A DNA stretch of 64,000 nucleotides from Branchiostoma lanceolatum (taxonomy: Eukaryota > Chordata > Leptocardii > Amphioxiformes > Branchiostomatidae). Below the pieces are notes generated by a model that saw only the letters and a program-made list of their open reading frames with translations, was not told where the DNA came from and made no database searches. Below, in pieces: positions 1 to 64,000 of this stretch (positions are counted from its first letter, which is position 1; each line of letters begins with the position of its first letter). The translations under genes and the position numbers were made by a program. The DNA is taken from positions 16,754,769 to 16,818,768 of the forward strand of contig NC_089727.1 in the NCBI RefSeq assembly GCF_035083965.1. Direction: 5' to 3'.

Positions 1-492
1 GGCTATTCTTATGGCCGATGTCATGTAGGTGAGAATTGAAGTTCAATCCATAAAACACGCAATCATACTGCACCCTGGGGTCTGTCGGTCAGGAAACAAC
101 TACAGCCGTAAACTTGCCTGTTTCCTCTGGTATTTGAAGTGAAAATTAGCGACGATGTGGCAAATGTTTGTTATTCAAAGAAGGGAAACATGGTGTTTTT
201 TACAGTGCTGATTTCCCACAAAAGATAAGCGCAAGACCGCAGTCATCATATCTCTAACTACGTCTAAGGCCCCGAAGTGTCCTTGCAGAAATCGTCCTTT
301 TTTGACGAAATGTTCGACTCTAAATCGTGAAGATTTCTCTGTTGTATTGTACAACTTTAATGATATATGATTAGAAAACCCTGCATCCATAGTAATATGT
401 TGATATCAGTTCACAAGGTCAAGAATCATTGCAAAGTCTTGCTGCGCAACTGAAAATTCTGCGTTAGAAATTCAAAACTGAGCTACACTTAC

Positions 493-768
493 CATATATT
501 CCATGTTAGAAGCTATGGGCTTGGCATCCCTCCGTAGCTCGTTGTGCTTGTCCACTATCATACGGAGTTCCTCTCGAGTGAGTTCGGGCGCAGCTCGCCT
601 TGTCACCCGTCGAGAATCGTCGTGATCTGAGCCATGGCCAAATGCAACAGGGCCTGACGTCCTTTGTGACATTGCCTGGCTCGGGATTTGGACGACGCCC
701 TGAGACTCACTGTTAGATATCAGAAGCAGTGTCACCAAAGCAGCGAAAAGTCTTGCAACAGATGACAT
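493..768 (-). CDS. CAP/CRISP-family secreted protein, first coding exon (partial)
   Basis: This exon encodes about 92 residues and stops at a good splice donor (GTAAGT, next to the ATG codon ending at 493), so the rest of the gene lies beyond the left edge. Residues 1-22 form a hydrophobic signal peptide. A Ser/Gln-rich linker follows, with two dibasic RR sites that could be processing points. The end of the exon reads LTREELRMIVDKHNELRR and then ASNMEYM, the usual beginning of the CAP (SCP/TAPS/CRISP) fold. The catalytic-like His/Glu cleft and any C-terminal domain cannot be seen. CAP proteins are extracellular; their activity varies widely, so no function is assigned. Positions 1-492 would be intron 1, with nothing else recognisable there. 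Confidence 0.85.
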
Positions 769-1228
769 TGTCTACGACAGCTACAAGTTGAGCGGATCAC
801 TCGTGGAGGACGGCTTTTGTTGTGGTGTCCCGGTCTGGGTACGACACCGGAAATGACGAAGTTTCGGCAGAATGCTTGTAGGCGTGTCTCTTTCAAAGAA
901 CCCGGTCGGAGGTCATAAAAATTCATTGCCATGGCAACAGCCCAAACAATGTGAATCAGCAGACGTAATACTACTAATAGAGTGGATGTGAGTTACTGAA
1001 TGACGTCAGTTGACATGGTACCAAGGATTACAAGTGAAGGAATGTTTTAGCTGTCGAGTCAGACGTCTTTTCGTCGAGCCCTTTCTGAAATATCAAGTTT
1101 GATACGCTAAACATTCGTATCATGCTAATGATATAAAGAGCTGAGTGACGAATTAAAGGGGATAGAAATACGACAGAAACATTAAGAAGCTAACGCGTAA
1201 CTACTGTACTCTGAGCTTAGTCTCTAAC

Positions 1229-3579
1229 TACCAAAGACCAAAACGACAATTCGAGACAGCTTCCTTAACTCATTTCTAACCGCTACGAGGCATGATTCCA
1301 AACGCTCTGAGGCATAATTCCAACCGCTCCGAGGCTTGATTCCAACAGCTCCGAGGCATTTCCTTACGCGCTGCGACAGTTTCCTTACGCGCTGCGACAG
1401 TTTCCTTACGCGCTGCGACTGAAATTTCCTTGCGCACTGCGACACAGTTTCCTTACGCGCTGCGACAGTTTCCTTACGCGCTGCGACAATTTCCTTACGC
1501 GCTGCGACAATTTCCTTACGCGCTGCGACTGAAATTTCCTTGCGCGCTGCGACACAGCGAAGACCCTTGCCCCCCACGCTCATACAGTGGACGATCCCAG
1601 GTGGGTCAGGGGTCACTACACCATTGGTGTTGTGAATGTGAACTGCGTCCTTCCCTAAAAGTACTGTATCAGGGTATTTTTTCATACAGGTAACATTACG
1701 ATGACGCGTTTAATGGTGCGCTACCATGGTGTTACGTGACCGTTCGACGTCACCGTGTGTCATATGTATTTACTGTTGCTACAACCGTGACAGTAATACG
1801 GACGGAACCGGCTTGGCTCTTTGTTTAAATTATGATATTAAAGTTCAAGAGACCCCAAACTTGACACTGTCAGTAGTACAGACTATTTATATAGATATAT
1901 CATATGAGTAGACGGTGTACTTGACGGGATCAGCAAGGGGGCATCCTTCTCGTACTTGCTAGCTCTTCTTTTATACATTGTGTATGGATTTTGTTTCTCT
2001 GTTATTTCAGATCCTCGACCTGAAATAAACTGACCTGTCTCGCAGGATAATCCTACCATGACAGAAGGTCAAGTTGGTCACGGTTTTTAGTCCTTTCAGC
2101 ATATCGCATGAGCTAGTGATGAAAGGTCATACATGGACAACAGACTACTAGTAACAGATTGCTCCTCTAGAGGTATAAGTATTGACTAATCCCGTTTGGA
2201 CATGATAGCATTTCCATAACATTACATTTTATTCATGGCCAGGGCTATTGACAGGATGTCCCTGTGAACAAGACTTTTGCATTATCGTTATGTTTTTGTC
2301 AATAAGAATTATTTGGCCACTATTAATATGATGTCCACGATCCTATCAGCCCTACCCTAACCCATTATATACAACCAGAACCATGAGTATGATCTTGTCA
2401 CATGGGGCAAGAAATAAGTAAACTTATTAGGGTGCTTCAAGTTTATTTGAACGGTGACATTACGATGACGCGTGACCTTTCGACATCTACGTTAAATCGC
2501 CGTGTGTTACACTTATAATCATCATCTCCAACTCCAAGCAGAGGTTTCGGTCTAGTAAGTAACGTTAGGAGTGTCCGGGATTTGTGACGTTCTCTCCCTT
2601 AACGTTAAAAATCCCGGACACTCATATAATCTACTCGACCGAAACCTCTGCTTTGAGAATATTACTGCGGTAACGAGGTCTCTATTCAACCGCCTTGGTT
2701 ACAGATATAGTTCATTTGCTGTGAGTAGTGAGTAGGCGTTGCACTTGGGATCGGAGGGGGCATAGTACCTCTAGGTCTACGAACTTTAAAATTTGGTTAC
2801 GTTCAGATGGTACGTTGGACTACTTAATTCTGATATGCTGTAGTTCTTTTCCTCTTACTATGTTTAAATGTGCATATTACACAACATTGTTTTGTGGTGA
2901 AAGCGTGTGTGTGGGGGGGGGGGGCTCTCAACGACAGGCAGATTTCTGGCGAGGTCAATGCCCACTATATATATTAAAGTTGGTCTTTCCCAAAGCGCCA
3001 TTTCACGCCGATCTACTGGCACGCGAGGGGAAAGAGAAGGAATATTTTACGCCCATTGTCCGTCAATTGTTATCAATGGCAATCATGGCTTCCTTTTAGT
3101 TTGTAGCAAGTGATTTAGAGATGGTGAGAGTCAGAACGAAGCACTGACACGATCTGACTGGCTGTTCACATTCACAACACAATGGTGTAGTGACCCCTGA
3201 CCCACCTGGGATCGTCCACTGTATGAGCGTGGGGGGCAAGGGTCTTCGCTGTGTCGCAGCGCGTAAGGAAACTGTGTCGCAGCGCGCAAGGAAATTTCAG
3301 TCGCAGCGCGTAAGGAAATTGTCGCAGCGCGTAAGGAAATTGTCGCAGCGCGTAAGGAAACTGTCGCAGCGCGTAAGGAAACTCTGTCGCAGCGCGCAAG
3401 GAAATTTCAGTCGCAGCGCGTAGAAAAAATGTCGCAGCGCGTAAGGAAATGCCTCGGAGCGGTTGGAATCATGCCTCGGAGCGGTTGGAATTATGCCTCG
3501 GAGCGTTTGGAATCATGCCTCGTAGCGGTTAGAAATGAGTTAAGGAAGCTGTCTCGAATTGTCGTTTTGGTCTTTGGTA
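1229..3579. mobile_element. Foldback-like element with about 415-bp inverted arms built of tandem repeats
   Basis: The arm at 1229-1643 is an inverted copy of 3164-3579. Each arm runs from a unique tip (TACCAAAGACC), through 3-4 copies of a roughly 21-bp unit (GAGGCATGATTCCAACCGCT), then about nine copies of a 20-bp unit (TTTCCTTACGCGCTGCGACA), to a unique inner part. The inner 1.5 kb holds a small hairpin (2537-2652) and no transposase-like ORF. Long inverted repeats made of subrepeats are the hallmark of foldback elements. CTAAC occurs next to both tips and may be its target duplication. The long open frames across the arms come from the repeats, not from genes. Confidence 0.75.
2537..2652. 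repeat. Short inverted-repeat element inside the foldback spacer
   Basis: AGCAGAGGTTTCGGT at the left end is inverted as ACCGAAACCTCTGCT at the right end. An inner pair, GAGTGTCCGGGATTT and AAATCCCGGACACTC, continues the hairpin. This looks like a small MITE nested in the foldback element. Confidence 0.6.
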
Positions 3580-3947
3580 TTTACCCTAACAGACTAACCG
3601 CGCCGGCTATAAGGAGAACATTTGCCGGGGGACTTTGGCCATGGAGCATATTTGACCCTCTCTCCGTAGCCGACTCCCTTCATACAATTGACTCTATTTG
3701 GCCAATTTCTACCATTTCCCCATCAGCGACCCGCGGAGGCTGGTAGAGCCTACTCTGAGCTGACGATAGGTGGCGGATGCCTTCTGAAAACTTCTCACCA
3801 GCTCTATTCGTCTTGTCGACTTGCGTAGCTCTATGTATCCATGTCTGTGTTCAAGCGTATTCTATTGTCATAGAAATAAAGGAAGACTACAGAAGTAACA
3901 CTTTTTGCTTTTCTCTTCAATAGAAAAAGCCAAAATGAAGTCAATCA

Positions 3948-4163
3948 TAAGGCCGCACCATTTCCATTTTATTTAAATGCTAGGTTGGAAAATCAACAGG
4001 AAAACAGAATCTCAGAGGAAAGTTTGTACTTTGGTGCACACAATTTCAGGGAGTGAACAGGGTCAGGTGCAAGTTTTCACCCCAGTCATCTGTTTTCATG
4101 ATTTTTTTTTGCTAAAATTAAAAACAAAATCCGTTAACCAAGAAATTAAATTAGTGTGGCCTA
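3948..4163 (+). repeat. MITE, TAAGGCCACACC family, copy 1
   Basis: Terminal inverted repeats TAAGGCCRCACCATTT and its reverse complement bound about 215 bp. The interior matches 36069-36308 (inverted) and 37509-37737 closely, including a stretch on GTACTTTGGTGCACACAATT. Confidence 0.75.
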
Positions 4164-4533
4164 AGGACAGGAAAAATACAACTTCAAAACAACTTTTTTT
4201 CTATCAGTTCTACCATTATGCATTCTATTGTTCTTTTTTCTTGGGTAGAGGGTAAAATATCAAATTTTATCTGGTGTTGGAAAAGATGTAACGCCCATCT
4301 CAGACCTAGAAAAATAACACACGCCAGACTTTCTCGCGGATCGTCTGGTGAGTGTGATAGGACCTGAGATATTTCACTTGATTGACAGGTACGAGGTACG
4401 TAATTATTGGTTTGGTGTTTATCGGTAGGTGAGAGATTCTTATCGGTGAAATGTAATCCGACAAAAGACACTTGTCGGAACTTTCCGTCGGCATCTTTTG
4501 TGAACACATGTCTGTACTGATGAAACACTATCA

Positions 4534-4911
4534 CTTGTGATGCCTGCTTTCAAATATCTTGGTGAACTTTGGTGTTATACCGGTTATTGGACGCATCCCG
4601 CAACTTAGGCCCCCCTCTCACTGGACCCGCGGCACGCTGGCGGCGTCACTGCGTCCTGAACTGGATTTGTGTTACCCTTGACTTTATAAATCATTTTAAA
4701 CGTACATGTATGACCAAAAAGATAACAAAACACACAAAGCTTTAAAAGATTCGTTTTTTCTCGATTAAATTGGTTGAGTGCTTTGATCGACCGAAGCGAC
4801 GCCGCCAGCGTGCCGCGGGTCCAGTGAGAGGGGGGCCTAAGTTGCGGGATGCGTCGAATAACCGGTATAACACCAAAGTTTACCAAGATATTTGAAAGCA
4901 GGCATCACAAG
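4534..4911. repeat. Long-TIR palindromic MITE
   Basis: The left arm (4534-4648, beginning CTTGTGATGCCTGC) is the inverted copy of the right arm (about 4797-4911). The middle (TTGACTTTATAA ... AACAAAACACACAAAGC) and the inner arm parts recur at 27299-27535, so this is a family. Confidence 0.75.
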
Positions 4912-5008
4912 AGTGCTCTTGTGTTACAAACTGTAATAATTTTGGTATCTGCTTATAGCACACATATTATGTAAACAATAACAGAACTATGAGATTCACC
5001 ACAGCAGC

Positions 5009-5014
5009 TTTAAT
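5009..5014 (-). terminator. Candidate polyadenylation signal of the vWA gene
   Basis: ATTAAA on the minus strand, about 480 nt past the stop codon at 5496. It is the best of the few candidates. No gene is seen between 3.76 and 5.0 kb. Confidence 0.4.
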
Positions 5015-5495
5015 GCATTTTTAAACCATGACAGAACGGATGAAAACTCTGAACATATACACACAAAAGTGATAACAGATAAAACAATTATCTGACAAAA
5101 TTACAAACATAGCAACATCATGGATTTCGTACGTAATCCGCCACTATCATTTACCAACAAAAAGATTGGCAAAGCGGTTCCAAAAATCTGATTATGTAAA
5201 TTTCCTCGTTTAAGGCAGGTGAATGATTGCAACGTGACAGATTGCTATAGAAAATCTATAATAGAAGGATAAAAAAATACTAAATCCCCCCCCCCCTTCC
5301 TTTGTAAGAAAGACGTTGGCAAACTTCTGGCAGCTGAATGCAATAGTGGAGAAAGTATAAAAGAAAAATACAACATGGATATATTGTCAGAGATGAAACT
5401 AGCACGGACAAGCTGTACTAATCTCTCCCCAGTATAGCAGCAACCTGTAGATAGATTTTAGCCTAACGGTAACGGAATTATGAGCACGTGTTCTC

Positions 5496-8400
5496 TCATG
5501 GGAAATCCATATCGTCATACGGAGCGCGCCCTCGGCCTCTACCGTTGTGTCGCCCCCTTTCGCCGCCTCGCCCCCCGCGACCGTTTCCACGACGTCGGCC
5601 CCAGGACTGAAACTCCGGATCCGCTGTTGCTTCTTCTTCTGAACTCTCGTCGCCATCCGAACTTTCGTCTTCTTCCGAACTCTCCTCCGAACTCTCCTCC
5701 GAACTCTCCTCCGACTCCGAACTCTCCTCCTCCTCCGAACTCTCCTCCTCCGAAGAACTATCCTCCTCCGAAGAACTTTCCTCTTCCGAACTCTCCTCTT
5801 CTTCCGAACTCTCGTCCTCCTCCTCCGAACTCGCGTATTCCTCCGAACTCTCGTCGTCTTCTTCTTCTTCCATAAAAGTGTCTTCAACTTCGAAATCCTC
5901 CTCGTCTTCATTTTCTCCTTCCTCTCCGACTTCTCCTAGACGCAGGGAGAGAGCAAGAGGAGCAACCGGCCCAAGCTCGGCACTACCCGGGACTGGGATT
6001 GGTTGGAGGATCTGGTAGTCATGACGACGTTGTGCCAGAGGTGCCCGGATGTTGCTGGACCTCAGAAGAACCCGACTGTCTGGAGGAAGCCTGCTGATTG
6101 GAGCGATGGGGCGTGACGGTTGGCGAACGACGGTGACGTCAGGTCGGATCTCCTCGACTGGTCGGATCGCGCTAACGTCGAGGTCAGCTGGCTTACCTGC
6201 AATAGGCAAATCAAAAATAGAAATTTGTAAAGGAAAAACGTTGCAGGTTACTGAAGCCATCTTTACAAACATGGTATGGACGGTCGTGGCGTTTTCTGGT
6301 GACGAATCATTTACATGTAGATGCTCTCTAAGCTGAGGTGTTCTGGAAGCCATATGACCTTTTTCTCATATGTTTCGTTTTCCTTCCGCCTTCCCAACCG
6401 GGAAAGAAAATTGGGCATATGAGAAAAAAGCTAAGGTCCCAATCTTTCCAAGCAACCTCTGCTTGGAGAGTACTTTTAGACACACAAGAACCAACACGAC
6501 ATCCGGAACACTTTATGATAATCAAAATCCGACATTACACGGAGGGTACCGAAAATTACCGAAGACGTACCGAACTTTGCGCGAAGAAACACGACGGCGT
6601 CGTCGATGACTCGGGACATGGCCGTGAAGCTGTCGGAGTAGAAGAGGTGCTCGGGGACGGGCTCGGAGACAATGTCGTGCAGCTCCTGCTCGTTCACGGA
6701 GGAGCCGACGGCGAAGGCGAAAATCTCACAGCCTGGACCTGAAAAGAACAAAAAGCCAATATTTGTAAATACACAGGATTTCTGAAGCACCGAGAACTGG
6801 AAGAGAAAACTGACGTCTGGCAACTGCGTCAGCAGTAAGCTAGACTCTACCAGCCTCTGCGGGTCGCTGGGAAAATAGTAGAAATTGGCCAAATAGAGTC
6901 AACTGTATGAAAGGGGTCGGCTATGGAGATAGGGTCCAATATTGCAACCCTAGTAACCCTAACTGCGGATAGGAATGTTATCCTCCATGGCCAAAGTCCC
7001 CAGGCAAATGTTCTCTCTATAGCCGACGCGGTTAGTCTGGTAGAGACTAGCAGTAAGCCTGGGTACCATTATATTATACTACCGGGGCTCCTACACTCGC
7101 TACCCTAAAAACGCGAGTGTAGGAGCTTCGGTAGTAATAGGATGGCACCCAAACTAACTGCGCCACTGACGTTCATTTACGTCTGAAACGTCTGACTGTT
7201 TCCAAAATGTATCCATTTCCTTTATTAAATTTTGCATTGTGTATCTCATTAACGTTACCTGGATGTCAAAACTACATTTATCTATTTATTTTGATTTGCC
7301 ACATTTTGTGGAAGGATTGACATAACAAGTGAACTATCACATTTTCAAGATGTCATCCCAGACCGGACTGTAAGATTTGGATCATCGCACACCGGGGCAT
7401 GCCCCTTCTCTTTTTCGAAAGGTGTGGTGGGTTCTTCAACGTGCGCGGGGTGTGGCTCTCCCCAAACACGGGACCTCCATTTAACGTCCTATCCGAGGGA
7501 CGTCCCTAACCCTAGATGAGCTAGGTACTCATTTACACTTGAGTGAAGTGAGGAAAGTCGTGTTAAGTGCCTTTCCTAAGGGCACAACGTCGGGGCGCAA
7601 GTTCGGACATGTCTCTGGGCACAACCCGGGATTAGATCCCGGGTCCCATTCAGTTTGACAGCCGCCCGCTCTACACTTGCGCCACATGACGCCACCATTT
7701 ATATTGATACATTTAATGTGACCTTGCACTACTAACCGTTGACAGAGTCCTTCAGTCCGTCGGCGGCAGGTACGGGGCTCCCTCCCGTGTTGGACTTCCC
7801 GTCCGTGATGAGGAAGAGTATCTTGGCGGCGGCAGGCCTGGATCCCGCCGTGGACACGAACACGTCATCCTTGGCCATGTTCAGGGCGACGGCGGTAGCC
7901 GTGGAACCACCTGTAGGAAGAATGGAAGGTTATTTTGCTAGCAGCTAAGGACACTGGGTTAAACATTCGGGCAGCAGAGGCTAGGGCAAAGGACAGGATT
8001 TCTTGGAGGATCCACCTGGAAAGCAAGGGGCCAGTTTCTGGCCTGTGCACGTAGGCAGGTAGGCAACCTGGCATATCAACAGTGCTGATTTTAGAAAAGT
8101 ATTATTGAGGATTAAAGTAAGTTTAACTCAGAAAACAATTGAGGTTTTGTATCTTTAATCGACGTTCTGACTTTCACAACATATGTCACGTGTCCATATC
8201 GTCACGTATTCAAAGTAATGGATCAGTTTTCCTGAAGAAGATCGCATTGGATAGAATATATATATCTACGCGGTTATCTCATAACAGAGGGGGATGTCCC
8301 TGTGGTGTAGTGGTCTGCGCTTCTGTTGAGTCATACCAAAGACGTTAAAAATGGTACATACTTCTGAAACAGTATGGAAGTTAAACACACTCCACTACCA

Positions 8401-10836
8401 GTGGCCTAGCCCCCTGCTGCAGTGATTGCACCACAGTGTGGCCCAGGGCTATGAAACGGGGATGGGCACCGCCCTATACACCTTTAACAAACTATCTCAA
8501 TATAGAAAACATTTTTCGTTTCACTGACTTTCGTAGGCGATATCCCCGATGGCGGAGACCACGGCTGCCCGGCTGGTGTGGGCGCTGAAGTCGAACTCCA
8601 CGCGTGTCTTGCCCACGTCTGAGAACGACATGCCCGCCACCCGAGTATTCGCGGGGTCGATCGGAGCGGGGAAGATTTCAAGCAGGTTCTGCAAAATAAC
8701 GTCACGACAGACATCAGCATATCATTAATAATAATAATAATGATGATAATGATAAATAGTTTATTGGTCCGAAACTACCCGTGCAATGGCAGCCAGTGCT
8801 GAATTGCTGCTAGGTTGACAATCACATAATATAAAATAATACACAAGATACATATACGCTCCACACTTGCACTTTGTGGAACTGTCACAAGGGTCTGGGC
8901 GGCTGCCATTCGGCGCCAGCAGGTGGCCTCAATAGGACCTTCCCCAACCGAAGTCAGGTGCCCATTCACACCTGGGTTAAGTAAGGAAATTCGTGTCAAG
9001 TGCCTTTCCCAAGGGCACAACATCTGGGCATACCGGTGGTTTCGAACCCGGGATCTCTCGGTTCTGGGCGACACAACCGATCGATTGCGCCACACGATGC
9101 CACGTTGGTTGCTACCTTGTATCGTGAGAAATATAGCCTCCACCAGGCCTTCCTGCGGGGTCGGCAATGGACTGTAGCCTCTACCAGGCTCCAGAGATGG
9201 TTGGAAAGGGCAGACTTTGGCCAAATAGACAGATAACATGCCAGAGGAGTCAACCGGCTCTAAGAGTACAGTTCGGTACTCCTGTACTCATAGAGCCAGC
9301 TAACTCCTCGAGCATGTTATTTGTCTATTTGACCTACTCTATCCAGTGACTCCAGTTACCTCTAGGGCCTGGTAGAGGCTATATATGTATTGTCTTGTCG
9401 CAATTTTTAATAAAGAATAAAGAGGCTATATGGACAGTAGAATTCGGCAAAAAAGGGTGATTAATTGGCCAGGAGAGCTAGTCCTCGGGAAAAATATCAT
9501 CTCCCCATCGAAATCCAATCCCTATGGTGGCCAAACTCCCCGGTTAAATTACTCTCCTTATATCCAGCGTAATTTGTCTGGTAACGACTATTCTAAAAAC
9601 CTCCTTGTCAAAACACTAGCCTTTATCATCGATATCTAGGTATGCTACCTGAACATCTTCCTTTGCCTGATCGAAGTTTGCCGGTTTAACGCTGCCGCTC
9701 TTGTCGAAGACGAAGACCATGTCGATGACGGAGGGCTCCTCGTCGTCCGCTGCCTGGAACCCCCGACGGCCGACCTTGTTCAGAAAACCTCTCTCTAAGG
9801 CGGTCAGAGTCTGTTCCCGTGTAGGAGTGCCACCTAGCGGTATCAATACGAATAGCAACCGTTAAACAGGGATGACAAAGACTGGTGGTACTTTTTAGTG
9901 TCACGGTAGTATTCTGTGGATAACGTTCTATTGGAACTTTACCTGTGGTAATAGCAGGCTTGTAATCAATAGATAGAGACAAGATTAAGACTCCGTGAAT
10001 GGTCTATTAATGAAATAGCCCTGATAGAAAACGTCATAATGGAGTGACGTCACTCACATTGCTGTTTCTCCTCCCGGAGTGCCGGGCAGCACCGGTCATG
10101 TTCCAGCATATTCTGCACCACCTGTCTGGTCCGGTACACCGTACTGCACCCAAATATGGACTTCTTGGGACTCCAAGTACTCCACTCCGACACCTGCAAG
10201 TCAACCGTACAGAATGCACAACAATATGTTTATAACTAAAAAATAAAACATTTCGTAGTTTTGCTACACGAATTCGAAGGGCATTGAATTAATTTTGTTT
10301 CCAACACGATGAACGAATCTTCAAACTGAATATAACGCTATAGATGAAGGAAGGAAGGAAGGAAGGAAGGAAGGAAGGAAGGAAGGAAGGAAGGAAGGAA
10401 GGAAGGAAGGAAGGAAGGAAGGAAGGAAGGAAGGAAGGAAGGAAGGAAGGAAGGAAGGAAGGAAGGAAGGAAGGATAAACGGACGGACGAACGGACGAAT
10501 GGATGGATGGATAGATGGATGAATGAATGAATGAATGAATGAATGAATGAATGAATGAAGAAACAAAGGAACGAACGAAGGATGTAATGAATGTAGCATC
10601 AGTCTACTCACCCTGCACAAGCTCCTGAGGAAGTCTGTACAGACGCCGTGATCGACGGGAGGCCGGAGGATGGGTCCATCAGGAGGTCTCCTTATCCCCG
10701 AGGTGTCCTCCAGGCCGTGGTGCAGGTTCAGGAAACCCGAGGTCCGGGGACCCTGGGGCGGGGCAGGGCCCTGGGGTCTGGCGACCGAGGCTACCACCAG
10801 GGCAAGTGTCGCCAACACGACAGATAGGCTAGGCAT
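5496..10836 (-). CDS. Secreted vWA-domain protein with TSP1-like module, Ser/Glu-rich tail and RG tail
   Basis: Coding exons, minus strand: 10612-10836, 10058-10193, 9649-9833, 8529-8688, 7737-7910, 6571-6738, 5496-6196. They total 1749 nt and 582 residues, with all phases matching. Residues 1-19 are a signal peptide. Exon 2 carries a WSTWS motif and cysteines like a thrombospondin type 1 repeat. The vWA domain starts near residue 156, with the MIDAS motif DKSGS (D164, S166, S168), a candidate T239, and D272 in LITDGKSN. Residues about 437-538 are almost only Glu, Asp and Ser, with many S-x-E sites, and 549-573 are Arg/Gly-rich. vWA domains bind protein ligands through a metal ion; the ligand here is unknown. 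The start is supported by the signal peptide and an upstream noncoding exon. The exact family name is not recognised. Confidence 0.85.
5645..5880. repeat. Coding tandem repeat (CTCCTCCGAA-type units)
   Basis: Repeats of about 12 nt, reading GAACTCTCCTCC on the plus strand, encode the ESSEEE blocks of the vWA protein. Open frames on the opposite strand and in other frames here are by-products of the repeat. Confidence 0.8.
6841..7049 (-). repeat. MITE, TAGNCTCTACCAG family
   Basis: Ends TAGACTCTACCAG and CTGGTAGAGACTA are flanked by a perfect 9-bp duplication GCAGTAAGC (6832-6840 and 7050-7058). It lies in an intron of the vWA gene. Confidence 0.85.
7275..7697 (-). mobile_element. tRNA-derived SINE
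   Basis: On the minus strand the head has an A-box-like TGGCGCAAGTGTAGAGC and a GGGATCTAATCCCGG near the B-box position. The body contains GTTGTGCCCTTAGGAAAGGC, and the tail is A-rich. Body parts recur at 8728-9104, 17536-17745, 19330-19615, 48826-49208 and 61640-61885. Confidence 0.7.
8290..8485 (+). mobile_element. tRNA-derived SINE
   Basis: The start, CCCTGTGGTGTAGTGGTCTG, resembles a tRNA A-box region. The rest has no coding potential. It lies in an intron of the vWA gene. Confidence 0.55.
8728..9104 (-). mobile_element. tRNA-derived SINE with AATAAT-type tail
   Basis: On the minus strand the head TGTGGCGCAATCGATCGG is followed by a B-box-like GGGTTCGAAACC, then the shared body (TGCCCTTGGGAAAGGCAC). 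It ends in an ATT/ATC-rich microsatellite tail at 8728-8757. A close copy is at 48826-49208. Confidence 0.75.
9175..9381. repeat. Palindromic element with TAGCCTCTACCAGGC ends
   Basis: It starts TAGCCTCTACCAGGCTCC and ends GGGCCTGGTAGAGGCTA, with an inner inverted pair around CAGATAACATGC and GCATGTTATTTG. The same left half occurs at 61454. Confidence 0.65.
10345..10560. repeat. Microsatellite (GGAA)n followed by (GGAC/GATG/AATG)n
   Basis: About 130 bp of GGAA repeats, then a mixed tetranucleotide run, in intron 1 of the vWA gene just past the exon 1 donor. A long open frame through it is an artefact of the repeat. Confidence 0.95.
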
Positions 10837-11160
10837 GTTGATTCCTTAATGAGAGAAGTACAGTCTGTGTGAATACATCATATATGCAAATAAAACAGGT
10901 TATGCATACAATTAATTTGAATTAACACACAAATATCTCTCTTTTAAGGAAAAATGATGAAAAACGTCCATTTTCTGCGGGCTTAAATTTCTTTTTCGGA
11001 TACTACAAGCTTCCTGCTGTAACAAATCTGGCTCGCCACTCGCAGGCCCTAATGAGATCTCTGAACACAATAAAATATCAAAATAGTAATACGATGAAAT
11101 ATCACAATAGTAATGAAGTAGTTTCCGCTAAAAAGTAACAGTTAAAATTGTTCAACTCAC

Positions 11161-11203
11161 TTTGTCGCAAACGTCCGTCCTCTGCTGCAGAAAATCTTGT
11201 TTT
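11161..11203 (-). other. 5' UTR exon of the vWA gene
   Basis: A donor site (GTGAGT at 11160, minus strand) follows AACGTTTGCGACAAA-like sequence, and a TATA box lies the right distance upstream. The first base is estimated from the TATA box. The intron would run to just before the coding exon ending at 10836. Confidence 0.6.
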
Positions 11204-11227
11204 GACCGTTCCCCGATTCTGCGATCT

Positions 11228-11235
11228 CTTTTATA
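11228..11235 (-). promoter_or_regulatory. TATA box of the vWA gene
   Basis: TATAAAAG on the minus strand, about 25-30 nt before the inferred first exon. A strong TATA box fits a gene with regulated, tissue-limited expression. Confidence 0.65.
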
Positions 11236-11446
11236 CCCCTGTGTACGGCGTACACAACAGGAAATGAGGTCCCAGATCAAGACCGGAAGTACGGAAGGCA
11301 AACCAAGAAACTGCTTTGGCAGCGCGGATCACTCGTTACCCGTCATCATTCTGAGAAGTCATAATCAAAGAACGTCATTATCATACGATAAGTTTGGGTA
11401 GATTTCCGTGCTTTTAAAGGGATACTTTGTTGTTTTATTGTTAATA

Positions 11447-11482
11447 AAAGCAAGGAGGTTACATATATTATAACCTCCTTGG
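11447..11482. repeat. Short AAGGAGGTT...AACCTCCTT hairpin
   Basis: GCAAGGAGGTTA and TAACCTCCTTGGC form a hairpin. Similar short hairpins occur at 14862-14918, 32872-32901 and, with a changed core, 38980-39017. From 11.48 to 11.88 kb nothing else is recognised. Confidence 0.6.
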
Positions 11483-11880
11483 CAAAATGATGTCAAGTGT
11501 AGTTATTGACAATATATTAAAGACATTAAAAAGAACCGGTAGTCGTCTTGTGTTTTCAAGGATCTTTGGAATTTTAGACAAATGACCTATAAAGTAACAC
11601 GCGTCCGTAACATGGATGTCGAATGTTTATGTTTTGTAATGCAACCTTGTTTGTCGTCCGGTCATTGACCCCTAATTTGCATGGCCAGGTGCCAAGGTCA
11701 AAGTCCCTGCTATATGTATTACACTTTGTATTACTTCCGGTCAACTTCTGGACATAACAGGCCCTTCCCTTTACAATGAACCTTCTTCACGTCAAGGTTA
11801 TATTTGGTGGAGTTCATGCCCTAGCTTGGAAAACTTTTTATCACTCTCAACACGCATAAGCGTTCAAATTACACTACGTC

Positions 11881-12166
11881 TAGCCTGGTCCCAGCCTCTA
11901 CGGGTCGGCCTGGGTGTGTTTTACCGGGCCCAGTCTGCTAAATTGACCCGTTTGTGTCAGTCTGTCTTAGCTGCCATATAGAGTTTCGCAGTCACCATAG
12001 TTTAGCAGCCACCGTAGTTTAGCAGCCACCGTAGATTTGCCGCCACCGTAGAGGGAGGGAGCTAACTACCCCTCGGGCGGGCTAATCTGTCTGGGTGGGC
12101 GGGCATTTCTCCCAGCCCCGCAGAGAAACCGGGGAGCTCCCGAGCGACGGTATGGTTTCCTGGCTA
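11881..12166 (+). repeat. MITE, TAGCCTGGTCC family, copy 1
   Basis: It starts TAGCCTGGTCCCAGCCTC and ends GGTTTCCTGGCTA. The interior has short repeats of CAGCCACCGTAGTTTAG. An inverted copy lies at 18114-18389. From 12.17 to 13.63 kb the sequence is AT-rich and unassigned. Confidence 0.7.
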
Positions 12167-13633
12167 CACTAAGTCAAGTATGAGAAACTATTTGGTACCA
12201 AAGTTTGAAAGGATTTACGTGGGAACAAAAGCTACATATAGTAAAGGATAAAGCTCTAGCTGTAGCTCTACCTGTAGATACTTTTGAAGGGGTTTAAAAT
12301 TAAGCTCGGTTTATATGTACAATAGAAGATCTGCAATTAGAAGATAAAATACTCAAGTAAAGCACAGTTTTATACGGACAAAATAATATCTAATACTTGT
12401 TCCAGATCAGGCAGCTTATATCATGTGATAAGTCAAAGAGTCAAAGAAGTTAGTGTTCCACCTAGAATTGACGTTTGTTTTTTCCTTACACACACACGGG
12501 GAAATATCTAATATTTTTCATGATCCATTTGCTTTCATGAAGAGATGCCATATAATACTGTAATATGTCAATCTTCAAAAAAACATCCATTAACTTTTGT
12601 ATTTAATGAAAATACCTGGTTGTCAAGTTGCCTATTAGATTATTAGTTTTGTGCAACCAATCTTTAGTTCAACTAGTTTTAGTTCAGGTTGCCTAGTTCT
12701 GTTGTGGGACAACCTGAATTGAAAGTGTACTCCCCACAATTTCATACATGTACAGCTATGACAGTAGTTTCTGATTTGTACAATTCAAACTGAACACAAG
12801 TCAACAGAAAAATACAGTGGCTTGGCATTGTTGTACATGATTTACTGCATAGAAAATGATTTATATCATCTCACATTGTATGGAATTACAAAAAAAATTC
12901 AACTCACTGATACACAACAACATCATTACCGTAGGCATATTGCACAATAGGGAACCATGGACTGATAGTGATATAAGTACATTTACAAAAAATCGAAACG
13001 AAACAGTGTACATTGATAATATATGTATGTACATGACAACAACTGCTTGTAGCTACATTGCAATATACAAGCTAAAAGTCTAAATCAAAGTGTTTTCGTA
13101 CAGTGGTTCTGACCTAATGCGTCAAGGGCTTATAATTAGGATGTTACGTGCATAGATAGATATACTATCAATTTCTCAATGGCCAAGCCTTTTTGGGGAG
13201 GGGGGCAGGATTTTTCATGGCTTCCTTACCTCTAGTGTTATAATCCAATGCCTTTTTTTTTTGCTGACAGTGGTGGTATAGAATGGTGCAAATATTTTAC
13301 TCAGCTCATGAAAAAATACTACAAAAATACAAGCATGTACAAAAGACTGGGCTTCAATACCTTAGCAAACATGGCCAAAGCTATTTGGAACATCTACCTA
13401 CGAAACAATGTCGTGAGAGAATTTTAGGTCTACCTGCTCTACCATAAGACTGGTACAGCTTAAGTCCTTTGGAGAGCATGTTAAAGAACCCATAATGATC
13501 TCTGTACATATATGTGTGAGCATGCCCTGGTATGGGAAGTCTTAAAGCAATCATTTTGTTAGTCAGCTTGTACTTCACCAACTCCAAGTACAAATGTACT
13601 AGTACATAACTAACATGTTGTACCACATATATA

Positions 13634-13844
13634 TACTGTAAATGCATTTAAGTTTGCGTGGTTTTTTTTCATGCTAAGGGGGAAATTGAGTGTTCGCAGT
13701 GGTTTTAAGTTTGCGGCAGTGCTATAGCCACATACTGCTACAGTATTGGACAAAAATGTTCGCGGTGGTTTTAAGTTCGCGGTGAAACGGTCGCCATGAA
13801 AACTATGAACATAAAACCACCGCGAACATTCTGCATTTACAGTA
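13634..13844 (-). repeat. Palindromic MITE, TACTGTAAATGC / GTTCGCGG family, copy 1
   Basis: TACTGTAAATGC at one end and GCATTTACAGTA at the other, with repeated GTTCGCGGTGGTTTTA motifs in both orientations. A TA dinucleotide at each end fits a mariner-type target duplication. Other copies: 35459-35657, 45408-45626, 56030-56244 and a truncated one at 56592-56795. Confidence 0.8.
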
Positions 13845-14173
13845 GTGTGTAAGTGTGCAATTCAGATTCAGATGCTACTTCAGCTTTGGTATTTTCCCTG
13901 CTTCTGCTTTACTAATAGTAACAAGCTTAAGACCTCAAACTTAGTCTAACCTTCCCCTACTGAGGTGTCATCAATGCCACATACTTCAATAAGCATCAGG
14001 ATGCATCAGCATAGAGAGATTTCAAACTATCAGATTCATCCCCATAGAGAGAGTTCAGCCTAGTTATGTCACAGGAGGGTTACATGTTAAGGTAACATTA
14101 CATACAGTATACAAGTCATTCATATACATTTGTACATGTACGTTTGTGAAGGTTAGACATCCAGGTTAACAAT

Positions 14174-14264
14174 ATATGAAGAGAATTCAAACTCTACACT
14201 CGAAACGTCCGGAAATAAATCTCCGAATTCTTATCCAGTTGTGGAGTTTGAATTCTCTTCATAT
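14174..14264. repeat. Short inverted repeat ATATGAAGAGAATTC
   Basis: ATATGAAGAGAATTCAAACT is inverted at the right end. The region 14300-14500 carries a decayed partial copy of the GTTCGCGG MITE. Confidence 0.6.
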
Positions 14265-14540
14265 CTTTGTACATCACAACATAATGTACATGTTAATCTG
14301 TTTATCTTCACTGTGGTCTTATTTCACGGTAGGAGGGAAAAGGTTTCCGCAATGTTTGAAATTTGTGGTCGAAACAATTCTGTGGCACAGTAGTAATACA
14401 TTGGAAATGCATATTCGTGGTGCTATACAGTTCTGGTGGAGAGGTTCACTGCGAAAACCGTGAAAACAAAACCAACCGAGAACATTTCAAGACTCACAAT
14501 ACAAAGTTGTCAGAAATAAATCTTGTGTTGAATGCATATA

Positions 14541-14737
14541 CTATAAGCTAGTTTGGAGTTGCTACTAGTACTACGCATGTGCAGTGTCAAAGGTGAAGGC
14601 CCACGGCTTGAAAACAGTGCTCGTCTCGACATTATCTTGATTTGCATAAGAGCGCCCTGCCGGGCTTTGTTCACGTCTCGGGGGCCTTCACCTTTGACAC
14701 TGCACATGCATAGTAGCAACTCCGAACTAGCTTATAG
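14541..14737. repeat. Palindromic MITE with CTATAAGCTAG ends
   Basis: The arms match over about 80 bp each, including GCAGTGTCAAAGGTGAAGGC and its inverse, around a short centre. No coding potential. Confidence 0.75.
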
Positions 14738-14861
14738 CCAGCTGCATATAGCCAAAATCCAAATACACTTGTGTCACACATCGATCATAATATCTGTAAG
14801 AGTTTAAATGCACATACGTCATTTTGACTAATACTATAGTAATAGTAACGTGTGCTATATC

Positions 14862-14918
14862 AAGGAGGTTTAAATCCTATCTAAACCTTCTTGGCTGATT
14901 AAACCTCCTTGGCTATAG
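14862..14918. repeat. Compound AAGGAGGTTT hairpin
   Basis: AAGGAGGTTTAA is followed by two inverted partners, TAAACCTTCTTGG and TTAAACCTCCTTGG. It is downstream of TMEM60 and may lie in its 3' UTR. Confidence 0.55.
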
Positions 14919-14973
14919 TATATATACAGTGTTTCCGTGTTGCTGTACTGTCCTTGATTTCTGAGTCCACAGT

Positions 14974-15369
14974 TTAGTCATTTCTCAAACGCAGCAAGAA
15001 ACTTCTGAAGATGTCCCCAGCCACGCAGAGCAGGAATCCCCATAGCGGAAGGAACGCCAGGTAGTAGGCGATATCGTGGAAATATTGTAGTTTGAGACAC
15101 AACGCCATCTGGAACCCGAGCTTCATGGCCATGACCAGCAGATACCATAACTTCTTCCTCATGGTGACGTCATCCGTGTCATAGCCATTTCGACAGTGTC
15201 TGATCATCCGGATCGCTAGCATGGCGAGGATAATGGCGTCGAAAGCCCACAGGGGGACGAAGATGATGAACCAGTTCCATACGGTTCCTCCGTCTAGTCT
15301 CAGGACGAGCAGAATGAGGAAAAACAACGTCATGAGCCATGTAAACAGAACACGGTGAACCAGCGCCAT
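14974..15369 (-). CDS. TMEM60: Transmembrane protein 60
   Basis: A single-exon gene of 131 residues, close to the vertebrate length. The start chosen is the ATG at 15369 in the context CCAAAATGGCG, which gives MALVHRVLFTWL and matches the usual beginning; an ATG 19 codons upstream in frame is less likely. Four hydrophobic segments lie at about 7-25, 31-53, 71-90 and 98-119. The NWFIIFVPLW and KKLWYLL blocks are those typical of TMEM60. It is a small multipass membrane protein of unknown biochemical role. It lies head-to-head with the SLC25A15-like gene, with about 1 kb between them. The start-codon context also resembles a YY1 site, common at TATA-less housekeeping promoters. Confidence 0.93.
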   Translation of the reverse strand: MALVHRVLFTWLMTLFFLILLVLRLDGGTVWNWFIIFVPLWAFDAIILAMLAIRMIRHCRNGYDTDDVTMRKKLWYLLVMAMKLGFQMALCLKLQYFHDIAYYLAFLPLWGFLLCVAGDIFRSFLLRLRND

Positions 15370-16392
15370 TTTGGAGGAACAGTCTTCGGCGTTTTTGTCC
15401 GCTTGCGTACGGTGATATGTCGTCACCTATGCGTTCCAATTCAACGTAAGTTCTCTCGTCGGTATGTCAGTATCCATTATGGTGCATTTAATCCTGTTTT
15501 AACTTCCTTGGCCGCTGGGAAAATCGGCGAGAGTCTCCCTTTACCACCAGTCGGGACCGACACCATGTCTATCATCATCATCATTTCTGTATGAGGGCGA
15601 GCTCACTCTGAAAAGGGGGACACAATTTGTAGTTTCTTTAATATCATAGTTCACTCTCTTTATGAAGTGTGTTATTTTTACCCACATTGAATATTGGAAC
15701 AATGTATTTGGACTATATTTTAAAGTTTTATTGATTTTTCTGATAAATTTATGCTTTCAAACATGACAATTAAAATGATTATTGCATTTCTCATGCACCC
15801 CTGTTTTCATAGTGGCCTTTCTCGTACTCATGTTTACTCTCCAAGCAGAGGAGGGATTCCGGCTGGTTTTTGACGTGTTTTTAGGCGTTTTTGTCGGGCT
15901 TTCTACTTTGTCGGGGTTTTTTTGCGTGATTATTGTATAACATTGAAATTTATCCTTATCATACAGCAGTACAGTACCTGCAGCCATATATCATACTCCT
16001 ACATATGAGGGCATAGGAGTATTATTCAGAGAGTGTGTATATGAAAAGAAAACGACCATGCCATACATTACATGCTAATGCCCTCAAAACCTCTCCGAAC
16101 AAAAATGCTTCTTCCAATCTCCAGTCACACCTATTCTCAGATGTGAAAACGGAGAAAAAGTGCTACTACGTTGTCAGAATACATGTATCAAAACATAAAA
16201 GTAAACGTAAGTTACGTCACTAGAATATTAGTCAATAGAATTTTAGACAACTCCGATTTGTATCAAAGGTTTAGCATCTGCTTTGAGCCGAAATGATACT
16301 GGAGATGGGCACATAGTGTTAAATGCGTCATCACACTTCAACCAATCAGAGCGCTGAACGGAATGACAGGTGGTAGGCAGGGTTTCCCATCG

Positions 16393-16400
16393 TGACGTCA
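16393..16400. promoter_or_regulatory. CRE-like palindrome upstream of the SLC25A15-like gene
   Basis: TGACGTCA about 130 nt before the inferred first donor at 16531. It is a full CREB/ATF-type palindrome in the likely promoter between TMEM60 and the carrier gene. Confidence 0.5.
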
Positions 16401-16439
16401 TGGGGTCACCCAGAGTTCACTTCGCTCTGACTTCTCCGC

Positions 16440-16530
16440 ATATACGGTTGAAGGGTCACAACTAAAATGTCATGTTCCGCCCACAACAAGCATCTCATTG
16501 AACAGAATGTCTATCGGAAGATGTCGCTAG
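16440..16530 (+). other. Inferred 5' UTR exon of the SLC25A15-like gene
   Basis: GTCGCTAG is followed by a strong donor, GTAAGT, at 16531. The next acceptor is TTTTTTTTTCCAG ending at 19047, just before the coding exon. The exon start is a guess. Confidence 0.45.
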
Positions 16531-17535
16531 GTAAGTGTGATAGCTCAGTATAACTTGACTCCAATTAGGTAACCCCCTACTTAGTATTTTACGTGATTTA
16601 TGGTCCTTCAAGGGGGAGGGGGGCGGTTGAGAGGTTGGCCGGGCATTGCATCATGCAACCGGCCGGCGCGGATCGACTGTTAACTTTGCCAGAGCAGATA
16701 TTTCCAGCGGCTGTTCAGGTTCTGTATGATCCTGTCCGTTCTGCTGGTTTTCAGAGGTATGGAACATTGATATTCTTTCATCCACTTTTGATGACAAATG
16801 CTAGAATGGGGATGTTTTTTTATGTAAAGTACCGCTATTTCTCTGAACAAGGAGGTTTTTTAATATCTGGTTGCAACTTGCATGAGCCGGTGTCAGGATA
16901 ATGGTTGTGAGATTCAAGTCGAAGATTTCCACAGTGAATAGTTTATCAGGATATACAGTATTGGCAGGGTGTTATATGAACAACAGTTTTATAAAGAACA
17001 TGTAGGAAAAAAGAAACGGGGCCTTGGGCCGTTTTAATGAATGACATTTATATATATTAATATGAGTTATAACGTTAAAAATATGTCCTTGTTTTAATAT
17101 AGACTTATAGTCGCTTTAAAATGTTCCAACGACCGTGAGAATTGTGTCCCAAAAATGCAAAAAGAATGGGGAAAAACTAAGGAGGTTTAACCGATCAAAT
17201 GGCTTTGACTCATAGGGACCCAGAAATATATTTAGAACAACCAATTTGCTTGTGGTAGAATGATTGCAACATCTACCCTTGTCCCCAGTAGAGGTCCCCA
17301 TAAGGTCATTGACAAACTGGGGCAAAGGTAGCATGCTGCATACAGGCTTCAAAAAGGGTCTAGACATGGGCTATAGATAGAGATGTTGAAGAACTGCGTT
17401 ATATATGAATCTGATAGCTTGAGTAAATTCACTGTCATTGTGTGTCCATCTTTTATCATTTTTTTTTATAATCACACTCATTTAAACCTTATTGCATCAT
17501 GCATCTTTTATATCATCAATTATTTAGAGGCACAT

Positions 17536-17745
17536 TGTGGCGTCTGTGTGTCATAGTGGCAGAGCATCCGGCTATGAACCATTGAGACGCAGGTTCAATC
17601 CCCAGTGGAGTATCCAGACATGTCCAGAAATGCACCCAGACGTTGTGCCCTTGGGAATGGCACTTAACACATATTTCCCATGTCCTAAGCCCAGCAGTAG
17701 GGTTTTGGTTGGCGTTAGGAAGGGCATCCAGCCGTCACAATGATC
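17536..17745 (+). mobile_element. tRNA-derived SINE
   Basis: The A-box-like GTGTCATAGTGGCAGAGC and the B-box GGTTCAATCCC are correctly spaced. The body has GTTGTGCCCTTGGGAATGGC. It lies in the first intron of the carrier gene. Confidence 0.75.
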
Positions 17746-18113
17746 TGACTTCAAATTTCGGCCCGTTTCAAATTTTTCACCTACTAGTAAGTTATCGGAA
17801 AGTGCATCGGAGAGATAAATTTGTACTCCAGTCCAGAGATTATTTTGTGGTATGCATGGCACTGCATGGGTATATATATTCTGTACGCCTGCCCATTTAC
17901 TGTATGGCAGAAATTTCAAAATGGATGAAATTTTTGTATGTAAAACTCGCCACCACCCCTTTTTCTACATGCCAGTGACAGGGGGCGTGTCATCATGTGC
18001 CTGGTACAGGTGAAAACTACCCCTTTGTGGGTCAGTGCTGTTTACTCCCATTTAGGTCTAAATAACTGTCAAACAGAGAACAACCGTAAACACTTGAAAG
18101 GTGACTCTTCTAT

Positions 18114-18389
18114 TAGCCTGGAAACCATACCCTCCAAGGCTCCCCGATATCTCTACGGCGCTGGGAGTGACCCCCACCCGCCCAGACAGCTTAGCTCGCT
18201 CGGGTGTTGGTTTACGGCCTTGGATTAGATACGGCAAAAGTAGGGTGGCGGCGAAAGTAGGGTAGCAGCGGAAGTAGGGTGGCAGCGGAAGTAGAAAGGC
18301 AGCTAAGTAGACTATCAGAAAAGCTTCAATAATGCAGACTGGGCCCCGTAAAACACCCCTAAGCCGACCCCTAGAGACTGGACCAGGCT
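18114..18389 (-). repeat. MITE, TAGCCTGG family, copy 2
   Basis: An inverted relative of 11881-12166, with GGGCCCCGTAAAACACCCC and GCCGACCCCTAGAG matching. The interior has a short repeat of AGTAGGGTGGCAGCGGA. Confidence 0.65.
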
Positions 18390-18769
18390 GCTTTTCTATG
18401 GGCCTCTTAAGCACAGCCTGGTGTAGAAACCTTCCCACTCTGAAATAATTGTTAGTTTATTAACGATAAACCTTTTTTCCTAATTAAGCCCCTGTCACAC
18501 ATAGCTAACCATTATGGCCTGCCGATTACTGCCAACAGGTTGTGAAACGTTTGGAAACTGCAAAACTTGGCTGACTGTAGCCTGTGTTTACATAATCTGT
18601 CGCTGGCTGAGTTTAATGACCCCCTCCCCGTAGGGGGCTTTAACAGTTGAGCTGGCTGCTATAGGAGCACGATTTAGTCAGGCTAAGTAGACTGCTCCCA
18701 CTGCTGACCTTGGTTAGGGGCAAGGTTGTAGAGAGGTCCTGAATGTATGCCAGGGACTTGACTAGGAAT

Positions 18770-18990
18770 GAATTCCGGTTCGGCCGGACCGGTTTGGACC
18801 GGAAAAACATGCGAGAACCGGGTAAAAAAACACGAAAGTCGCGAACTGGTTTTTGGCACCCGGAAGGCGGAACAAACTAGAAATATTAGAATACTTAGAC
18901 ATCTCCTCAGTTCTCTGGTCACAGAAGGACCTGAACCTAAACCTCTGGACCTGAACCTGGACTCGAAGCCGAACCGGCATCCACTCCTAG
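18770..18990. repeat. GGTTCGGACCGG-rich degenerate repeat
   Basis: Runs of CCGGTTCGG-type motifs, resembling the stronger array at 21855-22150. No gene signal. Confidence 0.5.
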
Positions 18991-19122
18991 ACTTGACATA
19001 TCTAACAAATGTGTAATTACAATTTTGTTATCTGTTTTTTTTTCCAGTGATGTGTGATAGGTGACATTAGCTGTGTCCCTGCCATTTTGCTGTCCAGTCG
19101 TGCTGTCCTACTGTAGAACAGC

Positions 19123-22100
19123 ATGGAGAACGTGCCAGCAGCGTTTCCAGCCACCAGCATCATGTGGCAGGGTTTCTCTGACTTCAGCGCAGGGGCCATG
19201 GGTAGGCTCAAGTTATGACAAGACTGTTTTGTAAAGGATGATATGGCTTAAGCCGCTTTTGAAAATAACAAAGGGACAACCAAAGATACAAATCTGGACA
19301 AAGCAAACAAAAATGCCCTGATGACCTTATATTTAAAACATCGGGTAAACCCCGCGCACGTTAAAGAGCCCACCACACCTTTCGAAAACCTTTCGAAAAA
19401 GAGTAGGGGCATGCCCCGGTGTGCGATGGTCCAAACCTTACAAAGTTACAGTCTGGTCTGGGTTGACATCTTGAAAAGGTGATTGACATCTTGAAACCTG
19501 TTATATCAATCCTTCCACAAATGTGGTAAATCTAAATAGAATAAAATGAAATGAACTGAAATAGAATAGAATAGAATAGAATAGAACAGAATAGAATAAC
19601 ATAGAATAAAATCATCTGAGGATATCTGATGCAGGGTATTTTGATTTCAGCTTTACAGAGTCTGAAGATCAATATATGTAGTCTTCAAATTATTTCTAGC
19701 CCTCAATGAAATGGAACAAACTTGTCTGACAACTTATTTTTAAGATTGTACGGAATTGATAATTGTCAGCTTTTGTTTTGTTTTCACCTCCTATAATGGC
19801 CATATATCTCTTCCTCCAAACCCATAGGTGGCACAGCGTGTGTTTTTGCGGGCCAACCCCTGGATACGGTCAAGGTTAAACTACAGACATTCCCTACGAT
19901 GTACCGCGGTGCTCTGGACTGCTTGGCAAAGACTATAAAAGAGGAAAGACTTCAAGGTCTCTACACGGGAACAGTACCAGCGCTCGCAGCCAACATTGCA
20001 GAAAACGCCATATTGTTCGCTTTTTATGGACTTTGTCAGAAAGTGGTGCAGAATATCAGTGGTGTGGACAGTGTCAACAACCTGAGGTGGGTCTTAACCA
20101 CATAGTAAACATTCCCTCTCTCTACAATACCACAATCTGACAGTGCCATGACCCCCTAAGTTAGTAAGCATTTTGTTTAAGTGTCATTGGCTCCCTTGGA
20201 AATCAGCCCTATTCTGCTAAAGGGACTAGCAATCTGTATCCAAGAGTGATAACTGAAAAATTAAGAGACTGCAGAATCACACTGTATCACAACTATCTGT
20301 TCCAATATGTTTGCCCAGTGATGGAATTTTTCTTGGTTTGATTAAAAGATTGTAATAAAGAAGTTGGTGATGAATTGTTTTCTGTTTACAGCTCTCTCCA
20401 GAGTGCTACTGCAGGGTCTATGGCAGCGTTCTTTTCATCCATCGGACTTTGCCCAACAGAGCTGGTCAAGTGTCGCCTGCAGGCCATCAAGGAGATGGCA
20501 GCAGAGGGGAGAGTGGCAACAGCAAACATGTAAGAGCTCAACACTGTGATGTATTGGTGTGGGGAGGGAGGCATTGTCTGGGCATTCAAGTTTGAATCAC
20601 ACATTTGCGTAACTGATGTCCGAACAACACATGATTTGGTCAAGTTCAAATCCCCCACCCGCATGCACACACACACAATTGTCCAAGTCCAGCCGGAATT
20701 ATATCATTTATGACAACAACCTTTCGTCTGCATTACTGACACTAGTATTTGTATTACTTTCTGTTTTGTGTCATAGTTATGACTACAATTTCCATGTGCA
20801 GTCAAATCTGCAAGAAAAGATCAGGAGACCGATAAAATCTGTTCTACATGTATGTGGACCGGTGGTCACTATAGATGAGAATGCTTGTGTAAATGGTAAA
20901 AATTGTCAATTGGTAAAATCATCTAAAGGACCACCAAAATGTGGTGACATTGGTCCTTATGTAGAGGTTTGACTGTATTCTTTGTTGATCTACAATGTAT
21001 GTACCTCTAGTGGACCATGGGGAATGACCAAACAGATCGTACGGCAGGAGGGATTCCGAGGCCTGTTCCAGGGCATGACCAGCACCTGGGCACGGGAAGT
21101 GCCCGGATACTTCTTCTTCTTCGGGGGCTACGAGCTGAGCAGAAAGCTGCTGACCCCTGCTGGGAAGACTAAGGATGATCTTGGTGAGTTACAAATGTCA
21201 TGCATGCATGTATGCAAGGTTGGAACGCTTTACAAGAGTGAATTGCTAGCCATGTATGCCAAGAGATAGTTATTTAAGCAACTGGATAAGATCTTGAAAC
21301 AGTCAAACAATAGAATTTTTATTCAGTTGCTTGAGTAACTGTCTTTTGGTGTATCTTATTACCTGAATGTCTAACCTTCCTTGACGCTAGCCATATAAAA
21401 CTAAGCGGCCTTGCTAGCTCATACATTTGTAAAGGATGATTTGAAGCAAAACACCGAATTCTTTTAATTCTAAGTGCCTTATAATGTGTTATATTTCTTT
21501 CTAGTCACTGAAAATGAGCTAGGTTTGAAATGAAGTACCTCAAAATTGCAAAACCTGAAATGTCTGCAAATCCCGAAGCTAACTTTTTACACATCCATAT
21601 TGACACCTGCACGTTCCCACATCCAGGACCAATGCGGCTGATCCTGTGTGGAGGGGTGGCGGGGTCGTGTCTGTGGGCCTCCATTTACCCCATCGACGTG
21701 GTGAAGTCCCGTATCCAGGTGTACTCACTGTCAGGCAGGCAGGCAGGCTTCATGGCCGTCTTCCTACAGATCCTCAGGACTGAAGGTACTAGTAGTATCC
21801 AGTATTTGATTACACTGCTGCGGGGGTCTCTGACACAGGGATGGGTACCTATGTAAAAATTTGCCCGTTCAGAACCAGTCCGAACTGGTTCGGACGGGCA
21901 GTTCGGACTTCTAACAGTTCGGAAAAGGGACTCGTCGGTCGGGCCGTGGGTTCAGATTGGCGGTCCGAACTAGTTCGGACTACGTTCAAAACGGCATGAT
22001 TCGGTTCGGTAGCGCCGCCAGGGGCACATGGTTCAGACCAGTTCAGTAGCGCCCAAGACATGGTTCGGACCGGTTCGGTAGCGCTTCCTACGGCCGGCAG

Positions 22101-22914
22101 TTCGAACCGGTTCGGCTTCGCAGGGACCGGTTCAGACCGGCGGTTCCAATAGCAACAAATTTTCACACTTCCAAGCAGCATGTTGGTGACCCCAACCTTA
22201 ATGTCCTGATCTGTTTGATTTTTTCATCATCAAAGCTTCGAAAGTCATTTTTTGACCCTCCCCCTGCTGCCTAAGCCCATAACCTAAGCACCAAGCTACA
22301 TTGAAGTGGACCAATGTATACAAAAATCGTATCCACTTGCTTAAGTAGATTTTGTATTGTGTATTTCATTACCTCAATGTCTAACTTTCATTGACTCACA
22401 ATGTAGCACCAATTTGAGCAATACTTACCTGTTCATGGGGGCCAGTAGATTTTGCATTTACTGGAGCATTGTAAAGAACTAATTATTGACAAAACTGTTC
22501 AAACAACACTCAGACAGGAATAGCTTTGGTACAATAAACACTTTGTTGTAACTTAGGTAACAATAAATATTGTGGGCAAGCACAAATATGATGTCCTATG
22601 CAAATGGTTAGATAGACCGGTTAAATGATTTAAGTTTGCCAAATCCTGCTTTACCTTCATCAGCCACCAGCACTCTAGATGAGCCTTTCAGAAGCAAGTT
22701 TGTATTGGTTATATGAGAACTTAGATTGTTGAGGGTTAAAACATGCCCATATTTGGTACTCACACAGACCTTTCTTACCACAGGTGTGCGTGCCCTGTTC
22801 AGTGGGATAGGACCGTGTCTCATACGGACGTTCCCTGCCAATGGTGCTCTCTTCATAGCCTACGAGTACTCGAGGAAGTCCCTGTTACAGTTGGGAGAAA
22901 ACTTTGGATTGTAG
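19123..22914 (+). CDS. SLC25A15: Mitochondrial ornithine carrier (SLC25A15/ORC1-like)
   Basis: Coding exons: 19123-19201, 19828-20086, 20392-20529, 21011-21183, 21627-21785, 22784-22914. They total 939 nt and 312 residues with consistent phases and GT-AG junctions. The three mitochondrial carrier repeats each hold the family signature: [16 protein letters not shown] and PIDVVKSR. The stretches [12 protein letters not shown]-like near the start and [14 protein letters not shown] in the fourth exon are those of ornithine carriers. These inner-membrane proteins exchange ornithine and citrulline for the urea cycle and related metabolism. The length is close to the vertebrate protein (about 300 residues). 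SLC25A15 and its retrogene SLC25A2 cannot be told apart by sequence alone, but the introns fit the parental gene. Confidence 0.92.
19330..19615 (+). mobile_element. 5'-truncated SINE with (AATAG)n tail
   Basis: The 3' body matches the 7275-7697 SINE (GGGGCATGCCCCGGTGTGCG and the fragment around ATCCTTCCACAAATGTGG). It ends in a run of AATAGAATAG. It lies in intron 1 of the carrier coding region. Confidence 0.7.
21855..22150. repeat. GGTTCGGAC-rich degenerate tandem repeat
   Basis: At least ten variants of GGTTCGGACCGG, GTTCGGACT and the like within 300 bp, in the last intron of the carrier gene. Open frames here are repeat artefacts. Confidence 0.7.
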
Positions 22915-23783
22915 GAGAACTGTGGACATCGAGTCACAAGTCTTTTGAGTTGTCAATGAAGAATAAGATTTATGAAAATATTTGTATGATTTTTCAATGG
23001 ATGCACTGGTCACAGAGGTATTATAATGATATAGGGATATCAACAAGGTGTATTTCGTACTTCTCAATATACATAGATGTCACTTGCAATTTATTTAGAA
23101 GAATGGTGATTTGGAAGGATTCTTTTTCATGGTTCTATCATGGTGACAAGTGTCTACCTGTTATTTGGAAATATCATGATGCAGCGATGAAGATAGTAGA
23201 TTGTTTAGACCAGAACAATCTTAAACAAGCTTAAACCAAGCAGCATCCAAAAATAATACTATCATGCTTTTGGGCACAACTTTTTCTTGCTTCGGATCTT
23301 TAGCTGGTTTGACTTTTTACTCAAAATCAACCTTATTTTCCCTTGTATATTATGAAAAGAAATCATTATTCCACTGGACATTTGAATTTGCCATTTACTG
23401 TATTTATTATTTCCAGCATAATGTTCCTCAATGTAAAAAGTCAAACGTTCCTGATGTGAAAGAAAGCAGTAAGCAAACTTTTGGTGCTACAGGTGACCAA
23501 TTTTTATTAATTTTTATGGGAACAAGGTGCATATTTTTATGTTATGGTCACAAAATAAAAGAAATTTCTAGTTGCAAATTTACTGAAATGTGATGGTGCT
23601 TTCATTTTTGGAGATATGTGAATGTAAATGTACTGAAGTTGTCATTACTATGAAGAATGATTGTGATTGGGAAACTGTATAGACTAAAGGAAACCATGGT
23701 TCAACCAACATTGTCATTAGTCATCCTAGTGATAGCTCAACCAAACAAAAGGCAAATGTACACTAAGCTATGCAGAAACGGAC

Positions 23784-23789
23784 AATAAA
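23784..23789 (+). terminator. Candidate polyadenylation signal of the SLC25A15-like gene
   Basis: AATAAA about 870 nt past the stop codon. Positions 22915-23800 would be 3' UTR, with no other gene signal. Confidence 0.5.
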
Positions 23790-23956
23790 GTTGTCCTAAG
23801 GTATCTGTTCCTGAATTTGTCTCTCATGAGTTCAGTTTATTTGAATCCACTTGTATACTTGTGGTACATATTCCTTCCCTACAGGAGCAAAGTGATAGAT
23901 TATAGCATAATTACTTGCGAGAATTTGCGAGAATTTACTTATATTTAGTTCATACT

Positions 23957-24644
23957 CATTTTTTTTCAATCGCGATTGAAGTATAATCGCGATTGTTCGA
24001 TCCGATCGCGATTGAACGCAAAGAAACTTTTGCGTTCACACTGCTTTTCGCCAAGTGGATTAAAGTACGCCGTGATCCGACTGCGATTGAAGCACGAGGT
24101 CAAAGGTTCGGCGTCGCTTGCTACAAAATGGCGGGAGTCCCCCAACTCTTGATGATTTTGTATCTCTGGAGAATGTTCTGTAGCCGTGGAAGGGAACGCA
24201 ATCGGCGGGCTATGATCGCGAGAAGGCGTGAACGACGAAGGCTTTTGTATATTGGCCTCGCTGTAGTACGGGTAATGAACGCGACAAGTGCTGTAGACAG
24301 GACAATCCGGGGAGCGTGAATGAAGCGACGATTGGTGGGAAAACATTGTACTTGGTACATTACTTATGTGATAAGTTGCGACCCTAGCCTTGAACCGGCC
24401 GAAATCCCCGCGGATCGCGATGGAATGAATCGTAGTTGCGTTCACACTCAAAATTTGATAGGATTGGATTGGATCCGATCGCGATTAATCCAATCAAACT
24501 ACCTCCGGAGGTAGTTACAATCCAATCGCGATTGGATCGTTTTGGATCGTTCCAATCGCGATTGGGAGCGTTCACACTGAAAAAATCAATCGCGATCGGA
24601 TCGATTCAATCGCGATTATACTTCAATCGCGATTGAAAAAAATG
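23957..24644. mobile_element. Nonautonomous DNA element with AATCGCGATT-rich ends
   Basis: Inverted ends of about 40 bp begin CATTTTTTT(T)CAATCG on both sides. The palindrome AATCGCGATT or a near form occurs about nine times, mostly near the ends. The motif GCGTTCACACT occurs three times. A 63-codon stretch within 24127-24319 is rich in Arg (a WRMF...RRRERRRLL-like segment) and may be a remnant of a Harbinger-type transposase or its partner; that is only a guess. Confidence 0.7.
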
Positions 24645-25379
24645 TAGTCTTTATTTCTACTGCAAGTTGTATGGTTTGCACTATTGTTTTGTGTGACAAG
24701 AGATCAATCTTCAATCTTAGGTTTCAATAGGTAAAATAATCAAATATTTTGTTTTCTCAAAATATCTGTCTTTTCGACCGCATGAACGTTTAGTGTTGAC
24801 TAAAGCCTTCCGCTGAAAGAGTCAAAGTACGGAAACATGGTCGCCATATGGCATATTGTTCACGGTCAGATATCAACAGCTGTTCTATGAAATGATACAG
24901 GAGAAGGACAACAGGTTAAGGTTTGAATGTCACCTTGTCGCTTATCATATTGTATAAAAGCAAACTTTTAGATGTTTGTGAACATCAATATTGTGTTGAA
25001 AATATACAATCATACAATTGTTTTCAAATCCTGTCGATCGCTTTCCGTGGATATCTTCTCGGTCAACGGAACTGACAAAAAACTGCAAAACTGTACTGAG
25101 CCATACAGTCAGGTTTTAGAATGAGTGTAAACGATGGATAGGGATACGCTCCATTTTCCTGTGCCTGTGTCAATAATGCAGAATATCAATCAAGGAAGTC
25201 ACTGATGAAAGGTAGTGGGTGCTAACAGTTACCTGAAACGTCTGACCGTTTCCAAAATCTGTCCGGTTGCTAGAGTATCTAGATCTGTTAATCTGTGCAT
25301 CAAAAGTAGCTCGAATATACGAGAACACGTGCACGCCAAGTATATATGTTAACAAGTGTGCTTCAACACAAAAAAGAAG

Positions 25380-25581
25380 TAGTCTCTACCAGACTAACCG
25401 CGTCGGCTATAGAGAGAACATTTGCCGGGGCACTTTGGCCATGAAGGATAACATTCCCATCCGCAGTTGCAAGGTTGCAATATTGGACCCTATCTCCATA
25501 GCCGACCCCCTTCATACAGTTGACTCTATTTGGCCAATTTCTACTATTTTCCCAGCGACCCGCAGAGGCTGGTAGAGTCTA
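25380..25581 (+). repeat. MITE, TAGNCTCTACCAG family
   Basis: Ends TAGTCTCTACCAG and CTGGTAGAGTCTA. The flanking 9-mers AAAAAGAAG and ACAAAGAAG match at 8 of 9 positions. Confidence 0.8.
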
Positions 25582-25706
25582 ACAAAGAAGTACACATTGA
25601 GACAGGTGATACATGTATATTGACATTTTCCCGTGCAATATCAAAATTTGTGCGAATTAGTGAGAGGTAGGCGTGTCACCGGGCCAGGGCTACAACTCGC
25701 CCTCAG

Positions 25707-26654
25707 TTACGGCAGGCGGAAACCTTCGTGGGTATTGCAATGGCAGACCTGGGGAGTGAATGAAAGCGGGGTTAATAATACGTTTAGAACCGGATATTTG
25801 GAACACTAGTGTAGAAACGTTTTCCAACATTACTTTGTGCTAGAAAGCCATAAGAACAAGACAAACGATCGCGGAAAAATCTACTTATGTTAACGGAGGA
25901 TCCAAGTTTACTAAGTGAAGAGGGCGGTTAGACAATTACTCTAGCGTAGTGGGGTTTTAACATCATGAAACAACAGGTAAGAATATATCTCACTGTATTT
26001 GTTAAATAAATGCTGTTTATTCTTGCCACTCTTACCCCTATGTTATCACAGTGTCCGCCTGGATATTCAGACGCGGAGCACAGAAAGGAACATAAGGTGG
26101 GGTCGATCACAGTCAGATGCATTCAGATCGCGGGTTCTACAAGAACAGCAGAACACAGTCACATAAGAGCATTGTGACTGATAGCGTAAGACGCTAGATT
26201 AATATATGTTATATCTATAGCTTGACAAAATAGAATTTAAAAAAAGACAATTGGATTTAAGGTTTGTTTTCTCTAAAAGGCCCCGTTTTAGACATCTTAG
26301 ATATGGATGTATTTCAAGACAAGTTTAAACTTCTACTTACATGCGCGGCGACTGCTCGATCTTGGCCTTGAACTTCGGAAAGGTCTGGTTGTAGAATTAG
26401 TTTTAAAAACGTAACTCATACACTTTTTTTTGGGCCAGAAGTTCAAACTGTGAAAAAACAACAACTTTACATTGACCATATTGGCGAACTTCACAGTTGA
26501 TACCAACGTTGTAAACGTGACGAAGCCAAACATATACCAGGGCCTACATTGCATACATCTATCATATTTGAAGATCAAGGAGATCCGCATGTTAACAACT
26601 TGCCTCAGTGGTGCCCAGAACGGTCAGCACAATCGCAAAGACGAGCAACTTCAT
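25707..26654 (-). pseudogene. CSalpha-beta defensin-like gene copy B, frameshifted
   Basis: Four exons in the layout of the intact copy at 28604-29844: signal peptide 26604-26654, pro-segment 26341-26384, cysteine exon 26036-26136, last exon 25707-25748 ending in a stop. Exon 1 ends at the same GC donor (GCAAGT) as the other copy. Exon 3 is 101 nt here and 109 nt there, so its frame does not carry through. The first Cys is in one frame, and Cys 2-4 (C-x3-C-x9-C) are in another. The last exon keeps a C-x-C (VCHC). The AATAAA seen after the intact copy is changed here. It is probably a pseudogene, though a base error cannot be ruled out. Confidence 0.75.
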
Positions 26655-26943
26655 GGTATAACAGCTTTGAAATGCACTGTGTATGTCACCTGTAATGTCG
26701 TCTGCAATATCAAGAAGAGGGAGATACGTGACCTTTTGCCTGGGAAAGGTTAAATATGGGCCGGAATTAACGTTATATGATTGTACATAACATATTTACA
26801 CAGCCTAACCTTGAAAAACTTGAATACCAAAGCACGGTGGCTTTGAAGTTTCTGACTCCCTCGCCATTGCCAATTGCTTAATTATTCCCTCGATTATAGC
26901 AGTGTGTAGATGAACGTGTGTGATTCAACACAACAAATTAAAG

Positions 26944-27150
26944 AGGTCCACATCGAGAAAGGTACATTAGTGATACACGAACATTTCTTCACGTGTTATC
27001 AAATTTGTGCGAGTTAGTTTTTGTTGATGTGTCGGCGCGTCACCGCAGTGCCCGGGCAAAGTGGACAGCTTGTCCTGGGTTCTTTTTCGTCAGACAACTT
27101 CTCCGAGAGAAATATTAATATCGATAAGTGACTGCAATGGTAGATGTGTT
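26944..27150 (-). pseudogene. Defensin-like copy C, relic of last exon and 3' UTR
   Basis: The 3' UTR block around CTAACTCGCACAAATTTGATA aligns with those after copies A and B. Upstream of it, the last-exon counterpart has lost the first Cys codon of the C-x-C pair. No other exon follows before copy A's flank, so most of this copy is gone. Confidence 0.6.
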
Positions 27151-27298
27151 AACCAAATTTACAGTTGCTGCCGACAGTTTGATATATAGTTTTGATCTTC
27201 TGTTGTTAAAGCCTACTAGCTATAGCCACTGAAAACGATCAAAATGGTATAGGTTTTCCCTGAAAATACCTACATGTACAGCGTGTTGTTGACCATGG

Positions 27299-27535
27299 CC
27301 CCTATCTTACCGTGGACCCGCGACACGAACTGGCGACCTCGCTGTGTCCTAAGTTGGATTTGTGTTACCCTTGACTTTATAATGGGGATATCATGCAAAA
27401 CGTACAAGTATCACTAAAAGACAACAAAACACACAAAGCATAAAAATATTAGTTTTTTATCCATAAAATTCCTTGAGCGCGCTGTCAAATCGCTCGGTCG
27501 CAGCGAGATCGCCAAAGTGCCGGTGAGATAGGGGC
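27299..27535. repeat. Inverted-repeat MITE, second member of the 4534-4911 family
   Basis: The interior TTTGTGTTACCCTTGACTTT and AACAAAACACACAAAGC match the 4.5-kb element. The arms (GTGGACCCGCGACACG) are diverged. Confidence 0.65.
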
Positions 27536-27995
27536 TTATGTGTACTTTTCACGATGTACATGTACATTTGTGGCGTTGACTCAGATAATGGATCAAAATA
27601 TAGCCTTCCGCAGAAAGAGTCACACGACGGAAACACGTCATAGTTCACTATCAAATATTAACAACTGTGCCATAAATATCAGAAGGACAAACAGGAAGGG
27701 GTCATTGAATGTCACCTTATCGAGTAATGTATCGTATATGAAACACTTCCTTTCACTTTCGTGTTTGTGAACATCAATTTGTGCTGAAAATATACAATCA
27801 CCCCGAGAATTTCACTCAAGACATTCTCAGTCATCGGAACCGACGCCAAACTTTTTTTTATCATGCAGTCATGCTGTAGAAAGCGTAAGTGAGTAATAGG
27901 GATAATCCATTATTCCGATCCCTTGACCAAAGTGTTGTCAAATAGGGCGTACGAGTCCTAACAAATATCAATACATAATGCAAATCGAGAACAGC

Positions 27996-28389
27996 TGTAA
28001 CAGTGGGGGTTCAAGCGCCTCCAACTGACCAGGCTAACTGGTCGCGACCTTTTAGCGTAGTGGTTAAGGCGTTGCCGTGCGGATCGGAGTTCGGGGCTCG
28101 AATCCCGGGAGCGGCGTACTCGTCCCTTTGATTTGTTTCACTGGTTCCCACACCGGCCCTGTGAGCCTGGCAAACGTGTGCCACACAGGGAAGATCGAAC
28201 TCGGAGATTCGAGGACGAATCTTAAAAAGAAAAGGGGGAGTAGTGTAACAGTGGGGGTTCAAGCGCCTCCAACTGACCAGGCTAACTGGTCGCGACCTTT
28301 TAGCGTAGTGGTTAAGGCGTTGCCGTGCGGATCGGGAGTTCGGGGCTCGAATCCCGGGAGCGGCGTACTCGTCCCTTTGATTTGTTTCA
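27996..28389 (+). mobile_element. Miniature LTR element (TRIM-like) with tRNA-like LTRs
   Basis: Two direct repeats, 27996-28140 (145 bp) and 28244-28389 (146 bp), differ by one inserted G. Each starts TGTAACAG and ends TTTGTTTCA, the TG...CA of LTRs. The 4-bp duplication CAGC flanks the pair (27992-27995 and 28390-28393). A TGGTTCCCACACCGGCC starts one base after the left LTR, where a primer binding site belongs. A polypurine run, AAAAAGAAAAGGGGGAG, sits just before the right LTR. The inner part is only about 103 bp and has no ORF. Each LTR holds an A-box-like TAGCGTAGTGGTTAAGGCG and a B-box-like GGCTCGAATCC, spaced as in a tRNA. Confidence 0.8.
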
Positions 28390-28500
28390 CAGCATCAAAG
28401 GGGACAACTCGAATAAGCAAGTATATGAACACCTGCGAGTCAACCCTAGAAAGACTAACACGCTGAGACAGGTATGTGTAATCGTAATGATACATGAACA

Positions 28501-28506
28501 TTTATT
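28501..28506 (-). terminator. Polyadenylation signal of defensin-like gene A
   Basis: AATAAA on the minus strand, about 98 nt after the stop codon. The matching positions in copies B and C are mutated, so only this copy keeps it. Confidence 0.6.
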
Positions 28507-28603
28507 CACGTTTGATATCACAATTTGTGCGAATTAGTTTTTTGGTGAGAAGTGATACAGCTCTCATGGTCCGCGGCAGTTGCAGTCTTCGTTTATCCAT
28601 GGA

Positions 28604-29844
28604 TTAGCCAGTGGTGATGGGCCTGTAGCAATAGCATGTCTGTGGGTGAATGGAAAAAAATAATGTTTCGTTTAGAACAAGTGGTTAGATTGTGATACTT
28701 GAGTTATACTGGTTATCCACCATTACTTTGTGTCGAAAAGGCATAACAACTAAGCAAGACTGGGGATTGTTAAAATCAAGGAGACCACATGTACAGCACA
28801 GGTTGGCCGACGTTAGTAGGATTGATGAAACGATGGATAACAAGTAAGAAGGTTTTTCACTCGACTTGTTGAATGAATAAGACATTAGCGGTTGATTTCT
28901 ATCATTCTTACCCCAAGGCCGTCACACTGTCCCTCCCAATACCCAAAGTTATTGCAGTGAGTCATACACGCCGCCGAGTTGTAGTGAGTGTGGTCACCAT
29001 GGATAGCCGCAGGGCAGATGCTACAGGAACGGCAAAGCACAAAAAAGGAGATATCGGTAGATGTCGGTAACATCATAACGCAACCCCTGCCCAGCACGCT
29101 CACCAGACGACTGATATGACATTCTTTTCTAGTTTGTTTGTTTATTTCTTTGTTTGTTTGTTTGTTTGTTTTATTTAGATCTCCATTAGTGATATACAAT
29201 ATGAATATGTAGCCTCTACCAGTCTCCGCGGGTCGCTGGGAAAATAGTAGAAATTGGCCAAATAGAGTCAACTGTATGAAGGGGGTCGGCTACGGAGAGA
29301 GGGTCCAATAGGCAACCCTAGACTGCGGATGGGAATGTTATCCTCCATGGCCAAAGTCCCCTGGCAAATGTTCTCTCTATAGCCGACACGATTAGTCTGG
29401 TAGAGACTATACAATATGCACTATTCTATTATTTACAAGACGGTTCACGTCGCTTTGTTTGTCAGAGTCTGCAGCTTCGAATTCTTCAGCAGATAAAATA
29501 TAACCGTTATACATGTATGGTCGACCGGTCTTGGATGTGCTAGTAGTTTAATCTTGTACTTACAAGTGTGGCGCCGGCTCAATCTCAATTTTGGGTTTGG
29601 ACTTCGGAATGGCCTGGTGGAAAAATAGAAGAAACATGCTTTCTTGGTACTCGGAACCCAGACATGTGAAATAAACTTTGAATTGACCAGAGCGGGGCAC
29701 TCCACAGTTGATGCCAACGAAAAAAAGAAGTCGGTTACTACGCCTATACAAAACGATTAGAAGTCGATCAGGGAGACATGTGAAGGAACTTGCCTGAGTG
29801 GTGGCCAGAACTGTCAGCGCAATCGCAACGATGAGCAACTTCAT
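28604..29844 (-). CDS. CSalpha-beta (invertebrate-type) defensin precursor, copy A
   Basis: Four exons, minus strand: 29794-29844, 29564-29613, 28912-29020, 28604-28639; 246 nt, 81 residues, consistent phases. Residues 1-17 are a signal peptide. Residues 18-33 are a short charged, Pro-containing pro-segment. The mature part has six Cys: C36, C52, C56, C66, C72, C74. The spacing C-x15-C-x3-C-x9-C-x5-C-x-C, with Gly two residues before the fourth Cys, is the layout of arthropod and mollusc defensins. These peptides are secreted and usually act on bacterial membranes or cell-wall precursors. Intron 1 uses a GC donor (AG|GCAAGT). The last exon is very short (11 codons). No in-frame stop or frameshift is seen, and a polyA signal is present. 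Family membership rests on Cys pattern and gene layout; activity is inferred. Confidence 0.8.
29118..29172. repeat. (TTTG)n-rich simple repeat
   Basis: A run of TTTG units in intron 2 of defensin-like gene A. Confidence 0.9.
29210..29409 (-). repeat. MITE, TAGNCTCTACCAG family, in intron 2 of the defensin gene
   Basis: Ends TAGCCTCTACCAG and CTGGTAGAGACTA, with the body matching 6841-7049. The intact defensin copy carries this insertion; copy B has none at the same place. Confidence 0.8.
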
Positions 29845-29922
29845 GGTTATAAGAACTTCTGAAATGTTCTTTGTACGTCGTCAGTAAAGCCGTCTGTAGT
29901 GGTTAGCTGAGATAGATGCGTG

Positions 29923-29975
29923 TTTTTATGCCTTTTGCTTGGGAAAGGTTGAATATGGTCCGGAATGAACATTAT
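29923..29975 (-). promoter_or_regulatory. Core promoter of defensin-like gene A, with duplicated upstream block
   Basis: Minus strand: a TATA-like CATAAAAA (29923-29930) lies about 80 nt before the start codon. Upstream of it is the block read on the plus strand as CTTTTGCTTGGGAAAGGTT. The block is kept near 26733 (copy B) and 31762 (promoter relic). It contains GGGAAAGG, half of a Rel-type site at most. Confidence 0.5.
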
Positions 29976-30204
29976 ATGATAACACAATACATATTTACAG
30001 AGGCTACTTTTAAACCAGTTGTTTACCAAAACAGTGGCTTTGAAGTTACCGACCAACCGTCATTGCCAGCTGTGTATGATTTACACTATTGCCGTGTGTG
30101 ACAAGATATCCAGATACAATCTTAAGAGGACCAATTTAACTATCAATCTTATAAGTGCCATCCTGACTGATTGAATCAATAATTCAGAATGTGTATCTCA
30201 TCAA

Positions 30205-30860
30205 GCCCTTGTTACACATCCAGGCCCTTCAACCGACCTTACCCCGACCACTAGCCAACCAGTTTTAGGCCACACCTATCTTTTAGCGACAACCATGTCC
30301 CAACCATTCTACAACCATTTCACAACCAGCTGTCCATGACTTGGTCCCAACCGGGCTCTGAATGCTTTCTAACCTATAGCTACTCCCAACCATCCCGACC
30401 TCTTGCCGCAAACAGCTGCCGACTCCCTCCTGACTGATTCTCAACCCATTGCCAACTCTCTCACGAATTAAGCGATGTTAAAAGATGACCATTTCCGCTT
30501 TTATTCAAACATTATCGAGAGCTCAGATAAGGATCACACATAGTTTCAATACGGCATTCTTTTGTATTTTTGGTTCAAGGTCGGGGTTGTTTGGCACACT
30601 TACTGGTAGTAGTCACCTTGGTTGGGAAGGAGTAGGCAGAAACTTGGTGAGTCAGGTTGCATGGGAACTAGTTGGGAGCAAACTTTGACTCCGACCACTG
30701 CTGACTTATATCCCATGGAACCACCAGCTAACCAGTCCCCTACCCTTTCCCAACCTTTTCCAGACCTCCCGTTCACTCCGGAATGTTTTAAACATATTGA
30801 AACGCGCCGACCAACTGCCAAACACAGCTGACTTTGCTCCTAACCATGGTTGGGGAAAGC
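30205..30860. repeat. CCAACC-rich degenerate repeat in opposing orientations
   Basis: 30240-30475 is rich in CCAACC and CGACC motifs, and 30600-30700 in GGTTGGGA. Similar blocks sit at 31860-32000 and 32155-32200. The start CCCTTGTTACACATCCAGGCC resembles the sequence at 18487 and 31870, which suggests decayed copies of one element. No gene is recognised from 29.98 to 33.88 kb. Confidence 0.5.
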
Positions 30861-31439
30861 CATAGTCGGTTATGTGAAAGTCTGAAGACGGTATAGATGA
30901 ATTCGAAATACAATTTAGATACGACCTGTACACGTGGGTTCATCTAAATGTCACGTGTCCTGAAAAGCCCCTTTCTCAGCATTTTTCACTTCCTGGTGTG
31001 ATTGTAATGAAAGCACCACAGAACAGGCAGCTCTTTGGTGAAGGACACAACATCGTGGCTTTCGCTATGCCCAAACACCAATGCTAAATTTGTCCGGCCG
31101 ATTTCTGTTGGTTTCTTGTTATATCAATGTGGATACAAATATGGATATGGATACGAATAAGGAAACGAATAAATAGCCAAGCGGGAAAAGTTACATAAGG
31201 GGCGGAATGCTATTTCTGATCTACAGGATCGAGAGGAAAGAATTGTCCTGAGTTTCAAGGTTACAGACTTCCAGGGGGTACCAGTTTTCTTGGTCAAACA
31301 ACCTTCTCCACTAGAAGTATTTTCAGTTATTACCGACAGCTTGTAAGTTGGGGTCTCCTGATGCTGTACCCCATACTAGCCAAAACAATCGAATATGTTT
31401 TTTCCAGGCCATCCACATCGTCTTCCTAACCGCAAGTAC

Positions 31440-31850
31440 ATGTACGTTTAGTGTTAACAACCGATAAAGGTTGAGCAAATATGGATCCAAATAAAGCCCT
31501 CCAAGCGTCAGGCCACGGAAGCACATATATCGCAGTTCACGATTACATATCAACGACTGTTCCGAATCAAGGACATTATATAGTCCGAATCAACAGGACA
31601 GGGGAAGGTTCGAATGTCACCTTATCGATTTATGTATCATGTAAGACTGCTTGGGAACATAATCATCTGTTGAAATTACATGTATACAATTTTCGAGAAA
31701 TGTATTTTTAGATACAGTAAAAGCCCTGTCGATTCATCTGTAACAATGGCGAATATCTCCCTTTTGCTTGGGAAATGTTGAATATCGGCCAGAATTAACG
31801 TTGTATGATTACACATTATATATTAACAGAACCTGATTTTGAAACACGTG
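31440..31850 (-). pseudogene. Remnant of a third defensin-locus unit (flank and promoter only)
   Basis: 31450-31720 matches the downstream flanks of the other units at 24790-25060 and 27570-27860 (shared GAATGTCACCTTATCG and flanking words). It is followed at once by the conserved promoter block (31757-31810). The coding exons that should lie between are missing. Confidence 0.6.
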
Positions 31851-32439
31851 CATATGGCTTTAAACCGCTCTTACACATAGCCAGCCATGGCCTCCCGACC
31901 ACTCCCAGCCTTCCCCCGCCCCGACCATTGTTGGCCATGGGAGTCGGTTGGTTGGGAGCAAAGTCGGCTGTTGTTGGCAGTTGGTCAACGCGGTTGGCCA
32001 TTGGTCGGCTGTGCCAGCCGAATGTATTAAAATGTTTAAAACATCAGGCAGTGGATGTGAAGTGGGAATTTCCTCTTTTAATTATAATCGCTGGTTATGC
32101 CCCTTTTCATTCCTGGAACTTAGCAATTGGGAATAAGTGAGGAGGGCCTACACTGTCTGTGGCCAGTGGTCAGGATGGTTGGAAGTAGGTTAGAAAGTAT
32201 TTGGGGCTCTGTTGTTTGTGTGTGCGTGTCTGTGTGTGTGCATGTGTTCGTGTCTTAAGGCAGAAGTTAAATTCCTGTAACATTTGAAATATTATCAGCC
32301 CGTTGTCACACCCCATTTAAAAGACTACAAAGACTACAGACAAGTTTCAAGTATAATCTTTCCGTGTTTAATCACATATTCTACATGAGAATGCTTTGTT
32401 GTATTTTACATCAGATATAGAAAGTAATTACATAATATG

Positions 32440-32610
32440 TATATCTCTGTAACGGTACTGTACAGGACTGTATGTATGGTCAGGAGAGGTCTCCTGTAAC
32501 GTGAGTACTGTACAGAACTGTATGTATGGTCAGGAGAGGTCTCCTGTAATGTGAGTACTGTACAGGACTGTATGTATGGTCAGGAGAGGTCTCCTGTAAT
32601 GTGGGTACTT
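32440..32610. repeat. Minisatellite, 50-bp unit, short array (three copies)
   Basis: Same unit as the main array at 33158-33905. It is flanked by a direct duplication of about 83 bp (32358-32440 and 32608-32690, TTTCCGTGTTTAATCACATA). Confidence 0.85.
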
Positions 32611-32871
32611 TCCGTGTTTAATCACATATTCTACATGAGAATGCTTTGTTGTATTTTACATCAGATATAGAAAGTAATTACATAATATGTTTATCTCTGA
32701 TGTACAAGATTACGTTCTGTAACTATACAGTTCTGATACAACATTGAAGTTATCAATATGATATCATCATAAATTACTAAAGTTGAAGAGTAGAGGACTA
32801 AAAACCGTCCTGACCGCCCCCTGAATTCCTTGAATGGACTAGTCCTTATCATTTCAGATGATGTGGCTCAT

Positions 32872-32901
32872 ACCAAGGAGGCTTTATAAAACCTCCTTGC
32901 T
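32872..32901. repeat. Short AAGGAGGC...CCTCCTT hairpin
   Basis: CCAAGGAGGCTTTATAAAA and AACCTCCTTG form a hairpin of the same short family as 11447-11482. Confidence 0.5.
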
Positions 32902-33157
32902 CATACCTACTTGCCTAGCCACTAAGGGTTATTTTTCTGAAATCAGAAATGTCTCAAAGCTAAGGCAACACCATAACAATAGAACATCTGGTAATTATCA
33001 TCATAACTATCATCTACAAAAACAGAACAGAACATATTTACAAGTGAAGTATTCTTTTGAGTTGTGGTTAAAGGATAATTTATCATATCTAGTTTCAGAA
33101 TATCCAGAGTTATGTACGGATAGGTGAGTTCAATTTTCTATGCAGAGCCTTGTGACT

Positions 33158-33905
33158 ACTGTACAGGACTATATGTATGGTCAGGAGAGGTCTCCTGTAA
33201 TGCGAGTACTGTACAGGACTGTATGTATGGTCAGGAGAGGTCTCCTGTAATGTGGGTACTGTACAGGACTGTATGTATGGTCAGGAGAGGTCTCCTGTAA
33301 TGTGGGTACGGTACAGGACTGTATGTATGATAAAGAGAGGTCTCCTGCAATGTGAGTACTGTACAGGACTGTATGTATGGTCAGGAGAGGTCTCCTGTAA
33401 TGTGGGTACTGTACAGGACTGTATGTATGGTCAGGAGAGGTCTCCTGTAATGTGGATACTGTACAGGACTGTATGTATGGTCAGGAGAGGTCTCCTGTAA
33501 TGTGGGTACTGTACAGGACTGTATGTATGGTCAGGAGAGGTCTCCTGTAATGTGGGTACTGTACAGGACTGTATGTATGGTCAGGACAGGTCTCCTGTAA
33601 TGTGGGTACTGTACAGGACTGTATGTATGGTCAGGAGAGGTCTCCTGTAATGTGAGTACTGTACAGGACTGTATGTATGGTCAGGAGAGGTCTCCTGTAA
33701 TGTGAGTACTGTACAGGACTGTATGTATGGTCAGGAGAGGTCTCCTGTAATGTGGGTACGGTACAGGACTGTATGTATGGTCAGGAGAGGTCTCCTGTAA
33801 TGTGGGTACTGTACAGGACTGTATGTATGGTCAGGAGAGGTCTCCTGTAATGTGGGTACTGTACAGGACTGTATGTATGGTCAGGAGAGGTATGACAGTC
33901 TTCTG
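33158..33905. repeat. Minisatellite, 50-bp unit, about 15 copies, overlapping the CABLES stop codon
   Basis: Units begin GTACTGTACAGGACTGTATG and hold the inverted pair AGGAGA...TCTCCT. The last, diverged unit runs into the CABLES terminal exon. The gene's TGGTCAGGAGAGG and TCTGTAATGTGGGTAC (plus strand) match the unit, with 8 nt more between them in the gene. The array therefore appears to be derived from the CABLES 3' end. Open frames in it change frame each unit and are not genes. It is not a CRISPR array: there are no variable spacers. Confidence 0.95.
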
Positions 33906-36900
33906 TAATGTGGGTACACCTCTGTGTCAGGTACGTGTAGCGAGAACTCCAGGGCTACCAGCACAGGGAACTCAAACGCTATCAGGTCCTTCCTGTTCAG
34001 TCGGAATGTGTCCTCGATTTCCTGCACGAACAACAGAAAAACAGTGTGTCTTAACTCTCAAGTGAGTCTCAAGCTTCCTCTGGGTACAAGGTACAAGGTC
34101 TGAATCATGATGGAATGATGCCCATATGGTAAACAAGATAGCAAAGACATACAAGTCATATCAACATGCTATATGTGATCTTCATTTGTAAAATGATACA
34201 AACCCTCACAGTGCAAGGTCAACATACACAAAAATGATAGTCGGATGTAAAATGCAGGATAGTCAGAGTTCTTACCTCTAGTAACTTCCCCAGTTGTGCC
34301 TTTTTAGTGTCGTTCAGCTTTGCTGCCAGCAGCAAACAAGCACCTATCAGACAACAATGTTTAGTTCATATTTCACCTTTTGAAGTATGCATGCATTTTA
34401 TATCAATAATCCACACCCTGCAAAGACATTGTACTGTCTAAAGCATCCTACAAGTACAATTGCCTTAAATTCTCTGACCTAAATTAAGCGATTAAAGTTG
34501 TATACATGTAATAGTGTACAATGGTATTGGAAATTGTCTCTTAGGTTTGGCTGACTCTATTCTAAGCATTGTGAGATTCATATTAAAGTAGCATAATGAC
34601 CACATATGACATACATAGAAATGACCTACCTGCACAGTATTTCCTGTTCTGCTTGTTAATCTTTCCCTGCAAAGATAAGTGACAGTGTCAGTTAACATAA
34701 GGTAACATCACTGAGTCTGACCCTATCTACTGGCAAAGGATCCCGTTCACTTTGGTATCATCTTGAATAACTATAACAGTATAAGTAATGAGTGATTGAA
34801 AAACTAGAAGTGGTTTTTATAACAGTGTACATTGTGACTTTGTATGATGTTACATGGCATTAATATATAGTTTCAGGAAATCACGATCATGGACTTGGGA
34901 TTACCTGTAAGACTAACTTCTCAAAGTACACATATGCCTGAGCAACGGTCACTTCCTCCATTCGGCACTGAAAAGAAATGAAAACCATTAACTCATTATA
35001 CTTGATAATAAATATTGATGTAAAGGCATTCAAACATTTGCAAAAAGTTCATTTTAGTACTATGGATTCATTTTTCATGTTATCTTAAATCTGTGTCTCA
35101 AGTACTCACATCATCCACTGCTATCTTCTTCATTTCTCTTTTCAAGCTGAAACCGGGGAAGAAAATAAAAATGAACAAATTCACTTCAGACTTTGTCTAT
35201 ACTACTAAGTTGCTTTTCAGCAAAATAGAAAAATATCAATCAACAGAATTCAGCGATGTTGAAATCTACATTGTATCACGTCTTGATGTTATTTTTATAA
35301 ATTCCTTTTCCAACAACATTATGGAAAGCATTTTCACTGCATCAAAGCAGTTTTGCAATGAATACTGTAAATGTCAGCATGACCCTCACCAGGTTCAATT
35401 CTCATTGACTGAAAGATTCTACAAAAATTACATTTTCCATTATCGTTGTAATATTTGTTTACCGTTAAGTTTGCATGGTCTTATTTTGCGGTAGGGAGAA
35501 AATGGAGTGTTCGCGGTGGTTTTAAGTTTGCATTTGAAACAATAGTAGTGCTACAGTACAGTCATAGCTGGGCAAAAAGTTTCGCAGTGGTTTTAAGTTT
35601 GCGCTGAAAGTTCACTGCGAAACATAAAACCACCGCGAACATTTCTGCATTTACAGTAAGTCACAAAATCTACATCACACTGTCAGATCTGAGACCTATG
35701 TTTGTCCGTACCTCCTCAGCTTACTGAGTGTGAGTTGAATGTGAGGAAACCTCTCTTTGAACATCTCGTTCAAATCCTTCTTCAGCTCAGACGGTTTGGC
35801 ATAGTCAATTATCGTGGTCTGTGAGACAAACAACAACAATAACAAATCATACACAAGATAACAGTTACTGGAAAGATGTTGTAAACGTTTACAATATCTA
35901 TCTGATTGCTTGAGTAACTTTTACCTTGTGTATCTTTTTGTGTATTTTATTGATGTCTAAGTTTCATCAACATAAAACCAAAGCATGTACAAAGATACAA
36001 TAGAAACAAACATACTCTGAATCATAGCCATCGGTGTGAAAGTTCAACAAAGATTAAACTTCCTTCCATAAGGCCACACCAATTTAAATTCTTGGTTAAC
36101 TGATTCTTTTTTTTTTAATTTCAGCACACAAAAAAATCATGAAAACGGAAGGCTGTGGTGAAAACTTGTACTTAACCCCGTTCACTCCCTGAAATTGTGT
36201 GCACCAATACAAACTTTCCTCTGAGATTCTGTTTTCCTGTTGATTTTCCAATCTAGCATTTATCTTAAAAAATTCTGTTAACCAAGAAATGAAAATGGTG
36301 TGGCCTAAGTACAGAAGATTTCCATGTTACCATATAGCAGGGCAGGTTGAGCACAGTTCTGTGTTTGCCAGACCTCCATTCTGGGTCGTCTAGCAGATAT
36401 GGGTCATACTTGGGCAATAAGGGAACTGTTGGCTCTTCTGATGATGCTGGGAAAACACAAGGATTACAACATCTGTCAGGAAAAAAATTACTTTCTGTTG
36501 AAAATTAAAAAGGGCCATTCTAGGTGACTGCTGGAAGAGAAGTGTAACAAACATATGCTGCCATCCAATAGCCAAGACTATGAAATCTCACATATATTGT
36601 AGAGTGCACATACATGTGCATTTCCTTTCTCATTTGAAGCTTCCAGTAGCTATTTGAAGCTTCCAGTAGCCTAGTGCATCCCCAAGCTTTTAGCTAGGCA
36701 TGCGTCCATTCGTCAATTGGACGCATGATACTAAAATAACAAGGAAATTGGACGCCCTCTTTTTCAGTTGGACGCACAGAGGACCCCCTGTTTCCCTGGT
36801 AACTACAGACACATGTTACTGTGTTACTGTGTCACTGATGCTTTTTTTAGTCCTACCACACACTGGGGCAACCTGAAAACTGATTGACATGCAAAGCTAC

Positions 36901-39900
36901 CATGAAATTGTTAATCCATAGAGCCCATTGGGAGACAGAGAGCGAACAAGCAGTTTTTAGTGCTTAAAATGGTCCGCTAAAAGTATGATAAGACTAGAAC
37001 ACACCTAACCCCCGCATCACAGCACCCCCCCACCCCAATTTTTGGACCCCTTGTCTATAAATCCTAGCTAAAAGCCTGTGCATCATTCATTGCGAGACTG
37101 CAGTGATTGTTTTTATATACCTTGGACTCGTAGCAGATGCGCGGGGTCGTAGGATACTGTCCGCAGGTACGTCTGTGATTGGGTCGCTGCGGGCGGACCC
37201 AGTCCATCCAGGGACTTCCTCTTCTCCATAGAGCGGGTGGGGACCAGGAAGTGTGCGTAGGATACCGTCTGGAAAACACACATGGACTGATAGAGGAACA
37301 TCATCACTCGAACCTTTCAACTGACAACGTTTAGATATACAAAAATTCATCCACCATAAAACTTACTAAACGTACTTTTGAATCACATCTTTTCTTCAAT
37401 TATTACACCAAGTAGCCATGTTTTGTCTTGCAAACATTGTTAAGTCCAATATCAAAATTATTTCTTTAGTTGATCAATATTGTATCATACAACACAGCAT
37501 TGTTGACTTAAGGCCACACCATTTCAATTTCTTGGTTAACGGAAAAAATGATACATTGGAAAATCAGCAGGAAAAACAGAGTCTCAGAGGAAAGTTTGTA
37601 CTTTGGTGCACACAATTTCTGGGGGTGAACAGGGTCAGGTGCAAGTTTTCACCCCAGCCTTCTGTATTCATGATTTTTTTGGCTAAAATTTAAAAAAAAA
37701 GGTCTGTTAACCAAGAAATTAAATTCGTGTGGCCTTATGCTGTCCTCTCTTGTATGTTATTCTTTAGGGTAACCAGCTTACAGCGAAGCATCCCTTATTG
37801 GCCATATCCATGACATCAATGAACGACCAATTAGTATATTCACATTCAAATTCCTCACAAACCGCCTCTCCAATATGATTTCTTAGAACCTAATTCAATT
37901 ATATACAACTACTATACCCTACAAAAAAATTGACTCCATCTTCCACTTTTCCAAACATCATTACCACAGTCCTCCATAAAATACAAATCTAAATGTGTCA
38001 CAATATGGAACAGTCTCCGATACCTTCCCATCATCCCCCAGCTCGACCCCCTCCAGCTGCGCCATGACGCTGGTGTCCGTCATGAAGGATAGGGGACGAT
38101 TTCCCGAGGGGTGGCGCTGTCTCCGACCCTCCGGCGCGCTGAAACACAACACAAAACACAGTGTATAACGTTAGGCTGAGAACACTGTGGTGTTACTTCA
38201 TCCCTAAGGCCTGGGAAAGTTAATGTTGTGTTTCTGACTACAGTCCTGAAAAGATTAGGGTCAGACTCTCTTCTTCTTTTCAAGATTTCGGCTGAAGTGA
38301 TACTATTTGACAATCTAAAACTGAAATGCATCAGGACATTATGGTATTTCAAACGTTTTCATCACTCGGATGTCAGATGAAAAATTTCATGTCCCTTACC
38401 CACAATCGACCCCGAACAAAGGCTAGGGTTAGCAAGTTTTTGCTCGAGTCGGTCAGGTAATTGGAAACACAATTTCTTTCTAAGGCCTAGCCAGTTATAA
38501 ATACACACACATGTGAATGTTTGAAGTTCTTGGCTAAGTCATGTACTGAGAAGCTTAACCTCCCTGCTGCTAGTGCTGCCTTTTTAGGCAGTGTTAACAC
38601 TGGAAACATGGTCTGGATTCTGGAAGCCAGGACAAGGTACACTGAGCCCTTGTTATTTTCAACTCAGGACTCTCAAGTCAAATAAGTGTATTCTGTATCC
38701 CGGCACCATTACTGTACATCCGCCATTCTCTCCAACTGGTTACTAAAAGAAGAAACATTAACAAATAAAGAATGGAAAGAACATATTGACGTAATTCTTA
38801 CTAGAGTTGTGAGTAAGGATAGCACTCACCTGACATATCCATGCTGGCTGATACGACTGTATGGTATCAAGGACATCACTGCATACGGCACCTTATGGCC
38901 TGACACCAGCACCAGTCTGGAAAGGACATGTGACAGTTAGTTAAGAAAAAGACTAAAGAAACTGTTACAACTGCCTTATGGTACACCAAGGACATTATAT
39001 AGGAATAATGTCCTTGGGTACACATTTTGTAAGCATCAAGGATCTTTGTCACACACAATGTCTGGAGCTCCTTGGTATGCTTGATATATTTATTCATTTG
39101 GTATGATTTAATAACAGGCATTTCTTGTGACCATGGTCTCCCCCAGACATTTAAACAACAAACTGCTGTTAGGTGCATTTTTGACGGGACAGGTCGTTCG
39201 GCATAATATAACCAGCTGCTGCTGAGCCGCGTGCCTGCGAAGCTGGTGTTACGCCGAATGGCGGTTATACTGGCTATATATATACAGATACAGATTTTAC
39301 ATATAAAGGATTTGAGTGTCCTCAAATGTTTTCCTACCTTCCCTTGCGGAAGCCCCTCTCCCTCATAGACCTCAAAAAGTGGACCTTCTGTGGCTGGACG
39401 ATCTCCGCCGACTCTGACGTGGACATGCTACGATGAAGTCTGACCTTCTTGTCTCGGGGAGGCGTGTCCCGCGGACTGCTGAGGGAGTTCTGCCGGACTA
39501 GTCCACGTCGCGGAGAGGTGTGACCTTCAGCCGGTTGTCCAGGGCTGTACGTATTGGCTCTGGAAATAACGAGCATGCAACCTGATCAGTAACATTGATT
39601 GATTCTGGTATTGTTAAACCACAGCTTGTCTACAAAGGTATAAGCAAGCATCATGCCTCCAGATAGATAGCTTGTTTATACTGTATTCTGAATCTGAGAA
39701 TGATATCTGCAGAATGACAGCGTAGATTTGATACAAATGACAGTGATGAAAACCTGACCTGGAAATGAAACTTTAATTAATGAAAAAAAGTTAAAAGAAA
39801 AGAAAAGAAAGTGGAAAGTACATGTATATGCATATGGATGTTTGATTATTATCATTACACAGAAAAAAGTAAAGCAGTTTAATAGGTAAGAGTACAGAAC

Positions 39901-41438
39901 CAAGCAGCCAGATTCTGCATGAAGTATAATAGCGGTGCTAGCATCACCGAAATGAAAAGAGATTTACAGTGGGAGCAGCTTGAAGACAGAAGAAAGATGT
40001 CCAGGCTGTACATGATGTACAATATGACAAACAAGTCTGTAGTCCAGCCAACCGGCAAGCAGCCAGCTCAAGAAAAGAACAAGAAAGAGTCATGACAACA
40101 AACATGTGTTTTCTTAACCCAGAAATGTGTCTAAAACTTTTGCAAACAAAATGTCCACGAATAGAACATGCTGTCCATAAATATGGTAAAGTTCTCTTCA
40201 TCAGATAGCTTCAAACATCAGTTAGAGTAGGATGTGAATGGTTTAGGTGAGACAAGTGATGTATCCAGATGCTGCCACGTGCCTGTGAAACTGGTATACA
40301 GCTGTACATGTGTTTAACATAGGCCAAGGATTCAGATTCAGATTCAGAATATAAGCAATTATAATGTAGCATGGCTTGTTTTCAAAGACAAGTTTTGCCA
40401 TGAAATTACCTCATTACTGTATACATGTACAAGCACAACAAGCTAGAATGCTAGACTGAAGTGCACTTATTATGGTATAATAAAGTAAAGAAAATATTTA
40501 CCTTGTCCTTGGACTTGTGTTTTCCTGGTGCACGTGAGTGTTTGTGGGGATGTCTACAGCAAAGGCATCTTCTCCAATGTGGGCCCATTCCTCAGACTGT
40601 CCTTGGTGTACATCTGTAATGTAAATTAATGTTAAACATGGAACAAATTTCGCAACAATGTTGTTGACAGACAAGTTTATTTGTTTGTATGATTAACCAT
40701 TGATACAAGAAAGGAGGAAACAAACCAGCGGTAACTGCTTTTACAGAATTATCTTTCTCACAGAAAGCAACATTTAAATGCACCAATGACCAGTAAGACA
40801 CATGTTAATATTTGATCACAACCATCAATAATTAATTCAATCAGCTATTTAAGGCATATGGTTGTACAGTATATGTAGTTAGTTTGTTTCCATATACGGT
40901 ATACCCACCTGCAAAAGCTCCATGTAGAAGATTAGGTATATTCTAAGTTGCTTGTGGTTTGCTTTCATCCAAATCCTTTTTGTTAGACCAGGGACATTAT
41001 AACGTTATATGATACATCTCAACTCATGACACGTGTAACATATCCATTAAACTGAATTTCTCGGGCCCTCCAAACTTTGACGCGCGTTTACGCAAATTAT
41101 TGCAGTCACGTTGTTGTTTGATTGTTCTGAATATGACAGTTGATCAGAGAGATGACAGAACTAGATGACCACAAACCTTGCCCATGGCCCAGATCACGGT
41201 GACCATCTACGGTGTCCTGTTGCCCCTCCCCCTCCGCTAGAGAAGTCGCGTGGACTGTGGCGGCAGTCTGCTGCCCTCCAAAACTCGCCACCGATTCATT
41301 TCGACCAGGAACGGCTTTTTCAAATGACCCGTCGAGCGGAATGTTTGACAGAAAGTTCTTAGCAGCTGTACGGCGCCATGACGCAGTTCTTTTTCGGGAC
41401 GTTTTGGCCGTCGCCCTCCCAGTTTGGGAGGCGGCCAT
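33881..41438 (-). CDS. CABLES1/2: CDK5 and ABL enzyme substrate (CABLES) orthologue
   Basis: Thirteen coding exons, minus strand: 41177-41438, 40502-40613, 39338-39559, 38830-38916, 38024-38138, 37121-37268, 36331-36446, 35712-35818, 35110-35146, 34905-34967, 34630-34666, 34276-34343, 33881-34021. They total 1515 nt and 504 residues, and all phases agree. Family marks in order: [12 protein letters not shown] in exon 1, [11 protein letters not shown] in exon 5, [11 protein letters not shown] and [13 protein letters not shown] in exon 7, then the cyclin-box-like C-terminal part (about residues 330-500) with [14 protein letters not shown] and PHYRRL. CABLES proteins bind cyclin-dependent kinases and Abl, acting as adaptors that promote inhibitory CDK tyrosine phosphorylation. 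Vertebrates have two paralogues; one gene here fits the pre-duplication state. The last residues, and the stop, lie in a minisatellite. Confidence 0.95.
35459..35657 (-). repeat. GTTCGCGG palindromic MITE, copy 2
   Basis: The right end GCATTTACAGTA is intact; the left end is decayed. It lies in a CABLES intron. Confidence 0.75.
36069..36308 (-). repeat. TAAGGCCACACC MITE, copy 2 (inverted)
   Basis: An inverted copy of 3948-4163, ending next to the exon 36331-36446 of CABLES. Confidence 0.75.
37509..37737 (+). repeat. TAAGGCCACACC MITE, copy 3
   Basis: Well-kept terminal inverted repeats (TTAAGGCCACACCATTTCAA / GTGTGGCCTTA), with TTA at both outer edges as in Harbinger-type insertions. It lies in a CABLES intron. 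Confidence 0.8.
39190..39300 (+). mobile_element. Non-LTR retrotransposon 3' end fragment
   Basis: GCTGCTGAGCCGCGTGCCTGCGAAGC-like text and a terminal (ACAGAT) microsatellite resemble the end of the fragment at 39886-40345. It is in a CABLES intron. Confidence 0.45.
39886..40345 (+). mobile_element. 5'-truncated non-LTR retrotransposon, C-terminal ORF2 remnant
   Basis: A frame from 39886 to a stop near 40098 reads [13 protein letters not shown] and then [20 protein letters not shown]. This is the region just after the reverse transcriptase domain in Jockey/CR1/L2-type elements (AARFV...L.W..L..RR...RL..MY). About 250 bp of 3' UTR follow and end in (GATTCA)n repeats, typical of these clades. 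Only the last 70 codons remain, so it is dead. It lies antisense in a CABLES intron. Confidence 0.7.
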
Positions 41439-41749
41439 TTTTTGCCAACAATAACCTGCAGTTTGTAAAATATCCGCCAGAGGCCGCTGAAATTAATTGA
41501 CCATTGGATTATGCCACTTTTGCTTCTATTTTCTTTGTAGTATGATACATATCGCTATCATTCACAATATGCGATAGTATTTCTATACTCGAATGTAATT
41601 ATCTAGAGTCTGTTTATAAATATTATAAGAAAATATTTAGTTTTTGACATATAGTAAACAACACTTTTGAAAAAACACCCCTATTCCAAAGTGGTTGCTT
41701 TGAGCATGACGTCACGACGCGGCGAACGTCCACACAAACAAGATGGCGG
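41439..41749. promoter_or_regulatory. Bidirectional promoter, CABLES (-) and RING-H2 gene (+)
   Basis: About 300 bp separate the CABLES start codon from the RING gene's first exon. A full CRE (TGACGTCA, 41707-41714) and a YY1-type CAAGATGGCGG (41739-41749) lie on the RING side. On the CABLES side, the start codon itself sits in AAAATGGCCGCC, another YY1-like context. No TATA box is seen. Confidence 0.6.
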
Positions 41750-41778
41750 GAAGTCCAAGGGTCAGCGCCCAGCTGTGA
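41743..41778 (+). other. Upstream ORF in the 5' UTR of the RING-H2 gene
   Basis: The ATG inside the YY1-like motif opens an 11-codon frame ending in TGA, within the inferred first exon (donor GTGAG at 41896). It could lower translation of the main ORF. The first exon is noncoding for the RING protein. Confidence 0.4.
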
Positions 41779-42519
41779 CGTTTTATGAATGATCCTCGTA
41801 TTTTTTAGGCTTCTTGGCTACTCATAAACAAGCTACTTCGAAGCACCAAGAATTCATCTGTGTAAAGAAGGTTTTCTTGACGTCCCTAGTTTGAGGTGAG
41901 TACGCTTTACTCGTGGTTTCGATGAACAAATTTCGAATTTGTGTAGCAGTTGTCCTTTCACTTTTGTTCAGGGAAGAACAAGTACTGGATTTTCTGCTTT
42001 CATTGGTAACGAATGAGTTAACCTTTCACATAACCTTTCACGTAGCATGCATCATACCATTGGCAGTCCAACTTAACGTAGTGTGTCCTCATTCCTTCTT
42101 ATTCGCTCTATCCGTAGTTTCTCTAATTTTGACATGTTTGAGTGATCATGTGAGTCTTTTCCATATGCCTCAAAATTTCTATTTGGGGTTTTAAGTTTGT
42201 TTATCTGAGAAAGGAGTCAGTCCTGTGGGAAAATGTCATCAAATATTTCTCCCCTGGAAAAGAATTTGGGGATCTAGTCACATCAACTTAGTGATCATGA
42301 GAATGTGTGCAGTAAGACCTAACGTAACCCAGAGCTATGGAGGATCAGGATAGATACAGGAAAAGAGTCAAAAACATCCAAGATTAGATAATGATAAGAC
42401 TTCAAGCAAACCTGCAACAGTCGCCACGGCTATCAACATTGTTACATTATACCATATCTATCATCACCTTTCTTATCTTGTAACCATCTTATACCTCTGT
42501 AGGTACAGCTGGAGTGGAC

Positions 42520-44415
42520 ATGGCACCAAGAAGGACAAGATCAAAGAAAACAGGTTCAGGAGTCAGAGGTCATCCCTACAGGTCAGGTGGTACAAGAAAC
42601 TCGGCTGCAAGGGTCAGGGGTCAGTCCAACAGGTCACAGGTGACCAGGACTACTGCATGCGCAGCACCTGCTGACCTGAGCAGAGGTCCAATGAGGACCA
42701 GGGCTCAGAGGTCAGGAGTCACAGATCGCAGCTTTCAACCAAGAGATCAAAGATCAGGAGTCAGAGTTCAAGGTTCTCGGCCAAGAAGTCAAAGGTCAGG
42801 CAGAAATGCAATAAACGGGGACTCGGACTCCCCCGCCACAGAAGAGAGGTCAGCTTTGTCTGCTGCTCAAAATAGTGTTGGAGCACAATCTGGCAATGTT
42901 GCCAATAGCAGTGCAAGAAGAAGTAGTAGAGTCAGAGCTGATGCAGCCACAATTGAAAGGAGGAGGGACAGCAGGATCCCACCAGCTGCCACCCGTAGGT
43001 CGAGCAGATTGCTTGGGATGGAAGGCACATCAAGCTCCCCATCTCAGTCCAACGGACCTGTAAATAATGACACCACTAGGAGTCATACGTCTGCAACGAG
43101 CGATCAAGTCCTTCACTCCTTGGGTACTGCAGGGAGCAACATTCCAACAGGGGAGCCCCCTCCCCAAGTTGCACAGCAGGGTAATAACAATGGCATCCAG
43201 GAGCAAGGCAACCAGCAGAACGGGAATGGTCCGACCCCCACCCCTCTGCTCAGTACGGGGAGGTTCAGCGCGTACTATGTGGGGAGGGCGAATCACTTCT
43301 ATTCCGACCTGCTCAGCCTGACACCACAGCCAACGCGGGACCGTGGGAACAGCGGGTATAACCTACGCAGGAGGTGGGCCACGCGGAGCCCAACAGACAG
43401 AGGTGGGTTCTGGTTCGGAGATGTCGAATAGTTGTAGTCCGTAGTTGTTTTAGTTTGTATTAGATATATCTGTTGGAATTATGCTTCATGTATTATTTGT
43501 TTGTTTGAGTTAGAAGTCAAACTTGTTAATTGTTTAGTCTTGGAAGTAGCAGATAAATTTGAACACTTCAAAGCTTAATTATAATTCAGTATCAACCTTC
43601 TGTTACTTTCCCAAGGTGGACCAAGCCAGCCAAGGAGCGTGCCCCCTCGGCCAGTGGAACGTGCACCAGCGCCCCCTGTCAGCCCACCGCCGCCTAGCAG
43701 CCTACGGGACGGTCCTGTCACCCGGAGCCAGGCTCGTCTGCGACAGGCATCCCAGGGGACCGTGTGGCGGCAGGGACGGTTCCGTATCCGCCACCCTGGA
43801 CCGGTGGAACCTGGGCACGAAGAGGACAGCATGCAGCATGCCATGGACATGCTCACAGACCTGTCCTCACCAAACAACACTCGCGATGAGGACACCATGT
43901 CCGAGTCAAGCAACGGCTCCGACCGCAGCGGGATCCCTGGGGAAGCTCTACCCGAAAACTTCCTCGGGTTCGGACCAGAGTTCTGGCAAGGGCGTCGACT
44001 GGTCAGCATCCGTTTCGTCCGGGACCACAGCATCCTGGACTACTTCCCCGCCACAGGGAACATGTACATCTCCTCGCTGGACGAGCCGCCGCGTGGGCTC
44101 ACTCCGCAAGAGGTCGAGTCCATCCCGTACCGGAACTTCGCGCGGAACGAGGAGGCCAAAACCTGCAGCATCTGCATCGTGAACTACAGGACCGGCAACC
44201 GCGTGAAGACGCTGCAGTGTTCGCACGAGTTCCACGAGGCCTGCATCAAGCGCTGGCTGAGGGAACACGAGAACTGTCCCACCTGCAGACAGCCGGTTAG
44301 GGAGGCTGACGGTGCAGAGGCAGGTGCTGCTTCTGCTACTACAGGTGCTCCACCAGGAAACAACACCGCATCGTCTGGTGACCCTCCCTCTGGGAATGGA
44401 GCCATGAACACCTGA
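42520..44415 (+). CDS. RLIM/RNF6-like RING-H2 E3 ubiquitin ligase
   Basis: Two coding exons, 42520-43402 and 43616-44415; 1683 nt, 560 residues. The acceptor at 42502 joins to a 5' UTR exon ending at 41895. The start is the ATG at 42520 (MAPRRTR). The first half is Arg/Ser/Gly-rich, low in complexity and probably disordered. The C-terminal part has a RING-H2 finger of the form C-x2-C-x14-C-x-H-x2-H-x2-C-x10-C-x2-C, C478 to C518. It is preceded by GLTPQEVESIPYRNF, the lead-in seen in RLIM/RNF6-type ligases. All eight zinc ligands are present, so E2 binding and ligase activity are likely; the substrate is unknown. After the RING is a short Gly/Ala/Ser tail. Confidence 0.88.
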
Positions 44416-44550
44416 AAAACAGTGGATTATGTTCCACAGAAAACGTTGAGTGTGGTAACTGTAACTTACCCATCTCGGAGAACGACCACTCCAGAGTTAC
44501 GTGAGGCTCTTAATGATATTCTGGTTTTACCACCTCATAATGGGGATGAT

Positions 44551-44693
44551 TAAGCCTCGGAAAATTAATGTTGCATTTCTGATTACAGTCGGCAGGTAGG
44601 GAGTCTCTTGACAGCGGTCGACCAACAAAAAAAAATGCTGGGTCAGCAGGTTTCTTCTTAACCGAAAACGCAACATTTTTTTCCTAGGCCTTA
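44551..44693. repeat. MITE with TAAGGCCTNGGAAA ends
   Basis: TTAAGCCTCGGAAAATTAATG at the left is partly inverted at the right (CAACATTTTTTTCCTAGGCCTTA). A related half-copy is at 38202-38275 in CABLES. It lies in the RING gene's 3' UTR. Confidence 0.6.
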
Positions 44694-45276
44694 GGTGTTT
44701 CTTGGATAAAGGGTGCTGATTCAGACATGAACATGTGAACAGAGCTTTCAAAGTTCAAACACATTTTTCATGTGCTATAAGACTATGATAATGTAAAGAC
44801 TGCCTCAACAGCAAAGAAATTATGTATACAGGTGTACTCATTTGTAGGTGGGTGATTTTCTTGTGCTGTTTAAGTGGCTGGTGAATGTATTGATTGAAGA
44901 TATTGAAAGATGTGACATGTACATTGCTGCATAGTTTCTCCAGTTATGTTGCTTTAGATTAAAACCATGTACTTAAAACTTCTGTGTAAAGGTCTAAAAG
45001 GCTTACATTACAAGGAAGTTTTGTATTTAGTTTAGAATACTGCGAATTAGAACATTACCAGAGTCTGGCCTTGTCTTGGCTCTTGCTAAAGTAATAACAA
45101 CATTTTCTGCATAAAGTTATGTCCATTTTGCCTACTTATGGACACCTGTAGGAAGATGGTTTGTTTCAAGTACTGGTATCAGGCTCTCCAGGATAAAAAT
45201 AAGCGGGAAATGGAAAAAAAACTAACATTTAGTAAAATCAATATGAAGTTTATGACAATAGGCACACACAAACAAA

Positions 45277-45282
45277 AATAAA
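45277..45282 (+). terminator. Candidate polyadenylation signal of the RING-H2 gene
   Basis: AATAAA about 860 nt past the stop codon; an ATTAAA near 44957 is an alternative. Confidence 0.45.
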
Positions 45283-45407
45283 TCATATGCATGTGAATTG
45301 TGAGCATTTCTGGACATTTTTAAGGGGTTGATAAAAGAATCACGATGTTACTAGTATATTATCCGATCTCACATTTAGTTATCACACACACACAACTCAA
45401 AACAGAC

Positions 45408-45626
45408 TACTGTAGCTGTAAATGCAGAAATGTTCGCGGTAGTTTTATGTTCGCGGTTTTCGCGGAGACCGTTTCCCCGCGAACTTAAGACCACCGCGAA
45501 CATTTTTGCCCAATACTGTAGCAGTATGTGACTATAGCACTGCCGGAAACTTAAAACCACCGCGAACACACCATTTTCGCCTTAGCGCGAAATAAAAACC
45601 ACGCGAACTTAAATGCATTTACAGTA
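45408..45626 (+). repeat. GTTCGCGG palindromic MITE, copy 3
   Basis: One of the best-kept copies, with TACTGTA...TACAGTA ends, just upstream of the fucosyltransferase gene. Confidence 0.85.
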
Positions 45627-45714
45627 TCTTTGCTGTGGTAAGAATGTAAAAACAAACACAACATCCGTTTCACACATGACCACCTCCGTACCTATGTAGT
45701 GATATGAACCGAAC

Positions 45715-46932
45715 ATGGGCGACACGAATGGACACGTAAACGCTCGTAGCTGCTTCTTCTTTTCCCTGGGTATTTCGATATGTCTGACATTCCTGTTCAT
45801 TCTGTTTACCAACCGGCTTTGGACAAACCTGGAGACGTCCAGGTTTCGGGCTGTGACCAAAATGTCACGGCCAGATTTGATGACAACCGATCGTCATGAT
45901 GTGAGCCCGTCTCTGCCTGTCCTTGACCGCCAAGTGACGGCCTCAGCGTCGCCGCTGTCCACCGAAGATTGGAAAAACGAATCGTCGCCTTCCGTTCCAG
46001 ATCTTCCCAATCGAGAAGAGAAAACACCGATGCCGACAGAGAAGCCGACAGAGCTAGAGTCCTCACCAACACCGTACCTGTACCTACCCGCTTGTGATCA
46101 CTGTGGACTGGGAACTACATTGTTTCAGTACGCTTCCGCTTATGGCGTAGCAAAAAGCAACAATATGGGATTATTGCTCAATCCTTCCTTTAGGTTGTTG
46201 AAGGTTTTCGGTCAGCTAGACTTTGATGGAACCATGTTAGAGCAAGCCGTGAATTCATCGGGATTTAAGGTGTTTGAGGAGAAAAACGTACGAGTCTACC
46301 ACCCCGAGTTAGAGTCGCTAGGTCAAGGTCAACAGAACTGGACTCTGGGCGCAAGTCGGCTCCAGTCTTTTAAGTATTTTCAGAACTACGGGAACGACAT
46401 AAGAAGGCAGTTTACCTTTAACGAAGGCGTTAAACCTAAGGCTGACTCGTTTTTGAAGCAAGCAGCAAGCCAAGGTAGGGGCGTCGCTTCAAACTCGTCC
46501 GTCCCAGGATTGTTTGTTGGTGTTCACGTTCGCAGACGCGGACGCGGACTAACGGAGGGGTACGACTACCTACTGGGTAACCGAGTCGTAGGGGATTGGT
46601 ACCTCACACAGGCTATGTCTTATTACCGGGAAAAGTACGGAAACGTCACTTTTATCGTCTGCAGCGACGATATGGAGTGGTGCAAGTCGCACATAGCAAC
46701 GGAGACACACGACGTGTTTTTTTCGGAAGGGCGCGCGGCGGTGGAAGATCTGGCCATCTTGGCTTCCTGCAATCATACCGTGATGACGCTAGGAGCGTTC
46801 GGGTGGTGGGGTGGGTGGCTTGCCGGCGGAGAGGTTGTGTTCTACCGTGACTGGTACGTCAAGGGGTCCAACGTGGACGCACACTTGAAGGTAGAAGACT
46901 ACATGCTCCCCGCGTGGAAAGGAATGGCTTAA
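45715..46932 (+). CDS. GT11 (alpha-1,2-type) fucosyltransferase-like protein
   Basis: An intronless gene of 405 residues. Residues 12-36 are a single hydrophobic anchor after a short cytosolic tail, so it is a type II Golgi protein. A Ser/Pro/Thr-rich stem runs to about residue 115, followed by the catalytic domain. GT11 signs include LFQYASAYG near the start of the domain, HVRRR at 271-275, CSDDMEWC, and NHTVMTLGAFGWWGGWLAGG at 353-372. Members move L-fucose from GDP-fucose to the 2-position of galactose. In most members the first motif is HxRRxD; here the Asp position is taken by Gly/Arg, so catalysis may differ. Several N-glycosylation sites are present (NES, NSS, NWT, NVT, NHT). The exact acceptor cannot be told. 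Confidence 0.85.
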   Translation: MGDTNGHVNARSCFFFSLGISICLTFLFILFTNRLWTNLETSRFRAVTKMSRPDLMTTDRHDVSPSLPVLDRQVTASASPLSTEDWKNESSPSVPDLPNREEKTPMPTEKPTELESSPTPYLYLPACDHCGLGTTLFQYASAYGVAKSNNMGLLLNPSFRLLKVFGQLDFDGTMLEQAVNSSGFKVFEEKNVRVYHPELESLGQGQQNWTLGASRLQSFKYFQNYGNDIRRQFTFNEGVKPKADSFLKQAASQGRGVASNSSVPGLFVGVHVRRRGRGLTEGYDYLLGNRVVGDWYLTQAMSYYREKYGNVTFIVCSDDMEWCKSHIATETHDVFFSEGRAAVEDLAILASCNHTVMTLGAFGWWGGWLAGGEVVFYRDWYVKGSNVDAHLKVEDYMLPAWKGMA

Positions 46933-47769
46933 ACGTCTTAGAACCTGTTACCATATGCATAGGATGGATACCTGACTGTTGGACCAGACTGTCTATGGTG
47001 CACGGACAACAGACAGAAAGTATTACAATTTGATTGTGGATGAAAATTAGCTAATTCGACTGGATACCTGATCAAGATTTAGCAACAATATCGATGGTCT
47101 GGTTAAGATCATGTCTAAAATGGATCGCACTCCAAGAGTTACATCTTATCAGTTTGAAAGATTTCAAAACTGGGACAAGATTATTATGATAAACCCGGAT
47201 TTTAGTGTACAGTGTATATATATACACATGTTGTTAAATCCTGTTCATAGATAGATGAGATGTTTACATTATATTGTTGTTATCGCGTATACGGCTACCT
47301 TACTAATGGCATTGCTGTTAGTACGTAACCATACGATGTGAATTTGGTTTTGGAAGTGATAGGTCAAGTATGAAAGTGCTAAAGTCTTTATTCAAAACCC
47401 AAAATGATCGTCTGAAAACAAAGGTTCATTTTTCAATATAATCTTTATGATTTATATGGCCGGGTTGCACGTCTTTTTGCCATGATGTGTTTTATGCATT
47501 ACGTGCAGTTCGTCGGATCCATCCATGGTGGCGCTTTTGGAATAGCTAAATCACCGAACAAGTGGTTTTAGCACAAGTGTCATAAAATCACAGGTTTGCG
47601 TAGCAAAACCTTTGTTGGACCCGTTGGCATGTGGGGTGGCCGCGATATTGATTTTGTGACGTCGCAGGGTAGCTAGCCATACCATTTCATTTGGAGGGGT
47701 GTTTTGGGGGTCGCTAGCGTTGTCTCTGTTTTCAACAAATCGGCACACAACTATCACACATTCAACTCA

Positions 47770-47775
47770 AATAAA
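47770..47775 (+). terminator. Candidate polyadenylation signal of the fucosyltransferase gene
   Basis: AATAAA (in AAATAAAAATAAAAA) about 840 nt past the stop codon. It is the first clear candidate. Confidence 0.4.
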
Positions 47776-48825
47776 AATAAAAATTCATTACCAATTCATA
47801 TTTATAAAAAGACCCCGTAATCGCTAAACTTACATAGCAAACCTGAAGTATATGTAGCACAAATACTTATATCTATTTTTTTTCTTGCAATTGGATTCGA
47901 CTCCATCGCCATGTCAAATAACATCTGTTAAGATTTTCATGTCTTTAAACGAAGCCAATAATCTACATCTTAAAGATCAAAGCATACGATTACAAAGGAT
48001 AAAACATACATTTATATGATACTTGTTTGGTTTGAATAGTTGCCAATCCTCGCGGTCAAAGCGATGTGAATAGCTCGCCTGGGTACATGTTGTCAGTCAG
48101 TGCCCGGCTACAGCAGGCCATAGGGACTGTTTGGAAGGCGTTCAAGTTAAATGTTGGCGTGGCCCCTGGAATTGAAGGCGCGTTGTGACCATGTGCATGA
48201 TAGGATATGCGTGAGAACACAACCATCCACTTTTGTATCAGCAGATTCATATGTGACTTAGAACAGTCTTTGTTCTTATGAATGTGAAAGAAAATATTAG
48301 AATCTTTTTCTTGAAAAAAAGTTGTAAGAAAAAATTACTTAAAGAAAAAAATCTTAACTTGTGGACAAAATGCTTTTCTTAAACACAGAAAGCTATCTTA
48401 TTTTAAGGATTTTTTTCTGTGTATAAGAAGTAAGAAGAAAAAGAAGAAAAACCATTTTTGGTAGTGTTCTAGCAAGCGGCACGTCGTCGAGTCCTATGCG
48501 GAGACTGTACTCATCGGTTGCAGCTGCAATGTATGGCTCATCACGCGAATCCTAACGTAGATACTGATGACGGACATCCGAACCATGTCTTTCTACTGTT
48601 CTCAAAGCCACTTAAGGAAGAAGCTGGCGGGAAAAAGGCGAATGAAGACATGGCAATCCCCTCTCTCAACATCTGCTTGGAGACCGTTGATGGCCAGTTG
48701 GGATACCGCAGTTGAAACGGAAATTCCACTAACCAAGCAAAATGTTGGGAGGGAAGATCTTTCTTTTACGTTTTGTGTGTTTTGTTGTCTTTTAAGTCAT
48801 GCTTTTACATCTTGCAGCATACATA

Positions 48826-49208
48826 TAATAATAATGATAATAATGATAAATGATAATAATGGTTTATTGGTCAGAAATTACCCGTGCAATGACAGCCAGT
48901 GCTGAATTGCTGCAGGGTTTACAATCACATACTTAGTAATACACAACAGATACATTTTTGCTCCACACTTGTACTTTGTGGAACTGTCGCAAGGGTCTGG
49001 GCGGCTGCCATTCGGCGCCAGCAGGTGACCTCAATACGACCTTCCCCAACCGAAGTCATGATCAGGTACCCATTCACACCTGGGTGGAGTGAGGAAAGTC
49101 GTATAAAGTGCCTTTCCCAAGGGCACAACATCGGGGCATAGTAGTGGTTTCGAACCCGGGACGTCTCGGTTCTGGGCGAAACACCCTACCGATTGAGCCA
49201 CACGATAC
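48826..49208 (-). mobile_element. tRNA-derived SINE with AATAAT-type tail
   Basis: Near-identical in layout to 8728-9104: a B-box-like GGGTTCGAAACC, the GGGAAAGGCAC body and an ATT/ATC-rich tail on the minus strand. From 46.95 to 48.83 kb no gene is recognised. Confidence 0.75.
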
Positions 49209-49665
49209 ATACTACAACTATGACATCACGAGTCACCCAAATCCAATTTTATATAGCATATAGGAGAAGTCTGGCCTACTCTGGCTCAGTTGCATGGAAT
49301 AAAACACAACCACACATTAGGGCGGCTTCGTCCATCCATGTCTTCAAATACCTATTGGATCATACATAATTAGCCCTTGAGTGCAAATATGGACTGGATA
49401 ACGGATTAATGACTTAATTATGTACTATGATGTATTCATGTATTTATTTATCTAATTATTTATTCAACTATTTATTTCGATGTATTTTCCATGATTGTAT
49501 TGATATCGGTTACGTTAAGTTTACGTTAAGTTTATTTTTGTACCGTGACCCCTGCCCCTCCGTTTCACTTCGACCTTGTCGAAAAGCGGCCATATTATGG
49601 CCGAACAAGCATTCGAAGTAAAATAAAGGCTTTGACTTGACTTGACTTTGACTTGAATTTTGGTC
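49209..49665 (+). mobile_element. Non-LTR retrotransposon 3' end with (TTGACT)n tail
   Basis: A frame from about 49220 to a stop near 49370 reads SLAYSGSVAWNKTQPHIR and then SIHVFKYLLDH. This is the conserved ending of ORF2 in L2/CR1/Rex-type elements (SG..WN.LP..IR....F...L). About 270 bp of 3' UTR follow and end AATAAAGGC plus CTTGACTTGACT repeats. It is 5'-truncated and inactive. Confidence 0.75.
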
Positions 49666-50482
49666 GCCGTATGGTACTCTGCGGTCGCCGTCTAGCATGT
49701 TGTCTAGTAGAAACAAAAAACGATACTTCAAACGTATGGAGGACCGACTGTCAGAAAGCAGGGCAGTCCCAGAGTCACAGGGCATTACATTTCCAATAAT
49801 TCGTGCGATTGATTTTATAGCTGTCATGCTTCAAAGTGACGCCCGCCCCACCCAGGCATTGACCGCAGTGGGCACACACTTCAAGCGGCGGTGCGGTCAA
49901 TCCGGGCCGACGGAGGGCGAGACAGCGAGGTCCGCTGGGTATGCCTTGATACGGAATAAATAGGAATAGGAGCCAGACACACAGTATGAGTCCTTGTGAT
50001 ATCATTTCACCGCCCCACCCCTAACTGTACCCGAAACGTTTTGAAGATTTGAAAGCATCTTAAAAGTCTTTTTTCTTAGAAGTCTGGTTAGAAGACGGAA
50101 CGAAAGTAAACGTGACGAGAATGTGTCTAGTCGGTGTCTTCAAGGTCTCTTAAGGGGTCAAGGCACAGAGCGAAAAAAAATGTTCATTTATTTATAAGAC
50201 GCTTAGTTTTTTCCTTCTTTCTAACAGATACAGTAAAACTAGCAGTACTGCTAAGAGAGTGTCCAAACGGCATCTTTCATTGTAAAAGTCATTGCAATAT
50301 CTTATCTATACAAGATACAGTTGTTATTAGGACATCAGGGAGTTTTAACGTAAGCCCCAACGGGTTTTACACTGATAAACATGACAAATGACTGTAACAC
50401 ACACAACCACATGTGTTTGGCCCACTTACGCGGTGTTGTGTGGTTCAGGTTCACATTCATTTTCAACGCCGGGGTGTCTTTC

Positions 50483-50598
50483 TGATCTCCAAGCAGATCT
50501 CCACGGTGCCAAAATTGTACAAGCTAGCCAGAGACGTTGTCAGACTCTTTCTGCCAGTTGGATACGGTCTTTGCAACCGTTGGGTCTGCTTGGAGACT
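50483..50598. repeat. MITE, TAATCTCCAAGCAGATC family, partial
   Basis: GATCTCCAAGCAGATCTCC at the left and GGGTCTGCTTGGAGACT at the right. The interior CTGCCAGTTGGATACGGTC is shared with 54498-54655. Confidence 0.65.
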
Positions 50599-50864
50599 TT
50601 CATGGCACAAGTAGTTTTCAAACATATATATATTCCTCAGATCGTCTTGGATTGTGTCGGAGGATTTCTCGACACGTTATGCAGTTGTCTATAGAGTATA
50701 TAACGTGATATGTGAAGTCAACATCAAGGTCATGAGAACCCTGTAAAACCGGAACACGGAATTCCCATTAAGTTCCAACCAGAGAACATTGTTACAGATC
50801 CTGCCGGCGACCCTGTGGGAGGGAGGGGTGAAGTTTACCGAGTTATTTTCATGTAGACCTCGGC

Positions 50865-51033
50865 TAATCTCCAAGCAGATCTACACGGTGCACCGAAAAT
50901 CGTATATGCTAGCCAGAGAAGCTCCAGTCAGCCGGGTACTGAGCCGGTGCGGACTAGAGCTTACCCGGCTGACTGGAGCTTCTCTGGCTAGCAAATAGTT
51001 TTCGGTGCACCGTGTAGATCTGCTTGGAGATTA
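50865..51033. repeat. Perfect-hairpin MITE, TAATCTCCAAGCAGATC family, 9-bp duplication
   Basis: The 169-bp element is inverted-repeat over nearly its whole length (TAATCTCC ... GGAGATTA). The 9-mer GACCTCGGC flanks it (50856-50864 and 51034-51042). A second element is inserted directly to its right. Confidence 0.85.
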
Positions 51034-51049
51034 GACCTCGGCTACAAAT

Positions 51050-51441
51050 CATCCTCGTCCACCAGGACCTTTCCGCTTGACGATACATCGCTCGCGGAAA
51101 AGGCCCTGGTAACACGGGATGGCATCCATGGTTTTTGCAGGTCGAGCCCCCAAAACAGCTTCAGCCAATCAGAGGGGTTAAAACCCATTTGCGTCCACTC
51201 ATCGGACGCAAACGCGCAAAGAACGCTGGGAAGCTATCAACCAATCAGGTTACGTGTTACGGCTAGCTCATTAATTATTCATGAGCTCCAACTGCCGTTT
51301 GTGCAAATAAGGGATAGCTCATTAATTATTCATGAGCAAGTCTCGTGGACCTGCAAAAACCATGGATGCCATCCCGTGTTACCAGGGCCTTTTCCGCGAG
51401 CGATGTATCGTCAAGCGGAAAGGTCCTGGTGGACGAGGATG
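51050..51441. repeat. hAT-type MITE with about 100-bp TIRs and 8-bp duplication
   Basis: The arms (51050-51157 and 51344-51441) begin CATCCTCGTCCACCAGGACC on both strands. The 8-mer CTACAAAT flanks the element (51042-51049 and 51442-51449), as expected for hAT insertions. The middle has two copies of CTCATTAATTATTCATGAGC. Confidence 0.85.
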
Positions 51442-51961
51442 CTACAAATATACCTGCTAGGTCTGATCAATCGAGATATTGAACCGGAGCTGGAAAAAGA
51501 GAATGAACGAAGGGAGATGAGAAGAAAAAAAGTGGATGAATCGATGGAGGATCGATGTTTGGATGTGGACGAAGAAAGAAAGAAAGAAGAACGAAGGAAG
51601 GGGAGGAGGAAGTTAAAGGCTTTAACACTTGATATTTAGAATGCATGTACTCTGAACCCAACGTAACTTCCATGTCTCAATAAAACTCAGTCGTCCCAAT
51701 ATGTAGATGTAATAACGAGTTACCAAAACCTGCTAGCCGCACGATGTGGTGCATATGTATGAATCTGGCTTGGTTTGTACAAGAAGGTTAAACTCCTCAG
51801 TTTCTACAAGGCTTTAGAGCTCCATCGTCACTGACGCTGAGACTACAACAAACCGGTTTGCGCTAATTAGCAGTGATAGAAAGAGAGCACATGTCTGCCA
51901 TTAAGAGTGGTGTACTGATTGCCATGAACCGTTTCTGTGCATGTAAATTGACCGAACACTT

Positions 51962-52201
51962 TAGCCTCCGTTGCAGGCTCTGAAGCGGCTTTTGGGGGGC
52001 TAAATAATACACTTTCTGCAGCCACCCCGTAACTATCAGCCACCCCGTAACTATCAGCCATCCTGTAACTATCAGCCATCCTGTAACTATCAGCCGCCTA
52101 GGCGGCTGATAGTTACAGGATGGCTGATAGTTACGGGGTGGCTGCAGAAAGTGTATTATTTAGCCCCCCAAAAGCCGCTTCAGAGCCTGCAACGGAGGCT
52201 A
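51962..52201. repeat. Hairpin MITE with 8-bp duplication
   Basis: The element TAGCCTCCGTTGCAGG ... CCTGCAACGGAGGCTA folds over its full length around GCCGCCTAGGCGGC. The left arm has extra copies of GTAACTATCAGCCA. GAACACTT flanks it (51954-51961 and 52202-52209). From 52.21 to 54.49 kb no gene or clear repeat is seen. Confidence 0.85.
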
Positions 52202-54497
52202 GAACACTTGACCTATGACATGTCAGGTACCTTCCCCGACCGCACAGTTCCGACTTACCGGCCTGATCGTCCTGTGCTATGGTCACCTAGCGGGAAGTGT
52301 TATGATTTCAACCTGGTGTGGTGACAGGTCATCGCAAACAGCAGTGATAGTCGATGCCACCGTGAGGCCACAAAGAACATCCAAACGAGGAACTTCAAAT
52401 TCGTCCGTGTCCTGTGACTACTTTTCCCCAGGTTTGTGGTCTGTACCGCTTGTTTTATGAAGTGTTTCTTGGTACAAGCATGTGAAATGCTAGTATGTCC
52501 TTGTTATAATAGAAGAATGCATTGCGATCTGTGGCATTGCTGGGAATGGCCCTGCTGGTACCCTTGAAATCTTCTGCAACTCAACTTGACATCGGTATGA
52601 ACTTATACACCGTTTTTTACGGTAATCCATTATGGAAATTCGACAGCTTATCCTAACCCCTTCAATTCCTCTATAGCTAGATCTGTTGCATGATTTCAAT
52701 TTGCTGTCACTTTTCACCCAAATCATTTAAAAAATACACAAGATATGTCATCTATTTACAATAGAACCCTGGCCACTTCCTGTTATTTTTGTCCCTCGTA
52801 AAATGTTCAGTCTTAGATTTCGTATCAGTTGTTAGCAGGTGAGACGCAACAGGATGTCAGTCATAGAAAAATGCAAACAGACCGTAACTTACGATAAAGA
52901 CCGAATAGTATGACATAACATCATCTACCCAGTTCTGACTGAAACCAAATCTCGTCGCTTGTTCTCACGAGAACAGGCGTGACGATGGACGGACACCTGC
53001 ACAAAGAAACTGTCCCACGAGTTTTCACATTTGTCATCATAAGTTTGTAATCGTAGATCTTTGCAGGCCGTGAACTCTTCGTGGGGATATAGAAAAACAA
53101 CTCCTTTAACTAATAACACGGGTCATTAGTGTTCAAAAGTCTGGTGGATTCCTTTACTCCCAGTTGTACATTCTTGCCAAGGGGACAGTGAATGGCGGGC
53201 TAACTTCAGCATGAATCCAATATGATGATAAGCCAGATAAGGTAAGATGGCTGCCCATATATCAAGATGTTTATCTCTGTACATTAGTAGATAAAGTGAA
53301 CTGATGCTTGTCAAGTTAGATTAGTTCAATCTTTGCGAGTCAACTCATATAAAGGACGATGACAAGTTGCCATTTGCCGTATACGCGTAAGCCCAATACT
53401 GTGTGCCATCAGCATGTTTGATTGCTTATCTAACGTTATGCTGTTTGTTTGTTTGTTTGTTGTTTGTATGGCGTAATCATTATATTCAGGGCTAGGAATA
53501 TTGTCAACATGTGAAAGGCCTTGATCGTGTTATGCATAAACAGCCTTGTCGTTGTCCGAGAGGTCGTCATGTGTGCCCGTAGCTATAGCCGCAGACACAT
53601 ACGCCGTACGAGTTTTTTTTTGTTGTTGTCCTACGGTGTTATGTGAGAGTATGACTATGATATGGATCTATGGTGAATATCACAACACAGCTGTTTTGCA
53701 CGACACGTCCATAAGTGTCCCAAGCGTGTCCTCAAGTTACTGTCGTTAACCTGATGTATGGCGATAGTTTGGATAGGAATTGGGGAAGGAGGCACTCAAG
53801 CTAACCGACATCTTTCGCACCGCAATCGTCCTTCAGTAACACAGCTGCAGGGTTCACGTTTAGAACGTTTTATTCAGCCTTTTACACAGACCGAGTTCGC
53901 CGATGTGGCTTCTTCAGTGCCTAAGGCTTAAAATCTGTTGTATGGCGTTAATTTGGGTCTTTCCTATGGATGTGAAATAAGCGTGCCCATAAGACAATAC
54001 CAGGACCACTGATGAGTTAGTGTTTCTTGTTCACTCATTGCCATTTCCACTCCTTTTCTCTCGGCCCCTCATGCGCGACGTCTCGTAATGGGAGAAATAT
54101 TTTGGGAGCATGACTTTGCATATGACCTCTCCTGGTCTTTGGTTGGATTGCATGTTGTAAATGGTCTCGGTGCCAACAGATTCAAAATTTCTAAAGACAT
54201 TGTAAGCGTCTGTCCTCTTGCTCAGAGTGTAGGTTAGTCCGATGTTCCTAGCCGCCCGCCCGACTGACCGACCAGTGGGCCCCTGACAGCGAGAAATTGT
54301 GCAACACAGGCTTGGTGAAGCAAAGGAATTTGTTTATAGAACATCCCATGAGACACAGATTAGTCCTAATGTAGACGTTTACATGAGGAATGAAAGGACA
54401 AACGCGAGTGTCACTTGCTAATTGTCACGATTTCTTCTGTCCTCTGAGACAGTGTACATTTTACCATTTCCCTCTAGTAACGTTGTTCATTCGAGGC

Positions 54498-54655
54498 TAA
54501 TCTCCAAGCAGATCTCCACGGTGCCAAAATCGTACAAGCTAGCCAGAGAAGCTCCAGTCAGCCAGAGAAGTTGTCAGGCACCGTCGGGTTGCAATAAAAA
54601 CTCCTTCTGCCAGTTGGATACGGTCTTTGCAACCGTTGGGTCTGCTCGGAGACTA
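54498..54655. repeat. MITE, TAATCTCCAAGCAGATC family, with 9-bp duplication
   Basis: TAATCTCCAAGCAG at the left and CTGCTCGGAGACTA at the right are flanked by ATTCGAGGC (54489-54497 and 54656-54664). From 54.67 to 56.03 kb nothing is recognised. Confidence 0.85.
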
Positions 54656-56029
54656 ATTCGAGGCTTAAGTCTGACTATTGTGAGGAAATTGGTGAAATTT
54701 GACGAGTGAGAAAAACGCGTGGGAGTGAGAAAGGCTCATGCTTATACAGCAAATGTCATAGGGCATATTTTCAACGCGTGCTAACTAAACTCTGAGGCTT
54801 TGGTCGACGTCGTGGACTCGGGGGACACTTTTCTGGCAGTGCCAATTCCTCAAAAAGTCTCGCTAGCGGGCTTCTTATGACGCAAGGGGACCGAAGAAGG
54901 CTTAGGAGGTCTCTAAAGAAAAAGTGCAATCCGTCATAGGAGTGTAAAAGGGCAAGAACTTTGAGGTACCGAGCTCACGGCGTTTGCAATGGAAACATAA
55001 GTGGATGATATTGATAGATGCATTATGATGATATACCGTGAGAAGACGTTTTGTGTCACCAGTACGGAAACAGAATGTCTACATGACGGATACTCGCCTA
55101 GCAGAAAACAGGGCGTTTGGACTGGTCTACAGACTTGCTACACAGCGACTAGACTTGACAGAAGTCTGAAACCACGGCTGAAGATGTGTCAGGTTTCTCG
55201 TACTGTCATTGGGCAATTCTTGAAGTTACCAACGGACACAGCGACGCCCACTGACCAATGATTTATTTCTGAGCACTCTCCTTCCTTTACCCAAGGTATA
55301 ACTTGCAATACCGTGTCGACTGAGGCCAGAGCAGCACATCATCAGATTGGAGGCACAATGCGATTGCGACGAAGAGACAGCGTCATCTTTGAAAGCTATT
55401 AAAGGTGGGACCACTTGCACAGCTTGTATGTAGAACGGGTGTCTAGGGTTTTGACTATGGTAGCCTGGTGCGAATCCCTATTTGTCTCCATGTATATTTC
55501 TGCTATCATAAAATGTCGATTTGTTCTATGAATACTAGTAGAAAATGATATGGAACAGGTGAATGCATTATTAACACGAATACATCACTTGGTACGCGTT
55601 CAAGTTCGTATCTGGTACCTTGGGGTCTTTAGCAACCTTAGAACTTCAAATTCTCCTTTCGACGTGGACGACTGGCTGTCGTGTTCAGACTACAGATAGA
55701 GAAGTGTGATAAGAAAAGGTCTGTAGAAATGATTAGACGTTTTTGGCACTATCCCCTCAATCATTCCTTAGAAACGATTCAACTAGATAGGTCATTACGA
55801 ACGCACCGTGACTTAACGGACTGACAGAAATCTCAGTTCTAGTTTTGAGGTTGTGCTTTTATGGGTGGTGGGGGTGACTGAGCTACACTCGTACCTATTG
55901 GAAGAGACGGCGAATGAAACCACTATTGTTCTAACAGACACCTTATCAACATTGCTATCTACTGCCTAAGTAAGCGTTTTCTCATTCTCGCTATTCATGG
56001 TCACGCCTGTGTTTTCGTAGACATACATG

Positions 56030-56244
56030 TACTGTAAATACGGAAATGTTCGCGGTGGTTTTATGTTCGCGGTTTTCGCGGCAACCGTTTCACCGTGAAC
56101 TTAAAACCATCGCGAACATTTTTGTCCAATACTGTAGCAGTATGTGACTTAAGCGCCGCCGCAAACTTAAAACCACCGCGAACACCCCATTTTCGCCTTA
56201 GCACGAAATAAAAACCACGCGAACTTAATTATGCATCTACAGTA
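56030..56244 (+). repeat. GTTCGCGG palindromic MITE, copy 4
   Basis: TACTGTAAATA... to ...CTACAGTA, same orientation and layout as 45408-45626. Confidence 0.85.
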
Positions 56245-56591
56245 GTTTGGAACAGCATTCTTTTGAACGGTTAAAGTGCTTGAGGAAGGGGGTGTTGGCT
56301 TGTTAGTCTTGAGAGCAGAACAAGATGCTTTCTTGTTTTTACCACGAACGCCGCTGAGTGAGATGATGTGTCTTTGGTCTCTAGAACGTTTCACCTGTAT
56401 GTATTGTCTCCTACGTGAATGGATGTGTTGTACTAGCGAGTTGTCCCAGTGCTTTAGCGGGGACATTCTGGGATGTTTCAGTCGTTACAGGTGGTTTTAT
56501 GGTTGATAACTTGATACTATGTCCATCGCGACCTTCTAACGCCGTAGTGTTCCGACTATACACTTTTCTCTATAAGCACCTAAATACTACA

Positions 56592-56795
56592 TACTGTAAA
56601 TGCAGAAATGTTCGCGGTGGTTTTATGTTCGCGGTTTTCGTATACACGGTGAGCTCTTCACCGCGAACTTGAAACCACCGCGAAAATGTTTGCCCTACTA
56701 CACTGTAGCGCTACTGTTGTTTCAAACGCGAACTTAAAACCCACCGCGAACACTCCATTTTCTCCCCAACGCGAAATCAAACCCCCGCGAACTTG
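56592..56795 (+). repeat. GTTCGCGG palindromic MITE, copy 5, right end lost
   Basis: The left end TACTGTAAATGCAGAAATG is intact; the right end breaks off before the GCATTTACAGTA. From 56.8 to 57.82 kb the sequence is AT-rich with no gene signal. Confidence 0.75.
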
Positions 56796-57824
56796 CCGAG
56801 ATACAGCCCCGCTGTGACTCTTTCATACGGGAAACGCCGCCCACTCTTTTAACAGTGTAACCAATAGAGAATGCAATTAGTAATGTAATGTATATATTTA
56901 TCTATACGTTTATCTATGCTTTACATATACACGTAAATGATTCTGGCTTTTTTTGCTTTTCTGGTGGACGAAAAGAAATGGATCGGTAAAAAGGAGGAAA
57001 TTATTTGCTATTGGCCCCAAAACATCAACTAGGTTCCGCACCATATTGGCAAAGCAAAGAACATCTGCAAGATATACAATATATACACTTGTGCATACTT
57101 GCGTGAGTTACCGTGTCCACAACTGAAATATCAACACACTTAACACAAAAAAACATATCTCTCAAACAATGAACTGTATATACAGATATGTTCGGCACTT
57201 CCTCGAGTATGTGAAGACCACAAAGAACTCACATCTTACGGAGCTGCCATTATCTTAAAGAATTATGTGGAAACAACATTACCAAAGAGCAATGTTACGC
57301 TGCAAAGATGGAGTTCTTAGATAAGAGAAATTAAAAACCGTGGGAACTAGATGATTTTTGAATTTATTGCATGCAGAAAGGTGATACGTTACCAGTCGTA
57401 GACATCACCTATGCGACGGTGGTACTTTTTCGGCTCCGACTTTGGCTGTTGGCGACAATTCGAAAACAGATGTTTAAGGAAAGATCATACTGTTTTAATA
57501 CTGTGTTTTCTGTTTATATATACACATATGTATCAGCTGACATGTCTACATGTTTTCAGTACGAGTAAAAACATAGCCCGCCTCAAATGTCAGTAATGAT
57601 AGGCGACGACATTTTCAAAATATATTCTAGTTTGTGTTTTTAGGTTTATGTGTTTATGCTAGAGATCGTTCAGACTCATTTAGAAAACGTCTGCCCCCTT
57701 TTCTTCATAACGTTCACCAATTGCCGGAAAACAACTAACACATGCGTAATGATTTAGTAGCGTTTACGATGTACTTTATAGTGTTTCAACACCCACAGAT
57801 AAAAGTATACGCGTACCATATGCA

Positions 57825-57991
57825 TAGTCTCTACCAGACTAACTACGCCAGCTATAGGGAGAATATTTACCGGGGTTTCACTTGCAGGCATATTGGACCC
57901 TCTCTCCGTAGCCGACTCCCTTCATACAATTCACTCTCTTTGGCCAATTTCTACTATTTTCCCAGCGATCCGCGGAGGCTGGTAGAGGCTA
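57825..57991 (+). repeat. MITE, TAGNCTCTACCAG family, with perfect 9-bp duplication
   Basis: TAGTCTCTACCAG ... CTGGTAGAGGCTA flanked by CCATATGCA on both sides (57816-57824 and 57992-58000). It is shorter than other copies because the middle is deleted. Confidence 0.85.
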
Positions 57992-58389
57992 CCATATGCA
58001 TCTGTTGACAAACAAGTAACACTGTACCGACGCTACTGAGAATTTGGTTACAGTCGACTTCAAATAAATTCTGACACAATATGTGCGTGGAGCTAAATCA
58101 TACCCTATTAGGTGGTCAATGCTCTACTGGTATCTACATCTTGCTAGACCACCGCCGCTTTACCACCAGGATTGGTGATTTTTTACGTACATTCCTCCGA
58201 GCAGCTTGTGGTTACAATGTCAGCCAACGTTTATACAACATGCCCACCGCTGTCAGGTATCACACAGGCGAGTATTTATAAAGTCCCACAGGTATTTCCT
58301 GCCACGGGCACCTCGTGTTTATACACAACAGGTGGGAAAGGCATTAGTACACACTTGTTCTTTACCGTACAAGGTATTCACAACAACCG

Positions 58390-58935
58390 CCAGACAAGGA
58401 CATGTAACTCTGTACGCTGTGGGTGAGGACTGAAATGATACGGATGGCGGGAAAGTATTGATCTTCAAGCAGATGTAGAACGGATGGCGGGAAAGTATTG
58501 ATCTTCAAGCAGATGTAGAACGGCAAATTCAATGGCATGTAATTCTGTACGCTGTGGGTGAGGACTGAAATGATACGGATGGCGGGAAAGTATTGATCTT
58601 CAAGCAGATGTAGAACGGATGGCGGAAAAGTATTGATCTTCAAGCAGATGTAGAACGGATGGCGGGAAAGTATTGATCTTCAAGCAGATGTAGAACGGAT
58701 GGCGGGAAAGTATTGATCTTCAAGCAGATGTAGAACTGCAAATTCAAGGGCATGTAACTCTGTACGCTGTGGGTGAGGACTGAAAAGATACGGATGGCGG
58801 GAAAGTATCGATCTTCAAGCAGATGTAGAACGTCAAATTCAAGGGCATGTCACTCGGTACGGTGTGGGTGAGGACTGAAAAGATACGGATGGCGGGAAAG
58901 TATTGATCTTCAAGCAGATGTAGAACGACAAATTC
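58390..58935. repeat. Composite tandem array (40-bp and about 53-bp units)
   Basis: A 40-bp unit (ACGGATGGCGGGAAAGTATT...) alternates with a second unit (GGCATGTAACTCTGTACGCT...GAGGACTGAAA). There are about nine copies of the first and five of the second. The CTTCAAGCAGATGTAGA part resembles the end of the TAATCTCCAAGCAGATC MITE. It is not a CRISPR array; the pattern is a higher-order satellite. Confidence 0.85.
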
Positions 58936-59374
58936 GTAACGTCTTTTAAGCTCTCGTTTCCCGAAGCTGCTAGCCTTTCTTTCTCAGATGTAGGAAGGCC
59001 TAACCGAGAGTCTGAGAGACGTTATGATTTTGCATTTCTGCATCTGCTTGGAGATTAGACAAGCTATCACCTGAGAGTATTCAAATTCAATTATGTCCTG
59101 AAGCAACAACAAACGTTTGACAACTTCATGAGTTACAATGGCGTGGGCAGGTTGTTGAGTGAAACCTCCGTCCAGACACCACACAGGTGCCTGAGGTGTG
59201 TGAACGGGGGTGGACGGGGACATATTTTATTCCCTCAGCTCCATTTATTATATTCCCCTCCCTGTACTGGGAGGGAACATATTTTTTTTTGCTGGTGTGT
59301 TTTTCTTCTTCTTTCTTCTTCTTCTGCAAAAAAAAACAAGTAGATATAGGGTGGTAGGTCATACTGGTATTGCA

Positions 59375-59660
59375 GAAAGTTATATTTCCCTTAGGGAACA
59401 TGCTACGGATGTCATATTCAAGGTGTAGGTACCTCTAGAAAAGGTGAATACAGCTGGACATAAACTATGCTAACGAGGACCTCATTTGCATGATTTAGGG
59501 AGAAACTTCATAATTCCCTTACGGTGAATGCTACGGATGTCATATTTGAGGTGTAGGTAGCTTTAGAAAATGTAAATACAACGGAATGTGATTTATGCTA
59601 ATGAGGACCCAATTTGCATAATTTGTGCAGCGACTTCATATTTCTTTTGTGGTTAATGGG
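59375..59660. repeat. Tandem repeat of about 125 bp, two and a bit copies
   Basis: TGCTACGGATGTCATATT, AGGTGTAGGTA and ATGCTAACGAGGACC recur at about 125-bp intervals. From 59.66 to 60.98 kb no gene is recognised. Confidence 0.7.
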
Positions 59661-60990
59661 ATGGGGATATCCTGCGTTTTCTCAAAAATGTTGCCTTTCT
59701 AGTTTCATCCATCTTTTCACAAGTTCTATGTTTGTGTTCTACTTTCTAAGATCTCAGCTTTTCTCATATGGAGAAGGTCAGTGTGATTGACACAATTTCT
59801 AAAGCTTCGAATTCTGTTGTTGTGAATGTTGAAGACCCCAAACTTTATGAGCACACTGGAGTAATCGTAATGATAACAACACGCTCGCGGAGCTTAATCG
59901 TGAACAGCCCACACACGCCTGCTCCGTTAACGCCCACTTTACACACAAATTTCCCCGATATTGGTTTGGTGCGACCACCCCTGTGAGACTAGTTGGCTTT
60001 AACTTTTATGTAATGCTAGTATTCAGAACGATAGCTGGCGAAAGGACAGATGAAAACGATAAAGATGCAGCTGTCGTGAAATGATCGCGAACGAATTCTG
60101 AAAACTCTGACAAGAAAAGAGTATATTTGATCTATAAGACGTAAACAGCTTTTGAATTCTTTAGCTGTTTTCTATCTACTTCTGTATCACTATGAATATT
60201 GTTTTGTCCTTGACTGTTTATTCTGTCTTTCACTGCATCCTCTCCTCATGCATGATATGACATGGTTTTCCTTGCTTATATATTTTCCTCGTCTCTCTTT
60301 CCTTCTATTCTCCCTGTTAAACGTTAGTCAAGACGTTGTGAGGAAACTTGAAACCATGGGAAATCTTGTACGGTCACTAAGCAGCAGTTCGCCACCTGTT
60401 CTGAACATCTTGATTTGTCGTTTCTTAAAGATGCACCATCGTCTTGGCCCCACAAGGGTTCTCATGCCGAAGTTTATCGTCGTCCATAAAAAGTAGTTAT
60501 TACTGACATTTGTTCGTGACCTTCACCGATAGATGTCGACGTTTGATTGCATTTCAATGTCACAGCCGTGTCGTATCTGTGTCGGTGACCTGGGGTCAAT
60601 AGGTCATGACCTGAGGTCAGTAGGTCATCGGGGGCCCGTCAGGTGTGCACAGCTGCCATTATGCAGGGGTTGTATGTTACTATGTAGTGACGTCACGAGG
60701 CTGGTTAGTACCGTGTGGATGTCAGGACAAATCGTCAGAACTTGAGAGTTTTAAGGGGTGAAGTCAGAAACTGATAAAGAAAGAAAGAGACTGATTTAGT
60801 TGGACATAATTGTAGCACCGTGTTCTTGACATTGCAGATCTTTCCAGAAAATCCTCTTATTGCATTCAGTCTGCTCTGTATCATGCACACGATTTTGTCA
60901 TGTTCATTTGAAGTCGGGCATGGCTTAACTAGCAGAAAATTTGCTGGCCGTGGATACGTACACGAACCGGGGTGGCCGTGAGCTGCACCT

Positions 60991-61012
60991 GGGGGGGGGG
61001 GGGGGGGGGGGG
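60991..61012 (+). repeat. Poly-G tract, about 22 G
   Basis: An unbroken G run, the longest in the window; a shorter one is at 2912-2923. Tract length is unreliable in most assemblies. Confidence 0.9.
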
Positions 61013-61453
61013 CAGCGGGAAACATCGCACTTGACCTTGACGATTTGGCAACGGTGCAGCCGAACAAAAATCTGTATCTGAAAGCCTTCTAGCGACTTGT
61101 TTTCCACATCGGTCGAGACTTTGTACACTTTTGGCTCGTGTTTCAAATCAGAGATGCCCAAGGGGAAAACCAAAGTCTGTTGTTGAAGAATTTTGATTGA
61201 AAATTCGTGTCAGACGACTTATTCGGGCAAACAAAAGACATCAGTGACATTCTTGGCACAACATCAGAGATTTGGGGATACAGTTTGTTATACCGCCTAA
61301 CCTACTTAACTTTAGTTAACATTGACTTAAATCGAGTCTGAAAGGCAAGGTGATTTGCACAAGAGTAGGGTTATGTTGAATTACAACTGGGAGAAATGTT
61401 AACCTTACCCCTTTTGCCTAATTCTGCCCATAACCCCGTAGGAAGGCCTGGTG

Positions 61454-61920
61454 TAGCCTCTACCAGGCTCCAGAGGTGGCTGGAAAGAGTCGAAATTGGC
61501 CAAATAGACAGATAACATGCCAGAGGAGTAAGTCCGCTAAATGAGTACAGTTCAGTACTCCTTTATCGAACTATCTCATCTCAGACATGTTTTTTTATTT
61601 TTCTATTGTTGGGTAGGCCGAATACTCTCTCTTCGCAGCCAGGGCAGCCTGAATTGCGAGGAGCGCACATTTTGACGGGGCTAGATCGCAAGGGTCTGGA
61701 GCGGCTGCCATCCGTCGCGCAGGTGACCTCAATACGGCAATTGCCCCATGTGCGGCCATAGGACTGTAGGTCACTCACACCGGGGCATGCCCCTACTCTT
61801 TTCGATGAGTGCGGTGGGTTATTTAACGTGCTCGAGGTGTGGCTCTCCTCAAACACGGGACCTCCATTTGACGTCCTATCCTATCTCTTTCCTGCCGCCT
61901 CAGGGGCCTGGTAGAGGCTA
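61454..61920. repeat. TAGCCTCTACCAGGC element with SINE fragment inserted
   Basis: The left half matches 9175-9381, and the right end is GGGCCTGGTAGAGGCTA. Between them, 61640-61885 is a minus-strand SINE fragment (GGGGCATGCCCCT and ACGGGACCTCCATTTGACG match 7275-7697). From 61.92 to 63.4 kb no gene is supported. Confidence 0.65.
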
Positions 61921-63402
61921 TAGCTGGTGGAGACTACCTAGGCCTGGTAAAGGCTACGCGCCCGGCTGTAGGGTTCCCGCTGACAGGCGTGGGTAATGGA
62001 GTTACAGTTGTTTGTATAAACCGGTCAGGCAGAAACATGTAACATTGGCAATGGGCCATCAGCAAAGTGGGAGGGGAACTAACTAGATCTGACGGGGTCT
62101 GAGGGAAGGCTAGGACGACATTGCGGTTCGTTAGATATTTGAGAAACTACACTTTGAAACATACGTGCTGTTCTGGGTGGTGCAGGGAGGACAGGTGGCC
62201 AAGAAACGGCTGTAGTCAGCAGAAAGGAAACCAATTCTTTACTTTGTGTTACAGGTACGTTATAATTACACGTATTTGTCTTAATCTGTGTAACCTCCAT
62301 TAACATTAATCCGCCGGGTTGCATAAATCCGCACTTTGCAAAAACAGTGGGTTTTAGAGGTGTCTTGTGAAGCACCCCCAGGTATGCACAGTTTAGATAT
62401 ACGAGAGTGTGTTGTACCGGGGACGTTAGATTGGAGTCTGTTTGGACGTATCTTTTCAGGGTGGCGAAATTGTGTACCCTGGTGGAATTATGGTAGCAGA
62501 TGTTAGATTGAAGATGCTTTTTTGGTTTGTGATCGGTCTTAGCATGATTTATCATATGCATGTTTTTGCCATTGATGCCTAAAGGGGACACCATTCTTAA
62601 TGATCTTATAGTAGGGAAATGATACTGTAATGTAAAAACATGCACAATACGAGACCAATCTTGCACTTGTTGCCATTCATTGTTACGTGTGCACTTTGTC
62701 CATTACAGTTCTGACGATTCTTTTGCAGCTTCCGTTTTCATTCCCCCACTCTTTCCTCTGTGTCAGTTTTACTTGAAAAACTTTAGAATCCCAAGGAAAT
62801 ATTATAAAAGATATATGTGATACGATTCATACGAATGTGGTAAAAGGAAATATGAGGTAAGTACTACTACGTAGTGATGACGTACTATATAGATAAACCG
62901 TAACTCAAAGGTTTTCACTTTTAACTCACATATCAAACGTTTGTCTTACATTTCCCTTCCTAAAACTCCCAATCTCTGTGCTATTCTTCTGTGCCCCGTC
63001 TCCTGCTTCAGTAGCGAATCCATCCATCAGTCTAGACAGCTAGACTTGACTAGGACAGTCCATGAGAGACAAGAGCGAGTCTTATCCTTTAATCTGAACC
63101 ACCGCCAAGTTGTCCGATAAATAATTGTCACCTTCAAAGTAAATATCATCTGCCAAAATACACAGCGTCCAACCCTTGGGTGTTGAGGTTACCCAAATTT
63201 TATCCGGGCGGAAAATCCAGATGCTTCGTCAGAGGAAATCCGGGGATAGAGAAGGATCTGTGAGGCTGTGCAGAAGTCACTGGCGTTGCTAGGCAACGTG
63301 GTGATGGACGAAAGAATCGTCTGAGTCTAGGGAACCTGCGTGCCAAGCATCGTTAACAAAGTAAACTAGGCTCAACTTTGAAATCCGTCTGTGTAGACAA
63401 TA

Positions 63403-63649
63403 CGCTCGTTCTCATTTGAATGTACACATTTTGTAACTTCCGTTACCGTTTGAAGTAAGACGTTTCTGACATTAAGATATGCCAGATATAAGGTGCCAAA
63501 CTGTCGTTTTTAAAAGCCAAACAAAAAATTAAGTTGTCATTAAAACGACAGTTTGGCACCTTATATGTGGCATATCTTAATGTCAGAAACGTCTAACTTC
63601 AAACGGTAACGGAAGTTACAAAATGTGTACATTTAAATGAGAACGAGCG
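63403..63649. repeat. Hairpin MITE with about 108-bp arms
   Basis: CGCTCGTTCTCATTTGAATG at the left end is inverted at the right. The arms match through CGACAGTTTGGCACCTTATA around a short AT-rich spacer. No coding potential. Confidence 0.8.
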
Positions 63650-64000
63650 AATAGCGAACGTGGCCAGACTGATGATACTGCAAAGTCCATACAGCACAAT
63701 CATCTTTATTTGAAGAACATTCCAATTTTCTCCCTACATCGTGGAGGTACGTTAGACTAAATCGCATAATTCCTGCCCCACCGCCACCCCCGCCCTTCTA
63801 CTCCACGTAAAATAACCAGCCTCTTGGAGAAGTTTTTTCTATCAAGTTTGCTCGTGACCAGAGCAATTAGCCCAGGGAGGAGCTGGGTTTGGTTTCTTTT
63901 GGCTCAGCCGTGTCTGCCCTGGCACAGAAACAACTCGCTATCTCCCTACGCGTATACGGTAATCCCGAGTTTGAACAGATTGTGACAGTCAGAGTGTGTG

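Follow-up and report, generated by a model that had tools for sequence, protein, structure and literature searches.

Does the locus at positions 28604-29844 on the minus strand of a 64,000-nucleotide stretch of the Branchiostoma lanceolatum genome (hereafter "the window", i.e. the whole stretch of DNA analysed) contain a genuine defensin gene of the insect type, and in what state are this gene and its surroundings? We conclude with high confidence that the locus, termed here gene 1, encodes an intact animal CSalpha-beta (cis-)defensin of the classical insect/mollusc type in a lancelet, and that it belongs to a small tandem array, which also includes a frame-broken copy and an orphan promoter.

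Exon-intron structure of gene 1

Gene 1 comprises four exons on the minus strand, which total 246 nt and join in frame into a precursor of 81 residues followed by a stop codon; all of them lie where the original prediction had placed them. Exon 1 (29794-29844, 51 nt) carries the start codon and a putative signal peptide (MKLLIVAIALTVLATTQ), and the hydrophobic N-terminal start of the precursor (MKLLIVAIALTVLATTQA) can be recognized by eye. Exon 2 (29564-29613, 50 nt), which ends in phase 2, encodes a linker or pro-segment (AIPKSKPKIEIEPAPH(F)). The segment originally described as a "pro-segment" (AIPKSKPKIEIEPAPHF) is present, but inspection by eye reveals no dibasic cleavage site in it. Exon 3 (28912-29020, 109 nt) encodes the defensin domain from Cys1 to Cys4 and ends in phase 0, directly before the donor sequence GTAAGA. 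Exon 4 (28604-28639, 36 nt) encodes TCYCYRPITTG and the stop codon, i.e. Cys5 and Cys6 within the 11 residues that had been predicted for the last exon, and it has a counterpart in the second copy of the gene (copy 2, see below). The cysteine spacing of gene 1 is C-x15-C-x3-C-x9-C-x5-C-x-C, with the fourth Cys within a G-Q-C motif, and thus both the predicted intervals of 15, 3, 9, 5 and 1 residues and the predicted G-x-C at this position are confirmed.

The three introns of gene 1 have lengths of 180, 543 and 272 nt and phases 0, 2 and 0, respectively, the phase-0 intron 3 being located between Cys4 and Cys5. Introns 2 and 3 are of the GT-AG type (donors GTAAGT and GTAAGA). Intron 1 is of the GC-AG type, a feature not mentioned in the original prediction; its donor (CAG/GCAAGT) conforms to the consensus apart from the GC, and this type of intron 1 is common to both defensin copies (positions 29793 and 26603, minus strand). 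An AATAAA polyadenylation-type signal (28501-28506, minus strand) is located about 100 nt 3' of the stop codon. On the opposite side, the upstream (promoter) block (29845-30050, minus strand) contains a TATA-like box (CATAAAAA, read by eye), and 149 of its 194 aligned bases are kept in copy 2.

We also considered a longer protein that would result from read-through of intron 1, as the 180-nt intron 1 is free of stops and links exons 1 and 2 in a single open frame. We rejected this variant as a product of chance, because copy 2 carries several stops at the same place.

Assignment to the CSalpha-beta defensin family

A search with the Defensin_2 profile, suggested as a check of the proposed CSalpha-beta defensin family, bears out the assignment. 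The Pfam family PF01097 (Defensin_2, named arthropod defensin) matches the 47-residue domain with a score of 24.7 bits and the entire precursor with 22.9 bits, at a gathering cut-off of 20.4. Four Pfam families are listed at E-values up to 10, among which Defensin_2 is the best and the only one above its cut-off, while Gamma-thionin, Defensin (PF24552) and Scorpion_toxin_alpha-beta each remain below their own, e.g. 15.4 bits versus 27 for the Scorpion toxin alpha-beta family (PF14866). Neither big-defensin nor beta-defensin models occur among these four families, although the HMMER filters drop most weak matches. The C-x3-C and C-x-C spacing of gene 1 is of the cis-defensin type, and the trans-defensin spacing is not found. 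Among the NCBIfam models only actinodefensin was reported, with 14.7 bits versus the required 65.

The profile comparison is also informative about the last splice junction. If the frame of exon 3 is simply continued in place of the splice to exon 4, Defensin_2 drops to 17.4 bits for the continued exons 1-3 and to 16.6 bits for the plain open frame. PF24552 then takes the lead with 19.7 and 18.9 bits, respectively, below its cut-off of 27. Because of this drop, the splice to the 11-codon exon 4 can be said to improve the Defensin_2 match.

Searches against PDB chains at E-values up to 10 listed 13 sequences, of which 10 are defensins by name, counting BmKDfsin3, sapecin and lucifensin as defensins. 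The best match is insect defensin A (1ica, E = 0.1), which displays spacing identical to gene 1 from Cys2 to Cys6, with the G-x-C motif in register. Both this protein and sapecin (1l4v) share with gene 1 the C-x3-C-x9-C-x5-C-x-C framework and the N-x-x-A-C sequence at the helix start, and the G-x-C motif is in register in both alignments. The PDB matches alone are not significant, given the best E-value of 0.1 and the presence of a crystallin-domain protein among the 13. The structure predicted for exon 3 alone, i.e. for a fragment devoid of the last strand, Cys5 and Cys6, has a mean pLDDT of 65.2, with helices at residues 10-14, 16-25 and 29-32 and no strands.

We formulated a gene-model pattern (C-x3-C-x(7-8)-G-x-C, a phase-0 GT[AG]AG donor, an AG within 1 kb, C-x-C and a stop), which matches the window twice, in gene 1 and in copy 2, and has no match in 100 second-order Markov windows. 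The first part of the pattern alone (from C-x3-C to G-x-C) has 3 matches in the window, compared to a random mean of 0.38. The pattern is not blind, since it was written after the gene had been seen, and copy 2 and the Pfam score are stronger arguments than this post-hoc statistic. The Defensin_2 score above the gathering level and the framework repeated in copy 2 support the classification of the predicted peptide as a CSalpha-beta (invertebrate-type) defensin.

A tandem copy and remnants of further copies

We found a tandem duplicate of gene 1, absent from the original prediction, at positions 26654-25707 of the minus strand. This copy 2 agrees with gene 1 in the order of exons, in the phases of introns 1 and 2 and in the GC donor of intron 1, and its introns 2 and 3 have the same donors as those of gene 1 (GTAAGT and GTAAGA). 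Its exon 1 (26604-26654, MKLLVFAIVLTVLGTTE) is followed by the GC donor GAG/GCAAGT and is identical to exon 1 of gene 1 in 45 of 51 bases. Exon 2 (26341-26384, 44 nt) ends in phase 2 with the donor CAT/GTAAGT, and 33 of 44 aligned bases are the same as in gene 1. Exon 3 (26036-26136) has a stop in all three frames, and therefore no frame leads from exon 2 through the core; its 3' part nevertheless reads CSFLCSASEYPGGHCDNIG (C-x3-C-x9-C). Exon 4 (25707-25748) encodes VCHCNTHEGFRLP and a stop. From the second Cys on, the spacing of copy 2 is C-x3-C-x9-C-x5-C-x-C, the same as in gene 1, and intron 3 is again in phase 0 when read in the frame of the cysteine core. The 3' half of copy 2 scores 19.2 bits with Defensin_2, slightly below the cut-off. 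We found neither AATAAA nor ATTAAA in the 211-base stretch at its 3' end (25500-25710). Barring an assembly error at this place, copy 2 looks like a pseudogene, so that the description of the defensin as "intact" holds for gene 1 and fails for its neighbor.

Traces of further duplication are visible on the same strand. A third copy of the defensin upstream block (31697-31846, minus strand), with 71.5% identity over 158 aligned columns, is located upstream of gene 1, and a core around TTTCCCARGCAAAAGG appears, by eye, to be common to all three copies of this block. No convincing defensin exon follows the orphan block according to a tblastn search of the whole window with the precursor (E-values up to 10) and to sequence inspection. 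A stray copy of the 3' flank of gene 1 (26968-27022, minus strand; 86% over 58 aligned columns) lies upstream of copy 2. Since copy 2 is broken and is accompanied by an orphan promoter block and a stray 3' flank, the locus can be described as a small tandem array in decay, in which only gene 1 is intact.

Two other tblastn matches were dismissed. One, at 30129-30227 on the other strand, is weak (E = 8.4), has an internal stop and is not convincing as an exon. The other, at 4917-4946 (SCVTNCNNFG), was considered as a candidate third copy; as judged by eye, it runs into a stop three residues on and lies at the margin of a long inverted repeat.

Divergence between gene 1 and copy 2

The two copies differ unevenly along their length. 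The identity amounts to 0.77 over the 200 upstream bases, to 0.88 for exon 1 and to 0.75 for exon 2, and introns 1 and 3 retain 0.59 and 0.61, compared to 0.44 and 0.43 for shuffled sequences. Exons 3 and 4, with 0.45 and 0.47 versus 0.43 and 0.45 for shuffled sequences, are at the random level, and so are the first 80 bases of intron 2 (0.42 versus 0.45). In the Cys2-Cys6 region, all 15 bases of the five cysteine codons are identical, whereas the 18 non-cysteine codons agree in only 23 of 54 bases and encode the same residue in 4 of 18 cases. For the same region we obtained dN of 0.61 and dS of 1.09, i.e. a ratio below 1, from 23 codons and with one copy broken. Exon 1 exhibits five non-synonymous codon differences and one synonymous, and hence no sign of purifying selection, which says little with one of the copies broken.

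A leader and promoter that are kept, together with a mature peptide rewritten around fixed cysteines, are usual in defence peptides. Positive selection on the mature peptide is at best suggested by these data, and little can be made of the divergence pattern, because the beginning of intron 2 is also at the random level, dN/dS is below 1 and copy 2 is broken.

Charge and predicted mode of action

At pH 7, with cysteines counted as free, the 47-residue domain has a calculated charge of -1.95 and the 64-residue form one of -0.82; the predicted mature peptide is thus not cationic. A cationic mature peptide is usual, though not universal, among CSalpha-beta defensins. The 47-residue domain contains four histidines, located about where the helix region begins.

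By analogy with the family, the four exons of gene 1 would be spliced into one message, and the signal peptide would direct the precursor out of the cell. The six cysteines would then pair 1-4, 2-5 and 3-6, as in insect defensins, and lock the helix onto the beta-hairpin, and the secreted peptide would presumably act against microbes in the gut or body fluids. For this peptide, simple lysis of membranes driven by charge is less assured at neutral pH than for cationic defensins, because it is near-neutral or slightly acidic and has four histidines; binding of a cell-wall precursor or a pH-dependent action is possible.

Alternative interpretations

The exons of gene 1 are tiny (51, 50, 109 and 36 nt), and one could ask whether unrelated short open frames have been assembled here by chance. 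We regard the probability of this as practically nil: the Pfam score exceeds the cut-off, the gene-model pattern, albeit devised post hoc, is found in none of the 100 random windows, and the existence of a tandem copy with the same architecture in practice already refutes chance. A different concern is that gene 1 might itself be a decaying or unexpressed copy, which has stayed open by happenstance, as could be expected in the vicinity of a broken copy 2 and of a third promoter without a convincing gene, and as the rarer GC donor of intron 1 might also indicate. That donor, however, occurs in gene 1 and copy 2 alike and departs from the consensus only in the GC, and gene 1 has its splice sites, reading frame, cysteines and polyadenylation-type signal all intact, so we consider such decay improbable.

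Another explanation accepts the CSalpha-beta scaffold but not the membrane-active antimicrobial role, which would have been lost as the secreted peptide evolved rapidly towards a different target (an ion channel, a protease, neutralization of a toxin, or a metal- or pH-dependent role). The net charge of about -1 to -2 at pH 7 and the four histidines are in line with it, and so are the scarcity of identities in the non-cysteine codons between Cys2 and Cys6 (23/54 bases) next to the invariant cysteine codons (15/15), the lower identity of exons 3 and 4 (45-47%) than of introns 1 and 3 (59-61%), and the match to the scorpion toxin model, which is below the cut-off of that model. The dN/dS ratio below 1 in the very same region (0.61 and 1.09, from 23 codons with one copy broken) points in the other direction, the 5' end of intron 2 differs between the copies as much as the exons do, and Defensin_2 is the top-scoring family; we therefore think that a change of target has only a modest chance of being the case. 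A broader scenario would be a rapidly changing tandem array of insect-type defensins maintained in a chordate, with leader and promoter held and the mature peptide rewritten outside the cysteines, the near-neutral, histidine-rich product of which has shifted from plain cationic membrane lysis to a pH- or metal-dependent or non-microbial role; this scenario strikes us as doubtful and its chance as small. The reading we prefer is that of an intact insect/mollusc-type defensin gene within a decaying array.

Genomic context

The remainder of the window contains genes of ordinary animal type, which encode a Tmemb_185A-type membrane protein (presumably TMEM60-like), a mitochondrial carrier, a RING-finger protein and a family 11 glycosyltransferase, the last one as a single long frame at 45703-46929 of the plus strand (glycosyl transferase family 11, 114.6 bits). 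Four of the ten open frames of the window that were scanned have no Pfam match at E-values up to 0.01.

Repetitive sequences of several kinds are interspersed with these genes. A dispersed repeat of about 200 bp occupies positions 29210-29409 within intron 2 of gene 1; near copies are found at 6841-7049 (90%) and 25380-25581 (92%), the latter just downstream of copy 2, and weaker or partial copies at 3586-3753 and 57888-58001. Two near-identical tRNA-like (SINE-like) stretches (28040-28120 and 28290-28370) contain, as judged by eye, A-box- and B-box-like sequence. ARAGORN reports no tRNA genes in the window, and there is no Rfam match at the gathering level in the window. A satellite with a 50-bp unit forms arrays at 33157-33891 (14.7 copies) and 32455-32609 (3.1 copies), with 96% matches. 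Two arrays of a 21-bp repeat, of 9 copies each and in opposite orientation, are located at 1358-1554 and 3252-3450, and more than one of their reading frames is open over a long distance.

Relationship to known defensins

The original prediction treated an insect-type defensin in a cephalochordate as a surprise, but the presence of such proteins is already in print (PMC4165938, PMC11116330). The former article (2014) reports recognizable defensin orthologues in Branchiostoma floridae, for which it refers to a cDNA resource and to Zhu et al. 2014; the legend of its Figure 5 includes B. floridae among representative animal defensins, and its section 4 describes a phase-0 c-loop intron in the defensins of this species and 5'-biased introns in invertebrate defensins. 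The latter (2024) states that insect defensins exist in amphioxus, also citing Zhu et al. 2014. If the c-loop is taken, in our own reading, as the loop between Cys4 and Cys5, the phase-0 c-loop intron of the B. floridae CSalpha-beta defensins (PMC4165938), which belong to the same family and were compared by description, corresponds to intron 3 of gene 1. Insect-type defensins in lancelets are thus already known, and gene 1 is a member of a known family, not a new type.

This family may nevertheless be little noticed in lancelets, because a review of antimicrobial peptides of marine origin from 2023 names, in the excerpts of its section on cephalochordates, only big defensin, mBjAMP1 and RPS23. 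Likewise, the main text of a survey of the CSalpha-beta superfamily (PMC5116183) has no word on lancelets or chordates, and excerpts of PMC2866484 mention, with respect to amphioxus, only phenoloxidase. The lancelet big defensins described in excerpts of PMC7203481 represent a different family: according to the same kind of partial text, the amphioxus big defensin, a trans-defensin that shares with gene 1 the name and the occurrence in a lancelet, has another cysteine pairing, a hydrophobic N-terminal domain and a coding region spread over two exons.

The defensins (MGD) and mytilins of mussels are also CSalpha-beta peptides of marine animals, and the mytilin genes, as described in excerpts of PMC7168163, have four exons and three introns, i.e. 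the same number of exons as gene 1. The literature searched, partly in excerpts, yielded no intron positions of mussel or oyster defensins for comparison, only the exon count of mytilin. Judging from the title of a cited reference, MGD-1 has four disulfide bonds and therefore eight cysteines, in contrast to the six of the gene 1 peptide, and mytilin precursors, in the excerpted descriptions, have an anionic C-terminal extension, unlike gene 1.

With respect to classical insect-type defensins, the peptide encoded by gene 1 differs in being near-neutral or acidic and in having a histidine-rich first loop and an aromatic/proline tail. Its first loop is also longer than in those proteins. Gene 1 provides a clean instance of an insect-type defensin in the chordate line, complete in its exon-intron organization and accompanied by a tandem duplicate in decay; trans-defensins (big defensins) have also been reported from lancelets. 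The locus makes it possible to test whether the two kinds of defensins are used side by side in these animals, as well as how small tandem genes are born, diversify and are lost.
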